Assembly (NCBI RefSeq): GCF_007004735.1 | Contig: NZ_SSNL01000006.1 | Location: 558,001 to 622,000 of the forward strand | Direction of reading: 5' to 3' | Origin: Salinigranum halophilum | Lineage (GTDB): Archaea; Halobacteriota; Halobacteria; Halobacteriales; Haloferacaceae | Length of the DNA: 64,000 nucleotides | Shown: in pieces, positions 1-64,000 of the stretch | How the letters are laid out: each line of letters begins with the position of its first letter | Position numbering within the stretch: the stretch's first letter is position 1 | Made by a program: the position numbers and the translations under genes | The notes under the pieces: generated by a model | What the model was told of the DNA's origin: nothing | Seen by the model: only the letters and a program-made list of their open reading frames with translations | Database searches by the model: none

Positions 1-169
1 AGCTACACAGCCGAGGGGTGTCTTCCGATTGACTCACCAGCACTGTCGGGCGACATCTTCGAGCCTTCACCCTTCCCAGAATTACGGAGGACAAGTGTGT
101 TGCAACGACTCTGGCTAGTCGAAACAAGTTGAGGGGCGACCTGGTCGTAGCGAGGAGAGCTCATGCAAC

Positions 170-430
170 TCGCAGACACGACGGAGTCGAACGTGACGAC
201 GCTGCCGATCGAGACTTTCTCGAACCTCCAGACTGGGGCGACCATCTGGCGGTTGTTCCCTCGGATCCCGTGACGGCCGGGCTCGTGGACTCCCCCGCCA
301 CTGGCTTCGAGCTGAAAATGTGTCGTCCCCAGATCGAGGTCATCATCGTCTTCGTGCCAGCCCAGACTCACGGCATCATCTCGACATCGATGCCTGCAAC
401 GACGGTTCGCGGCCGAAGCTGAGAGGCCTC
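170..430 (-). pseudogene. Decayed second copy of the gene at 1449-1889
   Basis: Read on the minus strand, the segment around 305-372 gives GWHEDDDDLDLGTTHFQLE. This lines up with GWHQDEDHTDLGAAHFQY in the intact protein encoded at 1449-1889. Downstream similarity continues weakly through a Trp/Phe-rich stretch and needs frame changes. There is no usable start region and no partner wHTH gene beside it. I infer a remnant of a second, inverted copy of the same two-gene module; the function of the family is unknown to me. Confidence 0.6.
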
Positions 431-439
431 GTGTCGAAC

Positions 440-868
440 GTTGGTGGTTCCGTTCAAGCAGTTGTTCACGCAAGAGTTCATGCAGCTATACACCGAGTTT
501 GAGTCGTTCGGAACGTTGCTTGAAACCAGTTAATGGTGAGATAATTCGTCGAAGTCACACTGATTCTCCCAATGATGTCCTTAGCGGCCACCGGAAGAGA
601 GAAATCAATATGCAAATCCCATCTAAAGCTGTTCGATCCTCCTACCTTCCGAATCAAATACCGAGGCTACCGCTACTGGAACTCTTCGACAAGAGGAGCA
701 ACCGTCTTCAGTCGTTCGTTGAGGAAGGGGGCTTAGCGCCTACTTTCAGCTAAAATCGATGTCCTCATGATCGGTAGATTGGACGCCTCACGTAACGATT
801 CGGCTCTCGTTGGACATCCCGTTACGAACCCGGCTCTCCTCAGAAATGTCGATCAGTCCACCCTGAGC
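440..868. other. Stretch without a recognisable gene
   Basis: Short open frames exist on both strands, but none has a family signature, a convincing start or haloarchaeal codon bias. A direct repeat-like pair (cgattcggctctc / cgaacccggctctcc) near 798-841 is too short to interpret. Confidence 0.4.
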
Positions 869-877
869 GGACCAGAG

Positions 878-890
878 TCTATATAATCCG
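878..890 (+). promoter_or_regulatory. Putative TATA box for the wHTH/partner operon
   Basis: The AT-rich sequence tctatataatcc lies about 50 bp before the ATG at 934. A second AT-rich stretch (aattatttctata, 901-913) is closer, at about 27 bp, and would suit a leaderless transcript. Either could be the archaeal promoter. Confidence 0.4.
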
Positions 891-933
891 AATCACCTCA
901 AATTATTTCTATACAGACACTGTAGACGTCGTC

Positions 934-1452
934 ATGAGCGACGAACCGGCTCGATCCTGGACTGACAGTCTGTCGGCGGCCGAGCGCGTCGAAGCAGTCG
1001 CGCTCACCGTCAGTGAGCCCCGAACGGCTAACTGGATCGCCTCGGAGGCAGAGGTCGCCCACGAGACAGCGACGAAGTACCTCAAACGACTCACAGACGA
1101 CGGCAAACTGAGCTCGGAGGAACGCGGCCAGCAGACGACGTACGAGCCCGACCTCGTCGGTCAATACCTCATCGAGATGCGCGAACTCTACGAAGGACAC
1201 TCCCCGGACGAACTCGCCGCGAGTCTCGAAGACATGAACGAGCAAATCCGAACGTGGAAGACCGAGTACGACGTCGAAACCCCCAACGAACTCCGTGCAA
1301 GCCTCGTGCGGACAGAAGACGCCACAGACGAACGCGAGCGTCGACAAGCAGCCCGCAAGTGGGATCACCTCGAAACGCGTCGTCGTCTCGTCGAGGATGC
1401 ACTCCGGCTCTACGACCGGTTCCCCGGTGAGCGGCACTCGACATCCGCATGA
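934..1452 (+). CDS. Winged helix-turn-helix protein (DUF7342-like)
   Basis: This 172-residue acidic protein has an N-terminal winged-helix fold (about residues 20-75). The recognition region reads TANWIASEAEVAHETATKYL, followed by a basic wing. The rest is helical and charged. It resembles haloarchaeal TrmB/ArsR-like regulators that I believe are catalogued as DUF7342. The stop codon overlaps the next start as ATGA, so the two genes are translationally coupled. The arrangement of a small DNA-binding protein followed by a small conserved partner is like a toxin-antitoxin or autoregulated pair, but no toxin motif is visible. The start at 934 is supported by the AT-rich promoter just upstream. 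Confidence 0.7.
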   Translation: MSDEPARSWTDSLSAAERVEAVALTVSEPRTANWIASEAEVAHETATKYLKRLTDDGKLSSEERGQQTTYEPDLVGQYLIEMRELYEGHSPDELAASLEDMNEQIRTWKTEYDVETPNELRASLVRTEDATDERERRQAARKWDHLETRRRLVEDALRLYDRFPGERHSTSA

Positions 1453-1889
1453 ACCGGGGATCAGAAAACCCGGCCATCTATCGGACACTCAAGGACGTAC
1501 TCGAGCGGCAAGCGGAGGTTGTCTCTGTCTGGTTCGAGCCAGACGCGATCCAGAAACGATACCTCGCGGCCGAGATCGAGCCACAGCGTGTCGTGCCACC
1601 GACCGGGCCCGAGTCACCACAACTCGAGGTCCACTGGAAACTCACTCCGCCCCACGACGAGTTCAGGATCGACTACGCCGACCCGAATGTGGGGTTCCAC
1701 TGCGGCTGGCACCAAGACGAGGACCACACGGACCTCGGCGCGGCGCACTTCCAGTACCAGACAGCTTGGATGGAGACCCCACACTACGAAGGGGTCGTGT
1801 TCGAAGCAGCGTCTCCTCCGAAGCTCCTCTGGGAGTGCTGTGGCGAACTCTTCGAGGATGTAGTTCCCAACTATACCACAGAGCGCTGA
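1449..1889 (+). CDS. Conserved haloarchaeal hypothetical, partner of the wHTH gene
   Basis: This 146-residue soluble protein starts inside the stop codon of the wHTH gene (ATGA overlap). It has a His/Asp/Glu-rich central motif, FHCGWHQDEDHTDLGAAHF at about residues 78-96, and a C-terminal half with WECCGELFEDVV. The clustered His and acidic residues could bind a metal or form an active site, but I do not recognise a catalytic family. A broken relative lies at 170-430 in the opposite orientation, so the family is multi-copy here. A toxin role is possible by arrangement only. Confidence 0.65.
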   Translation: MNRGSENPAIYRTLKDVLERQAEVVSVWFEPDAIQKRYLAAEIEPQRVVPPTGPESPQLEVHWKLTPPHDEFRIDYADPNVGFHCGWHQDEDHTDLGAAHFQYQTAWMETPHYEGVVFEAASPPKLLWECCGELFEDVVPNYTTER

Positions 1890-1965
1890 GTCCTTTCTCG
1901 AGACGGATGTTCACAGCCCCCCTCCCGAGGTGGGGACTCTTTGGGTAACACACGCTGACCACGCC

Positions 1966-2195
<230 letters not shown>

Positions 2196-2231
2196 TATCC
2201 TCGATAAGAGTGGCGTAGGCCAGACGAACTA

Positions 2232-3662
2232 CTATCCGAGCGATCCCTCCATCTCCAGTTCGACGAGCCGGTTGAGTTCGACCGCGTACTCGATGGGCAA
2301 CTCTTCGGTGATGGGCTCGATGAAGCCCGAAACGATCATCTGCTTTGCGTCGTCGTCGTCCAGACCGCGCGACTGGAGGTAGAAGACGTCCTCGTCGCCG
2401 ATCTTCCCGACGGTGGCCTCGTGGGCGACATTCACTGTGGACTCGTTAATCTCCATGTACGGCATCGTGTCCGACGTGGACTCGTTGTCGAACATCAGCG
2501 CGTCACACTCGACCGACGTTGAGGAGTCTTGAGCGCCGTCGGCGATGTGGACCAGCCCACGGTAGTTGGTGCGGCCGCCGTCTTTCGAGATGGACTTCGA
2601 CTCGATGGTCGATTTCGTGTCCGGCGCGTTGTGATACACCTTCGCGCCAGTGTCGATGTTCTGGCCCTTACCGGCGAACGCGATGGTGATGTGGTTGTCA
2701 GTCGCGCCCGGTCCCTTCAGGATCGTCGATGGATACAGCATCGTCGCCTTCGAGCCCATCGACCCGGAGATCCACTCCATCGTCGCATCTTTCTCGGCAA
2801 TCGCACGCTTCGTGTTGAGATTGTAGGTGTTCTTCGACCAGTTTTGTACCGTCGAGTACTGGACGTGAGCGTTCTCTTTCACGATCACCTCGACGCCGCC
2901 CGAGTGCAGATTGAACGCCGAGTACTTCGGGGCCGAACAGCCCTCGATGTAGTGAACCTCAGAGTTTGGCTCCGCAATGATGAGCGTATGTTCGAACTGC
3001 CCCATCCCCTCGGAGTTCATCCGGAAATACGCCTGGACGGGCATCTCGACGGTGACATCCTCGGGAACGTAGACGAACGAGCCGCCGGACCAGATGGCCC
3101 CGTGCAGCGCCGCGAACTTATTGTCGCTCGGCGGCACGCACTTGGTCATGAAGTACTCGCGGACGAGGTCTTCGTGTTCCTGCACGGCCTCATCCATATT
3201 ACAGAAGATGACGCCTTTCTCTTCCCAGCGCTCCTGCATGTTCTGATAGACGACTTCGGACTCGTACTGGGCTCCCACACCGGAGAGTGCATTCTTTTCG
3301 GCTTCCGGAATACCGAGCTTGTCGAATGTATCCTTGATGTCTTCGGGCAACTCTTCCCAGTCGTCGACGCCGGCGCGGACGTCGACATCGGGGCGGATGT
3401 ACGGGACGATTTCGTTGACGTCGACCTCCGACAGGTCTGGCTGCCCCGGCCAGTCAGTTGGCATCGGCATCTCTTGCCAGAGGTTCAACGCACGCAGTCG
3501 TCGCTTCAACATCCACTCGGGCTCGTCCTTATCCTCAGAGATGAGCCGTATGGTCTCTTCTGTCAGCCCTTTGTCGGTCTTGAACGCTGCTGCTTCCTCT
3601 TTCTTGAAATCGAACCGGTCTTCGGTATCGGTCTCGCGAAGGTGCTCTTGGTCGGAGCTCAT
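2232..3662 (-). CDS. sufB: Fe-S cluster assembly scaffold protein SufB
   Basis: This 476-residue protein matches SufB, the scaffold subunit of the SufBCD complex that assembles iron-sulfur clusters in the cytoplasm. Visible signatures are the N-terminal SufBD helical region, the beta-helix core (GGSFVYVPEDV, GAKVYHNAPDT), the conserved Cys in SVECDALMFDNESTSDTMP that corresponds to the cluster/sulfur-transfer cysteine, the HEATVGKI motif with its conserved Glu, and the usual C-terminus ELPIEYAVELNRLVELEMEG. ATG at 3662 is preferred over the in-frame TTG at 3665. Neither sufC nor sufD is adjacent, so this is a stand-alone copy, possibly a paralogue of the main operon gene. It is divergent from the TFB gene. 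Confidence 0.93.
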   Translation of the reverse strand: MSSDQEHLRETDTEDRFDFKKEEAAAFKTDKGLTEETIRLISEDKDEPEWMLKRRLRALNLWQEMPMPTDWPGQPDLSEVDVNEIVPYIRPDVDVRAGVDDWEELPEDIKDTFDKLGIPEAEKNALSGVGAQYESEVVYQNMQERWEEKGVIFCNMDEAVQEHEDLVREYFMTKCVPPSDNKFAALHGAIWSGGSFVYVPEDVTVEMPVQAYFRMNSEGMGQFEHTLIIAEPNSEVHYIEGCSAPKYSAFNLHSGGVEVIVKENAHVQYSTVQNWSKNTYNLNTKRAIAEKDATMEWISGSMGSKATMLYPSTILKGPGATDNHITIAFAGKGQNIDTGAKVYHNAPDTKSTIESKSISKDGGRTNYRGLVHIADGAQDSSTSVECDALMFDNESTSDTMPYMEINESTVNVAHEATVGKIGDEDVFYLQSRGLDDDDAKQMIVSGFIEPITEELPIEYAVELNRLVELEMEGSLG

Positions 3663-3800
3663 CAACTAAAGTTTGTAGTATAAGAAAATAAAGCTAGGGC
3701 ACTCAAACTGTAGTTTGTAACTACAATAGGTTTCTTTCATAGTCTGTAGAAACTATTAGTGGTCACAAAACTTTACTGTCGGTAGGATAAAAGGGGGTGT

Positions 3801-4763
3801 ATGAATCACCAGACTCGCAAAACGACTGCCCCAGTCGCAGATTCAAAAACAGAGCACTCACAGGAGCAGCGATGCCCCGAGTGTAGTGAAAAAGTACTCG
3901 CAGAGAGTGACACGGCCGAGAAGGTGTGTACTGCCTGTGGATTGGTTCTCGATGAGCAACGGATCGACCGTGGGCCGGAGTGGCGTGCCTTCGATGCGGC
4001 TGAAAAGGCAGCGAAATCACGTGTTGGCGCCCCGACGACGCAGTTAATGCACGACAAGGGGCTGTCGACCAATATCGGCTGGCAGAATAAAGACACATAC
4101 GGGAATCCAGTGTCGCCGCGAAAGCGCCAGCGACTCCAGCGATTACGGACGTGGAACGAACGCTTCCGGACACGGGATTCAGCAGAGCGCAACCTCAAGC
4201 AGGCGCTCGGTGAGATCGATCGGATGGCCTCTGCGTTGGGGGTACACAAGCCGACACGCGAGACTGCAAGCGTGATGTATCGGCGCGCGTTAGAGGAGGG
4301 CCTCTTGCCAGGGCGCTCAATCGAGGGGGTTGCAACCGCGGTTCTGTACGCTGCGACACGACTCGATGGCGTTGCGCGGACCATCGACGAAGTCGCTGTC
4401 GTCAGCCGTGTCGAGTCGCTGGAGATCAAGCGCACCTACAGATACGTCGTCCGAGAGCTCGACATCCAGATCCCGCCGACGGATCCAATAGAGTACGTCG
4501 GTCGTATCGTCTCCGAACTGAACTGTAGCGATGACACGACACGACAGGCCCGCCAACTGATCGAGGCCGCCACGGCTCACGGCGTTCACAGCGGAAAACA
4601 CCCCGTCGGGATTGCTGCGAGTGCCGTCTATGCGGCGGGGAAGCTCTGTGGTGAAAATATCACTCAAGACGACGTGTCGGAGGTTGCTGACGTCAGTAAC
4701 GTCACGATTCGGAACCGATATCGCGAGGTTCTCAACGCTTACGAGAAGCGTCACACTGATTGA
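3801..4763 (+). CDS. tfb: Transcription initiation factor IIB
   Basis: TFB bridges TBP-bound promoter DNA and archaeal RNA polymerase. The 320-residue protein has an N-terminal zinc ribbon (C25-x2-C28 and C43-x2-C46) and a B-reader/linker region (GPEWRAFD, then the SRVGAPTT segment). Two cyclin-like repeats follow at about 110-200 and 215-305. The C-terminal recognition helix region (DVSNVTIRNRYREVL) should contact the BRE. Haloarchaea carry many TFB paralogues that set regulon-specific transcription; this one sits alone, divergent from sufB across an AT-rich 138-bp spacer. Whether it is a general or specialised TFB cannot be told from sequence. Confidence 0.95.
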   Translation: MNHQTRKTTAPVADSKTEHSQEQRCPECSEKVLAESDTAEKVCTACGLVLDEQRIDRGPEWRAFDAAEKAAKSRVGAPTTQLMHDKGLSTNIGWQNKDTYGNPVSPRKRQRLQRLRTWNERFRTRDSAERNLKQALGEIDRMASALGVHKPTRETASVMYRRALEEGLLPGRSIEGVATAVLYAATRLDGVARTIDEVAVVSRVESLEIKRTYRYVVRELDIQIPPTDPIEYVGRIVSELNCSDDTTRQARQLIEAATAHGVHSGKHPVGIAASAVYAAGKLCGENITQDDVSEVADVSNVTIRNRYREVLNAYEKRHTD

Positions 4764-4845
4764 AAATCCCGGACACACTCAATGCTATGCCTGCGGGCAC
4801 AGTTACTGGTATTCGTAGAAGGGGTCTCCTCATCACCGATCTTCG

Positions 4846-5100
4846 AGTCATCGCTTACTGATTGTACCACGCAGAGAGAACGGCGCTCTCGGCATTGTCG
4901 CGAATGGTCTTACTAGTAGACCCAGAAGTGAATTCAACGCGCGTATCTCACAGACCGCCTTTGCGGAAACCGGCCTTGCCGACAGCCGTCTCCATGTTCG
5001 GTATGGAGACGATTTCAACGGTACCGGGTTCTGTATGAGCGAACTCGGCATCGTGGATTCCCGGCTGCAACTCGTTCACGGACTCGTCGTCGTGCGCTGA
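4846..5100 (+). pseudogene. Possible 3' fragment of an unidentified gene
   Basis: One plus-strand frame is open with coding-like residues (for example AFAETGLADSRLHVRYGDDF) and ends at a TGA at 5098-5100, but it has no ATG or GTG start and is cut upstream by a stop near 4816. It overlaps the 3' end of the converging membrane-protein gene by 25 bp. I do not recognise the family. It may be a truncated gene or a chance open frame. Confidence 0.25.
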
Positions 5101-5471
5101 TCGCGGATGACCTGCACCGCCGCCACGAGAAGGACGAGACAGACGGCGATCATCACACCCTGTGAGACGGCCGCGATCGGTGAGTCAACTGTGCCACCGG
5201 TTAGCAACGCGATTAGGTCCGGGATTCCACGCGTCGATCCGGCCACTCCGAGCACTGCCAGTAGGCCGATTCCGTAGGCGGCCAGCCGTTGCCGATCTGT
5301 CTGACGGTACCCCGCCACGCTCAAGATAGCGACGAGAACGCCGAAGAAAGCGGGAATGAGCGCCGTGATACTCACAAAGTCGGAGAGGGTGTAGGCACCG
5401 ACGCCCAAGACAACGAGTGCGATTCCGAGCACGATACCCAGTATGAACGCAGACGGTCTTGAACTCGACAT
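5076..5471 (-). CDS. Small membrane protein with four predicted helices
   Basis: This 131-residue protein starts MSSSRPSAFILGIVLG at ATG 5471; an upstream in-frame start at 5534 would add a polar leader without hydrophobicity. Four hydrophobic segments lie at about residues 8-28, 32-52, 68-85 and 105-125. The longest polar loop, containing RQTDRQR, lies between helices two and three. The fold suggests an integral cytoplasmic-membrane protein of a common haloarchaeal hypothetical type. No transport or enzymatic motif is visible. Confidence 0.65.
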   Translation of the reverse strand: MSSSRPSAFILGIVLGIALVVLGVGAYTLSDFVSITALIPAFFGVLVAILSVAGYRQTDRQRLAAYGIGLLAVLGVAGSTRGIPDLIALLTGGTVDSPIAAVSQGVMIAVCLVLLVAAVQVIRDQRTTTSP

Positions 5472-5581
5472 ATACTGAGAACTGTTTGGAGTGGGCCTAT
5501 AGGTTTCTATGCGGTATCTCACACGCAGCTGCACTCACCCGCTGTATCGGTCACGACGTTACTGACGCATATCGATTATCA

Positions 5582-6013
5582 GGGAAGCACCGCGAGTGCA
5601 AGCAGACGTCCTCAAATCGCTCCTCATGGGCGTCGAGGACGATGTCGGTGCCCCGACCTGCTTCATCTACAGGCTCCCGGACCCAGACGCTCTCGAGAAG
5701 AAACGTATGGAGCAGTACGTCGACGACCACCCCGTACGGCGACGAGCGCACGCTTGAAGCGCTGGAAAGGCCAGCGAGACGACGACCTGCGTCGCTTCAC
5801 GGAGATGACTGACCGATTCTTTACACGCGGCCAAGAGCGTGACCTTGACGAACGCGTCGTCCGCATCGTGATGCCATCTGACGACACCGTCTCCGGGTCC
5901 ACCGCCCAACTCCGGAGTCTCTTCCGGGATGGCTACGATCTCCGCCACGAGTCGACGAGACCACTCACACGTCCTACCGCGAACAGGACGTCGTTGAGCG
6001 ACGGGAGCGGCTA
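5582..6013 (+). pseudogene. Frameshifted hypothetical gene, cut by the adjacent MITE
   Basis: Three plus-strand frames join into one coding-like product. They read FIYRLPDPDALEKKRMEQYV (about 5660-5720), then GDERTLEALE, RFTEMTDRFFTRGQERDLDE and RIVMPSDDTVSGSTAQLRS (5754-5930), and finally TSYREQDVVERRER up to the left end of the inverted-repeat element at 6011. At least two single-base frame changes are needed, at about 5740 and 5950. No start codon is evident. I do not recognise the parent family; the gene is dead. Confidence 0.5.
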
Positions 6014-6123
6014 TAGTAGAGTTTGAAAGAATCCACTCACTCGATTGCCAGGGCCTATTGTGAACCCGTTGGGACGGCCAGAGCGACGCAATCGGCTGCG
6101 AAGAGTTTCAAACTCTACTATAG
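6011..6123. repeat. 113-bp MITE-like element with perfect 18-bp terminal inverted repeats
   Basis: The left end ctatagtagagtttgaaa (6011-6028) is the exact reverse complement of the right end tttcaaactctactatag (6106-6123). The 77-bp interior has no open frame. The size and the perfect termini fit a miniature inverted-repeat transposable element mobilised by a full IS elsewhere. A clear target duplication is not visible. The left end coincides with the point where the upstream reading frame is lost. Confidence 0.85.
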
Positions 6124-6630
6124 AACGAGTGCTCGACGAGTAGCGCAGATGCTCGATTTTACTACGTTCGGAGACGGTTACCCCACGAGAGAACGTTGAT
6201 GACGTCGGGTAACCAGCGTCTCCACAGCGGGGTCGTCGTTACCCGCTCGATGAGTACTGCTTGTCGACCGAGACCTGTTCGAGACGAATCTTAGCCTCCG
6301 ATGACCGCTCTCCCTTACGTGGGCGTAACCGGTCCAGTTGACTCCTCTTTGTCGTCGGGGTCGCCACGATTGAGGATTGCGTCACGGATTCGGTCGAATG
6401 CCGATCGATCGGTGCGGACAACTGGTGTGTACATGCCTCGAGTTTGTGTTATTGTTTGTCACACTTGGGTCTGACGCCAGTGGCTAGTCGACAATCGGAA
6501 CGTGTCTCTCGTTCAATTATTCCTCGAAAGGCGATACGTGAACAGTTCGACCCCACCGTAGACTGTAATGACCCAACTCGCTTCACCTTCTGACTACAGA
6601 ACGACAACTTATTCGTCCTGATAAGAGAGT
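6124..6630. other. Stretch with no confident gene
   Basis: Apart from the doubtful 39-codon frame at 6315-6434, no family signature was found on either strand. Base composition is mixed, with an AT-rich patch at 6440-6465 (gttattgtttgtcac), and the region sits among gene remnants, so it is probably decayed sequence. Confidence 0.4.
6315..6434 (-). CDS. Possible 39-residue peptide
   Basis: ATG at 6434 opens a short frame reading MYTPVVRTDRSAFDRIRDAI, then an acidic, Gly/Pro-containing tail. The first half could form an amphipathic helix. Codon usage is haloarchaeal and an AT-rich stretch lies 20-30 bp upstream, but no family is recognised and it may be a gene fragment. Confidence 0.25.
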   Translation of the reverse strand: MYTPVVRTDRSAFDRIRDAILNRGDPDDKEESTGPVTPT

Positions 6631-6639
6631 CAACCGGAT

Positions 6640-6945
6640 CGCTCTACCACAAGGACAGCGACAGTCCGAAGGACGATTGATGCGACACTGCCGAGAAGTT
6701 GCCGCTCGAGATTCGACCGGTCGTGAGACTCCATGGCGACGATATCGATATCGAGATTCTGCGGACACACGAGCGAACCGATTTCGGTCGGTACGTCATG
6801 GGCGGTGTCAGCGCCAAACTCGTTTGAACGTCCACGGTGCCAGTGATGTGGGTACGTGAACCAGGCCCCGAGGTCGTCCCCGATTCCTGCATGGACTGCG
6901 TGCTCGCGACCAGCGCAAGAGCGATTGGAGTGGAGAGCCACACCT
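6640..6945 (-). pseudogene. UspA-family C-terminal fragment
   Basis: The minus strand contains LDIDIVAMESHDRSNLERQL followed by LGSVASIVLRTVAVLVVER. This is the diagnostic universal-stress-protein C-terminal motif (DLIVMG-H-RSGL-LLGSVAE-VVR---PVLVV). The GTHGR nucleotide-binding motif is degraded to ESHDR. Upstream, a helix-like HAVHAG segment is present but in a shifted frame, and the N-terminal strand with PTDGS is missing. The gene is dead. A matching N-terminal Usp fragment lies at 7455-7700 on the other side of the PPOX-like gene. Confidence 0.75.
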
Positions 6946-6972
6946 TTTGACCTCGCGCCTCGAAGGACTCGT

Positions 6973-7431
6973 ATGGCAGATATTCGCTCGGTACGGATGA
7001 GCGATGACGAACGGAGCGAATTCTTGGGCTGCGGTGGGACGGGTATAATCTCGTTCGATACCCTGGACGAAGACCCGCCGTATTCCCGTCCGGTGTCGTA
7101 TGGGTACGACACAGAGACGAGGAACTTCTACTTCCGGTTCGCCGTTGGGCCCGACGACGCCGGAAAGGCAGATATCGTAGACGAAGAGAGGATGATATCG
7201 TTCGTCACGTACGACCAGACGGACAGTGGTTGGCGAAGCGTCATCGCCACGGGGAGACTGGAAGAAATCACGAAATCGGCACTCGATCCATCTGTCGCCG
7301 AGGCGATGGAACGGATAACCATCCCGTTCGTGGACGTGTACGACAGTCATCCACTTACCTTGGAGTTCCGATTCTTCCGACTTACCCCCGACGAAGTCAC
7401 AGGGAAACAAGAAGCAGGCACCGTGGACTGA
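6973..7431 (+). CDS. Pyridoxamine 5'-phosphate oxidase-like FMN-binding protein
   Basis: This 152-residue protein starts at ATG 6973 (MADIRSVRMSDDERSEFLGC). It has the split-barrel flavin-binding pattern of the PPOX-like family: GTGIISF strand, RPVSYGYD, FYFRFA, ERMISFVTYDQ, WRSVIATGRLEEI. Such proteins bind FMN or F420 and act as small oxidoreductases or flavin sequestration proteins; the substrate is unknown. The longer frame from 6856 would run through the Usp remnant and is not preferred. The gene sits between two opposite-strand Usp fragments. Confidence 0.85.
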   Translation: MADIRSVRMSDDERSEFLGCGGTGIISFDTLDEDPPYSRPVSYGYDTETRNFYFRFAVGPDDAGKADIVDEERMISFVTYDQTDSGWRSVIATGRLEEITKSALDPSVAEAMERITIPFVDVYDSHPLTLEFRFFRLTPDEVTGKQEAGTVD

Positions 7432-7454
7432 GTGGTGTGACGTCGTGTTCCGTG

Positions 7455-7700
7455 GTTATCTCCGTGCTGTGGTCGGAGGCCAGTCACGTGCATCATCGAG
7501 TATGTCGTCCGCTTCGCCCGAGCCGCTTCGTGGTATCTCTCGAGCTGAGCCTGAGAGAGCGATCCGTCGGTCTCCCACGCACCGTGTGGTGTCATACCAG
7601 AGAGAACCGTGATCCGGTCCTCAGGAGATGTCGTTACCGCGTACGCCAAGCCCTCCAGAGCCTTCGGCGATCCGTCCGCGGGGACGAGGCACACGACGGG
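7455..7700 (-). pseudogene. UspA-family N-terminal fragment
   Basis: The minus strand reads VCLVPADGSPKALEGLAYAV and DRITVLSGMTPHGAWETDGS, the first beta-alpha unit of a universal stress protein with the P-x-DGS motif. After about 60 residues a one-base shift is needed to continue as ADDILDDARDWPPTTAR, and then a stop occurs. The nucleotide-binding C-terminal half is absent here, although a C-terminal Usp fragment occurs at 6640-6945. Confidence 0.75.
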
Positions 7701-7796
7701 AATCGTTCACCAGCCGGGTTTCGTTCACCCCTTGAATCGTTCACACCGAATAACGCTATGTCGTAGTATCACAAAGCGTCGTCCGGGTGCGATCCC

Positions 7797-8228
7797 ATGG
7801 CCGCAACGAAACCATTCGAGCACAAACAGATGATAGAACGGTATCTCACGGCGTTCAACGAGCAAGACGTGGACGCCTTACCGGAGGTAGTGACTGAGGA
7901 TGTTCTTGTTCAGGGGTTGATCGGTGCCGATGGAGACGTGAACGGTATCGAGGAGTACGAAGCATGGTGGAGAGAAACGTTGTCTGGTCTCCCTGATGCC
8001 CGTATCGAAATAGATGATTACTTCGAGTCTGGGGACAGGGCTGCCGCTCGCTGGACCTTCACCGGAACGCACGAAAGGGCCCTCTTTGAAATTCCGGCGA
8101 CGAACCGGGCCTTCGAGATTACAGGCTTTGCGCTCTTCAGGATAGAAGACGGGAAGATCGCCGAAAAGAGGTATCAACAAGACGACCTCGGCATGCTCCA
8201 ACAACTCGGCGTCATCGAGGAGAGCTAA
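7797..8228 (+). CDS. SnoaL-like NTF2-fold protein (ester cyclase family)
   Basis: This 143-residue protein has the cone-shaped SnoaL/NTF2 pattern. An N-terminal helix (MIERYLTAFNEQDVDALPEV) is followed by TEDVLVQG, GIEEYEAWW, the RIEIDDYFESGDRAAARWTF strand pair, ITGFALFRIEDGKIAEK and a C-terminal LGMLQQLGVI. Members include polyketide cyclases and many uncharacterised stress-related proteins; no specific substrate can be assigned. It converges on the end of the eCIS operon. Confidence 0.88.
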   Translation: MAATKPFEHKQMIERYLTAFNEQDVDALPEVVTEDVLVQGLIGADGDVNGIEEYEAWWRETLSGLPDARIEIDDYFESGDRAAARWTFTGTHERALFEIPATNRAFEITGFALFRIEDGKIAEKRYQQDDLGMLQQLGVIEES

Positions 8229-8564
8229 CAGTTTCCCGAACATCCTCCTCGACAGAGAAACAAGGCGAGTGCCTCGGGGTCGTACAGAAATCTTCGATTT
8301 CCGTGATGACGAGAGACGCAGTCTCTCGAACCACTTGACGCCGAGGCGGTTCACGACTCAATGGTGTCGTTGTACGAACCACCGTTGGACGGGGGGAGGA
8401 AACGAGACAACGTGTCGTGTCGACCTCCGCGTGGACGCGAGTGGATGTGTTCGTAACTCGCTTGAAACGACACAGCACCGATCGAGCCGGCCCGTCAGTC
8501 ACAAGCTGGCCGTCGCAGAGCGCAACCGATGGCTCCGACCCAGAGAGAAACAGACGCGGGAGCG
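8229..8564. other. Convergent intergenic region, nothing recognised
   Basis: This 336-bp stretch lies between the 3' ends of the SnoaL-like gene and the eCIS fibre gene. I see no gene, no strong hairpin with a T-run, and no repeat. It probably contains both transcription ends. Confidence 0.4.
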
Positions 8565-11147
8565 TCAGGAGAAGTCGATTTCGGTGTGCACGTTCTCCAT
8601 GATCGAGTCGAGGTTGACGTTGCTCGACAGGATGTTCTCGAGCGACGCGCGGTCGGCGGTGCTGAACTCCTCGGCAGTGAAAATACCGTTATCGAACAGG
8701 TTCCGACGATTGGTTGTCCCGATGCCGCTGATATTCTCGAAGCCGGTGCCGGCCACGGTGAGAGTCGGCGGCGAGTCGGCATCCCGGGGTGGAGTCGCCT
8801 CGAGGATGGTTCCGGGTTCAGCATCGGCCTCCGAGAGCGGACGGTAGTTCACCGTGACGTCGTCGTACCGAGAATAGAGTTCGCCGGCAACCGAGGCGGC
8901 CGGGCGGCCTACGTAGCTCTCGGGGTCGAACTCCTCGAAATCCGTGATGGGACTGACGGCGAACTCCGTCCGATCCACCCGATTTCCAGAGAGGTCCGGC
9001 TGTAGCAGCGACACGACGAACTGCCCAGGCGTGAGCACCTCGACGATGGTTTCCTCGACGACGTTCAGGTTCGCATCACCCTCGACCACCAGGGTGGGAG
9101 TCCGCTGTGAAGAGACTGCGCCGGTGTCGAACCGGAGCGTCACTGTCGCGTCGGACCCTTTCGTCAGCTCCGCTTCGAGGAGGTACTGCTCCGGCCCGCC
9201 GAGACGGACACCGACGCTCGTGGTGTCGCGGAAGTTCACATCGAACGTCGTCGTAGCACCGTTGACGATGGTCGCAGCCGGCCCTAACGAGGCCGTCTCG
9301 GCGGCCCGAATCGTCACCGTCGCCGAGTCCACCTCACCTCCGGACGGGTCGCCACGGCTGACTGACACGGCGTACTCGCCTGCGTCGAGTGCCGACCCCC
9401 CGGGCTGCTGGCCAACCGTGAGAGTCGCGTCGCCGCCGACGGTAAGACGGTCCGAAGCCGACTCGACAGCACCGGTATCGAGTTTCAACGTGACGGTCGA
9501 CGCGGTCCCCTTCGTCAGCGTCGCTTCGATGAGCCGGAGACCGTTTTCGTCCTCCACGACGAAGCCGAGGGTCGCGGCGTCGCCGAAACCGACATCGAAC
9601 GACGCCGTCCCGCCGTCGGCGACGACCACCTCAGTCGGATCGAGCGTCGGGTCGACCGGCCGTGCACCGCCGCGCGGCTCGATGGCGTCTTCGATAATCC
9701 GGCGCTCCACCTCCGTGCCGCCGGGGAGCGTCATCGTTTCGTCGGTCGAGCGTTCGAGCCACGCGGCCGTCTCACAGAGCTGGTCTTGAGCGACTGCCAG
9801 TTCGGCGGGCGTCTCGTACGCCTCGGGAAGGTCGTCTCGGGGCCGGCCGCTGTCGGTCCGCGGGAGCAGTCCCAGGAGCCGCTCCATGGCCTGCTGGTAG
9901 TCGGCGAGGCTCCGGTCGGTCACCAGTTCGCTGCCGTACTCCTCCAGTACCAGCAACAGTCGGCGCTCCATGCGTGCGAGGTCGAGGACGGCCACGGCGA
10001 ACGCCCGGCTGTCGGCGAACTCGCGTGCGTCGAGGGCGTCGCGTGCCCGGAGGATGATTTCGACCGCGCGGTCGACGACTTCGCCCGCGGCGTCCCCCTC
10101 GCCGGAGTCCTCGGCGTACGTCTCGGCCACGTCGTAGAACGCCTCGATGGTGTACTTGAGACATTTGTCGCGGACGTACTCCTGGAGTCCCGGCCCGACC
10201 TGGAGGTCGACGGCTCCCTCGCCGGGAATCGGGTCGCTCACGACGCTGCCGTCTACCGACCGGAGTTCGACGTCGCCGTCGACCGGTTCGACCTCGTCGA
10301 CCGTCGCGACGACGTCGTGCGGGTTGCCGAAGTCCGTCACGTGGTCGACGAGCCCCGCGTGGAGCATCTCGTTGGTGTAGACGTACGGTCTGGGCTCCGG
10401 GTCGTCCGTCGCCGGTGCCCAGCTCCCGTCGCTCTGTTCGGTGAACGTGCCGAGAAATATCCGGTCTTCTGTCGCGGTCTGGCTCTCTAGCACGGACTGA
10501 CACGTTCGAATCCGGCCCTCGTCGTTCGTCGCCGCGTGGTACGACCGCGAGAGCTCGTGGAGGACGTCGTCGCCGGGGGCGACCTGGTCGTCGTCGCCCG
10601 TCGCTCTGACCTTGTCGAGCGTCGGCAGTTCCACGCGGTCGACGGGAACGGGTTTCTGTGCTCCCGGCGGGGTCGACTCGAACGTCACTCGGTAGGTCTG
10701 CCTGAGTCGGTTGTACTCACACTCGTCCCCGCAGGCGTCCTCGGAGCCAGTCACCGGAACGGACTCCGTCTTGCACGTCGCGTGCGCGATGTAGACGGAA
10801 ACCTGGCCGCCGCCCGCCGTTCCGGCGGGGATGTCGATCCGCTCTTGAGCTTCGACGACGATCTGTCGACCGCAGCCGTCGACGGCCACACCCGGGTCGA
10901 CGACCGCCGTCGGCGAGCCGCTGTCGTCTGTCGCCGCCTCCACGTCGACGTCGAGCCCGCAGACGATGCCCACGCCAGTGACGTACCGACTGTGGGTGTG
11001 CATGCGTCCCGCGTGGTACTGCTGTTCGGTCCGCATGTCACGGGCGGTCATCAGCTTCCCGTGGAAGTAGCGGTTCCGCTCGAACTGACGGAGCCTGCAG
11101 TCGAACCGGTCCATTCCCCTCGCGTTTGTGGTGTCTGAGTCGTTCAT
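8565..11147 (-). CDS. eCIS fibre-like surface protein with Ig-like, PASTA-like and HhH regions
   Basis: This 860-residue protein is the last gene of the eCIS operon. Its N-terminal part (about 1-340; RYFHGKLMTARDMRTEQQYH, then VTGVGIVCGLDV) matches a family found at the end of many eCIS loci. A helical region follows at 345-460. Two tandem Ig-like domains lie at about 505-630 and 635-745 with the repeated pattern EA-LTKG-x(3)-TVTL-DTGAV. A PASTA-like segment (755-815) and a C-terminal helix-hairpin-helix (GIGTTNRRNLFDNGI) follow. Position and beta-rich architecture suggest the distal fibre or target-binding component. The start at 11147 follows an SD-like GGGAG. Target specificity is unknown. 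Confidence 0.75.
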   Translation of the reverse strand: MNDSDTTNARGMDRFDCRLRQFERNRYFHGKLMTARDMRTEQQYHAGRMHTHSRYVTGVGIVCGLDVDVEAATDDSGSPTAVVDPGVAVDGCGRQIVVEAQERIDIPAGTAGGGQVSVYIAHATCKTESVPVTGSEDACGDECEYNRLRQTYRVTFESTPPGAQKPVPVDRVELPTLDKVRATGDDDQVAPGDDVLHELSRSYHAATNDEGRIRTCQSVLESQTATEDRIFLGTFTEQSDGSWAPATDDPEPRPYVYTNEMLHAGLVDHVTDFGNPHDVVATVDEVEPVDGDVELRSVDGSVVSDPIPGEGAVDLQVGPGLQEYVRDKCLKYTIEAFYDVAETYAEDSGEGDAAGEVVDRAVEIILRARDALDAREFADSRAFAVAVLDLARMERRLLLVLEEYGSELVTDRSLADYQQAMERLLGLLPRTDSGRPRDDLPEAYETPAELAVAQDQLCETAAWLERSTDETMTLPGGTEVERRIIEDAIEPRGGARPVDPTLDPTEVVVADGGTASFDVGFGDAATLGFVVEDENGLRLIEATLTKGTASTVTLKLDTGAVESASDRLTVGGDATLTVGQQPGGSALDAGEYAVSVSRGDPSGGEVDSATVTIRAAETASLGPAATIVNGATTTFDVNFRDTTSVGVRLGGPEQYLLEAELTKGSDATVTLRFDTGAVSSQRTPTLVVEGDANLNVVEETIVEVLTPGQFVVSLLQPDLSGNRVDRTEFAVSPITDFEEFDPESYVGRPAASVAGELYSRYDDVTVNYRPLSEADAEPGTILEATPPRDADSPPTLTVAGTGFENISGIGTTNRRNLFDNGIFTAEEFSTADRASLENILSSNVNLDSIMENVHTEIDFS

Positions 11148-11172
11148 CGTGGTCTCCCGTTGGTCGTGCTGT

Positions 11173-13788
11173 TCAGTCGATCCGTGCGTCGCGGTCGAGG
11201 CGGGCCTTCACGTCGAACTGGCCGGTCGCCTCCCGTTCGGTCAGCATCGTGTTCTGCCCGAGCGTCGCCTCTTCGACGGTGAAATCACGCTCGGCGAGCG
11301 TGCTGTTGACCCCCAGGTACGTGTGGTAACCCCTCGTCGGCGGATCGTCGTCGGTTTCGCCGCCCGCCAGCCGCACCCAGGGTCGGAGATGGACCGTCCG
11401 TCCGGTCGCGTGCGCCGGCTGCTGTGCGTCGACGATCCGCTCGACCGTCCGAACCCGTTCGTCGTCGAGGCCCGGGCGGAGGAGCACCAGGAACCCTTCG
11501 GGACAGCTGAGAAGTCGCGAGTACAGCGCTTCGACCGCCGGTGAGTCGATACACCGCAGGTCGCTGTACTCGACGAGGTAGACGGCCTTCCGCGCCGTCG
11601 TTCCCTGCCTGTCGGCCGCGATGGGGTCACCGAGCGCTCGCCCCCCGTCGTCGCGCTGCTCGCTGCCGCCCCCCGTCGCACCCCCCGTCTCCACCTGCGC
11701 GTCCACACGGGGGGCGGCGTCGACGGACGAGCCCGAAGCACCCGACCCAGCACCCGGCCCTGAACTGGACGTCGCCACGTCGAACCGGGCCGCGTCGGCC
11801 GCCGTCTGGTGACGACCCACAGCGCCAGCTCGTCTGTGTGTCGACCCGCCGGCCGGCGCCGAACTGTTGGCGAGGTAGAGTCGAACCATCGCCAGCAACC
11901 CCTCTGCGGTTCCCCGTTTCTTGTACAGCGCCGGCGCGTGCCCGACCAGTTCGCGTCTGGCCGCCGTCGGCCAGGTGGCGTCGGCTTCGGTCGCGAGCCA
12001 CTCGCCGAGCCATGGCAGATGCGCCGCGGGGACGCCCGTCGGATCGATGTACCGGCTCGTCCGCCCGATTTCCTCCTCGATGTCGACGAACGTGCTCTCG
12101 AACAACGAGAGGTAGCGTTCGAGGAACGCTGCGCTCTGCTCGTCTTTCCGAAAGACGTCCGGCAGGTGCCGGAGGTACGACTGCCGGGGGAAGTACGCTC
12201 GAAACCGTCGCACCTGGGGCGAGGAGAACTCGTTACCGACGAGTTCGAGCCGCACCCACAGATACCGCCCCTCGGCGTCGTCGAGGAGTGCGTCCTCGGG
12301 ACTGGCGTGACCGAGGGCGCGCCAGTCCAGACGGCTCGTGTCGACGTCGACCCGGAGTGCGTCTCTCGCGCGCTCTGCGAGCGTCGCTGCCGTGGCGAGT
12401 GACGTCGGTCGGCCACTGGCAGTGAGGGCGGCGGCGAGCGCACCTGGCTCTGCGTCGGCCAGTTCGCCGAGCGTCGACACACCCGCGTCGCGGAGGTGGT
12501 CGGCGGCCGTCGCGCCGATACCGTCGGCGGTTTCGAGCGTCGCAGTCGGGGCCGCACCCGCGGCGGGTTGCCACTCGTCGTCGGTCGCCGCGTACTGCAG
12601 CCGGACCTGTGTCCGTGAGTCACCGGGGTCGACGTCCATCGTCACCCGGTGCCACTCTGTCTCGCACTCGCCCGCGTCGAACCGTCCGACGAGCGTCGCG
12701 TCGTATCGCCCGGTGTCACCGTTCCGTCGCGACTGAGAGGCGGCGTCGAGTCGGTGGAGCCGACGCGCTCCGTCGACGACGTAGAGGGCCGGGGGCCCGC
12801 CGCTGGGACCCGGCCGACCGGTCTGGAGGGCGACGCTAGTCGTGGTGAAACTCGGGAGGCGCTCGAACGCTCCGTCGTGCGCCCGGTAGCGGAACAGGGT
12901 CGGCTCCCCCGGCGCATCGCTCCCGACGCCGACGACGAGTTCGCCCGCGTCGATACTCTCCAGACACGAGGGGACGACAGCGTCACCCGTCGCCCGCGTG
13001 CGAAACTCGCCTGGCGGTACCGACGGCTCGTCGGGCGTCGTCGTGCCCGTCAGAATTGGGGGCGGGAACAGGAAGACGGCCGGCCCATCGGCCGTTCGAC
13101 AGAGGACGGAAACGTTGCCCGCGGTGTCTGCAGCGGCGTCAACCGGCTCTAACAGACCCCGCACGACCGTCCGGGTCTCGCCGCCGCCAGCCAGTTCGAC
13201 CAACCGACCGGTGGTAGACGCAGCCCCGGTTCCAGCTCCCGTCGCTTCCCCCGCCGTCGCGCTCTCGTCACCCCTGTTCGCTTCGGTCGCCGGCGGTGAG
13301 CCGGCGTCGAGGACGTACACCGACTCTGTCGTGGCGACGACCCCGACCGGCGACACGAAGCCGTCGGTCAGCCAGCGGGTCTGGAACAGGTGCCGCGAGA
13401 TGGCCTGAACCCGGCCGCTGGCGTCGGCGACGTAGAGGCTGTCGTCGGTTGCCGCGATTCCGACCGGTCCGTCCGCGGCAGCCACGTCACCGGTGTCACC
13501 ACCTGAATCGGCCGACGTCCACACGCACGCGAGTCGCGCGGGCGACTCCCGGGGCGGGTCGTGCTGGTAGAGGTCGCCGTCGGCCGTCAGGACGAACACC
13601 ACGCCACAGCGGTCGACCGCGACGTCGACCGCGTCGAACGGCTGCGGTTCGGCGACCCGGGACGGCGAGACGTACGTCGGGACGGGGTCGGTCGCCACCG
13701 CGACCCCGCTCTCGCCGACCGCGACGTTGGTGCGGTACCACTCCGCCCAGCGCGCCGGCGTGTGCGTCCCGACGAACGCGAACGTCAT
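11173..13788 (-). CDS. eCIS gpI-type tail protein fused to a beta-propeller-like N-terminus
   Basis: This 871-residue protein starts MTFAFVGTHTPARWAEWY at ATG 13788, one base after the previous stop. Residues 1-390 form repeated strand-rich units (DVAVDRCGVVFVLTADGDLY, GIAATDDSLYVADASG, GVVATTESVYVLDAG), as in a beta-propeller. A helix-hairpin-helix (ADGIGATAADHLRDAGVSTL) occupies about 420-480. The C-terminal half has the phage tail protein I signature: YLRHLPDVFRKD, FLERYLSLFES, PWLGEWLA, KKRGTAEGLLAMV. gpI links baseplate wedges to fibres. A Gly/Ser-rich linker (about 680-745) interrupts the gpI region. The propeller could bind the neighbouring fibre. Confidence 0.8.
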   Translation of the reverse strand: MTFAFVGTHTPARWAEWYRTNVAVGESGVAVATDPVPTYVSPSRVAEPQPFDAVDVAVDRCGVVFVLTADGDLYQHDPPRESPARLACVWTSADSGGDTGDVAAADGPVGIAATDDSLYVADASGRVQAISRHLFQTRWLTDGFVSPVGVVATTESVYVLDAGSPPATEANRGDESATAGEATGAGTGAASTTGRLVELAGGGETRTVVRGLLEPVDAAADTAGNVSVLCRTADGPAVFLFPPPILTGTTTPDEPSVPPGEFRTRATGDAVVPSCLESIDAGELVVGVGSDAPGEPTLFRYRAHDGAFERLPSFTTTSVALQTGRPGPSGGPPALYVVDGARRLHRLDAASQSRRNGDTGRYDATLVGRFDAGECETEWHRVTMDVDPGDSRTQVRLQYAATDDEWQPAAGAAPTATLETADGIGATAADHLRDAGVSTLGELADAEPGALAAALTASGRPTSLATAATLAERARDALRVDVDTSRLDWRALGHASPEDALLDDAEGRYLWVRLELVGNEFSSPQVRRFRAYFPRQSYLRHLPDVFRKDEQSAAFLERYLSLFESTFVDIEEEIGRTSRYIDPTGVPAAHLPWLGEWLATEADATWPTAARRELVGHAPALYKKRGTAEGLLAMVRLYLANSSAPAGGSTHRRAGAVGRHQTAADAARFDVATSSSGPGAGSGASGSSVDAAPRVDAQVETGGATGGGSEQRDDGGRALGDPIAADRQGTTARKAVYLVEYSDLRCIDSPAVEALYSRLLSCPEGFLVLLRPGLDDERVRTVERIVDAQQPAHATGRTVHLRPWVRLAGGETDDDPPTRGYHTYLGVNSTLAERDFTVEEATLGQNTMLTEREATGQFDVKARLDRDARID

Positions 13789-13789
13789 C

Positions 13790-15859
13790 TCAGCTCTCCC
13801 TCCCACACTGGCCGGGGCGGTCCAGCACGACGACGGTGACGGATTCGGGGTACGGCAGCGCCGTTCCGTCTTCGAGGTCGCCCCCCTGGTCCGTCGTCAC
13901 CGACACGTCGACCACCGTGTCGACGCCGTCGGTCGTCTCCAGTACCTGGTACAACTCCGAGAGGTACACCCCACGGCCGAACGGCCAGCCGTCGCCTTCG
14001 AAGCCCCGGAGCGGGTCGAGAAACGCCTCGACGGCCGACTCGGCTGCGACCTGTCGGTCCCGTCGGTCGTAGTCTGGGGCGATCCGAACCTCCGCGCCGA
14101 CGTCGACGCCGACGTAGGTCGGGGCGACGGCCGTCACGTCGTCGGACAGCAGGGCGTGGCGCTGGAGGTGACAGTCGACTGCGTCGAGGAAGCCCTCGCT
14201 GGGTACTGGTCGGGTGTCGGGAGGGCTGAAGGGGACGACGACGACCCGGACGGTCCCATCGCCGTCGTCACCCCGAGACGTCGCCTCGTCCACTCCCGCG
14301 CCGGCGCTGTCGACGACGGCCGCGCGGCCGAACCGGAGGCCGGGGGTGTGCGTCGCCAGATATCGGTAGTCGTCGCGCGACACCGCGCGGTACGGCGTCG
14401 ACCGGTCCGACTTGGCCCGGACCAGGGCCTCCTCGACCGACTCGGCGGCGGTGCCGCCCGTCGCTGGCTCGAGCGGGGTGACGTCGACGGACGAGAGCGC
14501 GTCGTCGGCGAACCGCCAGCGAGCCGTCGCCGGCAGGTTTCCGTCCGGCCCCCCGCCGTAGACGGACGACGTGGCGACGACTGCCTGGTCGGCCGCTGGA
14601 ACCCGCCCCTGGACGCCATCGCCGAACCGGACCGCCCCGTCGGCCCTGTCGAGGACGTAGTGGCGGTCGTCCGGGCCGGAGCCGGCGAAGTCCGGCACCG
14701 CCACCCACTCGGTCCCGCCGACCGTGACCGTTGCCGACTGCACCGGATTGTGGGGGAAGAAGAAGGTCTGGTCGGGACGGGCCGTGGTCCGCTCGCCCTC
14801 CCGACGTTCGAGCGCCTCGCCGGAGACGGTCGCGCAGTGTTCGGCCTCGAGGACGTTCACGCGCACGGCGTCGAACTGCGGGGGAACCTCGTACCGGGGT
14901 GTCGGCGGTGACGACGGCGACGCCTCACACGCCGGCACCGGCGGTTCCGGCTCCGGTTCGCGTCGAGCCAGTCGACACCGGAGCCAGAACGACTCCCGCT
15001 CCAGCCCCAGAATCGACCCCGCTCGGGCGGTCCAGGTGGGTCCGTCGTCGGCAGCGACGTCGGCCTGGGCCAGCAACGACACCGTCCCGCCCTCGTAGAA
15101 CGCCGACGTCCCGTCGCGACGCACGGTGAACTCGGCCCACCGGTCGTCGTCGTACCACTGCTCGTACGGCCGGTCGTCCGTTCCGTCGGGGTCCGTGTAG
15201 AACTCCCACGCTACCCGGTGCGACGGGACGAACTCGACGGGTTCGTCGCCGTGCGTCGCCGGTGCCGGCAGGTTCGCCTCGTGGAAGTCGACCGCCAAGT
15301 CGAGTCGGTCGGCGTCGGCGAACGGGTCTGTGTCGAAGCCGAGGTACAGCGCGTCGCCCGCCGTCGGGTCGTCGCCGAACGGGAGGTAGAACATCCCCTC
15401 GGTGTCGTTCGCGTCGGTGTTGTCGGTCCGACCGTCGCGGTGCTGTGAGACGACTGCGTCGATGTCGGCCCGCGTGAGGGTGACCCCTGCCGTCGTCCGG
15501 AACGGCTCCTGCTCGCTCGGCCCCCGCGTCACGCCCGCACGTAGCGGCGTCCCCGCTTCGATTCGTTCTCCCGAGACGGTGGGTGGGGGGTCGAGTTCGA
15601 GTCGGACGGTCGCCGGTTGCGGCGGCGTCCGACGGATACCGACGAGTCGAAGATACTGTTCGACGTGTGCGTCGGTGATCCGGTCGAGCCGGTAGCTGTC
15701 CGTCTCGGCGACCCACGCGAGTAGTTCCAGGATGGTAATCCCCGGATCGTGGACGTTGTGGTCCGTCCACTCGTCGGAGTGGACCGGAATCCGCTTGCGG
15801 GCGTCCTCGACGAGCGCTTCGAACTCGCGGTCGTCGAGGTCAGGAAGCTCGAGTCCCAT
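13790..15859 (-). CDS. eCIS baseplate wedge protein (Afp12-like, baseplate J family)
   Basis: This 689-residue protein opens with the family hallmark DWTDHNVHDPGI-like block, here DEWTDHNVHDPGITILELLA, then YRLDRITDAHVEQYLRLVGI. The core has a baseplate-J pattern (RHYVLDRADGAVRFGDGVQG, AVVATSSVYGGGPDGNLPA, ALVRAKSDRSTPYRAVSRDD), and the C-terminus has GVDVGAEVRIAPDYD and LYQVLETTDGVDTVVDVSV. A central segment (180-300) resembles the strand-rich repeats of the neighbouring larger J protein. It should form part of the baseplate wedge that surrounds the spike. It begins one base before the upstream stop, indicating coupling. Confidence 0.88.
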   Translation of the reverse strand: MGLELPDLDDREFEALVEDARKRIPVHSDEWTDHNVHDPGITILELLAWVAETDSYRLDRITDAHVEQYLRLVGIRRTPPQPATVRLELDPPPTVSGERIEAGTPLRAGVTRGPSEQEPFRTTAGVTLTRADIDAVVSQHRDGRTDNTDANDTEGMFYLPFGDDPTAGDALYLGFDTDPFADADRLDLAVDFHEANLPAPATHGDEPVEFVPSHRVAWEFYTDPDGTDDRPYEQWYDDDRWAEFTVRRDGTSAFYEGGTVSLLAQADVAADDGPTWTARAGSILGLERESFWLRCRLARREPEPEPPVPACEASPSSPPTPRYEVPPQFDAVRVNVLEAEHCATVSGEALERREGERTTARPDQTFFFPHNPVQSATVTVGGTEWVAVPDFAGSGPDDRHYVLDRADGAVRFGDGVQGRVPAADQAVVATSSVYGGGPDGNLPATARWRFADDALSSVDVTPLEPATGGTAAESVEEALVRAKSDRSTPYRAVSRDDYRYLATHTPGLRFGRAAVVDSAGAGVDEATSRGDDGDGTVRVVVVPFSPPDTRPVPSEGFLDAVDCHLQRHALLSDDVTAVAPTYVGVDVGAEVRIAPDYDRRDRQVAAESAVEAFLDPLRGFEGDGWPFGRGVYLSELYQVLETTDGVDTVVDVSVTTDQGGDLEDGTALPYPESVTVVVLDRPGQCGRES

Positions 15860-18800
15860 TCAGCTCCCCCCCGAGACGTCGTCGCGTCCGGTGTCGGCTC
15901 CGAGTGTGACCGTGACGTCGTGCGTGCCGCTGTGGACCAGGACGTCCGGTGAGACGCTCGGCGGCTCCTCGCCCTCCGTCGCCGTGGCCGTCGTTCCGTT
16001 CACGTCGTACTCGGCCGTGAGGCGCTCGACGTAGTCGACGCCGTCGACCCCTTCGAGGAGCGCGTACAGGTCCGAGAGCGTGGGCAACTCGCCGAAGGGC
16101 CATCCCGGTTCTTCGCGGTCGATGGGCCCACCCGAGAGCGGGTGGAGGAACGACGCGAGCGCGTCGGTCACCCGCTCTTCGAGCGTCGTGACGTTCTCGC
16201 TCCCGACGGCAGTCAGCGTCGTCTCGACGGACACCGCGACGTAGCTCGGCCCCCGAACCACGAGGCGGTCGGCGGCGACCAGCGTCGCGGGGGCCCGGTC
16301 GCTGACGGCCGCCTCGACCTGTTGTTTCAGTCCCGCCGAGGGAACCGGCTTCGCCCGTGGGGCGTTCGGGACGACGAGGAGTGTCACCCACCCGGGCTCG
16401 GGTTCTCCGTCGCGGTTCAGCTCCGGGAGACAGCTGACGCGTGCGAGCTTCCGGGCGGCGTCCAGCGCGACGCGCTCGAAGTCTGCCTCGGTGACCGCGC
16501 GTCCGCGGTCGCGGAGTTCGCGTGGTGCCCGCGTGAGCACCCTGTCGGTCGACTCCGCGTCGGCCCCACCGGTCCCCGGTGCCGGGTTGCTGACGCTGTC
16601 GACGAACGGGAGCGAACTCTTCAGCCCCGTGACTGTGCCGGGGTCGACGTTCCCGTCCGTCCCGCCGCCGGTCCGGTAGTCGGCCCGCACGTTGTTCTCC
16701 CCGCGTGGCGGGATACGCCCGGCCACGCCGTCGCCGAACGTGATCCGTCCCGTCACGCAGTCGACGGTGTAGTGTCGCTCGTCCTCGCCGGAGTCGAGGA
16801 AGTCCGACACGCGACGCCACGCCACCCAGAACGACTGGAGGCTCCCGTCCGGCGCGGTGACTTCCTCGGTCGCCGGCGTCTCGGCCCCGGCCAGCGACTG
16901 CCGACGACCTGCCGACAGTGTCGACGCCTCGTCGACCCAGACCGTCTCGTCGACGACGGGCGGCGACGTGACGACGAACGTCTGCGACTGCGAGCCGTCA
17001 CTCGACCCGAGCGTCTCGTCGTCGACGCTCCGAACGTTGTCCAGCCACGTGGTGTTGGGTGCGAGCGTCTCGACTGTCGGCGGCCGGGCTGTCGGGTCGC
17101 CCGTCGGGGGCTCGGTCGGGAGCGTCCGCTCACAGGGGCCGACGTCGGCCGGCGGCGCGGGCACGGCCGGTACTCGTGGAATCGTCGGCAGCCGGAAGCC
17201 GGCATCGTCGGGCACGAGCGGTACCCAGGGGTCGTCGAATTCCATGTCGAATCCGCCGGTGACGATGTCGACTGGGCGCGCGGCGGAAATATCGACGGTC
17301 TCGACGGTGTTGGCGGCGACGCCGAGGACGTGTCCGGTTGCGACGTCGGCCGTGTCGGTGGTGGAGACGTCGACAGTCGCTTCGGAACCGACGTCGGTGC
17401 CGAACCAGCGCGTTCGCGTTCGGCCGGCGGCGACGACGCGACGCCGGGCGTCGGTGACTCCCGAGCCGTCGGAGCGGAGAGACGCCACTCCGCGGACGGC
17501 GTCGCCGGTGGGGAAGCCGCGAGCGCCCGTCGGCGTGACGTCGTCCACGGAGCTCAGCCAGGACCGGGCGTCGCCGACTTCGAACTGCTCGGGCCCGACG
17601 ACCCCACTACCGGGGTCGATGAACGAGCCTGGGCGGGAGAACAGCCCCGGTTCGGGGAGAACCGGCAGGTCGAGCCCGTCGTCGATTCCGTCGAACCACC
17701 GTCCGAGGTCGACCTCACCCGTATCGGCCGACGCACCTCCCTCGGGGATGAACGGGGTGCCGGTCACCCGGGCCCGGATCCAGTGGCGTGCCGCCCCGAA
17801 CCGGGGACAGGCGTCGGTTTCGCCCGGGAACACCAGTCTGACGATACCCTGCTCGGTCAGGCCCCCGGTCCCATCCTGGATGTCGAGTCGGGCCCACTCG
17901 TCGGTCGCCGGGTCCGCACAGTACTCCCACCGCAGCCGCGAGTGGAAGAACTCGGGGTAAGCGCGGTCGGTGATGTCGAAAAAGAGCGTGAGCGGGCCGC
18001 CACGAAGCCGTGCGTCGAAGCCGAGGTACAGCGTCTGGTCGTCGTCGGGGAGTCGTTCGAACGGCGTGACGCGCGTCGCGTCGGCGTTCGCCAGGTTGTC
18101 GCCGAACGTGAGGGCGTTCTCGGCGAACAGGTGCGTCGCCGGTGCGCTCGGGAGGGCTAGCTCGCCGTCCCCACCGTTGTCGCCGCCCGCCCCGTTCTCT
18201 GCGCCGTTTCCCGCGTCGTCCGGGGCCACATATGCGATGGCGAACGAGTCGAACGCTGGCGGGTCCACATCGTGTTTCGTCTCCCAGCTGCTCCACGACC
18301 CCGACGTCGTCGCCGTCCGTTTCCCGTACGTCCCGCCGACCACCCGGACGCGAATCCAGTGGTGTTCGTGTCCGGCGACGGTCGTCTTCGAGAGGTCGTC
18401 GGGGACGGTCAACACGGCCCTGCCCCTGTCTTGCCCGTTCGCGCCGCCGGTGAGTTTGCCCGTGTTGTCGGTGAGCGACGGGAGCTTCGCCCAGCCGTTC
18501 CCGTCGTAGTACTCCCAGGAGAGCTCCGGTTTCGTATCCGTCGACGTGACCGCCCCATCGAGCCCGGTGAACGACAGTGCCACCCGCGTACCCGACTTGG
18601 TAAACGCCTCGTCGGAGGCGACGTAGAAGGTATCCTGCGCCTGCGGGGCGGTCCCGAGCGGGTAGTAGCGGTCCTGATCCGTCCCCTCCGCCGTCACGAT
18701 GGCGAACGGTAGCGGCACGTCGTTGTAGAGGAGTCGGTCGGGGGCGACCGTTCGTGTGGTGCTCCCGGAACCCGTGCCCCCGTCTCCGTCGTCGCCGGTT

Positions 18801-19783
18801 CGGTCGTCACCTCCGCCGGTCTCGTCCGCCTCCGAGTGCGGACCCGGCCCGACCTCCACCGACGGTCCGATGTCGACGTCGAGCAGGTCCGACGGCGACG
18901 CCTGAGTGGGCACCACCGCTCGAATCCAGCGGCTCTCGACGCCGTTCACTGTCGTCTCGGTGAGCGTCCCGTCGAGCGTGAGGTCGACAGTCACGACGTC
19001 GGCCTCCGTCCCCCGAGCGCGCGTCGACGAGTTCCGGAGCCGCGCGACCCGGAGCGAGGGGGTCCGGCCGGGGAACGTGTGCCACCCTTCCCGCTTCTTC
19101 CCGTCTTCTGTCTCCCGCTCCCCGTAGTACTGCCACCCGAGTTCGTGTCTGATAGCCGACGCCGACTCGTCGGTCTCGACCCGGACACGAATCGTCGATG
19201 CTCCGTCCCCACCGTCGGAGTTGACGGTGAGCTGACTCGCGTGACCGATGTAGAGACGGTGTGCCTGCACGTTCGTGCCGGCGAACAGCGTGGTTTCGGT
19301 CCCCGCTTCGAGGCCGTCGCCGTCCGGAGGGCTCCAGTGATCGTAGACGGCGTCGACGGCGGGGTCGACGCTGTAGACGGCCGTGAGGTTCGCCGGTGTG
19401 GCCTCGAACTGGTCGTCGGGAGCCACCTCGAACACCTGTTCGGACCGACTGTTCGTCGCCTTCGCAACCGCCTGGGTCCCCGCGGCGACGACGACGTTCC
19501 TCCCGGCACCGTCGGCGACCCGGAACGAGAGCGGCACCCGGGCGGGCTGGGGCGGTCGTCGGCCGAAACCCAGCCTGTCGAAGAACGCGGTCCGGTGTTT
19601 CGCCGGCACACGATCGAGGCGTTCGACCACGTCCTCGGCTAACTCTGCGAACAGGGCGACCAGGGTCGTTCCCGGGCCCGGTGACGTCGGGTCCCACTCG
19701 TCGGTGTACCCGGGAGCGATCCGCTGGACGTGACTGCGGAGTGCATCGCGCCGACGTCCGTCGACGTCGGGAGGGTCGGGCAT
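15860..19783 (-). CDS. eCIS large baseplate wedge protein (Afp11-like, baseplate J family)
   Basis: This 1307-residue protein starts at ATG 19783; the open frame extends further upstream, but only through the gp25 gene. The N-terminus (WDPTSPGPGTTLVALFAELA, RLDRVPAKHRTAFFDRLGF) is the eCIS wedge signature. At least three strand-rich modules follow with the pattern LYLGFD...L-WEYY...W-L-V-D-T-L. The baseplate-J block lies near residues 1030-1200 (CVTGRITFGDGVAGRIPPRG, then GGGTDGNVDPGTV, then AVTEADFERVALDAARKLAR). The C-terminal end resembles the wedge C-terminus of the following gene. It is unusually long because of the modules. A low-complexity acidic/Gly linker lies near 430-460. Confidence 0.87.
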   Translation of the reverse strand: MPDPPDVDGRRRDALRSHVQRIAPGYTDEWDPTSPGPGTTLVALFAELAEDVVERLDRVPAKHRTAFFDRLGFGRRPPQPARVPLSFRVADGAGRNVVVAAGTQAVAKATNSRSEQVFEVAPDDQFEATPANLTAVYSVDPAVDAVYDHWSPPDGDGLEAGTETTLFAGTNVQAHRLYIGHASQLTVNSDGGDGASTIRVRVETDESASAIRHELGWQYYGERETEDGKKREGWHTFPGRTPSLRVARLRNSSTRARGTEADVVTVDLTLDGTLTETTVNGVESRWIRAVVPTQASPSDLLDVDIGPSVEVGPGPHSEADETGGGDDRTGDDGDGGTGSGSTTRTVAPDRLLYNDVPLPFAIVTAEGTDQDRYYPLGTAPQAQDTFYVASDEAFTKSGTRVALSFTGLDGAVTSTDTKPELSWEYYDGNGWAKLPSLTDNTGKLTGGANGQDRGRAVLTVPDDLSKTTVAGHEHHWIRVRVVGGTYGKRTATTSGSWSSWETKHDVDPPAFDSFAIAYVAPDDAGNGAENGAGGDNGGDGELALPSAPATHLFAENALTFGDNLANADATRVTPFERLPDDDQTLYLGFDARLRGGPLTLFFDITDRAYPEFFHSRLRWEYCADPATDEWARLDIQDGTGGLTEQGIVRLVFPGETDACPRFGAARHWIRARVTGTPFIPEGGASADTGEVDLGRWFDGIDDGLDLPVLPEPGLFSRPGSFIDPGSGVVGPEQFEVGDARSWLSSVDDVTPTGARGFPTGDAVRGVASLRSDGSGVTDARRRVVAAGRTRTRWFGTDVGSEATVDVSTTDTADVATGHVLGVAANTVETVDISAARPVDIVTGGFDMEFDDPWVPLVPDDAGFRLPTIPRVPAVPAPPADVGPCERTLPTEPPTGDPTARPPTVETLAPNTTWLDNVRSVDDETLGSSDGSQSQTFVVTSPPVVDETVWVDEASTLSAGRRQSLAGAETPATEEVTAPDGSLQSFWVAWRRVSDFLDSGEDERHYTVDCVTGRITFGDGVAGRIPPRGENNVRADYRTGGGTDGNVDPGTVTGLKSSLPFVDSVSNPAPGTGGADAESTDRVLTRAPRELRDRGRAVTEADFERVALDAARKLARVSCLPELNRDGEPEPGWVTLLVVPNAPRAKPVPSAGLKQQVEAAVSDRAPATLVAADRLVVRGPSYVAVSVETTLTAVGSENVTTLEERVTDALASFLHPLSGGPIDREEPGWPFGELPTLSDLYALLEGVDGVDYVERLTAEYDVNGTTATATEGEEPPSVSPDVLVHSGTHDVTVTLGADTGRDDVSGGS

Positions 19784-19785
19784 CG

Positions 19786-20187
19786 TCACCCGCCCTCCAG
19801 GTAGAAGGGGTAGACGAGATTGAACTCGTTGTATGTCTCTCTGACGCGGTACGTCACCTCGATGAGGAGGCGGCCCACGTCGAGTTCTGCGGTCGAGACG
19901 TCGACCGACAGCACCTCGATTCGAGGTTCCCACTCGCGCAGCGCGTCGTGGACGCTCGTCTCGACCATCGTCAGCGTCGACTGGTCGACCGTCGTGAACG
20001 CGTAGTCGTGGATGCCACAGCCGAAATCCGGACGCATCACGCGCTCGCCCTTCGCAGTTGCGAGGATGAGCCGGATGGACGCTTCGATGTCCGCCACGCC
20101 CGTCGTGGATTCGACCTGTCCACTCCGGTCGGTCGTCACCGGGAACTGCCACCCGCGGCCGAGGAAGTCACCGGGTTCGTCGGTCAT
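19786..20187 (-). CDS. eCIS baseplate protein of the gp25/GPW family
   Basis: This 133-residue protein has the compact gp25 lysozyme-like fold pattern. It shows GRGWQFPV near the N-terminus, the invariant SIRLILATAKGERVMRPDFG with its Glu-Arg pair, HDYAF, and then DALREWEPRIEVLSVDV. In T4 and eCIS particles, gp25 sits at the baseplate-sheath junction and starts sheath polymerisation. It lies two bases before the large J protein. ATG 20187 is preceded by an SD-like GGGGGAG. Confidence 0.92.
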   Translation of the reverse strand: MTDEPGDFLGRGWQFPVTTDRSGQVESTTGVADIEASIRLILATAKGERVMRPDFGCGIHDYAFTTVDQSTLTMVETSVHDALREWEPRIEVLSVDVSTAELDVGRLLIEVTYRVRETYNEFNLVYPFYLEGG

Positions 20188-20199
20188 ACATCTCCCCCC

Positions 20200-20490
20200 T
20201 CAGCCGATGATGACAGTCGGGCAGCCGGTGGCGATGCTGTTCGGCGGCCCGCTCTCGATGATGCTGTCACCCTGTCTGGCGGCCGGGAACCCGTTGATGA
20301 GGACGCTCGAACTCCCGGGCACGGCCGTCCCGCCGACGTGCGGGACGACGCCGGTGACGAGCGGACAGGGGTGGAAGTCGACCGTCGCCCGCCAGGCGGG
20401 CTGGCCGCCGATCATCACGTTCGGACTCCCCGGTCCCGACAGTGGTGTCCCGTGTGCGGTCTGGTCGAGTACGCGTGCGGCTGGTGGCAT
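20200..20490 (-). CDS. eCIS PAAR-domain spike tip protein
   Basis: This 96-residue protein belongs to the PAAR family, a cone that caps the spike and may carry a bound metal at its tip. Visible features are AHGTPLSGPGSPNVMIGGQP, WRATVDFHPCP with His and Cys candidates for metal binding, VLINGFPAARQGD and a final ATGCPTVIIG. It is immediately downstream of the spike gene, as in Afp/PVC operons. The spacer before it contains TTAATTAA and no SD-like sequence. Confidence 0.92.
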   Translation of the reverse strand: MPPAARVLDQTAHGTPLSGPGSPNVMIGGQPAWRATVDFHPCPLVTGVVPHVGGTAVPGSSSVLINGFPAARQGDSIIESGPPNSIATGCPTVIIG

Positions 20491-20499
20491 CGTGTATCT

Positions 20500-21150
20500 T
20501 TAATTAATTTTTACCAACGAACCCTTAATGGTTAGGATGCCGTTGGATTCGAGTTTCAGGCTGCCGTCGCCGGCGATTTCGACGGTGGGTGCTTCGATGC
20601 TGAGTTTCGCGCCCGCCTCGATGGAGAGGGAGTTCGTCGTGGTGTCGAACTCGATCCGGTTCTGTCCCGTCTTGTCCTCGATGGTGATCGTCTCCGAACC
20701 GCTCGAATCGTCGAGCGTGACCGTGTGGCCGCTACTGCTCGTGAGTTCGAGCTTCCCCGACTGGTCGGCGTCGTCGAAGACGAGTTCGTGACCGCTGCGG
20801 GAGCGCACCTGCCGGACGTCGTTGTTCCCGTCACTGTTCGTCTCCGGAGGGGAGTCCTGGCCGTTCCAGAGCGCGCCCAGCACGTACGGATGGCGGATGT
20901 CGCCGCCGGCGAAGCCGACCAGCACCTCGTCGTCGACCTCCGGCAGGAAGTACGTCCCCCGGTCGGGCCCTGCCATCGGGACCGCCATGCGGGCCCAGTA
21001 ACTCTCGTCGTCGGCGCTCCGCCACGGGAACGACAGCTTCACCCGACCCATCCCCTCGGGGTCTTCGTTGTCCGTGACGATGCCGATGGCGACACCTGGA
21101 ACCGATGCGCCTCGCCCGCCCGTCGTGTCTGTATCGTTCGATCGACTCAT
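20500..21150 (-). CDS. eCIS spike protein, gp5/baseplate V type
   Basis: This 216-residue protein has an OB-fold (GVAIGIVTDNEDPEGMGRVK, FPWRSADDESYWARMAVPMA, then YFLPEVDDEVLVGFAGGDIR and YVLGALWNG). A C-terminal beta-helix with short regular repeats follows (SGHELVFDD, SGHTVTLDD, ITIEDKTG, LSIEAGAKLSIEA). It is the trimeric spike that pierces the target. In Afp/PVC particles this part is fused to the hub (Afp8); here hub and spike are separate adjacent genes. Confidence 0.9.
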   Translation of the reverse strand: MSRSNDTDTTGGRGASVPGVAIGIVTDNEDPEGMGRVKLSFPWRSADDESYWARMAVPMAGPDRGTYFLPEVDDEVLVGFAGGDIRHPYVLGALWNGQDSPPETNSDGNNDVRQVRSRSGHELVFDDADQSGKLELTSSSGHTVTLDDSSGSETITIEDKTGQNRIEFDTTTNSLSIEAGAKLSIEAPTVEIAGDGSLKLESNGILTIKGSLVKIN

Positions 21151-21152
21151 GC

Positions 21153-22205
21153 TCAGAGGACCCCCTCGAAGACGGTCGCGTCGCGCGCCTCGAACGACGT
21201 CGTGTAGCCGGAGTCGTCCATCCGGTGCGTCGTTCGCTCGACGTAGTACGGCCCGTCGAACGGCTGGCTCAGACCGTTGAGACGAACCACTTTCCCCTCC
21301 CGTATCTCCGGGAGGCCGATGGTCTCACACTGCCCGCCCACGCCCGCCGCCAGTTCGTTCGCGACCGCCGTCGCGATGCGGTCGGCCTCCGCCTGTGATT
21401 CGACGGCGATGCTCCGGCTGCTCGTCTCGCCCGTGCCGCCGGGGACGGTCGCCGTCGCGGTGATCTCGCTCTTGCCCGATGCGTCCCAGTCGCGCACTTC
21501 GACCTCGCCGACCCCCACGTCAGTGTCCTCGCGGTTCGGCCGGAACGACCGAAGAGACCGACCGTACGTGAGCGTCAGCACCGGCGTCGCCAGCGGGTCG
21601 GGGCCCCGGCAGTGGAACGTGCCGTTTCGGACGAACAGTTCGAGTCCGAACCGGCGGGCGATCCGTTCGTCGAGGAACGCGTAGTCGGTCTGCTCCTGCT
21701 GGACGCGCTTCGCGAACTGGATGTCGGCCGACGACGGAACGTCGACCGCCGTGCCCTCGAAGTCGTAGTCGGAGACGACGTCGGTCACGATGGAGCTGAG
21801 CGTCGTGTCGTCCCACGACTGTGACCGCTTGCTCTTGGTCATCGCGTACGAACTGTCCCGCCCGCTCACCTCGACGGTCGGCCCGCCCGACGCCGGGAAG
21901 TTCGGCTGGACGGATTCGACCGTCCCCGAGAACAGCCGCCGGAGTGTGGTGCCGTAGCCCATCCTGACGACGACGGACGTCCCCTTCGTCACCGGCCGGT
22001 CGACGAACGCCGGGAAGCCGCCCTGCTCGTGGTCGTACGGCTCGTTCAGCGCGAACGAGACGCGGTTCGTCCGGTCGAGCGCCGTCTCGACCGACAGCCC
22101 CGTGATCGTTCCATCGGCCTCGCGGACCGTCCGCCCGCCGAGTTCCAACTCGAAGCGGGGGTTGTAGAAGTGGTCGTAGTCGTCTTCGAGGTGTGTGAGG
22201 CTCAT
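21153..22205 (-). CDS. eCIS hub protein, gp27/late control D type
   Basis: This 350-residue protein has the gp27-like double-barrel pattern. It shows RFELELGGRTVREADGTITG, VSFALNEPYD, GTSVVVRMGYG, RLFSGTVESVQPNFPASGGP, DYAFLDERIARRFGLELFVR, then YGRSLRSFRPN and YYVERTTHRMDDSGYTTSFE. It forms the trimeric hub joining the tube to the spike. Its ATG overlaps the LysM gene's stop (ATGA), and the spike gene follows two bases after its end. Hub and spike being separate is the R-type-pyocin/phage arrangement rather than the fused one of Afp8. Confidence 0.9.
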   Translation of the reverse strand: MSLTHLEDDYDHFYNPRFELELGGRTVREADGTITGLSVETALDRTNRVSFALNEPYDHEQGGFPAFVDRPVTKGTSVVVRMGYGTTLRRLFSGTVESVQPNFPASGGPTVEVSGRDSSYAMTKSKRSQSWDDTTLSSIVTDVVSDYDFEGTAVDVPSSADIQFAKRVQQEQTDYAFLDERIARRFGLELFVRNGTFHCRGPDPLATPVLTLTYGRSLRSFRPNREDTDVGVGEVEVRDWDASGKSEITATATVPGGTGETSSRSIAVESQAEADRIATAVANELAAGVGGQCETIGLPEIREGKVVRLNGLSQPFDGPYYVERTTHRMDDSGYTTSFEARDATVFEGVL

Positions 22206-22870
22206 CGGGAGTCTGGCTCCAGTTTCGGGACGACGAGCTCTGTTCCAGGACGTAGCTCACGGGGGTTCGCGATGTCGTTCGCGTCCGCGATGGGTCGCCA
22301 CCGCGTCGGGTCGCCGTACTCCGCGTCGGCGATGAGCGGGAGCGTATCGCTCGCCGTCACCTCCCAGACGGTGCGCCGGTCGGCCGACTGCTTCGGCGTC
22401 TCCTGTGCCTGCTCCTCGGGGGTGCGGTACCGCCGGAAACTCACGTCCGCTCGGGCGCGAATCGGCGTGCCGTCGCGACGGAACATAGTGAACCGCTTGT
22501 TCGCGCTCGTCAGGACGGCCTTGAACTCGAAGGTACCCCAGACGAACCGGCATTTCGGGGGCGCGTGGAGCTGTCCGTCGATGTCGAGCAGCCAGTCGAG
22601 ACGGTTCGTCTTCTCCCGCACGTCGGTCGTCTCCGGGTCTTCGGTCGTGTCGAAGAACAGCTCCATCGACAGCGTCTCAGACTCGCCACTGACGAACTGG
22701 GTGAGCGGCGTCGTCACGCCCGCGACCGTCTGCTCGCCGTAGTTCATCCCCCGGTCGACGCTGTACTCCGACGGGTTGAACCGGAAGCGGATTTCGTCGC
22801 CCTGGTGCTCGCCCTCGAGGACGACGACCTTCGCCTTCGGCAGGTCCCGGTCCGTCGCGCGACCGGCCAT
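22202..22870 (-). CDS. eCIS LysM-domain baseplate protein (Afp7-like)
   Basis: This 222-residue protein starts MAGRATDRDLPKAKVVVLEG at ATG 22870, one base after the upstream stop. The N-terminal region has the eCIS hallmark IRFRFNPSEYSVDRGMNY, then LTQFVSGESETLSMELFFDT and LDIDGQLHAPPKCRFVWGTF. The C-terminal LysM (DTLPLIADAEYGDPTRWRPI, then LRPGTELVVPKL) is a short peptidoglycan/glycan-binding fold used structurally in baseplates. It is expected to connect the inner tube to the hub. Archaeal cells lack murein, so a structural role is more likely than wall binding. Confidence 0.92.
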   Translation of the reverse strand: MAGRATDRDLPKAKVVVLEGEHQGDEIRFRFNPSEYSVDRGMNYGEQTVAGVTTPLTQFVSGESETLSMELFFDTTEDPETTDVREKTNRLDWLLDIDGQLHAPPKCRFVWGTFEFKAVLTSANKRFTMFRRDGTPIRARADVSFRRYRTPEEQAQETPKQSADRRTVWEVTASDTLPLIADAEYGDPTRWRPIADANDIANPRELRPGTELVVPKLEPDSR

Positions 22871-22871
22871 C

Positions 22872-24188
22872 TCAGCGGCCCTCCCGGTCCCGCTCGATGC
22901 GCTCCTTCCGCCGGAGTTCCGCGTACAGCCGGTCAAGGACGCGGTCGTTCACGCTCCCGTCGTTGGCGATGACGGTCGGTGGTGTAGACATAGATTCGGC
23001 TCCCGACCGCGGCTCGGTTCTCCCTGCTGGCCTCCCATCGTGCAGGTCGCTCGGTTCGGCCGCGGACCGCTGTCCGGTCGCCTGTGGCTGTCGAACCGTG
23101 AGCCCTGGACGCCGGGGCGACTCCGCGGACCAAGCCCCTGCGGACTGCTCCCGCGCCGGCGATCCCTCGCCGGTCGACGCAGTTCGTCGACGGGGCTGCT
23201 GTTCGCCCTCGCCGGCGGGATCATGCTGGTGGACGACGGTCATCCGCGGCTGCCCTGCGGGCGACTCAGTCGTGTTGTCGACCGTTTCACGCGTTCCTGT
23301 ATCGAACGCATCGCGCGTTCTCAGGCCAATCGTCTCGCCCGCGTCGCTCTCCGCGGTGCCGCGTCCGTAGGGGAACACGGCCCGGTCGACGACTGTCCCG
23401 ACCGGCTCAGTGCCCCCGACACGGTCGGCTGTCGTCGTTGACGGCTCAGGGGCGGCGTCCCGCAGTCGGTCCCGGACTGTCGGTTCGTCGCTGCCGGTCG
23501 GCTCACTGTCGCCCGTGTCGCTCCCGGTCGTCTCGACCCCATCAGGGCTGCGGTCTGACCGATCGACGACCGTCCGGCTCGGCTGCCCGGAGTCGACGCC
23601 GCCGACTCCCGTTTCACCCGTCCACCCGGGCGCATCGACTGGCCCCGACGTCTCATCCGGTGCGTCGCGTTCGTTCAGCGGCCGGACGGTTCGGCTGAGT
23701 GTGGATGCCGTCGAAACGTCCCGGGAGACGCCGTCGAGACCCGCCCGCTCTGACGTCTCGGACGCCTCGTCCGCCGATTCCGGGCCTGTCGTTCGCAGCA
23801 GTTCCCAGACGGTCGGCTCCTCGGCAGTGTCGTCGCTGTCCCGCTCGACCGACTCCACTTCTTTGCTCTCGTCCCCGGGCCGGCGCACGACCGTGCCGGT
23901 CGCCGCCGACCGACCGAACCCGTCGTGTTGGCCGGCTTCGGCTCGCCGATCACGCAGCCCGTGGTCGACGAGCGACGCGAGAGTGAGATACGCGAGCTGC
24001 GGGCTCGTCCCTCCGACCCGCCGCTGGCTGACACCGCCAGCGAGAACGCCTCTGAACGGGCGCAACACGCCGACTGGCCGTGGCCCTGCGTCACCGCTCC
24101 CGACCTGGCCGAGGCCAGTGACGCCGATCTGCCGGCTGAATCGCGGAAGGTCGATGTCGGTGAGTGCGTCTGTCACGGCTGATTCCAT
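22872..24188 (-). CDS. Disordered eCIS-operon protein
   Basis: This 438-residue protein consists mainly of Ser/Thr/Asp/Glu/Arg/Pro-rich low-complexity sequence. An ordered N-terminal stretch (MESAVTDALTDIDLPRFSRQ, then QLAYLTLASLVDHGLR) and a C-terminal basic helix (VNDRVLDRLYAELRRKERIE) flank it. Its place between the DUF4157 gene and the LysM gene is constant in the operon logic, but I cannot assign a known Afp homologue. The long middle could act as a flexible tape-measure-like or cargo-attachment segment; that is inference. The preceding 128-bp gap may hold an internal promoter. Confidence 0.6.
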   Translation of the reverse strand: MESAVTDALTDIDLPRFSRQIGVTGLGQVGSGDAGPRPVGVLRPFRGVLAGGVSQRRVGGTSPQLAYLTLASLVDHGLRDRRAEAGQHDGFGRSAATGTVVRRPGDESKEVESVERDSDDTAEEPTVWELLRTTGPESADEASETSERAGLDGVSRDVSTASTLSRTVRPLNERDAPDETSGPVDAPGWTGETGVGGVDSGQPSRTVVDRSDRSPDGVETTGSDTGDSEPTGSDEPTVRDRLRDAAPEPSTTTADRVGGTEPVGTVVDRAVFPYGRGTAESDAGETIGLRTRDAFDTGTRETVDNTTESPAGQPRMTVVHQHDPAGEGEQQPRRRTASTGEGSPAREQSAGAWSAESPRRPGLTVRQPQATGQRSAAEPSDLHDGRPAGRTEPRSGAESMSTPPTVIANDGSVNDRVLDRLYAELRRKERIERDREGR

Positions 24189-24316
24189 CCTGAATACCGA
24201 CGGTCGGCCCCGGCCTGTCGGGTGTTAACACATCTTTACGCCGACAGTTAACTGTTTTCCCGGTCGGTCTGCCGACGCCGGTCCGTCTCCGTGACACCCG
24301 AGCGAGGACAGCGGCG
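24189..24316 (-). promoter_or_regulatory. Spacer with two palindromes inside the eCIS operon
   Basis: The only sizeable gap in the downstream half of the operon contains gtgttaacac (24222-24231) and acagttaactgt (24244-24255). Both are perfect palindromes centred on GTTAAC and lie in an AT-richer patch upstream of the disordered-protein gene. They could be an internal promoter/operator or RNA-processing site. Confidence 0.35.
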
Positions 24317-26748
24317 TCACTCCCAGGGGGCGGGCGCATCTGTCGCTGTCTCCCGGACGAACACCATGATTTTCCGATCGAATTCCCCCTGTGCCTGTGC
24401 GGCGAGACGACGTAGTTGGTCGGCCGCTTCGTCCGACAGCTGTGGCACCGTCAACTGCACTCGCCCGTGGTCACGCATGTCGAGCCATAGCTGGTCCAGT
24501 TTCCCCGTCGAGAAGGGGCCATCACGCCCCTCGAGCGTGACCTCGTGTTCGGTGCCGACGTCCATGCGTCGACCCGCTCCACCGTCTGTCGCCCGTCGCA
24601 CCTCCTGCAGGTCCGGTGCGCCGAGGTTTTCGGCGACCAGTTCCTGATACTCCTTGCCGGCGTCTCTGGCTTTCTGTTCGCCGGTTTCGATGCGTCTGAG
24701 GAGGCGTCGCTGTGCCGTCGCCGCGTCGCCGCTCAGTGGCATCTCGAAATGTCGGAACTGCGAGTCGGGGAGCCGTGCAACCTTCTTGCCGTACCGCAAC
24801 CGGGGGCGCGAGACCGTTCTCGAACTCGAGGAACTCGCCCTCTTGAATGTCCCCTCGTCGGGGTCGTACTCGTACCGGTCACCCCCGTACCCGGGGTTCC
24901 GATGGAGACGTGGGTCGCCGCCCCGGTTGCCGTGCCAGTGGTGCCCTTTCGGTAACGCCTCCTCGGCGATCGGCCAGCCGCGTTCTCTTGCCTGCCGCTC
25001 GCCGAGCGTGAGATCGCGCGGTGTCGGCTGTTCCTCGCTGTCCCCGTCCTCTGGGCTTTCGTCCTCGTCTCGGTCCCGTCGGTTCCGAAGTCGCTTCGCT
25101 GCTTGGTCGGGGTCATCGAACAGGTCGGGTACGCTGTTCGCCTTCGGGAACTTCTCGGCGAGCTTCCCGAAGACTTTCGCCGCCTTGAGACCGGCACCGA
25201 CGCCGCTGCTCGCGAGGGAGACGAGGAGTTCGAGAATCAGCGGAGCCAGCACCTCTCCGAGTTGGCGCATGAAGTCGGCACCGGAACTGTTGAGGAGCTT
25301 CTCGACTCGCTTTCCGACGCCCTGCCCCACCTGACGGCCGGCTTGACGCATCGTCGGGGGTGTCGCCTCGGTCGCCACGTACTCGAACATCTCGATGGCC
25401 GTCGTCAGAAGTTCGTCGATGTTGACGACCATCTCGTAGATCCCCTTCAGCTCGTTCACGACGCCGTTCTTGATGCCGCTCAGATAGGCGTCCCAATGCT
25501 GGAACTGCCACTGGGTGACTGCCCTGAGATACTTCTCGTCGAGTTTGGCGAGTGTCTCCAACGACACCTCGGACTTCGCGCCGATCACAACCCCCGCGAA
25601 GAACCACAGGACGTTCGAGAGGGTCCGCATTTCCTGTACGATCATCTGGATGTCAGCGAGGAACTCACTCTGAACCCATCCCGTGTGGCCCCCTCCAGAC
25701 CGGGCGTCACGACGAGTTCCCTCTGTGTCCCCGTCCGTTCCCGACTGCTGTCGCTCCGTTCGGTCCGTGTCGGCGGGTGTGGGCTCTGACGTTTCTGCGG
25801 CGACCCAGACCTGGAACGTCGAGGCGAACACGAGGTCGCCGAGGACGGGATTCCGCTCGTTCGGGACGATACGCCCGAACTGCTCCGCTTCGAAGTTTTC
25901 GATGACGATGTTCTTGCCGACTCTTTCTCCCCGGTGGGTTCCTTCGGGTGTCCCCTCTCCGACGTACGCGTCCACAACCGATCCCGTGTACTCGTACTGG
26001 AACGTCACACCGGACTGTGTCCGGAACTCGATTCGCTGTGACTCGGGGCGGACGATCATCGCGACGATGGAGTCGTCGGACGCCTGTTGCTGTCGGCCCT
26101 CCGACTGGAGCGCCCACCGCGTTGGCGTCGAAACGGTCGTCGTCGCCGAGCGGCCAGCAGACACGTCCCGCGCGAACGACGCCGCATCCGACTCGGCAGC
26201 GTCGACACCTGCCGAGTTCGCTTCCGACGACGTCTGCTGGAGCACGTGTGCGACCTCGTGGGCGAGGTGCTCGACACCCTGCTCACCATCGAAGGCACCC
26301 GGTCGCGCGATTATCCGAGTTCCCCGTGCAGCGGCAATCCCGTCTGCGCGGTCCAGCGCCCGCTGTGCGCTCGGCCCACGGTCGATACTGATCGGCGGCA
26401 GCGAGTCGACGCTCCGTTCCAGTCGTCGCCTGGCCAGCGGCGGCGCATGTTCGATCGCCGGCTCTCCAGAGTGCCTTGCAGTCGTGTCGGCACGTGTCGC
26501 CCCGTCGCTGTCGGAGACGTCCCGGTCGAAGCGGCTTCCGGACGTTTCTCCGGCCGCCAACTGCTGGGCAGCCTGGTTCCCGCGCTGGCGGTGGAGTTCG
26601 GTGACGGCCGTCGCTCGCCGGGCCGAGCCGTCCACGTCGTTCCCACGCGCGAAGTCGTGCGTCGTATCTCGCGTCGACTCGGGTCCGCTCGATTCGACGT
26701 CGTTCGTCTGACCCGCTCGGTCGTCTGTCCGCTGGTGACGGGGTCGGG

Positions 26749-26752
<4 letters not shown>
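24317..26752 (-). CDS. DUF4157 (eCIS core domain) protein with a C-terminal candidate effector domain
   Basis: This 811-residue protein carries the eCIS core/DUF4157 region at about residues 115-190 (LPPISIDRGPSAQRALDRAD, then VEHLAHEVAHVLQQ with the HExxH zinc-metalloprotease-like motif). DUF4157 is a marker of eCIS cargo or tape-associated proteins. The mid-region (350-560) is helical with amphipathic, pore-like segments. The C-terminal part (590-811) has GHHWHGNRGGDPRLHRN and a mixed alpha/beta tail ending FDRKIMVFVRET. It looks like a separate domain, as in polymorphic toxins. No immunity gene is adjacent. The ATG overlaps the ATPase stop (ATGA). The toxin role is inferred. Confidence 0.75.
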
Positions 26753-28884
<2,132 letters not shown>

Positions 28885-28890
28885 ATCATA

Positions 28891-29334
28891 TCATACCCCG
28901 TCGACCGTGCTGACGCCCGTGTGCGTCAGTTCGAGCGTCTCGATGGCGACGTCCCCGCTCTCGGCTGCGAACGCTGGCCCGGCCCACCTGACCGGGTACG
29001 CCTCCCTGAACGCCCAGCCGCGCGCTGCTTCTCCCGTGGCGTCCTGCAGGAACACGAGGACGGTCTTGCGTTCGACGTCGCCGTCGGCGACCCGCTGGAG
29101 CCAGTTCCAGAGCGTGTCCGCGTCCGTCAGTCCACGGCGGAGGACGAGGTTCGGTGACGTCACCCCGGACCGGAGCGTGTGGGTGTGGTCGTTGACGCCC
29201 CCCTCGTCGTACGCTTCGGTTTCGACCTCGCGTTCCAGCCCGGATACCTCGGTGAACCCGCCCGCGACCAGCGAGTCGACCTCGACGACGAATCGGAAGT
29301 TCAGGTATGGTCGAGCCCCGTCACCGGCACTCAT
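28891..29334 (-). CDS. eCIS tube protein 2 (phage T4 gp19 family)
   Basis: This 147-residue protein has the tail-tube fold pattern: YLNFRFVVEVDSLVAGGFTE, VSGLEREVETEAY, then GVTSPNLVLRRGLTDADTLW, VLVFLQDATGEAARGWAFRE and YPVRWAGPAF. It resembles the Afp5-type tube initiator that connects tube to hub, distinct from the main tube protein at 29968. The ATG overlaps the DUF6760 gene stop (ATGA). Confidence 0.92.
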   Translation of the reverse strand: MSAGDGARPYLNFRFVVEVDSLVAGGFTEVSGLEREVETEAYDEGGVNDHTHTLRSGVTSPNLVLRRGLTDADTLWNWLQRVADGDVERKTVLVFLQDATGEAARGWAFREAYPVRWAGPAFAAESGDVAIETLELTHTGVSTVDGV

Positions 29335-29501
29335 CGGCGGCCCCCGTCCTCGTTCATTCGTTCGTTGATGCGGCTGACCTCCTCACACCAGCGCCGCCGC
29401 TCCCAGTGGGGGAGCGACAGCACCTCCTCGTGTGCCCAGTTGAAGTGGTAGGCGACGAACGCCACCTCCTCGAACAGCTGGTCGGGCGGGGTTCGCGTCA
29501 T
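29331..29501 (-). CDS. DUF6760 family small eCIS protein
   Basis: This 56-residue protein starts at ATG 29501 (MTRTPPDQLFEEVAFVAYHF, then WAHEEVLSLPHWERRRWCEE). It matches the short DUF6760 family, which occurs in contractile-tail loci between tail-assembly and tube genes. It starts within the stop of the upstream gene (ATGA) and ends within the start of the next, so it is fully coupled. Its role is probably tail assembly; no mechanism can be read from sequence. Confidence 0.88.
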   Translation of the reverse strand: MTRTPPDQLFEEVAFVAYHFNWAHEEVLSLPHWERRRWCEEVSRINERMNEDGGRR

Positions 29502-29971
29502 CGGTCCTCCGGCGGCGACGCTCCCTCCGGTGGTTCCACCTCCATCTCCGGTGAGGCCCCTGTCGCGCCCGACGCGTGGCCGTTTCCCTCCCCACCGCCT
29601 GGAGTGCTGTCGCCGCTCACCTCGACGGTGAACGACTCGCCACACTCGGGACAGACCGCGTCGACCGCGTCCAATCCGCGTTCGTTCACCCGCTCGTAGA
29701 GGTCCTGGAGGTACGCGAGGTCCGAGACGAAGAGGTTCTCGATCACGCGCGGGGTGACGTCGTCGACCGTCCCGAGCTCTGTGACGACCCGGGAGAGGAT
29801 GATGACCGTCATGTACGAGGGGTTCGACTCCACCCGCGGGTCCGTCGCGGGCTTGATTTCGTCGGCCGCGGTGGCGAGTCGCATCACCCCGTCGCGGTGG
29901 AGTTCCCCGTCGTCGTCGGCGTATCCCTGCGGAAGCGTGAACTCGAACTCCGTCTGCAGGACCCCGCTCAT
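29498..29971 (-). CDS. eCIS tail assembly protein with a C-x2-C motif
   Basis: This 157-residue protein resembles phage tail assembly chaperone-like proteins: EFEFTLPQGYADDDGELHRD, MRLATAADEI, DPRVESNPSYMTVIILSRVV and IENLFVSDLAYLQDLYERVN. The sequence CPECGESF near residue 108 could form half of a zinc ribbon. The C-terminal 45 residues are Gly/Glu/Pro-rich and disordered. It lies between tube 1 (ATGA overlap) and the DUF6760 gene, and likely assists tube/baseplate assembly. Confidence 0.85.
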   Translation of the reverse strand: MSGVLQTEFEFTLPQGYADDDGELHRDGVMRLATAADEIKPATDPRVESNPSYMTVIILSRVVTELGTVDDVTPRVIENLFVSDLAYLQDLYERVNERGLDAVDAVCPECGESFTVEVSGDSTPGGGEGNGHASGATGASPEMEVEPPEGASPPEDR

Positions 29972-30408
29972 GCCGTGCGCTCCATCCCTTCGTGGACGAT
30001 TTCGATCGATTCGATGGCGACCTCACTCCCGCTGGCGTCGAGGTCAGGGGCGTCGTACTGCCGGACCCAGGCGTTCTTGCATTCGAACCGTGGACCGGCG
30101 TTGCCCTCCTCGTCGAGGACCACGATGGCGATGGACCGACGCGCCTCGCTCAGTTTGCCTTGCTCGACGAGTTTGCGCCACTCGAACAGCGCGACGGAGT
30201 CGTCAGTCGTCCCCTTCTCGAGGGTGAGGTTCCCGAAGCTGTTGAGACTCCAGAGTTTCTGTGGTGTCGGCGGGTCGTTCCCCTCGCGGTACTCGATTAC
30301 CTCCGTCGAGTTCTCGGGGATGTTGGCCGTGCTGAAGCCGGCGATGGCGATGCCGTCGATCTCGAGTAAGAACCGCTGGTTCCGGTACGGGCCGTGTCTG
30401 TCTGGCAT
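29968..30408 (-). CDS. eCIS main tube protein (phage T4 gp19 family)
   Basis: This 146-residue tube protein shows PYRNQRFLLEIDGIAIAGFS, PENSTEVIEYREG, KLWSLNSFGNLTLEKGTTDD, SIAIVVLDEEGNAGPRFECK and AIESIEIVHEGMER. It should stack in hexameric rings to form the inner tube. An SD-like GGAGG lies 8 nt before ATG 30408, consistent with the high expression expected of a major structural subunit. It lies 18 bp after the sheath gene. Confidence 0.93.
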   Translation of the reverse strand: MPDRHGPYRNQRFLLEIDGIAIAGFSTANIPENSTEVIEYREGNDPPTPQKLWSLNSFGNLTLEKGTTDDSVALFEWRKLVEQGKLSEARRSIAIVVLDEEGNAGPRFECKNAWVRQYDAPDLDASGSEVAIESIEIVHEGMERTA

Positions 30409-30426
30409 ACGTGTTTCCTCCGAATG

Positions 30427-33048
30427 TCACTCCGCGCTGGCCGTCTTCTGTGAGATGCGGAAGATGACGAACTCCGCGGGCTTCACCGGGGCGATCCCGA
30501 TCTCACAGATCAGTCGGCCGTTGTCGATGTCGTTCTGGGTCATCGTCGACCGGTCGCACTTGACGTAGAACGCCTGCTCCGGCGTCGTCCCCATCAGCGC
30601 CCCGTCCTGCCAGACGCTCGTGAGGAAGTTGCGGATGGTCTGTCTGACCCGTGCCCACAGCTGTTCGTCGTTCGGCTCGAAGACGACCCACTGGGTCCCC
30701 TCGTCGATGGACTCCTCGACGAAGAGGAACAGTCGGCGGACGTTGACGTACTTCCACGCCGGATCGCTGGACGTGGTCCGAGCGCCCCAGACGCGAGTAC
30801 CCCGCCCGCGGAACGTACGGATACAGTTGACGCCGCGGGGGTTGAGTGTCTCCTGGTCGCCCGTGGAGACGGTCTTCTGGAGCCCGCGGATGCCACGGAC
30901 CTGCTCGTTGGCCGGTGCCTTGTGAACTCCCTGTTGCTGGTCGGAGCGGGCGTAGATGCCGGCGACGTGACCGCCCGGCGGGACGTCCTGGTCGCGGCCC
31001 GTCTCCGGGTGGCCGATGGTCAGCCACGGGTAGTAAAACGCCGCGAAGTCCGAGCGCTCGGTCGGCTGTAAGGCACCCGGCGGGTCCGGCGACGGTGGCG
31101 AGTTCAGGATGGCAAAGCGGTCGCCCATCCCCGTGCAGTGGGTGACGACTTTCCCCGAGAGCCCGCTGTCGTACTCGTGCTCGTCGGGGACACAGACCAT
31201 CGTGATCTCGTCGACCTGCTCGAAGGCGGCGAACCCGGTGCGGTCGTCGGGATCGACGGCGTCGCCATCGTAGTCGCCGGCTTCGACAGCCTCGTCCGGG
31301 AAGTCGGCGTCGAGCCAGACGGTCCCGTTGGCCGGCCGCGGTCCGTCGTCCCGGCTGTTCTCGTCGACGACGTCGACCAGCGTCGAGTTCCCACTCAGGG
31401 TCGTCCCGTAGTGGTCGCTGGAGGCTGCCTTCGGCGAGAGGTTGTCATACAGTTCTTCGACGTCGGGGTCCGGTGCCTCGTCGAGCGCCCGGCCGGGGTC
31501 CGCCAGCACTGCCCGCGCGACCGCACGGTCGGCCGGGTCGCGCCAGTACCTGACCGCGACCTGGAACAGGTCGTTGGTAGACTGCTCGTACAGCGAAGCG
31601 TCTGAGACGGTGACGGCGACGCCCGCGCCCCAGTCCCCGGGGCCGACGGCCGCGAGTTCGATGAGCGACTCGACGACGTCGGCCTCGACGGTGATCGACA
31701 CGCTGTCTGTCTGGGGGGTCCCACCCGACTGGTACGAGAAGTTCAGCGTCAGTGTCGCCGTGGTCTCGCCGGCGGCCTGTGCAGCCTGGACCGTCAGTTC
31801 GACCGACGACCCGCCGGGAATCGTCAGGCCGCCGTCGTCGATCTCGTCGGTCTCGTGCAAGCGGAACGCGTCACCGTCGCCGCTCCACGTACTGTCGGTC
31901 ACCGTGACAGCGGCTTCCCCGCGATTGTGGAGCCTGAACGTCCGGGTGTTTCCCTCGACGAACGTCCCGAACGCCTGGGTATCGGCTGCGGTCGTGAGGG
32001 CCCCGTCGTTGCTCTGTGTGCCCGCCTCCTCGGCGAGTACCTCGTCCGTGACCACGCCGGTGACCGCCAGATCAACGGTCGTGGCGTTGCCGCTCTCGTC
32101 TTCGAGGGTCAGCGTGTCCGTCGATTCGCCCGCCGACCCGGGCGTCGCCGTGACGAGCACCTCGACCGCTTCGGTCGACTCGACCGTCTGGTCCGCGTAC
32201 GCATCGGGCCGGGCTAGCTCGAAAGGGGAACTGCTGTCGCTCACGCTCGTTCCGGGGTCACCCAGCGTGACGGCGGTCGAACCCAGGTTCTGGAACGTGA
32301 CGGTGTGAGCCGTGGTCGCACCGACGGGCACCGACCCGAAATCGAGCGTGCCGGTCGAGTAGCCGAACGTACCGTCGTTGTTCGCGCTCCCGAGCGGGTC
32401 TCCGAGCGCCTCACCGGCGAGGGTCACGCTGTCGGCGGTCGCTTCCCCAGCGACCGTCACCTCGAGGGTGGGGTTGTTGCCGCTGGAGGCGCCACTCTGG
32501 TGGGTGAACGTGACCGCGATTGGGTGGGGGTCGCCGGCTTCGACCGGGAGTCCCTCCGACGGCACCTCGGTGGCGACCTCGAAGTCGGCTCTCCGGTCAC
32601 CGGTGATCGCGAGGTTCGTGATCGTCACCGTCTCGTCGCCCACCTCCGCGACCGGTTCGACGTCGACTTCTCTCGTCGGGGTCTGGTCGTCGGCGACGAG
32701 ACCGAAATCGAGCGTGTCCCGTTCCGCGCGGAGGTGGCCGATGGTCGCGCCCAGTGCCGGGAGGTTCCCGGTCGCGGTCTCGACGGTCTCCGAGGTCACC
32801 CGGCCGACATAGCAGCGACTCCCACCGTTCTGGAAGAAGCCCTGGACGGCCTGTGCGAGGTATCTCCCCTCGACGACGCCTCCGAACAGCCGCTGGTAAT
32901 CGGCGTAGCTCGTGACGAGCCGCGGGGCTGTCGGTCCGCGCTCTGTCTCTCCCAAGAACCCAGCCGTGCTCGTCCCGACGCCTTCGATCGGTTTCGCGCC
33001 GCGTTCGACCTCCTCGACGTACACGCCTGGCGCTTTGTACTGGGGCAT
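30427..33048 (-). CDS. eCIS contractile sheath protein with a large Ig-like insertion
   Basis: This 873-residue sheath is far longer than typical sheath proteins (roughly 350-530). The N-terminal handle (MPQYKAPGVYVEEVERGAKP, AGFLGETERGP, YLAQAVQGFFQNGGSRCYVG) and the C-terminal core (GPGDWGAGVAVTV, FAAFYYPWLTIGHPETGRDQ, VAGIYARSDQQQGVHKAPAN, ETLNPRGVNCIRTF, WKYVNVRRLFLFVEESIDEG, then EIGIAPVKPAEFVIFRISQK) are classical. Between them, residues ~110-462 hold three tandem Ig-like modules beginning TLDFGLV, TLDFGSV and TQAFGTF, like choice-of-anchor D/ASH domains. These should decorate the outside of the sheath. A strong SD (GGAGG) precedes ATG 33048. Confidence 0.93.
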   Translation of the reverse strand: MPQYKAPGVYVEEVERGAKPIEGVGTSTAGFLGETERGPTAPRLVTSYADYQRLFGGVVEGRYLAQAVQGFFQNGGSRCYVGRVTSETVETATGNLPALGATIGHLRAERDTLDFGLVADDQTPTREVDVEPVAEVGDETVTITNLAITGDRRADFEVATEVPSEGLPVEAGDPHPIAVTFTHQSGASSGNNPTLEVTVAGEATADSVTLAGEALGDPLGSANNDGTFGYSTGTLDFGSVPVGATTAHTVTFQNLGSTAVTLGDPGTSVSDSSSPFELARPDAYADQTVESTEAVEVLVTATPGSAGESTDTLTLEDESGNATTVDLAVTGVVTDEVLAEEAGTQSNDGALTTAADTQAFGTFVEGNTRTFRLHNRGEAAVTVTDSTWSGDGDAFRLHETDEIDDGGLTIPGGSSVELTVQAAQAAGETTATLTLNFSYQSGGTPQTDSVSITVEADVVESLIELAAVGPGDWGAGVAVTVSDASLYEQSTNDLFQVAVRYWRDPADRAVARAVLADPGRALDEAPDPDVEELYDNLSPKAASSDHYGTTLSGNSTLVDVVDENSRDDGPRPANGTVWLDADFPDEAVEAGDYDGDAVDPDDRTGFAAFEQVDEITMVCVPDEHEYDSGLSGKVVTHCTGMGDRFAILNSPPSPDPPGALQPTERSDFAAFYYPWLTIGHPETGRDQDVPPGGHVAGIYARSDQQQGVHKAPANEQVRGIRGLQKTVSTGDQETLNPRGVNCIRTFRGRGTRVWGARTTSSDPAWKYVNVRRLFLFVEESIDEGTQWVVFEPNDEQLWARVRQTIRNFLTSVWQDGALMGTTPEQAFYVKCDRSTMTQNDIDNGRLICEIGIAPVKPAEFVIFRISQKTASAE

Positions 33049-33244
33049 CTACACACCCTCCGGGCTCTGTCGAGACAGTTGCATGCCACCAAGTACCAAC
33101 GAGGCATCGTCTAATGAACCTTGTCCCGTGTTCACACCCTACACCTAGCGCGGTGTCCACACTCGCGGTCCCTCCCGACCTGTGACGAGCGAGGCCTACA
33201 GAACAGACGCGCAGACGGTAGACACGTCCCCTGAGCCGGACTCG
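33049..33244. other. Spacer before the sheath gene
   Basis: This is the largest gap in the eCIS operon (196 bp). Apart from the SD just before the sheath ATG, no strong TATA element is obvious. It may allow independent expression of the structural genes. It contains a short inverted pair near 33150-33165 (cgcggtgtccacactcgcgg). Confidence 0.3.
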
Positions 33245-34111
33245 TCAGTAGACGCCGAGGCGGTCGACCGCGAGACGCTCCCCGTCGACCTGGACCCACA
33301 GGGCGGTGCGCCGTCCGGCCACGACGGACAGTTCCGTGTCGGCTGTCGACCCGTCCGGGCGACGCACCACGAGTCGCGGGTTCGGCCGTGACTCGTCGGC
33401 GGGTGGTGCCCCGTCGTCCGGCGGGCCGTTCCCGGGAGGCCCGTTGCCCGGTGGCCCGTTCCCGGGAGGCCCGTTGCCCGGTGGCCCGTTCCCCGACCCG
33501 GTAGCCGGCGAGCCGTTCCCGGCGTCGTCGCCGGACGCTCCGTCGGTGGGCCCCCCAGTCGGGTCCGTGACCCGTTTCTCGTCGCCGTCGCGAACGACGT
33601 CCGACGCCGTGACGGGGACGAGAAGCGCGAACTCACCAGCAGCCGTCGTCCGGGCCGTCGGCGCGAACCCGTCGAGGGAGACAGCTGCGTCTGGCACGGC
33701 GCTGTCAGCCTCGTCCACGACGGTCCCCCGAATCGTCGTCGTCCCCGGCGAGAACTGGAAGGCAGGCGTCGGGGTGAGGTCGATCTCGACCGGGGTCGAC
33801 CGGTCGGTGACCTCGACCGCCGAGGAGCCGTCGGGCGCCGCCCCCGAGTGAGACACCGTCACGCGCTCGTCGAAGTAGCGGTCGCCGCCGTCGACGACCA
33901 CGTCGACCGGGTCGGCCCCGAGGTCGAGAAACAGGTGATAGCCACTCGGGTTCTCGACAGCCGTCACCGACTGGTCGGCGAGTGCCACCGTCTGGGAGCC
34001 GGACGGCCGACCGCCGGTGTACGCGTCGACGAGTTCGACCGCGAACGAGAGGCTGGTCGTCAGTTCGCCGACGCGCCGTGTCACGGCCCACGTCGTCCGG
34101 TCCCGACTCAT
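33245..34111 (-). CDS. eCIS-operon protein with a carboxypeptidase-regulatory-like domain
   Basis: This 288-residue protein starts at ATG 34111, which overlaps the DUF4255 stop (ATGA). The N-terminal half is beta-rich (AVELVDAYTGGRPSGSQTVA, YHLFLDLGADPVDVVVDGGD). The centre has a carboxypeptidase-regulatory-like Ig fold (TIRGTVVDEADSAVPDAAVS, TTAAGEFALLVPV). A Gly/Asn/Pro linker of GNGPP repeats at about 205-235 precedes a C-terminal strand region (RLVVRRPDGS, ALWVQVDGERLAVDRLGVY). It probably is a structural accessory of the particle. Longer upstream starts run through the neighbouring gene and are rejected. Confidence 0.75.
   Translation of the reverse strand: MSRDRTTWAVTRRVGELTTSLSFAVELVDAYTGGRPSGSQTVALADQSVTAVENPSGYHLFLDLGADPVDVVVDGGDRYFDERVTVSHSGAAPDGSSAVEVTDRSTPVEIDLTPTPAFQFSPGTTTIRGTVVDEADSAVPDAAVSLDGFAPTARTTAAGEFALLVPVTASDVVRDGDEKRVTDPTGGPTDGASGDDAGNGSPATGSGNGPPGNGPPGNGPPGNGPPGNGPPDDGAPPADESRPNPRLVVRRPDGSTADTELSVVAGRRTALWVQVDGERLAVDRLGVY
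33420..33498. repeat. Tandem ~30-bp repeat coding for GNGPP units
   Basis: The unit cccgttgcccggtggcccgt alternates with a close variant containing cccgggagg, giving about five consecutive GNGPP pentapeptides on the minus strand. It is a coding repeat forming a flexible linker and could vary in copy number by slippage. Confidence 0.8.
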
Positions 34112-34716
34112 GACGGGGTGTGCTCCTCGATGGTCAGTTCCTCGACACGCCTTTTCGGCCGTTCGACGGTGGAGTCGATGACGACCGGCGTGACGCGGTA
34201 CGCCACGGACGGTTGCAACGCGTGGTCCCGGAACGTACTCCACAGGTTCGTGAGCTCGTCCATCGACTGCTGCTCGATGGTGATCCGGAGTTCGCTGTCG
34301 GCGAGCGACGCCGGGAGCGCCTCGCCGTGGAGGATCGCATTGTCGTAGAGCACCTGCATCGCCAGCCCGAGTAGCTCGTGCTGTTCGCTCGTCGTCGCCG
34401 TCGAGACGCCGCCCTGGCTCCCCTGACCGCTGCCGGTCGGGTGGACTGTCAGCAGATAATGCAGGTCGAGGACGAGCGGTGACCGCTCCTCAACCGCTGC
34501 GGTCAGGTTCGGTCGGTCGACGTCACGCAACTGGCTGTTCTCGGTAACGTGGTACAGCCAGAGGGTGAGCCGGACGCTGCTGGCGGCGTCGGCTGGCGAG
34601 ACGAGCGCGACCTCGTTCTTTTTGAACTCGATCCGCTGTTTGATCTCCTCGTGCAGCAGGTCGACGAGCGTCTCCCCCACGTCGGCGATGCGAGCGTGGG
34701 GCGACTGGGCCGTCAT
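34108..34716 (-). CDS. DUF4255 protein, tail terminator-like (Pvc16/Afp16 type)
   Basis: This 202-residue protein begins MTAQSPHARIADVGETLVDL at ATG 34716, preceded by an SD-like GGAGAGGTG about 6 nt upstream. The open frame from 34779 is not needed. It carries the DUF4255/Pvc16 N-terminal pattern (LLHEEIKQRIEFKKNEVALV, VRLTLWLYHVTENSQLRDVD, LVLDLHYLLTVHPTG, ELLGLAMQVLYDNAILHGEA, RITIEQQSMDELTNLWSTFR, LQPSVAYRVTPVVIDS). It is thought to cap tube and sheath. It is the first gene of the eCIS operon and so marks the operon promoter side. Confidence 0.93.
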   Translation of the reverse strand: MTAQSPHARIADVGETLVDLLHEEIKQRIEFKKNEVALVSPADAASSVRLTLWLYHVTENSQLRDVDRPNLTAAVEERSPLVLDLHYLLTVHPTGSGQGSQGGVSTATTSEQHELLGLAMQVLYDNAILHGEALPASLADSELRITIEQQSMDELTNLWSTFRDHALQPSVAYRVTPVVIDSTVERPKRRVEELTIEEHTPS

Positions 34717-34884
34717 CGTCGTCACCTCTCCTTTCAGTTCGTTGTCCACTACGCAAAAGCTTTGTTCCTGTCGTGGCAATATCTACGAGGATAACTAGCA
34801 AACAACGGTCGAGACTGTAGACGGAATATCACGCGACACTGGCGACTGTACGTCGCGTGCGTCACATGCGCGTCAGGGGGAGGG

Positions 34885-35778
34885 ATGACGGAACACACAC
34901 TCGAACGGTACGCTAACGATGTGCTCGCAGCGGTAGTCATCGGCTCTTTCGTCGCGTTCGTCAGTGCCAGCGCGCTCGGTGACGTCGCCCTTGGGTTCTC
35001 CGGCCTCCGGCGGTCCGTCTTCGTCAACGGCGTCGTCCTCGTCGTGCTCATCCCGACTGTGTGGGTGTTCGGTGCTCAGACGCTCGTGGCAGTCTCGAAC
35101 CTTGCGAAGGCAGCGTTCGTGCCCGAGCAGGTAGCCACTTCGCCTCCAGCGGCCACCCCCGCACCATCGGATGCCGACAGCACCTCTCCAGACCAGCCAC
35201 CAACGGCGGCCAACGGCGGCAGGCGTGAGACGCCACAGGCTGACACGGTCCGCGAGTCGCTCGCGGGCCACCCCCACGAGGCTGACCGAGCGCGACGTCG
35301 ACGGATGATTCAGTCCGAGTGGCCGCCACTCGACGTGTTCCTGTCGTACGTCGTGCTCGCACCGCTCGTCGTGGTGTTGCTGGCCCCGTTCGCGGGGCTG
35401 GTCACCGACATGGTTGGACCGATGGTCGTGCCAGTAGCTGACGTCGCGGTCCCGCAGGGTTGGTTCGTCAGCGTGTTCGTCGTCGCGTTGATTGCGGTTG
35501 CCGTCGGCTGGCGACGAGCGAACAGGTCAGGAGTCGCTTGGCTCGTGCTTGGCGCGTTTCTGTTTGGAACCGCCGTCGCCAGCCGAATCGGTCTCGACTC
35601 GACAGCGGATGGGTCAGCGGCCAGCTTTCAACTCTCCATCGGAGGGCTCGGTGCTGTTCCCGATCAGTTCTTGATCCTGTATTTCGTGCTGGTACTGGTC
35701 GTCGTGATCTGGGCGTTCGGCGAGCGTGCTGCCACGGCCGTCGCACTCGTTCGTCGGCGGTCCACAGACGACCAGTGA
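34885..35778 (+). CDS. Multi-pass membrane protein divergent from the eCIS operon
   Basis: This 297-residue protein has predicted helices at about residues 14-36, 44-66, 150-172, 190-208, 215-232 and 255-280. A cytoplasmic-looking loop (80-145) is rich in Ala/Pro/Ser and Arg. A conserved-looking motif WPPLDVFLSYVVLAPLVVVL starts the second membrane half. It faces the eCIS operon across a ~170-bp shared promoter region. It might be involved in release or membrane anchoring of the particle, but this is only positional inference. I do not recognise the family. Confidence 0.6.
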   Translation: MTEHTLERYANDVLAAVVIGSFVAFVSASALGDVALGFSGLRRSVFVNGVVLVVLIPTVWVFGAQTLVAVSNLAKAAFVPEQVATSPPAATPAPSDADSTSPDQPPTAANGGRRETPQADTVRESLAGHPHEADRARRRRMIQSEWPPLDVFLSYVVLAPLVVVLLAPFAGLVTDMVGPMVVPVADVAVPQGWFVSVFVVALIAVAVGWRRANRSGVAWLVLGAFLFGTAVASRIGLDSTADGSAASFQLSIGGLGAVPDQFLILYFVLVLVVVIWAFGERAATAVALVRRRSTDDQ

Positions 35779-36785
35779 CCCCAGGAGCCAGCTATCGGGG
35801 ACGTGCTGGTGGCGGCCGGAGGCCTCCTGTGGCTCAGCGATGACGTGTGACTCGATCTGTGCACGCCGAATCAGTCCCAGTGCGTGTGACAATATTACAC
35901 ACACATATCTCACCACATTAATTTACTTCCCTATCTCTGTAAAGTGTTTGCGAGTAAAACTTATTTTTTTGATAAGTAAGGCGCCTGCATGAGAGTTACC
36001 ATCGGAGAGCGCTCGGGTGGTTCCGAGCGGACAGACTTCACGGGTTATCGAACCTGCACAGAAGCGGTTCACGGCTTGGCGAACAAAAATCCCTCGGCGC
36101 TACCGATGGACGAGCACCGTCTCACGCGTACAGGCCGACGAGCCGTATCCGCCACGACACCACCACTCAATCGTTCGGAAAGCGGGTACCCACGGGGGCT
36201 GTCGAGCGAAATGCCGCCCAGTCCCGAGGTCGACAGATAAGCGAGGCGAGTGTCTCGGGGGGACACGAGGCGATTCACACAGCCGCACTGGCACAGTGAA
36301 CCGACTCCGGCAGGAGTCTCCGGTCCGACAAGACCGGATTCGGCGAGACGGGGGTTTACCACGGGGGTGGACGGGGAGACGTTCTGGATACGTTGAGAAA
36401 CGATTATCATGCTTCCAGTTGAATTGTAAACGTCGTAAATTCAAATCCACGAGAGAACTGACAGGCTGTTGAACGCAGCTGAGGTGAGCTACCGAGCGTC
36501 CCGGGAAGCTACGGGGGGACTCCGACCACAGGGGGACAGGCCGGGGATTGCGGGGACCGCTCTCGCGTGAGCGACCGACCGCAACGTCGAATATCACCGA
36601 GCGGGGGAGAGTACACCGCCGCGGTGTGAGCGACACCGGAGGAGGCGCGAAGTCGCGAGTGTTCGCGGACGTCGGCCTCCTCCTGGTCGGGTGGACAGCG
36701 ACGGGTTCGATGGGGAGTCGGGACACCCGTTCGACAGACGTCGTGGTCGAGTGTTCCCAGACTCACCGCGTAGACCGAGATAGAC
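35779..36785. other. One-kilobase intergenic region without a confident gene
   Basis: The left part (35880-35985) is AT-rich and contains acttat...ataagt around a T-run (35960-35978), which could act as a terminator or promoter. A plus-strand frame at 35989-36240 lacks any family signature. An AT-rich island at 36405-36450 (attgtaaacgtcgtaaattc) breaks the GC-rich background and may be a remnant of a mobile element. No tRNA-like structure was found. Confidence 0.4.
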
Positions 36786-39700
36786 ATGAACGGGGGCACA
36801 CGGCGGAGTATGACAGGACGGTCGAGACCGTTGCGATGGATTCGCCAGTTGACCGTCGCGGACGTACTCGTTCTCGTCGTCGTCACATCGAGCGTGTTCG
36901 GGTTGCTCGCGGGCGTTGTCGGTGCAACCACGACCGTCATCAGCTTCGAAGAACTGGACGACGGAACGCAACTCACGACTCAGTACGAAGACCACGGTGT
37001 CGTCTTCGAGGTCCAGGCGGGCGCGTCTACGGCCGCTCTCATCAACAGATGCGGACCGGAAGACGTCGATTGTCGCTCCGCTCGGGACGGGCAAAACGTC
37101 GTTGTGACACCGGTCGACTTCGAGTTCACACGCGAGCCACTCGTTGCCTCATTCACCGTACCACAGCAGACGGTCGAGATATCTGTCCGGGAGGTCAGGG
37201 GACTCGAGGGGTCTCAGACGGCTACACTCGTCGCCCGGAACACAGCGAACGAGGTTGTTGCGGACAGGTCTGTCCAGTTCGACCCAAACACGGGGTGGCA
37301 CCGTATCGGCGTCTCGACCGATTCGGCAGCTATCGCCGAAGTCACTCTGACACTCGCAGCCACCACAAGCCCCGAGAGAGCACATAACTTCTTCGTCGCC
37401 GACGACCTGCGCTTCCGCACCAACGACCCACCGAGCGCGACGTTCACAGTCACGCCGGAGACGCCGACAGTCGACGACCCAGTCTCGTTCGATGCGTCCG
37501 AATCGTTCGACCCCGACGGCGAAGTCGTCACCTACCGATGGGACTTCGGCGACGGCGGTCAGGCGGGGAGCCCCGGACAGGGCCGGACGACGACCCACGT
37601 GTATGATGAACCGGGTACGTACTCGGTTGCACTCGAGATCGTCGATGATGACGGGGCGACCGCCCAAGTCACGCAAGCGGTGACCGTCGCGGACGACCCC
37701 GTTGCTCGGTGCACCGTCTCAGACCGCACGGTAGCATCGGGCGAGAAGGTACTAATCAACGCGTCCAGATCCAACGCCGATCTGGTCGCGATCGACGTCG
37801 ACGGTGACGGGACGTTCGAACGGACGAACGAGGAAGACTTCCGGGAGACTGTCAGCTACGCCGACCCCGGTGAGGTCGAACCGGTGGTCCGAGCAGAGAT
37901 CGAATCGCGGACCCAGACCCGAACCTGTCCGACGATCACGGTGAACCAGCCACCACGAGCCGAGATCGATGTCTTCTCCGATAACCCAACCGTCGGCGAG
38001 TCAGTCAGGTTCGACGCCGCAGGCTCCGACGACCCCGACGGGGAACTCGTCGCGTTCCGTTGGTTCGTCGACGGCGACGAGGTCTCCGACGCTCCGACGT
38101 CCACGGCGCGAATGACGCACACCTTCACCGAGGGCGGCAGACACACGGTCGGTGTACTGGTCGTCGACGATCGCGACGCTGCCGATCGGGCAGAGCTGTC
38201 TCTCGAGGTCAACGAACCGCCAGCCGCTGCGATTAGCCTCTCCGGTGACCCGACAGTCAACGAGTCGGTGAGACTCGACGCCTCGGCCTCGTCCGATCCC
38301 GACGGGAGGATTGTCCGATACGCGTGGGACGTCACCGGCGATGACGCTCCCGACCGGAACACGTCGTCACCACGCATCAGACACGTGTTCAGCGGCACCG
38401 ACCGGAGCACCATCTCCCTCCTCGTCGTCGACAACGACGGCGCAGTCGGTCGCGCACAGACGACCGTCCGACCCAACAATCCGCCCCAGGTCGGGTTTAC
38501 GTACTCACCGTCGACCGTCGTGTTCGACTATCCGGCTTACGCAGAACCGATGGTCGACGAGTCGGTCAGACTCGACGCATCCGAGTCGTTTGATCCCGAC
38601 GGTGAGGTCGTCGGGTTCCGCTGGGATTTCGACGGCGATGGCGTCATCGACGAGTCGACTACCACCCCCCATACGACACATACGTTCGAGGACGGGGGCA
38701 CACATGGGGTCGTCGTTTACGCCGTCGACGACGACGGGGCAGTCACGCAGTCCCGGAACGCCGTCTACGTGTCCGAACCTCTGGTTCCCAGCAAGGGGGT
38801 GGACCTAGTCGTCGGAGCAACAGGCGGTCTCATCGGCGCGTTGGTCGTTCGCGAGACGCGATCGCGTCTATCCGACAACGGTAACGAACGCAACACGCCC
38901 CCGAACGCGACGATCATGTCTCTCCCGGAGTTACCCGCGCCGGGCAGACCGGTCCTCTTCGATGGGTCCTTGTCAGTCGATCCAGATACTGACGACCGAA
39001 TCATCGATTACCGTTGGACGATGGGAGACGACCACTGGAACGGGCCCCGCTTCGTCCACGTGTTCACAGAGGGTGGGGAGTACGAAATTGAACTCACCGT
39101 CACGGATACGCACGGAGCGACGGACACGGACCGGGATACAGTTCGTGTCAGCGAAATTGGCGGTGACCTCACACTCGTCGAGGTCCATCCCGACGTCTCC
39201 GGAAGTGACACGAAGCGAATGTGCGAGTATCTGACGTTCGAAAATGCGGGCGATGGCGTCCTTGATTTGTGCGGCTGGGCAATCTACGACGCCGCAGGGG
39301 GAGACGATGGAAGATTCGAGGATACCAAGTTCTTCGAGTTCCCCGAAGGTCTCGACCTCGCCCCTGGGGAACGAGTGACCGTTCACACGGGTCCTGAATC
39401 CGGAGCGGCCGTCGAGAAGACGACGGCACGGCGCCACTGCTTCGCGAGCCGTGAGACCCCAACCTGGAACAGTGAGGCAGACACCGTCGTCGTCAGAGAC
39501 GAGAGAGGCGGGCCCGTCACGGCGGAGCGGTACGAGCAGACCGATGCCGACACGTACGAGATCGAACCACTGGATGTAGAGGTGCTGCAGGACCTGTTCA
39601 TCGACGTCGAACTCAGTAGGCGGGAGAACGATTCGCGGGTGCATCTCGGTCTACACACTGGATTTGTCCCGAAACTGGTTTCGGACTCCCGAAGGTTCGT

Positions 39701-39944
39701 CGCGGGTGCCGTATTGCTCCGTGGTCCACACGCGTTCATCGGCAGCTGGAGCGTCATCCTTAGCTTCGTGCTCTCATCGGGAGTGTCGTGGGCCATCGCG
39801 ACGTGGTTCGGAGCTGTGCCGCGGTCAATCGAGATGACCGTTCCAGTGATACTCTTGGTATTAGCGGCAATCGTGACGGGGTTCGGTGGAGTCGGATTGG
39901 CCGTCTGGAAGGTGCTATCGACACTCTGGGGTCTGATCGCCTGA
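36786..39944 (+). CDS. Large PKD-repeat surface protein with a lamin-tail-like domain
   Basis: This 1052-residue protein has an N-terminal hydrophobic signal/anchor (VADVLVLVVVTSSVFGLLAG) and then a beta domain. At least five PKD domains follow (about 210-300, 395-475, 478-560, 562-660, 700-790), with the motifs SFDPDGEVVTYRWDFGDG and DDGA. A lamin-tail-like domain (790-910; LVEVHPDVSG, then EYLTFENAGDGVLDLCGWAI) and two C-terminal membrane segments (970-1050) complete it. PKD and lamin-tail domains are extracellular beta-sandwiches used for adhesion or in surface enzymes. No catalytic domain was seen. ATG at 36810 is an alternative start. Confidence 0.85.
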   Translation: MNGGTRRSMTGRSRPLRWIRQLTVADVLVLVVVTSSVFGLLAGVVGATTTVISFEELDDGTQLTTQYEDHGVVFEVQAGASTAALINRCGPEDVDCRSARDGQNVVVTPVDFEFTREPLVASFTVPQQTVEISVREVRGLEGSQTATLVARNTANEVVADRSVQFDPNTGWHRIGVSTDSAAIAEVTLTLAATTSPERAHNFFVADDLRFRTNDPPSATFTVTPETPTVDDPVSFDASESFDPDGEVVTYRWDFGDGGQAGSPGQGRTTTHVYDEPGTYSVALEIVDDDGATAQVTQAVTVADDPVARCTVSDRTVASGEKVLINASRSNADLVAIDVDGDGTFERTNEEDFRETVSYADPGEVEPVVRAEIESRTQTRTCPTITVNQPPRAEIDVFSDNPTVGESVRFDAAGSDDPDGELVAFRWFVDGDEVSDAPTSTARMTHTFTEGGRHTVGVLVVDDRDAADRAELSLEVNEPPAAAISLSGDPTVNESVRLDASASSDPDGRIVRYAWDVTGDDAPDRNTSSPRIRHVFSGTDRSTISLLVVDNDGAVGRAQTTVRPNNPPQVGFTYSPSTVVFDYPAYAEPMVDESVRLDASESFDPDGEVVGFRWDFDGDGVIDESTTTPHTTHTFEDGGTHGVVVYAVDDDGAVTQSRNAVYVSEPLVPSKGVDLVVGATGGLIGALVVRETRSRLSDNGNERNTPPNATIMSLPELPAPGRPVLFDGSLSVDPDTDDRIIDYRWTMGDDHWNGPRFVHVFTEGGEYEIELTVTDTHGATDTDRDTVRVSEIGGDLTLVEVHPDVSGSDTKRMCEYLTFENAGDGVLDLCGWAIYDAAGGDDGRFEDTKFFEFPEGLDLAPGERVTVHTGPESGAAVEKTTARRHCFASRETPTWNSEADTVVVRDERGGPVTAERYEQTDADTYEIEPLDVEVLQDLFIDVELSRRENDSRVHLGLHTGFVPKLVSDSRRFVAGAVLLRGPHAFIGSWSVILSFVLSSGVSWAIATWFGAVPRSIEMTVPVILLVLAAIVTGFGGVGLAVWKVLSTLWGLIA

Positions 39945-40277
39945 TCGGCTCCCATCCGAGACAGGTGATTGCGACCGTCGCTACCGGCACCTCCTGTTCA
40001 GCGTTCACCATTTTAGTGATACGAACTCCGCAGACGAAAACCGTTCGCAGAGCTGTTTGAGGACGTTGATGACGGTACGATCAGACGTATCTGCGTTCTG
40101 CACGCGAGGAGAACGGGTGTCGGTCACGGTTGCTATCCGAAGGGCACGTGCTGGCTGACCACGGAGACCAGTTCGTGCAGGAACCACGAGCGTATCGCAG
40201 CATACAGTTTACCACGCCACGACGCTCGCGCGACGGGTGGCCCGCTGAAGAACTCCGGAGAGCGGCGTCGTCCGCGG
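39945..40277. other. Intergenic region, nothing recognised
   Basis: Convergent ends of the PKD gene and the wHTH/zinc-ribbon gene enclose 333 bp. A minus-strand frame around 40005-40110 ends in VINVLKQLCERF-like residues, but has no supporting family and no start signal. No terminator hairpin stands out. Confidence 0.35.
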
Positions 40278-41225
40278 TCACCGAGAGTCGACCGTGGTGA
40301 TGGTCCCGCTGTCGTCGACCACCACTCGCAACTGCGCGCCGTCGTCGCCTTCGACGTCGACCCGGACCCTGAGCGGGTCCGTCGACGCGACGGTCACGGC
40401 GTCGGGTGCAGTGGTGAACGGCCACTCCCAGACGAACCTGTCGCAGTCGTCGGCGTGGTTCACGAGGAAGGCGACGATTCGTGGGTCCGTGGCGACCACC
40501 GTCCCGACGGTCGGGAACCGGACCCCGCCGCAGTCTTGGCACAACAGCGTGACGGTCGGCTGGGTTCGTTGGACGCCCGCTCGGGAAGCGGGAGACGGAT
40601 GGACGGCCGCCTCGACCCGGCCAGCACACCAGTAACAGATACCGTCGCTCAGGAGCGAAATCTGGCCTCGCTCCCGTCGGTCGACGACGCGGAGCAGTTC
40701 CTCGTGGGACCGGTTCCGGACCGCGTGGGCCGGGAGGTCGATGCCGACGGGGCGGCTTCCGCAGTCGGGACACTGGAGGAAGAACAGCTGTTCGCTCGGA
40801 TAGCACGCCTCCAGTGGGGTCTCACAGGCCCCGCAGAGCGAGTCGGTCTCGAACGGGTCGACCGTGACCTGGTCGTGGAGGACACCCGCGATGACGAACC
40901 GGAACGCGAGGACCCCGAGCCACGAGAGCCGGTAGGTGTCGCCCGACTTCTCGATGAAGTGGTCGACGAGTTGTCCCAGGTGGTAGTTGAACCGGCCGCT
41001 GTCTGCGACGTCGGCTCGAGCGCGGAGTTCGGCGTACGAGAGTCCCTCCGGCTCGTCTGTATCGAACGGCTTGTACGGCATCTGCCGAGGGTCCCGTTCG
41101 CCGCTGTCGCCCAGCGCTCTGAGGATTTCGACCCGAGTGTCGTTCGCCAGGCGGGAGAAGGCCGCCGCTGGAGTCGTCTCGTCTTCGTCCTCGTCGTCTG
41201 CGTCACGGTCGGACGCGGCGGTCAT
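40278..41225 (-). CDS. ArsR-type winged helix regulator with zinc-ribbon C-terminus
   Basis: This 315-residue protein, starting MTAASDRDADDEDED at ATG 41225, has an acidic leader. An ArsR-like winged helix follows (AAAFSRLANDTRVEILRALG, LSYAELRARADVADSGRFNY, HLGQLVDHFIEKSGDTYRLS). The C-terminal part carries CGAC, CPDC, CYWC and CQDC pairs, consistent with zinc ribbons that could sense metal or redox state or stabilise the dimer. It is a common haloarchaeal regulator type (often annotated as an ArsR-like HTH protein). It follows the lipoprotein gene by 168 bp on the same strand. Confidence 0.82.
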   Translation of the reverse strand: MTAASDRDADDEDEDETTPAAAFSRLANDTRVEILRALGDSGERDPRQMPYKPFDTDEPEGLSYAELRARADVADSGRFNYHLGQLVDHFIEKSGDTYRLSWLGVLAFRFVIAGVLHDQVTVDPFETDSLCGACETPLEACYPSEQLFFLQCPDCGSRPVGIDLPAHAVRNRSHEELLRVVDRRERGQISLLSDGICYWCAGRVEAAVHPSPASRAGVQRTQPTVTLLCQDCGGVRFPTVGTVVATDPRIVAFLVNHADDCDRFVWEWPFTTAPDAVTVASTDPLRVRVDVEGDDGAQLRVVVDDSGTITTVDSR

Positions 41226-41393
41226 CGGGAGCACTCGGTCGACGTGGGGACGCGGGCCGGCTGGCGGCGTGCACAGGGGATTCGACAGGTCATCGGTGAC
41301 ACGTTCGACAGGGGTCCACTAAGCGCTGTTCCCCGGAGCGAAGGGGCTCGCCGAAGGACGGCATACGCACGCTCGGCCCGGAACGCAGGGGCG

Positions 41394-42290
41394 TCAGTGG
41401 TCGTGTCCTTCGCCCACGGCGTGTCGACAGAGCGTGCTCGAGGGGAGACCGACCGCGTCGTTCGGGTACAGCGTTCGGAGCAGCAGTTCGCCGCCGTTGG
41501 TGATCACCACGGCGAGCGCCCACCACGACGCGTCGACAGGCGTCGACAGTGACCAGTCGTGACTGATGGGCGCAGCGCCGTTCAGCGACGCCGTGAGCGT
41601 GTACGCTCCGGGCGTCCGAGTGACCGACGGCTGGACGGTGAGCGGTATCGAGGTCTGGTACTCACGGGCCAGCACGGGTTCGCCGTCAGGGCCTTCGACA
41701 GTCACGTCGACTCGGTGGCCGTCGGGCGTCTCCAGGTCCGCGTCCGGGGGCGTCTCGAAGTCGTAGAGCTGGAACCGCGCGGCTGGCGTCTCGGGCGAGC
41801 CGTCGGGGAACGAAACGACCGGCTCCCGGCACCGGTAGGCGTTAAACGGGATGCGTCGGTGGGTACCGGAGCCGACGAAGTGAGCGACGCTAGACGCGTA
41901 CACCGTCATCCCGCCCGAGGAACCGTCGGTGGCGGCGTACTCCACGGACCCACGACACGACGACAGCAGGTAGTACCCGCGGTCGGTCCGAGCGACGACG
42001 GCGACCTGAACCGGGTCGACGGTCACGTCGACTGCGGGCTGGGTCTGTCCGGACCCGCCGACGAGTTCGTTGAAGACGTATCGTCGTTCGTGTCGCTCGA
42101 CGAACGACCGTGCGGCGGCGCTGTGCTGGACGCCGGACGGGGTCGGAATCGGTCGTTGCTCGGTGACGGTGGAGACGTTCGGCGGCGGGGTCTGTCGCGT
42201 CGGCTCCCGGACGCGTGTCGAATCGGTACCACAGCCGCTGAGTCCGGAGATGCCACCGGCCAGTGCGGCGAGTAACGCTCGGCGCCTCAT
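41394..42290 (-). CDS. Secreted lipoprotein of unknown function
   Basis: This 298-residue protein starts MRRRALLAALAGGISGLSGC at ATG 42290. It has a twin-Arg N-region, a hydrophobic core and the lipobox LSGC, so it should be exported and lipid-anchored outside the membrane. The mature part starts with a Thr/Pro-rich linker and is beta-rich (VDVTVDPVQVAVVARTDRGY, YYLLSSCRGSVEYAAT, IPFNAYRCREPVVSF, HRVDVTVEGPDGEPVLAREY). The C-terminal segment (STPVDASWWALAVVITNGG) may be a short hydrophobic strand. No enzyme signature is seen. Confidence 0.75.
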   Translation of the reverse strand: MRRRALLAALAGGISGLSGCGTDSTRVREPTRQTPPPNVSTVTEQRPIPTPSGVQHSAAARSFVERHERRYVFNELVGGSGQTQPAVDVTVDPVQVAVVARTDRGYYLLSSCRGSVEYAATDGSSGGMTVYASSVAHFVGSGTHRRIPFNAYRCREPVVSFPDGSPETPAARFQLYDFETPPDADLETPDGHRVDVTVEGPDGEPVLAREYQTSIPLTVQPSVTRTPGAYTLTASLNGAAPISHDWSLSTPVDASWWALAVVITNGGELLLRTLYPNDAVGLPSSTLCRHAVGEGHDH

Positions 42291-42597
42291 ACAGGGTCGG
42301 GCTCGGCTCTCGGGGGCGGTCCGCGTCGCAGCCCCGTCCGAGAGCGTCTCTCGCACCGCGTCAGTGTGGACGCCATCGCCGGCGTCGTCGGGGACGAGAC
42401 GGCTGCTGGCCCCTCACTCCTGAACGGGTCCACACGTACGCAGTCGGTGAGAGCGAGGAGGACTGACCCTCGCGGCAGTCGACGGATAGCGCGTCTGGAG
42501 GGCGGCATACGTCCACGACCTGTCCACGTGCTAATCAGTTTGTCCGTTCTGGAGGCTGGTCACGCTCTCGGAGGACGTGAGAGACACTGGTAAATAA
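42291..42597. other. Divergent intergenic region
   Basis: About 300 bp lie between the lipoprotein gene and the small gene at 42651. Apart from an AT-rich patch at 42590-42600 leading into the palindrome described next, no gene or repeat is recognised. Confidence 0.35.
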
Positions 42598-42638
42598 TTA
42601 ACCAACACAGTTATCTGAACGGCCCGATTGTTGGTTAA
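42598..42638. promoter_or_regulatory. 9-bp inverted repeat upstream of the small gene at 42651
   Basis: ttaaccaac (42598-42606) and gttggttaa (42630-42638) are perfect reverse complements, 23 bp apart, ending 12 bp before the ATG at 42651. Spacing and position fit an operator bound by a dimeric regulator overlapping the promoter. Confidence 0.5.
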
Positions 42639-42650
42639 CAGGCCCGACAG

Positions 42651-42968
42651 ATGCCCGACTCCCCACCCTCGCCCCCGCCGGGACTCTCTGACGACGTCGC
42701 CGACGCGCTCGCGGCCTGTTCGCCAGCGCTTCTCAGCGCCGTCGCGACGTACGCCGAGGAACTCGCTGCATACCGGGACGCCGCGGACGACACTACCGAG
42801 AACGGCGACCCCGACCGGGGGACCGACGACCGCCCGGACGACGTCCCCGCGAAGGCGACACTCACGGTCAAGAACATCAACGACAACCGCTACTACTACT
42901 GGCAGTGGCGCGAGGGCGAGACGGTGAAATCGAAGTACAAGGGTCCTGCGAACGGCGACAGACGGTAG
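42651..42968 (+). CDS. Small protein with a tyrosine-rich basic C-terminus (DUF6788-like)
   Basis: This 105-residue protein has a helical N-terminal half (LSDDVADALAACSPALLSAV, then ATYAEELAAYRD), an acidic linker and a C-terminal motif KNINDNRYYYWQWREGE followed by VKSKYKGP. The last part resembles the short DUF6788-like modules often found near partition and integrase genes on mobile elements, where they may bind nucleic acid. It converges on the ParA partner gene 22 bp away. Confidence 0.6.
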   Translation: MPDSPPSPPPGLSDDVADALAACSPALLSAVATYAEELAAYRDAADDTTENGDPDRGTDDRPDDVPAKATLTVKNINDNRYYYWQWREGETVKSKYKGPANGDRR

Positions 42969-42990
42969 CCGACGGCAGACCGCGTCTGGG

Positions 42991-43431
42991 TCACTCCTCG
43001 AAGGTCATACCGTACCCCCACGCTTCCAGCTGTGTCTCCACCTCGTCGAGATGGTCGAGTCCGACCATCACGAGCGCCTCACGGAGGTCCGTGAGGGAGA
43101 CGCTGTCGTCGAAGCGGTTCTCCAGGTCGTGGAGCGCGTCACGCTCGGCGGTCTTGGTCTCGCTGTGGAGGAAGAGCGGGACACGGTCACGGCCGTCTTG
43201 GACCCCGTCACGGCGGAACTTGTACGGGATGCGGAACCGCGTCTCTCGAGACTGTGCGGCCGCCGGTTCGGTCTCGTCGCCCGCCGACGCGTCGTCGGTC
43301 GCGGGGGTGGACTCTTGCTCGAGCTCGTGAGAATCGGCAGACGCCGCTCCCGTGTCCGCCGACCCACCCGTCAGCGGGGAGTCGTCCTCCGCGAAGGGGT
43401 CTTCGCCGGCTCCCTCTTTCATGCCCGTCAT
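42991..43431 (-). CDS. ParA-coupled partner protein (putative ParB-like/adaptor)
   Basis: This 146-residue protein starts at ATG 43431 (MTGMKEGAGEDPFAEDDSPL), overlapping the ParA stop (ATGA). The N-terminal half is acidic and disordered. The C-terminal half (ETRFRIPYKFRRDGVQDGRD, then LREALVMVGLDHLDEVETQL) is helical and could contact DNA or ParA. Small, non-canonical ParB-like partners directly behind parA are common on haloarchaeal replicons. The longer frame from 43599 runs through parA and is rejected. Confidence 0.65.
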   Translation of the reverse strand: MTGMKEGAGEDPFAEDDSPLTGGSADTGAASADSHELEQESTPATDDASAGDETEPAAAQSRETRFRIPYKFRRDGVQDGRDRVPLFLHSETKTAERDALHDLENRFDDSVSLTDLREALVMVGLDHLDEVETQLEAWGYGMTFEE

Positions 43432-44303
43432 GCGGAGATCACCTCGTGGTCGACGTCTCCGGGTTCCGGTGGGTTCGGCGCGTCGATACCGACCGCCCCT
43501 TCGAGTTGCCGCGCGATGCGGTCGAACTGCGCGAGGGTCTGGAGTTCGTAATCGCGACGCCGGCTCCGGTGGTCGCGGACGTACGTGAACGCCGAGCACT
43601 GCTGCATCCAGCAGCCTTCCATCAGCGACGCACGCTCGCCGATAATCTCCGGAATCGCGTACTCGATCTCGTCGATGATCGCCCGCTGGTCACGCGTGTC
43701 TTTGAAGCCGACGGGGACCGCGGCCAGGACGCCGACGTCGACGTCTAACTGCGCCTGGAGGCCCGCAACGAGCGATTCGAGCCCCTCGACGGCCGCGCGG
43801 CCTTTCGCGCTCGGTTCGAGCGGGATGACGAGCGACCGCGTCGCGTGAATCGCGTTGTACAGGTGTGGTCCCTCGGTGGCCGGTGGGTCGCAGATGAGGA
43901 CGTCGTACTGCTCGGGGACGTTCGCCTCCTGGAGGACGCGAAGCAACTGTGCGTGCATCCCGAACGCCTCGCCCATCGCCTCTGCCTGGTCTTTCTCGCG
44001 CTGGAGGTACTCGGCGAGGTCCGAGAGCATGTTGTGTTCGGGGACGATGTCGACACCCTCGACGGTGCGGATCAACTCGTCGAAATCGCCTTTCGGGCGT
44101 CGGATGAGGTGCCGAACGAGGTTGTCGACCGGTTCGGTTCGCTGGTCGTCGACACCGAACAACCGCGAGAGGTCACCGTCCTGGGGGTCCAGCGGGACCA
44201 CGAGTGGCTTCAAGCCGGCGCGTGCGTGTGCGACAGCGAGGTTCGCCGCCGTCGTGGTCTTGCCGACCCCGCCGGCCTCACTGTACGTCGAGTACGCGAG
44301 CAT
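43428..44303 (-). CDS. parA: ParA-family partition ATPase
   Basis: This 291-residue MinD/ParA-type ATPase has a deviant Walker A near residue 10 (SEAGGVGKTTTAANLAVAHA), the A' region VVPLDPQDGDLSRLFG and Walker B YDVLICDPPATEG. It moves plasmid or chromosome loci together with a DNA-binding partner and a centromere. The partner gene overlaps its stop, and an exact 13-bp iteron array lies 150 bp upstream, making a complete partition cassette likely. No N-terminal DNA-binding extension is present, so it is a type Ib-like small ParA. Confidence 0.92.
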   Translation of the reverse strand: MLAYSTYSEAGGVGKTTTAANLAVAHARAGLKPLVVPLDPQDGDLSRLFGVDDQRTEPVDNLVRHLIRRPKGDFDELIRTVEGVDIVPEHNMLSDLAEYLQREKDQAEAMGEAFGMHAQLLRVLQEANVPEQYDVLICDPPATEGPHLYNAIHATRSLVIPLEPSAKGRAAVEGLESLVAGLQAQLDVDVGVLAAVPVGFKDTRDQRAIIDEIEYAIPEIIGERASLMEGCWMQQCSAFTYVRDHRSRRRDYELQTLAQFDRIARQLEGAVGIDAPNPPEPGDVDHEVISA

Positions 44304-44455
44304 GTGTGGTCCATCGACGACCGGGGTTATGAACCTTCGTCAGACAACTCATGAGTGAACAAAGGACATGACAGCATCTACTGTGTTAGAGTTCAAACAT
44401 TACTTGTAACACACAACGAGTTTTCATAATTGATTGCCACACACCACATACTCAA

Positions 44456-44533
44456 TGAACACTAGTAGTGAACAATATTCATGAACACAACTAGTGAACA
44501 AGAATAGTGAATAATATCTCTGAACATACTTCT
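44456..44533. repeat. Iteron array: six direct repeats at an exact 13-bp period
   Basis: TGAACA starts at 44456, 44469, 44482, 44495 and 44521, with TGAATA at 44508, so six copies are spaced exactly 13 bp apart. Several units end in CTAG or ATAG. A degenerate seventh unit (CGAATAG) falls in phase at 44534. An isolated TGAACA at 44356 is out of phase. The array lies in an AT-rich region between parA and the integrase gene. It is a strong candidate for a centromere (parS), an autoregulatory operator or an iteron-type replication origin. Confidence 0.85.
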
Positions 44534-44696
44534 CGAATAGCTCTGCTGGGAACACGTACCGGCTGTACAACAGTGATGACCATCACACCACTCCACCAGA
44601 CTCGGTGACAGTGACTGGTACAGGTTCACGACGATTTAGAACACGAGCGATGAACTGACCCAGAGACGGTGGGTCGAGAGGAGTACCGGCGGTGGA

Positions 44697-46007
44697 CTAG
44701 TGGGAACGGTCAAGCCCTTCGAAGGCAGCCGCGAGTCGCTCGCGCATGTGTTCGCGGCGGAGGGCGCGGCGTCGTTCCGTGGTGAGATACTCCTGGAGGA
44801 CGACCGACGCGCTCGCGCTTCCCTGTTCGGCGGCGATCTCGCCGATGTCGGCCAGGATGGCCTCCTGTGTCGCCGAATACGAGTCGTACCAGAACCGCCG
44901 CCCCATCTGTGGGACAGGCTTCTGCCCGGCGATTTCGTCCGGAAGCGCGGCTCGGTCGGCCAGGTCGTCGAACCGGTTCAGGAGGGTCTGTCGGGTGCGG
45001 TGTCCAGTGGTCGAGCGCTCAGAAGGGAACAGGTAGCCGTTCCACTCCTCGCGCTCACCGAGTTCGCCGAGTCGCTCCGCGGCAGCCTCTCGGCCGTACA
45101 GGATGGAGACCTCGCCGGGCCCGTTCTTCCGCGTCTCGAAGGAGACGTACGGGACCGCCTCCGCCGGCGGGTCGAGGACGAGCTGAGACCGATGGAGGGC
45201 GGCCACTTCACCGGAACGCAGCCCCCAGGCACAGAGCGCGACGACCAGCAACCGCTCGGCAGGCGTCTCGGCGGCCTTATAGAGCGCGTTGACGTGGCTC
45301 GAGTCGAGCGCGGGGTTCGCCGGACTCGACTCCGACGTGTTCGCCCGGCGACTCCACCGGTACTCGTCGTCGAGTCCGGCGACGGGATTGACCGAGGCTC
45401 GCTGGCGGCGGACCAGATGGGCGTACCAGGCGTCGACGGCCTCGTGAATCCGGCGCATCGTCCGCGGCGCTAACTCCGCGTCGAGGGTATCGAACGCGCT
45501 CCAGGCGGCGTCTGTGGCCTCGTACGCAGGGACGTCGCTCTCACGGGCGACCGGGGTCAGCAGGTCGTCGGTGTCGTTGGCGGCACGGTACGCACGGACG
45601 TACTTCGCGAGGCGGTAGCGGAGGGTGTCTCCGGAAGACTCGCTGAGGTTTCCACGCTCGCGTCGGCTATCCAGATACCCTTCGAGGAGGGAAATCGTCT
45701 GCTCGTGATCGAGACCCCACGCGTAGCCGGTGTCTGTCTCTTCGAGGCCGAGGTCGTCCGCCCAGAACTCGCCGAACGTCCGGCCGTGGTACTCACGGAG
45801 GGCGTAGACGAGGCCACGAAACCCGTGTGCGGAGAGCCACTCGTGTGATGGCCGCTCGGTCTCGGGGTCGAGACCATCGGCGTGCATCGCCGGCGCGACC
45901 ACGTCCCAGTACGCGGCCGCGAGTTCGTCCAACTCGAGCATCGTCCACGCGACGTCTGCTCCCGGTCGTCGTCCGTCTTCGCGCGGCGAATCGGAGGGTG
46001 GGCTCAT
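44697..46007 (-). CDS. Tyrosine recombinase/integrase
   Basis: This 436-residue protein shows the tyrosine-recombinase catalytic pattern. Box I Arg is in LCAWGLRSGEVAALHRSQLV, the beta-hairpin Lys in SFETRKNGPGEV, box II Arg in QMGRRFWYDSYSATQ (no classical His-x-x-Arg) and the nucleophile Tyr in VVLQEYLTTERR. The N-terminal half is a SAM-like/core-binding domain. Such recombinases on haloarchaeal replicons integrate elements or resolve multimers. It is on the same strand as parA, across the iteron region. ATG 46007 is preferred over the in-frame GTG at 46013. Confidence 0.85.
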   Translation of the reverse strand: MSPPSDSPREDGRRPGADVAWTMLELDELAAAYWDVVAPAMHADGLDPETERPSHEWLSAHGFRGLVYALREYHGRTFGEFWADDLGLEETDTGYAWGLDHEQTISLLEGYLDSRRERGNLSESSGDTLRYRLAKYVRAYRAANDTDDLLTPVARESDVPAYEATDAAWSAFDTLDAELAPRTMRRIHEAVDAWYAHLVRRQRASVNPVAGLDDEYRWSRRANTSESSPANPALDSSHVNALYKAAETPAERLLVVALCAWGLRSGEVAALHRSQLVLDPPAEAVPYVSFETRKNGPGEVSILYGREAAAERLGELGEREEWNGYLFPSERSTTGHRTRQTLLNRFDDLADRAALPDEIAGQKPVPQMGRRFWYDSYSATQEAILADIGEIAAEQGSASASVVLQEYLTTERRRALRREHMRERLAAAFEGLDRSH

Positions 46008-46429
46008 CGGCACCCCCTCGTTCGAGGACCGCTGATCGACGGGAGAAGCCGCCAGGCTGCGTGTTCGGGTGATTCGAAGCCGTCCATATTCCAGTGAACG
46101 CGTGGTTCACACAGATATCTTATAGGTTTTGTGATTACACAGACTACGTGGGTCTGTCTACTCGACGGTTGCAGCCGACAGTATGCGTAATTCCGTAATA
46201 AACTAAATGCTGCTATATCATTATTCGTAGCTATAGTTGCACAGTTTCGGAGGATAGGCTGGTTTTGGGTCGAATGTTCGTTGACTCGTGGTGCGGTTCA
46301 CCAATCAAACGTCGATTGCGAACGCTCTCGGACGTAACTATTGGGTGAGCGTGAGAATTTTCGCTGATTCTGGCGCTAGCGAGCAGCGTCGCCACTCCAG
46401 AGAGGAGGACTCAGCGAGGGCACAGTCGG
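46008..46429. other. Intergenic region between integrase and transposase remnant
   Basis: The part 46108-46250 is strongly AT-rich (for example ttccgtaataaactaaatgc) and may contain the integrase promoter and the end of the mobile element. No gene is recognised, and clear terminal inverted repeats for the transposase remnant were not found here. Confidence 0.4.
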
Positions 46430-48100
46430 TTAATCGGGCGGAATGAACGCCGAGACGACGATCTCGACACACTCACCCGCGGTCAACACGGGCGCGTACT
46501 CCATCTCACCGTCGACGCCAGCTTTCAGCAAGAAGTCAGTGAGTCGCCAGACGTTGTAGAGCAACACGCGAACACGAAGTAGAACAGCCGTACACGGTAG
46601 TCCTTCGAGGACGTCTTTGCGAGGAAGTCGTGCTTGATGGACTTGTACTCGTTTTCGATCTGCCAGCGGCGGCTGTACCGCCGACAGAACGACTCGGCTT
46701 CCTCCGGCCCGACTCTGAGATTCGTCGCAAACACAGCTGTTCCATCGCCTTTCGTCGACGGGACGTACAGAAACTGCATCGAGTGTTCTCCCGGCTCAAC
46801 GTGTACAGAGGCCGATTCGACGGCCACGTCTTCCGTATCACTCTCCATCGTCTCGATCACCTCCTTCTCCGTACTGGTGATTCGCTTCGGGATGCGGTAG
46901 TTCACACCGAGATTGGACAACGTCTGAAAGACGCGCATCGAGTCGAACTCGTGGTCGCAGAGTACTGTCTCGATTGGAACGTGCTCTTAGCTCGCCGAAC
47001 CAACCGACGGACGACGCGATGGATCTGATTGGGCGGGTTGTCGTCCCGGGCTGAACTCTCTCGAACTGGTTCAACGGCCAGGATGAGTGGGACATTCAGC
47101 CCAACGATCGACAGTGTAGCGAATTTGAACGCTCGCTCTTCATGATTGAGTCCGCTGACCATCGCCATTCCCTCGACATCGCCATAGTACGGGACGGTCG
47201 TGATGTCGATAGCGGCTGTCACCGGCCGACGGAACGATGCTTCGGATTCGATGACCGAGAGCAGCCGATCGGCCACTGCATCGAATCCATCGATCAGCTC
47301 CCCTGGCGCAAACTGTTTGATCGTTCTAAGATGCGTATCGCCGTGTGGACTGCTGTCCGAGCCGTGTCGATACTGAAACCGAGCCGCTCCTTGCGGCGTC
47401 CCACAGTTGACCATTCCCATGAACGTCTGTAACTCGAAGAACTGCGTGTCTTCGTAGGTCGTGTTCGCGGCGCGACCGGAATCAAACTCATCGAAGCCGG
47501 GATCACGAGCGAGTCGAGTCGTCCGGTAGATTTGCTTGTCGGAGAATTCACAGCCAGCCGTCTCAGCATCAGTGGAGGGGTCCACTTCGTCGATGATCTC
47601 TGCTTTCGGCCGGACAGCGGGAGCTGAAAACTCGCGGTCGTGAGATTGTTTGATGACGAAGTGTGAAGCAATCTGGACGAACTCCCGAACGCCGTCGTCG
47701 AAGCGTTTCCGCCACGTTCGTGACAACACGGATGATCGGGGATGTGTTCCAAATCGAGTGGCTCGGCGAGTTCTTGATACCGAGCCAGCGCTCGATAGCT
47801 CTCACCAGTTGCCTCTCGGTAGATGAGGAGCCGAACCATCCCGAGAAAGGAGTGTGGAGCAGGATGCCACTCTGAATAGCTATCGTTGAGGTGTTCAGTC
47901 TGGATTGAACTATCTGCAACGCTCGATAGCAGGGAGTCACCTTCTCGCACCTGTCCAGTGATTTCGATTCCTGTGTTGTAGGCGTTGGTCATCCGGCAGG
48001 CACGGTCCGAGAGCGGATCCAGCAAGTCCGCCATTAATTCCCGATCGGATTGGCGCGGTAGAAGTGGTCGCGGAAACGTCTGTTCTGTGGCGCTACCCAC
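46430..48100 (-). pseudogene. Frameshifted IS4-type DDE transposase
   Basis: Consecutive minus-strand frames form one transposase. The N-terminal part is MADLLDPLSDRACRMTNAYN (48034), then SFLGMVRLLIYREATGESYR. The catalytic domain has TAAIDITTVPYYGDVEGMAM with the first Asp, CDHEFDSMRVFQ with the second Asp, and YSRRWQIENEYKSIK, which fits the IS4 signature Y-x2-R-x3-E-x6-K. The C-terminal end reads VWRLTDFLLKAG to a stop at 46430. At least three frame changes (near 47.72, 46.97 and 46.56 kb) inactivate it. No terminal repeats were identified. Confidence 0.85.
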
Positions 48101-48232
48101 GGGTGTTGATACTGCCCATATACACGACTATCTCGCCCTACTGGAAAGGAGAATATTACTGATGACAGTATTATTATCAATAGTAGCTAATCCAACGTAG
48201 AGTATTAATACTTTGAACTCGGGACTGCGTAT

Positions 48233-48610
48233 ATGAGCTATCGGAAGGTGAACTACGAGGACGTCGAACAAGTTTCAGATGCCAAGCATTTCCTGAGTGA
48301 ACCGCTCGGCTGTCGACAGGTCGGCGTGACGTTCTCTCGGTGTCCACCAGGATGGAACAGCGAACCCCACGACCACGCCCAAGATGAACACGAGGAAGTA
48401 TACGTACTGGTCAGTGGGGCTGCAGAAGTCCGAATTGATCAAGAATCGGTGCCTGTTGAAGAGGGAGATGCTGTCTGGATTGCACCTGAGGCAACGAGGC
48501 AGATCAGGAACGGTGAGGAGGAAAGTGCCTTCGTCCTGATCAGTGCCCCCGAATTCGATTCCTCCGGCAGTTCAGATGATGCCTGGGACATCACTGGGTT
48601 CAACGGATAG
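48233..48610 (+). CDS. Cupin-domain protein
   Basis: This 125-residue single-domain cupin has a metal-binding motif 1 (WNSEPHDHAQDEHEEVYVLV, with two His and Glu) and motif 2 (VPVEEGDAVWIAPEATRQIR, lacking the usual His). It likely is a small metal-dependent enzyme or sensor barrel. An AT-rich palindrome gtattaatac lies about 25-30 bp before ATG 48233, suitable as a leaderless-promoter TATA region. It stands at the edge of the metal-homeostasis island; whether it belongs to it is unclear. Confidence 0.85.
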   Translation: MSYRKVNYEDVEQVSDAKHFLSEPLGCRQVGVTFSRCPPGWNSEPHDHAQDEHEEVYVLVSGAAEVRIDQESVPVEEGDAVWIAPEATRQIRNGEEESAFVLISAPEFDSSGSSDDAWDITGFNG

Positions 48611-48682
48611 TTCCGGACGTAGGCTCTCTGAAACTCGGTAATATCCTCTTTTGAAGCCCGCTCCCACCGATGTCTCTCACCC

Positions 48683-49087
48683 TTAACTCCTGAATACACG
48701 AGCCAACCAGGAGGTCAATTGTTTCCGTGGCTTGGCCTCGTTGTTATCGAGCTCCCAGTCGGCAGCACTCGCAGCGTCCGCGAGAGCGAAATACTCCCAG
48801 TGATGCTGAGGAAGGTAATCTGGACGGTCAGGAGACTCTCCAACCAGAACGTGTCTCTCGGTCGTGATCCGGCTAGAGAGGTGCTGGAAGTTCGAGGCGG
48901 TCGGCGCTATCTGGAAGTCTCGACGAATGAGATGCTCGGCACTGAAGACGTGAGCGGCGCAGGAGTCGGTCGAGACGAGACCGACGTTCTGCGCCCATCT
49001 GCGTGCATCGACGATAACCGCCTGTGGCTCACGAATCTGCCGAAGCGCCGCAAGCTCGAACGCGAGCGTCATGGTGTCGGTGGTCAT
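48683..49087 (-). CDS. DUF7124-like protein, copy 1
   Basis: This 134-residue acidic protein, MTTDTMTLAFELAALRQIRE, continues AVIVDARRWAQNVGLVSTDS, then TERHVLVGESPDRPDYLPQH and LADAASAADWELDNNE. It is clearly paralogous to the gene at 54076-54459, which has the same block order (LTLAISL, DATTWAKHVGIVSSE, TERYVFVG, VTDAAMAADWQL). I believe the family is catalogued as DUF7124; its function is unknown. It ends the operon with the FeoB-like genes, four bases after the membrane gene, suggesting a shared metal-related role. Confidence 0.7.
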   Translation of the reverse strand: MTTDTMTLAFELAALRQIREPQAVIVDARRWAQNVGLVSTDSCAAHVFSAEHLIRRDFQIAPTASNFQHLSSRITTERHVLVGESPDRPDYLPQHHWEYFALADAASAADWELDNNEAKPRKQLTSWLARVFRS

Positions 49088-49090
49088 CGA

Positions 49091-50074
49091 TTAGAAGAGG
49101 ACCGCACCACCCCATCCGATGAGGAGCGAGAAACCGATGGCAGCTGCTGCCTGCCGGAGCAGCATCCGACCGGCGTACCTCGGGGAGAGTTCCTTCGCGA
49201 CCGTAATCGCCGTCACCAAGCACGGAAGCAGCACCCCGGCCAGGTAGACGGCGGTCAGTACCTGTATGGGGGTCATTGCGGACAGCGTCGTACTGAGGCC
49301 ATCCGACTGTAACAGGAGCAGACCGTCCTTGCGGATCGACCCCATCACGACGACAAGTGCTGTCTCACCGGGGAGGTTGAACAGTCCCATCACTGGTCCG
49401 AGAGCTTCACCCATCACATCCAAGACTCCAAAGTAGTCCAACAGTGATGCGACGAGGACGATCCCGGCGAAGACCGGGAGCGCCTTCAGGAAGAAACTCC
49501 GAATCACGGTTCTGGTCTCCCGCCACACGGACTGCCAGGTCGGCCACTGGAGGAACGCACGGTTTTTCGTGGCGAGTGACGCTGTTCGCGCACGCTCGGG
49601 TGCGATCAGGCGCGCGTAGATGAGTGTCGTGACCGTGAGGACCCCGACGTACGGGAGAACGAGCCATGGCATCTCGACGGCTGCGAACACAGCGAGCGTC
49701 GCTGGGAACTGGTACGAACAGGCCGAGCCGAACCCGATCGCCGAGACGGTCGTTCGGCGCGTACAGTCCGAACAGCCTCGAGTGCTGGTGACCGCCGGGA
49801 CGTTACAACCGAATCCCATGACCACTCGAACGAGATCCCGACCGGTGAGACCCACGCGCCGAAGATGTGGGTGGAGTGACGCCGTGATTCGCGTAACGAG
49901 TCCGCTCTTCTTGTAGACGGCCATGAAGACCGCAAAGATGAGAATCGTCGGCCCAGCCCAGACGAACAGGAACGGCCCCATCGAGAGCAGGCCGTAGTCC
50001 CCACCCAACACTGCAGCGAGGGGTCCTGGAAGATCGTTGGCCCACTGGACTGCGGGTTCCAAGAGGGAACTCAC
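49091..50074 (-). CDS. FeoB-like membrane (gate) subunit
   Basis: This 327-residue integral membrane protein corresponds to the membrane half of FeoB (nucleoside-recognition/Gate domains) without the GTPase. The first Gate motif is VMGFGCNVPAVTSTRGCSDC with the Gly-Phe-Gly-Cys-x-Val-Pro-Ala signature of FeoB. The second half has FFLKALPVFAGIVLVASLLD and VVVMGSIRKDGLLLL. About eight membrane segments are visible. FeoB imports Fe2+; a different divalent metal is plausible here because the surrounding genes point to zinc. It follows the GTPase gene by 12 bp. Confidence 0.85.
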   Translation of the reverse strand: MSSLLEPAVQWANDLPGPLAAVLGGDYGLLSMGPFLFVWAGPTILIFAVFMAVYKKSGLVTRITASLHPHLRRVGLTGRDLVRVVMGFGCNVPAVTSTRGCSDCTRRTTVSAIGFGSACSYQFPATLAVFAAVEMPWLVLPYVGVLTVTTLIYARLIAPERARTASLATKNRAFLQWPTWQSVWRETRTVIRSFFLKALPVFAGIVLVASLLDYFGVLDVMGEALGPVMGLFNLPGETALVVVMGSIRKDGLLLLQSDGLSTTLSAMTPIQVLTAVYLAGVLLPCLVTAITVAKELSPRYAGRMLLRQAAAAIGFSLLIGWGGAVLF

Positions 50075-50086
50075 TCGGGGAGAGAG

Positions 50087-50800
50087 TTAGGCAGCCACAG
50101 CGTTTGCGAAGTGAACTGCGACCGCGGCTGGCAACAGGAGCAAGACGATACTGACGAACGGGCCGAGAAGGGGATGTTCGATAATCGTCTCCGGCGGGTC
50201 GAGATGAATCCCTGTCTGTCGGTGAACCCGCCCCGGGAACTCGTCGGCGTCACGGAGCGCGTTGACGAGCTGCTTGTGGTCGGTTCTGTCGATTGCAGTG
50301 CCGCCGCCGTCAGTTGCGACGCGGGAGACGTTTCGCGCGTCCACTGGTGCGAGCGGAACTCCGAGATCGTCGGCGAGCGCGTTCAGTTCAGTGCGTGCTT
50401 CGGTCGGGTTCTCCACTTTGTCCCAGAACGTCACTGCGATGGCGCCGACCTTTCCCTGCACCAGCGGTAGCAGGTCTTCGAGATCGTCGTCGATGTTCGT
50501 CGCGCGAACGACGAGTAACACGGTCTCGGTCTCTTCGACGGCGCTGATCGCCGTTCGGGTGGTTTCGGTGTCCGTCCCGAGCAGGATGCCGGGTGTGTCG
50601 ACGAAGACGAACTCGTCGGCCTCGTATCGCTCGACGTCGACGGTCGTTCCGCGGAAGTTCCCAGTCGTCGGCGTCGCCCCGGAGAGGCCAGCGACGAGTT
50701 CCGATTTCCCGACGCTCTCCTTGCCGACGACCACGACGGTTTCCTTCTCGCCGTTCTCGGTCGATGGGACGTTGTCAGTGAGGCTCCGTGCGTCAGTCAT
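50087..50800 (-). CDS. FeoB-like GTPase subunit
   Basis: This 237-residue protein has the FeoB N-terminal GTPase pattern: G1 GKESVGKS, G2/switch [15 protein letters not shown] and G3 VDTPG. At the G4 position the canonical NKxD is replaced by FWDKVE, so guanine specificity may be relaxed. A helical spacer and a C-terminal hydrophobic segment ([20 protein letters not shown]) probably anchor it to the membrane subunit. Together with 49091-50074 it makes a split FeoB. Its ATG lies 8 bp inside the S14-like gene, so the two are translationally coupled. Confidence 0.85.
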
Positions 50801-50978
50801 ACTTTTTGAACCCTATCTTCGGAGCCAGTTCGCGGAACGATTGCCGGCAGAGCCAGATGTCGTACTTACCGACGAGACCCTGTTCGCGCCCCGTCATCCG
50901 GCAGACGCGTCGGTTGTCGTCTCTCGAATCGTTCGGTTGCTCGGTTCCACTGTCTTTCTGCGGAGTCTCTCGTGCCAT
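50793..50978 (-). CDS. Ribosomal protein S14 (uS14) paralogue lacking half of its zinc ligands
   Basis: This 61-residue protein, starting at ATG 50978 ([11 protein letters not shown]), ends with [19 protein letters not shown] and [13 protein letters not shown], which is nearly the archaeal uS14 consensus. Archaeal uS14 normally carries C-x2-C-x14-C-x2-C. Here the two pairs read C-R-M-T and C-R-Q-S, so the second and fourth Cys are Thr and Ser. It therefore should bind zinc poorly or not at all, like bacterial C-minus paralogues made under zinc limitation. It sits between the flavoprotein gene (2-nt gap) and the FeoB-like GTPase gene (8-bp overlap). Confidence 0.9.
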
Positions 50979-50980
50979 GA

Positions 50981-52129
50981 TTAGCAGTCGCACATGTCGG
51001 GTTCGCAGCAGGACAGGTCCTCGAGGAACATGCGCTTCTCACGATACTCGTCGAGGGGGGTTCGGTCGACGTCGAGTCTCGCGGCGATTTCGTCGGCGAC
51101 GACGGCGAAGCGCTGTCTGAATTTGTAGATGAAGCAGAACTGCTGGCCGTTGTGTGCGACCTGTGGACCGGCGAGAAACAGGCCGGGAGTGATAGTCGAC
51201 TCGTCACGCTCGGTCAACTGGGGCTGGCCGTTCTCGGATTCGAAGTGTTCGTCGATGAGACCGAGTCCGCGCTCGAATCCAGTCGCGAGCACTGGCCGAT
51301 TCCGTGTCGAAAACGACGCTCCGTCGGTACCGAGTACTTCGAACATCCCCTCCTCGATGTCGACGCGCTGGACGCGGATTCCGTCTTCGAGGGCGATCGG
51401 TGCGTCGTCTTCGAGGACCCCCTGTAGCCGCTGGCTCGTATATGGTGAGAGTACTTCGCTCGGATCTGGCCCCCGGAACTGCCACGGGCCTTCCTCGTCG
51501 ACGACGACTACTTCGTGGCCCAAGTCGGCGAGTGCGAGTGCCGCGTCGATACCGCTCTCGTACCCGCCGACGACGACGATGGGGTCCCCGACACACTCGT
51601 CGGCAAACGCACTCCAGGACTCGACTCGGGAGTTGTGGACGCAGTGGCTCGCGCCGGGGAACGGATCGTCGTTCGGTTGCCCGAACTGCCCCGCTGCCCA
51701 GATGACGAACCGACTCTGGATGACGCCGGTCGACGTGTGGAGTATGAATCCGTCGTCGTGTCGTTGAACTGACTCCACTTCCACACCGGTTCGGACGGGT
51801 AAGTCGTGAAACTCGACGACTCCCTGGAGGTACTCGGCGTACTCTGCGCCGGTCGGGTGTTCACGGTCGAGCGCAAATGCGGGTGAGGTGTCAGTGGTGA
51901 CGGCGTTCAGGTCCCGACAGCCGAAGCTGTTGCTGGGAAACGATGGCGTGATGAACCGCATCTCTGCTGGCCACTGTCGGAACGACGCTCCGACTTCGTC
52001 TCGCTCGAGGATGGCGTAGGAGCCGAGACCCAGATCCGCGAGGACGGCCCCAAGACCGACGCCTGCGGCACCTGCCCCGACGATTGCGACGTCGAGCGAC
52101 TCGTGTTTACGGGCTTCTTCGGATGTCAC
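50981..52129 (-). CDS. FAD-dependent NAD(P)-binding oxidoreductase (flavin monooxygenase-like) with a Cys-rich tail
   Basis: This 382-residue protein has an N-terminal FAD-binding GxGxxG ([20 protein letters not shown]), a Rossmann NAD(P) motif ([20 protein letters not shown]) and ATGFERG. It resembles flavin-containing monooxygenases and thioredoxin-reductase-like proteins. The C-terminus ends [10 protein letters not shown] with four cysteines, a plausible metal or redox site. It is the first gene of the operon with S14-like, FeoB-like and DUF7124-like genes. The GTG start at 52129 is preferred, because a TATA-like element lies ~30 bp upstream (leaderless). Metallophore or redox chemistry is a possible role; the substrate is unknown. 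Confidence 0.8.
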
Positions 52130-52193
52130 TGTTAACAATACTGGGTAGTAGATAGCTAATTATAAATAATACACGCTCTAGTCTTAATAACAG
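52130..52193. promoter_or_regulatory. Shared divergent promoter with start-proximal motifs
   Basis: Only 64 bp separate the GTG at 52129 (minus) and the ATG at 52194 (plus). An AT-rich core (aattataaataata, 52158-52171) lies about 30 bp from each start and can serve as TATA element for both leaderless transcripts. The palindrome tgttaaca (52130-52137) abuts the GTG, and cttaataacag (52183-52193) abuts the ATG. The latter matches the gttaacaacag before znuA. Confidence 0.6.
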
Positions 52194-53468
52194 ATGAGTC
52201 GAGAGACGATTCCCGTCACCCTGCTGAGCGGCAACCTCGGCGCGGGCAAAACGACCGTGCTGAACAACCTCCTGAACACACGAACGGACCTGGACGTCGC
52301 GGTCCTCGTCAACGACATGGGCGAGGTGAACGTCGACGCCGAGCGCGTCGCCGAACACTCGGACATCTCGGAGGACGACGAGGATTTGATCGAACTGTCG
52401 AACGGCTGCATCTGTTGTGAGCTACGCGGCGACCTCCTAGACGCGCTCGCGAAGCTCGCACAAGCCCGCGAGGTCGACTACCTGGTCATCGAATCGACGG
52501 GCGTCGCCGAACCGTTGCCCGTCGCCCAGACGCTCACTATGGGATTCGACCAGGGTGACCTCGACCCCACGGAATTCTACGAGGAGACCGGTATCGAGGT
52601 GATGGACTACTACGACCTCGACACGACGGTCACCGTCGTCGACGCCCACCAGTTCTGGACGACGTTCGATTCGAAGGAATCGCTGATGGACGGAGACACC
52701 GAGAAGGACCTTGGAAGCCTCTTGGTCGAACAGATCGAGTTCTGTGACGTCCTGTTGCTGAACAAGTGTGACCTGGTCGACGAGGAGACGCTCGACGAGA
52801 TCGAAGAGATGATCGAGGTGCTGCAACCACGCGCGGAGATCATTCGGACCGAACACGGCGCGGTCGATCCCGAGGCAATCGTCGATACCGGACGGTTCGA
52901 TTTCGAAGCAGCGAGTCAGTCCGCCGGCTGGCTGCAAGAACTTCAGGAACCGCACGAGTCTGCGGAGGAGGAACACGGTGTCACTTCGTTCGTGTTCGAG
53001 TCCCGCCGACCGTTCCATCCCGAACGATTCGCCGAGCTGCTGGACGAGTTCCCGACCAACGTCGTCCGGTCGAAGGGCCACTTCTGGCTCGCGGGGCGTG
53101 AGGATATGGCGCTGGGGATCGATGCTGCTGGCCACTCTATCCGAATCGCACCTGCAGGCGGATGGATTGCGGCTCTTCCGGTCGAGGAGCGCGAGGCCTA
53201 CTTCGAGGCCAATCCCCAGCTCGAGGAGGTGTGGGACGAGGAGTGGGGTGACAGAGTGACCCGACTCGTCGTTATCGGCACCGACATGGATCACGATGCG
53301 CTCCGAACGGATCTCGATTCGGCCACCCTCACCGACGAAGAGATGGACGCCGACTGGGATGCCTTCGAGGATCGCTTCCCGGTGTTCGAATCTGAGGATG
53401 GAGCGGCGAAGAGCGACGACACCGAAGCGGGCGAGAACAGTGCCGAAGAGGTCGGTCTCGCCGACTGA
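52194..53468 (+). CDS. COG0523 (CobW-like) metal-trafficking GTPase, copy 1
   Basis: This 424-residue P-loop GTPase shows the family hallmarks: Walker A VTLLSGNLGAGKTTVLNNLL, the metal-binding CxCC motif in ELSNGCICCELRGDLLDAL, E-S-T-G-V-A-E-P and NKCD. The CobW C-terminal domain begins TSFVFESRRPFHPERFAELL and ends in an acidic tail of about 30 residues. COG0523 proteins act as metallochaperones delivering zinc (ZNG1/ZagA type), cobalt or other metals using GTP. It has no His-rich loop, unlike copy 2. It is closest to copy 3 (62398-63615). Confidence 0.92.
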   Translation: MSRETIPVTLLSGNLGAGKTTVLNNLLNTRTDLDVAVLVNDMGEVNVDAERVAEHSDISEDDEDLIELSNGCICCELRGDLLDALAKLAQAREVDYLVIESTGVAEPLPVAQTLTMGFDQGDLDPTEFYEETGIEVMDYYDLDTTVTVVDAHQFWTTFDSKESLMDGDTEKDLGSLLVEQIEFCDVLLLNKCDLVDEETLDEIEEMIEVLQPRAEIIRTEHGAVDPEAIVDTGRFDFEAASQSAGWLQELQEPHESAEEEHGVTSFVFESRRPFHPERFAELLDEFPTNVVRSKGHFWLAGREDMALGIDAAGHSIRIAPAGGWIAALPVEEREAYFEANPQLEEVWDEEWGDRVTRLVVIGTDMDHDALRTDLDSATLTDEEMDADWDAFEDRFPVFESEDGAAKSDDTEAGENSAEEVGLAD

Positions 53469-53469
53469 C

Positions 53470-53737
53470 GATATCCTCACCACGCTCGCTCTTTCAGACG
53501 GTCGTCGACAAGAACGCGCCGCATCACGCTCGGGAAGACGCCATCGACGGACTCGCGGTGGCGGGAGCAACCACACAACTTCGCCTCATCGTAGTCACGA
53601 GTGGTCTCTCCGGGCGACATCGCCGCCAGGCACTGAACGCTCTCGGTCAGTGCCGAGCGACGAACGAACTCGAGACGCTGGTCGACGACAGGAGTCTCGC
53701 ACAGTCCCTCCGTGAACAGGCAATAGAGCTGACCTAG
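53470..53737 (+). pseudogene. HEAT-like repeat fragment without a start
   Basis: A plus-strand frame reads SLFQTVVDKNAPHHAREDAI, then GATTQLRLIVVTSG, RRQALNALGQCRATNELETL and SLAQSLREQAIELT to a TAG at 53735. The helix-turn-helix periodicity resembles HEAT repeats. No ATG/GTG start is available, and the frame continues meaninglessly into cobW1, so it is probably the 3' remnant of a lost gene. The next 140 bp to 53877 are AT-rich regulatory sequence. Confidence 0.4.
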
Positions 53738-53877
53738 CTATAATTGGGACGGGTATCTTCACGCCCCAGCCGGTCAGTCTTAGTTAGCTGGAGAGTCGAT
53801 TTACTAGTCCGTATCAATCTCTCTGACTCTATTTTTAATAACTCTTTTACTCAATAAGCGCCTCAGTTGTTAATGCA

Positions 53878-54030
53878 ATGGCCTACACCTGTTCCAGCTG
53901 CGATGCACAGTTCCAGAGCGCTGCCGGCGTAACCCAGCACGTCGCGCTTCACCACAACACGTGTGCCGAGTGCGACGAGCAGTTCGACGACACCGATTCG
54001 CTGCGCGACCACATTCACCAGAATCACTGA
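53878..54030 (+). CDS. Two-finger C2H2-type zinc microprotein
   Basis: This 50-residue protein from ATG 53878 contains MAYTCSSCDAQFQSAAGVTQ followed by HVALHH, then TCAECDEQF and DTDSLRDHIHQNH. The two units are C5-x2-C8-x12-H21-x3-H25 and C29-x2-C32-x12-H45 with H47 or H50, i.e. two C2H2 fingers. Such small archaeal zinc-finger proteins may bind nucleic acids or buffer/sense zinc. It lies in the zinc-related island, 30-40 bp downstream of a TATA-like atttttaataac (53830-53841). The sequence ttgttaat near its start resembles the motif at znuA in inverse orientation. Confidence 0.8.
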   Translation: MAYTCSSCDAQFQSAAGVTQHVALHHNTCAECDEQFDDTDSLRDHIHQNH

Positions 54031-54075
54031 GTGGATAGACTCGGTACGACATCACTCGACGTCCGAATTTTCTCG

Positions 54076-54459
54076 CTACGGCCAGTCGTCGTCAGTCGAA
54101 AAGAACGTCACAAGCTGCCAATCGGCAGCCATTGCGGCGTCCGTCACCGACCGGTACGTCCAGTCAGGCACCCCCTTCACTACCTCGCTGATCTCGTCTG
54201 TCCCGACGAACACGTATCGTTCGGTCTTGAAGTGGTTTCGCACGCTCACCAGTGCCTCTTCGATCGTCCGTGGTCCCGATAAGAAATCCTGCGGATACTC
54301 CGCCTCCCGTACCCGCCATCGTTCGATGTAGGATGGTTCCGAAGAGACAATACCGACGTGTTTTGCCCACGTGGTGGCGTCTTCGAGCGCTGCTTTCGGC
54401 CGTGCTAATTCGTCGATGGCGGTCAGCGAAATCGCAAGCGTGAGGTCGTTCGACGGCAT
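54076..54459 (-). CDS. DUF7124-like protein, copy 2
   Basis: This 127-residue protein starts MPSNDLTLAISLTAIDELAR at ATG 54459, one base after the flavoprotein gene stop. It shares the block order of copy 1 at 48683-49087 (Asp-Ala-x-x-Trp-Ala-x-x-Val-Gly-Ile/Leu-Val-Ser, TERYVFVG, AAMAADWQLVTFF). It terminates the ZnuABC-flavoprotein operon just as copy 1 terminates the FeoB-like operon. The function is unknown; the repeated position next to a flavoprotein and a metal importer suggests a metal-linked role. Confidence 0.7.
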   Translation of the reverse strand: MPSNDLTLAISLTAIDELARPKAALEDATTWAKHVGIVSSEPSYIERWRVREAEYPQDFLSGPRTIEEALVSVRNHFKTERYVFVGTDEISEVVKGVPDWTYRSVTDAAMAADWQLVTFFSTDDDWP

Positions 54460-54460
54460 T

Positions 54461-55720
54461 CTACGATTTCCCCCTGAAAGCCGGTGGTGCTTTCTCTGAA
54501 CCACCCCCGGCTCGTGATGCGAGGAGCCGTTCTGCAACCCGACGAGCGCCGACGATATTCCGAGCGAACGGACCGACGCTAGGTTCTGCGAGCGCGCCTG
54601 AAACGTACACCGATGAATCCATGCCGTCGGTTCCTCGCCACGCGAGTGTTCGGTCGTCAAGAACGGGAAACCCGCCTGCCCCACGTTCGAGTGACAACGA
54701 TTCAGCGACGGATTCCACAAAGGGGTGCTCCGGGACTGGATCGAGTCCGGTCGCGAGGACGACCTGCGCGTTCTTTTCGGTCGTGTCGTCGTCGAACCGC
54801 ACGAGTAATCCGTCGTCTGTCGCGTGTGCAGACGTGATCTCACCACGTCGGATTTCGAGGTCGTCACAGTCGCGGGCCTCGTCCAGCCGCCGCTCAACGT
54901 ACGGGGGGATCGTCGCGTCGTTGCGGGCGGCTCGAATTCGGTCGAGACGGGCCTTCGACCCCGGCGGAAGCGTGTGAATCTCTTGTTTGATGTGTCGCCA
55001 GTTAATCCAGTACGGGTCAGCTTCGGTCAGTTCGATCTCGAGGTCATGACGCGAGAGGAGTGTCACGTCCGTGTGTTCCGAGAGGTTGCAGGCGAGTTGC
55101 CCAGCGGTGATGCCGCCCCCAACGACGAACGTCGGTCCCGCAAATTTCGCTGCTGTCGTGGGGTCGAACTCCTCGTCCCAGACGTGAACGAGCGGAGCAT
55201 CATCGGGGAGTGACCTCCCCCACGTCGGGACCGTCCGCGAGCCACCGAGTCCGACGGCCAGAACGACGTGGCGAGCTTCGAGCGACCCAGCATCCGTCTG
55301 TACTTCGAGTCGGTCACCTGCCGCAGTACTGGTAACTCCCGTCGCCCTTGACTGGAGGTGACACTCGTCGATACCACGTCGGTCAATGACGTATCGAGCG
55401 TGATCGAGAAAGAGTTCCAGCGTCGGTCGATTCGGATAGTTCTCCGTCGAGACGAGTTCGTCCTCCCGACCCGCCCCCTCCGCGAACGATTCCAGCGAGA
55501 ACGGCTCTGTGCCGATGTGGTGGACGAACGTCGACCGGAGCGTTCGCATCCCGCACTGACGAGCCTTCGTCTCGAGCGACGCGAGTAACTGCTCGCGAGG
55601 TTCGACGAGACATAGGTCCCGGTGACTGTACTCTCCCTCGACGAGGAGATAGTTCGCCAGGCAGGTTCCGTGAATACCGCCACCGATGATTACGTATTCG
55701 TAGGACTGTGGCCCGCTCAT
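54461..55720 (-). CDS. FAD/NAD(P)-binding oxidoreductase
   Basis: This 419-residue protein has an N-terminal FAD motif (YEYVIIGGGIHGTCLANYLL), a second dinucleotide motif (TFVVGGGITAGQLACNLSEH) and ATGLDPVPEHPF. It resembles the FAD-NAD(P)-binding proteins of the lysine/ornithine N-monooxygenase-like group. The first ATG with a normal Rossmann spacing is at 55720 (MSGPQSYEYV). A GTG at 55753 overlaps the ZnuB stop (GTGA) and is an alternative start. It lies within the zinc ABC transporter operon, so a role in metal mobilisation or redox chemistry is plausible. The substrate is unknown. Confidence 0.78.
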   Translation of the reverse strand: MSGPQSYEYVIIGGGIHGTCLANYLLVEGEYSHRDLCLVEPREQLLASLETKARQCGMRTLRSTFVHHIGTEPFSLESFAEGAGREDELVSTENYPNRPTLELFLDHARYVIDRRGIDECHLQSRATGVTSTAAGDRLEVQTDAGSLEARHVVLAVGLGGSRTVPTWGRSLPDDAPLVHVWDEEFDPTTAAKFAGPTFVVGGGITAGQLACNLSEHTDVTLLSRHDLEIELTEADPYWINWRHIKQEIHTLPPGSKARLDRIRAARNDATIPPYVERRLDEARDCDDLEIRRGEITSAHATDDGLLVRFDDDTTEKNAQVVLATGLDPVPEHPFVESVAESLSLERGAGGFPVLDDRTLAWRGTDGMDSSVYVSGALAEPSVGPFARNIVGARRVAERLLASRAGGGSEKAPPAFRGKS

Positions 55721-55749
55721 CGTGTGATCGGTGTCCAGTCCGTCGACGA

Positions 55750-56796
55750 TCACTCCCGCTCGCCTCCGTCGGCTTCGAGTCCTTCTCGGGTCTGTCCGGG
55801 CCGTTGGCTTCGGAGCCGTCGAACGGTTGGGAGACGATGCGCCAGCCCCTGGGAGCCGACGGCGACGGCGTACACAGCAATCGCCGCAACGACGATCGAG
55901 CCCCCGGCCGCGATCCCGTAGACGTACGATAGTGTCACACCGGCTATCGCCGCGAATTCGGCTGCGATGATCGCCAGCAAGATGGACTGTTTAAAACTCC
56001 TGGCGACCTGCGTCGCGGCGGCGACCGGAACGACGAGCATCGCAGCGACTAGGATTACGCCCATGATCTGCATCGCGCTGACGACGACCAGTGCGGTGAG
56101 CACGACCATGAGGCGTTTGTACAGGCGAACGTTCAGTCGGGCCGCCTGTGCGGCGGTGGCGTCGAACGTGACGTACAGCAGCGGCCGGTACGTCAGCGTG
56201 ACGAGGCCGCCGACGATGAGACTCATCAGGACGAGGATACCGACGTTCGCCGTCGAGACGGTCGCGAGACTCCCGAAGAGGTAGGCGTCGATACCGACGG
56301 AGATGCCGCCGTCGGTCGCGGTGATGAGGATACTCCCGACGGCGAACCCGCCCGTAAGCACCATCGCTAGCGACGTGTCGGTGTACGCGCCGGCGTGTTC
56401 GACGAGTAACTCGACGAGCAGCGCCGTGACGACTGCGACGATGAACGCGGTGAGCAGCGGGGACAGCGAGAGTTGGAGGGCCGAATTGAGGAACAATCCG
56501 ACGGCGACACCGGCGAAGGCAGTGTGTGCGAGGGTGTCACTGAGCATCGACATCTCCCGATGGACGAGGAAGGTTCCGACCAGCGGGCCAATGATGGCGA
56601 TACAGACCGCGGCGAGGTACGCCCGCTGCATGAACGGGTAGGCAAGCATCGGCGCCCCGAGAACCTCCGCCAGGAGGTCCATGGTGGGGCCAACCACGGT
56701 GTCGAGGAACCACTCGATAGGGCCCGTGACGCCGAACCACAGGGCAGGCAGTTCGGCGAGTACCGTTCCGGCGAGGCGTTGGTGTGTGAGAAACAC
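55750..56796 (-). CDS. znuB: Zinc/manganese-type ABC transporter permease (ZnuB family)
   Basis: This 348-residue permease has the ABC-3 pattern with about eight membrane helices: QRAYLAAVCIAIIGPLVGTF, HREMSMLSDTLAHTAFAGVA, DGGISVGIDAYLFGSLATVS, and MQIMGVILVAAMLVVPVAAA near the end of the coupling region. It forms the channel of a metal importer with ZnuC and ZnuA. An N-terminal amphipathic extension of ~50 residues is longer than in bacterial ZnuB, and the C-terminal 35 residues are charged. It starts two bases after the ZnuC stop. Confidence 0.9.
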   Translation of the reverse strand: MFLTHQRLAGTVLAELPALWFGVTGPIEWFLDTVVGPTMDLLAEVLGAPMLAYPFMQRAYLAAVCIAIIGPLVGTFLVHREMSMLSDTLAHTAFAGVAVGLFLNSALQLSLSPLLTAFIVAVVTALLVELLVEHAGAYTDTSLAMVLTGGFAVGSILITATDGGISVGIDAYLFGSLATVSTANVGILVLMSLIVGGLVTLTYRPLLYVTFDATAAQAARLNVRLYKRLMVVLTALVVVSAMQIMGVILVAAMLVVPVAAATQVARSFKQSILLAIIAAEFAAIAGVTLSYVYGIAAGGSIVVAAIAVYAVAVGSQGLAHRLPTVRRLRSQRPGQTREGLEADGGERE

Positions 56797-56798
56797 GG

Positions 56799-57572
56799 TT
56801 AGTGGTCGTGGTGGAGGACGTTCTGGTCAGTCCCGTACGCTTGTGCGAGGGCGTCCGTTTCGACGAATTCGTCCGGAGTGCCGTCGAAGTACAGCTGGCG
56901 ATTGACACACGCGATGTCCGTCGCGTAGGTAGTGACGACGCCGATGTCGTGTTCGATGAGGATGACGGTCAGGCCGGTCGCGTTCAGGTCGTGCAGGAGG
57001 CTGTAGAACTCCTCTCTGGATTCGGCATCGACGCCGACCGTCGGTTCGTCGAGCGCGAGCAGGTCGGCCTCCGAGGCGAGCGCGCGGGCGATGAAGACTC
57101 GTTGTCGTTGGCCACCGGACAGTCGGCCGATTCGCCGTGACGCGAGATCAGTGATTCCGACCTGCTCCAGCGCTCCCTCGACCGCTCGCCGATCCGTTGC
57201 CGAGAATCGGCCGAAGAGCCGCCGCGGGTACCGCCCCATCTCGACAACTTCTCGAACCGTGACCGGCATATCGCGCGCCGCCTTCGTCGCGTCCTGTGCG
57301 ACGTATCCGATTCGCTCACCGGCCTCGAACTCGTGGGCGGGTTCGCCGAACAGCGAAACCGTTCCACTGTCGGGCCGTCGGAGACCGAGCATCAGGTCGA
57401 GCAGCGTGCTCTTGCCGCTTCCGTTTGGACCCACCAGTCCGAGGAAGGCCCCGGGTTCGACGTCGATCGACACCGACTCGAGAACCGGGATCTCTCCGTA
57501 GCCGAACGTGACGTCGTCGACGCTGATCACCGTATCCGTCGACCGATCTCTTCTAGTGGTTGCTGTCGTCAT
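56799..57572 (-). CDS. znuC: Zinc/manganese-type ABC transporter ATPase (ZnuC family)
   Basis: This 257-residue ATPase starts at ATG 57572 (MTTATTRRDR), overlapping the DUF7511-like stop (ATGA). It shows Walker A GLVGPNGSGKSTLLDLML, the Q-loop in IGYVAQDATKAARDMPVTV, the signature LSGGQRQRVFIARALASE, Walker B DLLALDEPTVGVD and the H-loop ILIEHDIGVV. It powers the ZnuB permease. The longer open frame from 57755 runs out of frame through the small gene and is rejected. Confidence 0.93.
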   Translation of the reverse strand: MTTATTRRDRSTDTVISVDDVTFGYGEIPVLESVSIDVEPGAFLGLVGPNGSGKSTLLDLMLGLRRPDSGTVSLFGEPAHEFEAGERIGYVAQDATKAARDMPVTVREVVEMGRYPRRLFGRFSATDRRAVEGALEQVGITDLASRRIGRLSGGQRQRVFIARALASEADLLALDEPTVGVDAESREEFYSLLHDLNATGLTVILIEHDIGVVTTYATDIACVNRQLYFDGTPDEFVETDALAQAYGTDQNVLHHDH

Positions 57573-57790
57573 CGGTAGTCGTCGAGGTCGACGAACGAAT
57601 CCCCGTACGCCGTAATCCAGGTCGTCGTCCGAAACGGAACGGCCACGTCCGGCGGATAGATCGTACAGACGGGTCTCTCGGCCGGGCCGACGACCAGTGC
57701 CATCAATCCCGAGCGAGGTGTATCGGACGGACCGGGCGCGGCGTTCCCGTCCCACTCCGGTTCCGTGTCGTCAGACGTGGTGTCGCTCAT
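57569..57790 (-). CDS. Small DUF7511-like protein between znuA and znuC
   Basis: This 73-residue protein starts MSDTTSDDTEPEWDGN at ATG 57790, inside the znuA stop (ATGA), and ends inside the znuC start. The conserved part is GLMALVVGPAERPVCTIYPP, then TTTWITAYGDSFVDLDDYR. It resembles a short haloarchaeal family that I believe is DUF7511. It is a cytoplasmic accessory protein of unknown role, tightly coupled to the transporter genes. Confidence 0.7.
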   Translation of the reverse strand: MSDTTSDDTEPEWDGNAAPGPSDTPRSGLMALVVGPAERPVCTIYPPDVAVPFRTTTWITAYGDSFVDLDDYR

Positions 57791-59382
57791 GCTGCGTCGA
57801 GGGCCTGCTTCAGCGTCTCGAGATTGATGTTTTCCATGATTTCGACGTAACCCCACCCCTCGCCGGCCCACTCTTGGGTCTGTCCTGGAATCGGCGTCAG
57901 CGGCAGGACTTCGGTGGCGTCGGTTTCTTCGACGAGCTGGTTCGCCGCGGTCTGGGATTCGAGCGGATCCGCACAGACGTACTGGAGGTCGTGCTCGGCA
58001 ATGATCTCCTGGGCCCGCTCAATGTCCTTCGGGGTCGGCTGGTCGTCCGGTGACAGTCCCGTCAACGTCTGGACCTCGAAGCCATAGCGCTGGCCGAGGT
58101 ACTGGAAGGCGTTGTGACCAGCGACGAACACGACGTCTTTCGAGGCGCTCTCCAGCGTGGACTGGAACGACTCGTCGAGTTCGTCGAGACGGTTACGGTA
58201 CGACTCGGCGTTCTCGGCGTAGACACTGGCATTGTCGCTATCGACGTCGACGAACCCGCTCCTGATATTGCCGACAGCCTGCTTTGCCCGCATCGGGTCC
58301 AACCAGAAGTGCGGGTCCGCCCCGCCGGAGTGGTCGTGGTTGTGTCCCTCGTCACCTTCGTGATCGCTTTCTCCCTCGTGCTCGTCTTCGTGTTCCTCCC
58401 CACTCTCGTGGTCGTGTTCACCTTCGTGCTCGCCATCGCCCTCGTGTCCGTGTTCGCCGGCAGTCTCGGTCACTTCGGGTTCGATGGCCGACCCACTGCC
58501 GTTGGTGAGCGTCGCGTCGAACTCCGCGGGAGCGTGCTGGGCGAAGAGGACGTAGTGGCCCTCCGTTTCGATATCGAGGGAGAACGTCGTCTCGCCAGAG
58601 TCCGCGAACTGGAGGTGATAGAGTGACTCACTGGACGGCGTGAGTGTCTCTCCGCCTTCTACCGGTGTGTGCGTGTCGTGGTCGCCGTAGAGGGTGGTTG
58701 CGGTCTCCTCGACGTGGCGAATGCCGTGGTCGCCGCCCTCTTCGGTTGCGGCAACGGCGAGCTGCATCTTCGGATCGGGGCCCTCGTGGAACGTGTACGT
58801 GTAGGTGCCAGCTTCGAGGTGGTAAAGACCAGCCCACTCCCACGGGGCCGATTCGCCGTGGTGCTCCTCGTGGTCTCCCTCTTCGTGTTCGTCGTGGCCG
58901 TGTTCTCCTTCGCCTTCGTGGCCTTCCTCGTGGTCTTCTTTGTGACCGTGATCGTGGTCGTGTCCGCCTTCGATGAGGTCGATACCAGCACCGGCAACGA
59001 CGATGTCGACATTGGCGTCGTCGTCATGGAGACTCGTCACGAGGTCGTCAGCCCACGGCTGGAACCCCTCCATCCCGTAGAGAAAGAGATCCGATTCGAG
59101 GACCGTTCCCTGAATCTGCGGCCCTGGTTCCCACCCGTGGCCGTGTTGGCCGATCGGGACGAGCGTCTCTGCGGTCGCGGTGTCGCCTGCAACCTGGCTG
59201 GCCAAGTCTCCGAATACGAAGAACGAAGACTGGGCTTCCGGCCCGGCGTTCTCTGTCGGTGTCGAGTCGTCGTTCTCCGTCGCGCCGGAGTCGTCGTTGC
59301 TCGACGTACAGCCCGGGAGCGCGCCGATGGTTGCCGTACCGAGTCCAGCTGCGATGAGTCGTCGTCGGGTGTATCGAGGCAT
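57787..59382 (-). CDS. znuA: Zinc-binding lipoprotein ZnuA with His-rich loops and an inserted beta domain
   Basis: This 531-residue solute-binding protein has a Tat-type lipoprotein signal (YTRRRLIAAGLGTATIGALP, then GC). The ZnuA/TroA fold is split: an N-terminal lobe (FFVFGDLASQVAGDTATAET, with the metal His in PIGQHGHGWEP) and a C-terminal lobe (ADPHFWLDPMRAKQAVGNIR, FVAGHNAFQYLGQRYGFEVQ). Between them lie a first His/Asp/Glu-rich loop (about 138-178), a beta domain (TYTYTFHEGPDPKMQLAVAA, then GHYVLFAQHAPAEF) and a second His-rich loop (about 305-350). Such loops sequester zinc. It is the first gene of the operon; a TATA element lies 26 bp upstream of ATG 59382. Confidence 0.92.
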   Translation of the reverse strand: MPRYTRRRLIAAGLGTATIGALPGCTSSNDDSGATENDDSTPTENAGPEAQSSFFVFGDLASQVAGDTATAETLVPIGQHGHGWEPGPQIQGTVLESDLFLYGMEGFQPWADDLVTSLHDDDANVDIVVAGAGIDLIEGGHDHDHGHKEDHEEGHEGEGEHGHDEHEEGDHEEHHGESAPWEWAGLYHLEAGTYTYTFHEGPDPKMQLAVAATEEGGDHGIRHVEETATTLYGDHDTHTPVEGGETLTPSSESLYHLQFADSGETTFSLDIETEGHYVLFAQHAPAEFDATLTNGSGSAIEPEVTETAGEHGHEGDGEHEGEHDHESGEEHEDEHEGESDHEGDEGHNHDHSGGADPHFWLDPMRAKQAVGNIRSGFVDVDSDNASVYAENAESYRNRLDELDESFQSTLESASKDVVFVAGHNAFQYLGQRYGFEVQTLTGLSPDDQPTPKDIERAQEIIAEHDLQYVCADPLESQTAANQLVEETDATEVLPLTPIPGQTQEWAGEGWGYVEIMENINLETLKQALDAA

Positions 59383-59386
59383 CTGT

Positions 59387-59412
59387 TGTTAACATAGCTC
59401 GACTATATAATA
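59387..59412 (-). promoter_or_regulatory. znuA promoter with start-proximal palindrome
   Basis: The TATA-like ctatataataag (59403-59412 in plus orientation) is about 26 bp before the znuA ATG, fitting a leaderless transcript. The palindrome tgttaaca (59387-59394) lies between TATA and start. Read on the minus strand the start reads gttaacaacag-ATG, which matches cttaataacag-ATG at cobW1. Confidence 0.6.
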
Positions 59413-59602
59413 AGAGCTATGATTTTAGATAGAAGAATTAATAATAATCCCCTAGACGAGATGAAGTCTTACTGACTGGTGCCGGGGTAACTAATAGGAG
59501 TCGTAGAATTGCTAATCGTTGCTACCCCAGCTTCCGTATTACATAAGCCCGAGAAGCGTGCTAACAGGCATTTAGTAGCTGTGGCACCCAGATACGGTTG
59601 CA
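59395..59602. other. AT-rich divergent intergenic region
   Basis: Upstream of the znuA promoter the region contains taatataatc-like runs (59436-59452) and then returns to mixed composition before the small gene at 59603. It separates two opposite transcription units. No other feature is recognised. Confidence 0.4.
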
Positions 59603-59737
59603 ATGTGCCACTGCTTCAGCGACCTGACCGAGATGAGTGACGAAGAGCGAGCGGAGGTTCTCGAAGAACACTCGGCGGAAGATTTCCGAGCGCAATACAC
59701 CATCGAAGAACTAGAAACCCTCGGCGTCACCGCCTGA
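59603..59737 (+). CDS. 44-residue CxC microprotein
   Basis: ATG 59603 opens MCHCFSDLTEMSDEERAEVL, then EEHSAEDFRAQYTIEELETL and GVTA, ending at TGA 59735. The N-terminal C-H-C triplet is a possible metal-binding site and the rest is acidic and helical. Similar short MCHCF proteins are common in haloarchaea and are usually unannotated. Its position between znuA and the cbiL operon suggests a link to metal handling. Confidence 0.65.
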   Translation: MCHCFSDLTEMSDEERAEVLEEHSAEDFRAQYTIEELETLGVTA

Positions 59738-59782
59738 GGCTACCTCACGGGTCCCACTTGGACGACCGACAGCGTCCGCCCA

Positions 59783-60448
59783 TCACGCAGACCCGGCCGC
59801 CTCCCGTTTCTCAGCGTACGCGAGCGTGTAGTAGTCCCGATCAGTCACCTCACCGGGGTCGTTCGTAACGAGAGCCTCATCCGTATCCATGAACAGTCGC
59901 CGACCGAACGTCACCTCGTACCCTGCCCCAGTCATCTTTTCGTATGTCGTCGGTGCGTCAGTCACCTTGAACAGGATTAACCGGTTCGGACCGATAGGTG
60001 CTGCCCCGTCAGTCGCCTCGCGGAGCGTCAGTTCCGCACCGGCGTCGATGTCGACCCCGAGGACCGAGGCGAACGCTGTCACACTGCTGACACCGGGAAC
60101 GACTTCGATGTCGACGGTGGGATGCTGCTCACGAAGCGTCCGACGCAGGTGTCCGAACGTCGAGTAGATACATGGGTCGCCGAGCGTGACGAACGCCGCG
60201 TCGGCCTCTCGGGCTTTCGGCGCGACTTCTGCGGCCGCCGTCTTCCACGCTGCCTGCAGTTCTTCGGGATCGGTCGTCATCGGGAACTCGAGGTCACTCA
60301 GCTTCGATTCGGCAACGTACTCGGCTGCGACGCGCCGTGACAGTCGTCCTGGTGAGTAGACGACGTCGACCGATTCGAGTCGTCGCTTGCCGCGAACCGT
60401 GAGCAGGTCGGTCGCACCCGGTCCCAGCCCGATTCCGTAGAGTGTCAT
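59783..60448 (-). CDS. cbiL: Cobalt-factor II/precorrin-2 C20-methyltransferase
   Basis: This 221-residue SAM-dependent tetrapyrrole methyltransferase opens with MTLYGIGLGPGATDLLTVRG, continues with VTLGDPCIYSTFGHLRRTLR (the conserved GDP-x-x-Y-ST motif of CbiL), then VEVVPGVSSVTAF-like sequence and RLILFKVTDAPTTYEKM. CbiL methylates C20 of cobalt-factor II in the anaerobic cobalamin pathway. No other cbi gene is next to it; it follows moaB (43-bp gap) behind the two CobW-like GTPase genes. Confidence 0.9.
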   Translation of the reverse strand: MTLYGIGLGPGATDLLTVRGKRRLESVDVVYSPGRLSRRVAAEYVAESKLSDLEFPMTTDPEELQAAWKTAAAEVAPKAREADAAFVTLGDPCIYSTFGHLRRTLREQHPTVDIEVVPGVSSVTAFASVLGVDIDAGAELTLREATDGAAPIGPNRLILFKVTDAPTTYEKMTGAGYEVTFGRRLFMDTDEALVTNDPGEVTDRDYYTLAYAEKREAAGSA

Positions 60449-60491
60449 CGGTTATGTTCCTCCCCCCGAGTCTAAGACTTCGGTTCCGGAT

Positions 60492-61076
60492 TTACTCATC
60501 AGTCTCACCAGCCGTGTGTCGGGTTGCAAGCCCGGCGAGATGCGGGGCTTCCTCTGCGATAATCTCCGCCGTAGCGAGCTCGACGGCGTTCACACTCCCC
60601 GGTAGCACGAACACTGGTACGTCACGGGCGATGCCCGCTGTCGCACGGGTCGAGACGATACGTGTTCGTACCTCCTCCCACGAGAGCCATCTGAACGCCT
60701 CGCCGAAGCCCGGCAGTTCGCGGTCAAAGAGCTCGCTCACCGCGTCCGGAGTGACGTCGTCGACGGTGACGCCCGTCCCGCCCGTGGTGACGACGAGGTC
60801 GACGTCCGGCCGATCTAAGCACTCGCTCACTGTGGTCTTGATTCGGACGTAGTCGTCCGGAACCATCCGGCGTGACGTGACGACGTGATCCGCTTCGATG
60901 AGGATACTCGCAATGGCGTCGCCACTGGGATCGGGTGGCGTCTTTTCGACGCCAGCTCCGCGAGACGAGGATACGGTTACGATGGCCACGCCCAGCGGGT
61001 CGAGACAGTCGTGACCGTCGGTATCCGTCGTCCGTCGGTCCTCTACTGGAGGAAGTTCGCGGTCATTCTGGATCAC
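60492..61076 (-). CDS. moaB: MoaB/MogA-family molybdopterin biosynthesis protein
   Basis: This 194-residue protein has the MoaB/Mog fold: GVAIVTVSSSRG, the active-site motif DLVVTTGGTGVTVDDVTPDA and FVLPGSVNAVELATAEIIAE. It adenylates molybdopterin in molybdenum/tungsten cofactor synthesis. The GTG start at 61076 overlaps the upstream CobW stop (GTGA), so translation is coupled to copy 2. An N-terminal extension of ~25 residues precedes the fold. Confidence 0.9.
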   Translation of the reverse strand: MIQNDRELPPVEDRRTTDTDGHDCLDPLGVAIVTVSSSRGAGVEKTPPDPSGDAIASILIEADHVVTSRRMVPDDYVRIKTTVSECLDRPDVDLVVTTGGTGVTVDDVTPDAVSELFDRELPGFGEAFRWLSWEEVRTRIVSTRATAGIARDVPVFVLPGSVNAVELATAEIIAEEAPHLAGLATRHTAGETDE

Positions 61077-62398
61077 GATAGGTCACCTACCACGAGACGT
61101 TGTTCCATCGGGGGCTGCGACCGCTCTATCGTCCCTGGGAACGGATTCTCGAACGCCTCCCAGTCGTCTTCCATCCTTGTCTCCGAAACGAGGCAAGCGT
61201 CGAGAGCGTCGGAGATGGCGAATTCGTCCATCCCAGCGCCGATGAAGACGAGTTTTACTTCGCGGTCACCCCACTGTTCGTCCCAGTGGAGGTCTGACCG
61301 CGATTCGCGATAGGACTCGCGCTGGAACTCGGGAAGCGTGACCGCCCACCGGCCGTTGACCTCGACGTGGGTCTGTGTACCCGCCTGGCTCAAGTCGAGG
61401 GCGTAGCGCTCGCGGCCAGCGACCCACAGGTGTCCCTTCGCTCTGACGACGGAATCGGGGAACGAGCGGAGCCACTCGCTGAAGCGTTCGGGATGGAACG
61501 GCCGGTGGCGCTCGTAGACGAACGAGTTGACACCGAACTCCTCTGGTGGGTGACGGTGGTCGTGCGCTCCGTCGTGGCTGTGGTCGTGGTCGTCGCCACG
61601 TCCGTGTTCGTGACTGTGGTCGTCCACCTCCGTCTGGCTCTCGTGGTGCTCGTCTGGATCAACGTCTGTGCCGTCTCCGTGATCGGGCGAGAGCACCTGT
61701 TTCCACCGGGCGGAGTTACTCGCCTCGGCTTGATCGAACCGACCCGTTCCGAGAACTCGTTCCGGGTCGACGGTGCTTTCGGTCGTTCGGACGATGTCGA
61801 CCCCGGGATGGAGTGTTCGGACGACGCGTTCGACCGCTTCGCGCTCTGTCTCGGAGACGAGATCGCACTTGTTGAGGACGAGGACGTCGCAGAACTCGAC
61901 CTGCTCGGCGAGGAGGTCCGACAGCGGTCGGGCGTCGTCTGTCGGCTTGAGTGGGTGGCCATCGACGAACGTCTGATGGAACTGTGCGGCGTCGACCACC
62001 GTGACGGTCGTATCGAGATCGTACAGTGCTGACGCACGTGCGGGCGAGACGAACCGCTGGGCGATGGGGACCGGGTCACTGATACCCGAGGCCTCGATGA
62101 CCAGATAGTCGAACTCCTCGTCGAAGGCGAGGCGTCTCAGTTCCTGGTCGAGTTCGTTCTGCAGCCCACAGCAGATACAGCCGTTCGACAGTTCCGTGAC
62201 ACCGCCGTCTTCCATCGAGAGTTCGGAGCCGTTCTCGATGAGCTCGGCATCGACGTTCACCTCGCCCACGTCGTTGACGAGCACGGCGATGTCGTACTGT
62301 GCGCCGCCGACGGTCAGGAGGTGATTGAGCAGGGTCGTCTTGCCCGCCCCGAGCCCACCGCTCAGGATCGTGACCGGGGGTTGCTCGTCGACGGCCAT
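61073..62398 (-). CDS. COG0523 (CobW-like) GTPase, copy 2, with a His-rich loop
   Basis: This 441-residue protein shows Walker A VTILSGGLGAGKTTLLNHLL, CxCC in ELSNGCICCGLQNELDQEL, the E-A-S-G-I-S-D-P switch and NKCD. A loop at about residues 240-285 is rich in His and Asp (HSHEHGRGDDHDHSHDGAHD), typical of zinc- or nickel/cobalt-binding metallochaperones. The CobW C-domain follows (NSFVYERHRPFHPERFSEWL). It is the only one of the three COG0523 genes here with such a loop. The ATG shares its first base with the copy 3 stop. Confidence 0.92.
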   Translation of the reverse strand: MAVDEQPPVTILSGGLGAGKTTLLNHLLTVGGAQYDIAVLVNDVGEVNVDAELIENGSELSMEDGGVTELSNGCICCGLQNELDQELRRLAFDEEFDYLVIEASGISDPVPIAQRFVSPARASALYDLDTTVTVVDAAQFHQTFVDGHPLKPTDDARPLSDLLAEQVEFCDVLVLNKCDLVSETEREAVERVVRTLHPGVDIVRTTESTVDPERVLGTGRFDQAEASNSARWKQVLSPDHGDGTDVDPDEHHESQTEVDDHSHEHGRGDDHDHSHDGAHDHRHPPEEFGVNSFVYERHRPFHPERFSEWLRSFPDSVVRAKGHLWVAGRERYALDLSQAGTQTHVEVNGRWAVTLPEFQRESYRESRSDLHWDEQWGDREVKLVFIGAGMDEFAISDALDACLVSETRMEDDWEAFENPFPGTIERSQPPMEQRLVVGDLS

Positions 62399-63615
62399 CA
62401 GTCGTCAGCCAGTGCGAGTTCGCGCTGATCTTCGAAACTGAACGGGTCCGGATACTCGTTCCAGTCCTCCGCCATCTCTGCGTCCGAGAGGACACAGTCT
62501 TCCAGTCGCTCGACCAGTGTTTCCTGATCGAATTCGCGACCGATGAACACGAGCTGGACCCCGCGATCGCCCCACTGGTCGTCCCAGTCCTCTTTGATAC
62601 CAGGACGGGCAGCGAAGTAGCGCTCCTGTTCAGCCTTCGGGAGCGTTGCAATCCATCTCCCCTTCGGACCGGCCCGGACCGACTGGCCTGCTTTGTCGAG
62701 CCCCATCGCGATGTCTTCGCGACCGGCGGACCAAAAAAAGCCCTTCGCGCGAACGATACCGTCGGGGAGATCGGCAAAGAGACGAGCGATCCGCTCGGGA
62801 TGGAACGGCCGGTCGGCATCAAAAACGAAGGACGTGACCCCATGTTCATCGGCGGCTGACTCGTGGTGATGTCCTTCTTGCAATTCACGCATCCATCCAG
62901 CAGACTGACTCGCCGCGTCGAAGTCGAATCGACCCGTGTTCAGGATCTCTTCGGGATCGGCGGCGCCGTGTTCGGTCCGGATGATCTTCGCTCGCGGCTG
63001 GAGCGTCTTCAGGACGGCCTCCATTTTCTCGAGTTCGTCGTCCGGGACGAGGTCACACTTGTTCAGCAGCAGAACGTCACAGAATTCGATCTGGTCCATG
63101 AGCGCTTCTTCTGGGACACGATTGCCCTGCGGCTCCATTTCGTCGTCAGTGAGCACCTGTCCGGAGTCGAAACCCTGCCAGAAGCTGTGTGCGTCGACGA
63201 CGCTGACCATCGTGTCGAGTTCGTACACTCCCGTGGGGTCGAACTCCGCGTCCTCGAACCCGCGGGCGAACGTCTGGGCGACCGGAATCGGTTCGCTGAT
63301 TCCAGACGATTCCACGAGGAGGTAGTCGAAGTCTCGCTCTTCGGCCAATCGCCCCACCTCGTCGAGCATGTCGCCACGAAGACGGCAGCAGATACACCCG
63401 TTCGACAGCTCGATGATCTCCTCGTCGTTCTGTGTGACCTCCGACTCGCGTTCGACGAGGTCAGCGTCGACATTCACCTCCCCCATGTCATTGACGACGA
63501 CGGCGGCGTTCAGTTCTCGCTCGCTACTGAGAATGTGGTTGAGCGTCGTCGTCTTGCCGGCACCGAGGCTTCCACTGAGAATTGTTACCGGGATCGGGTC
63601 GTTGTTGAACGGCAT
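62398..63615 (-). CDS. COG0523 (CobW-like) GTPase, copy 3
   Basis: This 405-residue protein starts MPFNNDPIPVTILSGSLGAG at ATG 63615; an earlier frame start at 63639 is unlikely because a TATA-like element sits at 63640-63650. It shows Walker A, CxCC in ELSNGCICCRLRGDMLDEV, E-S-S-G-I-S-E-P and NKCD. It is most similar to copy 1 and lacks a His-rich loop. It leads the operon with copy 2, moaB and cbiL and is divergent from the NikR-like gene. Confidence 0.92.
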   Translation of the reverse strand: MPFNNDPIPVTILSGSLGAGKTTTLNHILSSERELNAAVVVNDMGEVNVDADLVERESEVTQNDEEIIELSNGCICCRLRGDMLDEVGRLAEERDFDYLLVESSGISEPIPVAQTFARGFEDAEFDPTGVYELDTMVSVVDAHSFWQGFDSGQVLTDDEMEPQGNRVPEEALMDQIEFCDVLLLNKCDLVPDDELEKMEAVLKTLQPRAKIIRTEHGAADPEEILNTGRFDFDAASQSAGWMRELQEGHHHESAADEHGVTSFVFDADRPFHPERIARLFADLPDGIVRAKGFFWSAGREDIAMGLDKAGQSVRAGPKGRWIATLPKAEQERYFAARPGIKEDWDDQWGDRGVQLVFIGREFDQETLVERLEDCVLSDAEMAEDWNEYPDPFSFEDQRELALADD

Positions 63616-63618
63616 ACG

Positions 63619-63706
63619 TAAGTTATGAATCTGCTTCACTAAAATACTAATTATTACGGTATAGACTCGAGTATCATAACAGAATATAATAACTTAGAGT
63701 AAGTTG
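63619..63706. promoter_or_regulatory. Divergent cobW3/nikR-like promoter with AACTTA sites
   Basis: On the nikR side, aatataataa (63684-63693) lies 27 bp before ATG 63715 and the perfect inverted repeat aactta-gag-taagtt (63692-63706) is between it and the start. On the cobW3 side, attagtatttta (minus) lies about 30 bp before ATG 63615 and a single taagtt half-site (63619-63624) abuts the start. This layout fits repression by the adjacent regulator, overlapping the transcription start. Confidence 0.55.
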
Positions 63707-63714
63707 TTAGTATA

Positions 63715-64000
63715 TGAGCGTCGTTAGCATCTCGATGCCCGAGGCGTTACTCGAACGCATCGACGAGTTCGCCGACGAACACGGGTACAGTGGGCGGAGC
63801 GAGGTCGTACGTGAAGGCACACGAACGCTGATTGAAGAGTTCCAGGGGCGAACTATCGACGGGCAGAAACAGATGTGTACAGTCACCGTGGTCTTCGAGT
63901 ACTGCCAACCCGCCGTCCAACAGCGTCTCACGGGAGTACACCACGAATACGATGCTATCGTCTCCGCGACTACTCATGCACACGTCCAGGACCAGTACTG
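63715..64000 (+). CDS. nikR: NikR-type ribbon-helix-helix metal regulator (partial, runs off the window)
   Basis: From ATG 63715 the first 95 residues read as a NikR: N-terminal ribbon-helix-helix (VVSISMPEALLERIDEFADE, then HGYSGRSEVVREGTRTLIEE) and an ACT-like metal-binding domain (VTVVFEYCQP, then LTGVHHEYDAIVSATTHAHV). The His residues in VHHEYD and THAHV correspond to the NikR metal ligands; the final Cys would lie beyond the window. NikR represses nickel uptake genes. Here it is divergent from CobW-like genes in a zinc-type island, so the sensed metal could be nickel, cobalt or zinc. Confidence 0.85.

Follow-up and report, generated by a model that had tools for sequence, protein, structure and literature searches.

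A 13-bp-phased repeat array upstream of parA as a very probable partition centromere of large haloarchaeal replicons

The window, a 64,000-nucleotide stretch of the Salinigranum halophilum genome (4.2 Mb in 11 contigs) lying within a 645-kb contig (C5), carries on its minus strand parA (43428–44303), which encodes a 291-aa ATPase of the ParA/MinD type, and a gene for a 146-aa partner protein (42991–43431) that overlaps parA by 4 bp at the stop codon. Upstream of parA, 153 bp from its start codon, lies a centromere-like array of six 13-bp units of the form TGAAYA-N7 (44456–44533, plus strand), and the same arrays occur upstream of every parA of clade A, defined as those whose ParA is at least 76% identical to that of the window. 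Nearer to parA, 36 bp upstream of its start, a GTCAGAC element (44339–44345, plus strand) adjoins a TATA-like TTCATAA (44327–44333, minus strand). GTCAGAC is found at exactly this distance in 51 of 97 loci and is probably a promoter rather than a centromere element, since it is common to clades with different iterons; it also adjoins a second, distal array on the contig (C5:60755). On the far side of the array, a minus-strand gene (44697–46013) ending about 160 bp from it encodes a putative tyrosine recombinase with a weak XerC/XerA match (E=0.013, below the cut-off). The original prediction had placed the array between parA and an integrase; the position was correct, whereas the identity of the integrase extends no further than this weak similarity. 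A 105-aa protein with a YYYWQWREG motif is encoded at 42651–42968, and relatives of it are found near parA in three other loci (L047, L049 and L102).

The six units start at 44456, 44469, 44482, 44495, 44508 and 44521, giving a pitch of exactly 13 bp when read as hexamers, five of which are TGAACA and one TGAATA. A degenerate seventh unit, CGAATA, follows in phase (44534–44546, plus strand), and the G+C content of 44456–44540 is 32% as compared with 64% for the window. The predicted hexamers and their phase, the degenerate seventh copy and the AT-rich setting were all borne out when the positions were re-read. The earlier listing, correct for the six units, had overlooked two further sites. 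The first is an inverted half-site, TATTCA, in phase on the minus strand (44476–44481), which together with the unit at 44469 forms the 13-bp inverted repeat TGAACA-A-TATTCA; opposite-strand sites elsewhere in clade A likewise lie at fixed phases modulo 13. The second is a lone TGAACA (44356–44361, plus strand) situated 100 bp before the array, at 9 modulo 13; no other second register is common in clade A. None of 15 dinucleotide shuffles of the whole window produced six related 6-mers in a chain of fixed period, or even five at any period from 8 to 40, and when the 400-bp region was shuffled 2000 times the longest chain had four members. The real window contains one other six-member chain, a GC-rich series of CGACTG-like 6-mers with a 24-bp period at 17269.

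A genome-wide scan yielded 79 parA loci; 80 loci were read in all, one of them too short upstream. Periodicity at 13/26 bp upstream of parA exceeded that of dinucleotide shuffles in all 79 readable regions, the window included, and in 77 at no more than 1 in 300; an array upstream of parA, the repeated site near the operon that characterizes type Ib loci, is present in 79 of 79. A motif-free reading gave the same picture, every large ParA clade showing a strong excess of recurring 5-mers at 13, 26 and 39 bp over other lags. In clade A, where the word is TGAACA/TGAATA, units commonly stand at distances of 76, 89, 102, 115 and 128 bp from the start of parA, and among 300 same-strand TGAAYA pairs no more than 60 bp apart, 279 are spaced at 0 modulo 13 and 20 others at 9 or 4 modulo 13. 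Other clades keep the pitch with words of their own, namely CTAAGA-type, TTTGTA-type, (A)GTTAGAC, GTATAGC, AGTnnnACT and some rarer ones. Across the 84 labelled rows of the ParA tree, 8 words require 7 changes, the minimum possible, a count that is approximate because the seed words were picked by inspecting these same upstream regions and left 12 of them unlabelled; the words were then assigned from DNA alone. These seeded counts took the place of a de novo EM motif search, which overfitted. In several words a short core shows two-fold symmetry (GTTnnnAAC, AGTnnnACT and TCTnAGA, as read off the motif matrices), which is consistent with binding of one partner dimer per unit. The window genome itself has a second par module, on contig C8 (G000:C8:73637–74946, L189), with the word AGTnnnACT. 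The family is widespread and apparently undescribed, each lineage having its own word, always every 13 bp. In the open-access literature, no description of these haloarchaeal arrays was found (subscription journals being poorly covered and preprints outside the scope).

The proximity of the recombinase gene raises the question of whether the units are att or accessory sites of that enzyme, as homologues are placed alike in L040, L041, L106 and L109. However, a homologue adjoins the array in these four loci and the window only (5 of 80), the periodic array occurs without an adjoining recombinase in the other 75, and L106 and L109 have a recombinase yet a different word, one which tracks ParA, so that the probability of this explanation is extremely low. 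The recombinase is incidental to the array and perhaps serves as an optional accessory for dimer resolution. The term iteron in the original prediction evoked replication-origin repeats to which a Rep protein or Orc1 binds, which direct repeats in AT-rich replicon DNA do resemble, and AT-rich intergenic DNA is also where haloarchaeal origins are found. This sense of the term found no support: there is no adjacent Rep or Orc gene, the nearest Orc1/Cdc6 genes being about 150–220 kb away on the contig, and the word co-varies with ParA and the partner. Clustering of conserved neighbours across the loci recovered parA, the partner and several small clusters, without a universal third gene and without a replication gene (the small clusters being unannotated). 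An origin function is accordingly very unlikely.

The window ParA matches AAA_31 (E=6e-19) from residue 8 and begins at its Walker A motif; it thus lacks an N-terminal HTH, as do ParA proteins of subtype Ib. In two other respects it departs from that subtype. Its Walker A motif reads SEAGGVGKT, and SEAGGVGK[T/S] in all 80 loci, with the signature lysine of KGGxGK[T/S] replaced by alanine in every case; and its 291 aa exceed the 200–250 aa of subtype Ib proteins (PMC9178275). Because the signature lysine is missing, the ATPase cycle may be unusual, and variation of the motif among relatives is illustrated by McdA, which has SGGQGKT (PMC9178275).

The partner gene is co-directional with parA and overlaps it by 4 bp in nearly all loci, giving the small same-operon partner of a type Ib locus; in L190 (G249 C9), about 1.6 kb separates the two genes and the array is nonetheless kept. 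Partner proteins are about 130–180 aa long in most loci. They comprise an N-terminal peptide, conserved as MTGMKxGAGEDPF in the clade of the window, a variable linker rich in acidic residues and serine, and a C-terminal domain of some 75 aa that is conserved. AlphaFold predicts this domain with confidence (pLDDT 84) as helical, three helices of 18, 14 and 10 residues coming after an extended segment, and the remainder as disordered. Scans of Pfam and NCBIfam matched the partner to no family, including no known DNA-binding family, and, with a domain of about 75 aa, it does not have the ParB CTPase and HTH domains of classical ParABS systems. A PDB sequence search with the partner profile returned chance matches only, with no SegB up to E=1; Foldseek returned non-significant matches only, the best being plant TCP domains (E 3.2–3.7); and no partner homologue was found in phage records. 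A ribbon-helix-helix (RHH) fold would be a plausible guess, but it is not claimed here because HHalign comparison with haloarchaeal RHH_1 proteins was negative. The extended segment varies with word class, reading RVPLFL where the word is TGAACA, VQLHL where it is CTAAGA and LTFFV where it is TTTGTA, and is therefore a natural candidate for the DNA-reading element. The partner is likely to be the centromere-binding protein.

The array was further investigated as a replicon marker by scanning 394 Halobacteria genomes for three exact TGAAYA units, with the reversed pattern as a control. Fifty genomes were positive, against none with the control, and in 47 of the 50 an array lies beside clade-A par genes, including one genome (G096) whose par genes look frame-shifted. 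In G132, an array (C3:17031) occurs without par genes nearby. The original prediction had proposed that the same array be sought in other replicons, and a TGAAYA array is also present on each of Halobacterium salinarum pNRC200, Haloferax mediterranei pHME132 and PL100; in PLSDB, the parA-partner family was found on 85 plasmids, these three among them, all haloarchaeal among the matches listed. Clade-A modules also occur on contig C1 (about 2–3 Mb) of G272, G258 and G114, which suggests that they have integrated into the main chromosome or are used by it. These distributions bear on the idea that TGAACA is a generic haloarchaeal motif, a set of transcription-factor sites unrelated to partition and near parA by chance. 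The word is short and single copies of it are present elsewhere in the window, but a genome-wide scan of the window genome found TGAAYA triplets at 13-bp spacing on the par contig only, and this, with the association with par genes and the empty control, renders the idea extremely unlikely.

Far from parA but still on the contig of the par genes are 13 additional arrays, where contig sizes would predict about 1.3; another four were found on different contigs in draft assemblies. At C5:60755, the distal array in the contig of the window is located between convergent genes, which from their sequence encode an ABC transporter and a protein resembling the small subunit of 3-isopropylmalate dehydratase; because these genes converge, the array is unlikely to act as an operator there. 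Distal arrays frequently close with an inverted unit at 10 bp distance (L178, L180, L183, L179, L184 and L007:6754-6800; e.g. TGTTCACTGATGAACA), as if a turn-round unit capped the array. The possibility that the array does nothing more than let the parA-partner operon regulate itself, as an operator bound by the partner and not as a centromere, draws on its position directly upstream of parA in all loci, adjoining the conserved promoter element, and centromere-binding proteins often repress their own operon. Against this, units reach at least 300 bp past the promoter in several loci, and the distal arrays include the one between convergent genes, which has no promoter. Co-residence adds a further argument: the 56 intact clade-A modules occur in 56 different genomes, one in each, and the 50 further family members of these genomes include none of clade-A strength, where about 6 would be expected (P about 0.001, from hand-transcribed match counts). 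One clade-A module per genome is as predicted if equal words are incompatible, as in partition-based incompatibility, whereas pure autoregulation predicts it less simply. An exclusively operator function is thus unlikely.

In its overall layout, the locus resembles type Ib partition loci such as TP228 parFGH and pSM19035 delta/omega/parS, which share a ParA without an N-terminal HTH, a short-repeat array upstream of the operon and a small downstream partner with a disordered N-terminal tail. It differs from them in the longer ParA without the signature lysine, in being archaeal, in its clade-specific words and in a partner without detectable homology to known centromere-binding proteins. The 13-bp pitch also contrasts with the contiguous 7-bp heptads of pSM19035, a system that needs four contiguous 7-bp repeats (PMC9499535), whereas several of the distal arrays described here have only three units. 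The SegAB system for chromosome segregation in Sulfolobales likewise pairs an archaeal ParA-like ATPase with a small site-specific partner encoded by an overlapping gene, and the motif read by SegB is also 13 bp long, occurring twice upstream of segAB and again at other chromosomal positions (PMC12284271). SegB sites are, however, scattered single imperfect palindromes rather than phased arrays, neither SegB nor another RHH structure was matched by the haloarchaeal partner in sequence or fold searches, and the modules described here lie mostly on plasmids and other extra replicons. The AspA-ParB-ParA system of the Sulfolobus plasmid pNOB8 is another case of archaeal plasmid partition with a ParA ATPase, but it has three genes, in contrast to the haloarchaeal loci, in which no third gene is universally conserved. 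The ParMRC systems of Clostridium perfringens offer a parallel of a different kind, with lineage-specific pairs of centromere and binding protein that would let related replicons coexist; there, ParR specificity for the centromeres defines plasmid incompatibility (PMC9426499), although the motor is of the actin type and not a ParA-type ATPase.

Together, the findings strongly favour the reading of the array as the parS-like, cis-acting centromere through which a ParA module partitions a large haloarchaeal replicon, in view of its sequence, its conservation, the clade-specific word at constant pitch, the confinement to cognate contigs and the lack of a nearby Orc1 gene. Weighing against it are the absence of any recognisable DNA-binding family or significant fold match for the partner, the missing signature lysine of ParA, the G132 array with no par genes close by, the four arrays on different contigs of drafts and the distal arrays of only three units. 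The original prediction of a plasmid centromere on which ParA and the partner encoded at 42991–43431 act is supported by the presence of a conserved site upstream of parA throughout the clade, by the switching of the word with the ParA/partner clade at 13-bp pitch and by the distal arrays on the par contig. By analogy with small-ParA systems, such a centromere would entail partner binding with a defined stoichiometry, stimulation of ParA and a partition phenotype. Partner dimers would bind the 13-bp units through their C-terminal domain, one dimer per unit, and a step of 13 bp would set neighbouring dimers about 86 degrees apart around the DNA. The dimers may form a cooperative, possibly helical, complex on the array, and a spiral arrangement at this pitch is possible. 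The N-terminal peptide of the partner, carried on its flexible linker, would contact DNA-bound ParA-ATP and trigger ATP hydrolysis, which would move or position the replicon. By binding beside the parA promoter, the partner may also act as a repressor of the operon, and the short extra arrays on the same replicon are probably satellite sites.

What constitutes a centromere on archaeal plasmids and chromosomes is among the outstanding questions listed in a review of archaeal genome segregation (PMC5120986). The present array provides a concrete candidate centromere for large haloarchaeal replicons, including pNRC200 and pHME132, for both of which the array and its unnamed partner are in hand. 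It would allow incompatibility groups to be predicted from a short DNA word, and may offer a route to stable haloarchaeal vectors. A broader proposition, for which we consider the case evenly balanced, is that haloarchaeal ParA modules constitute one partition family with a novel centromere-binding fold, a fixed 13-bp lattice, a freely evolving word defining incompatibility groups and dispersed satellite centromeres on megaplasmids. At least six clade-specific pairs of word and partner are available for studying how specificity evolves at constant spacing, and if there is indeed one family with a fixed 13-bp lattice and an evolving word, these modules would amount to a natural collection of protein-DNA pairs with matched specificity.
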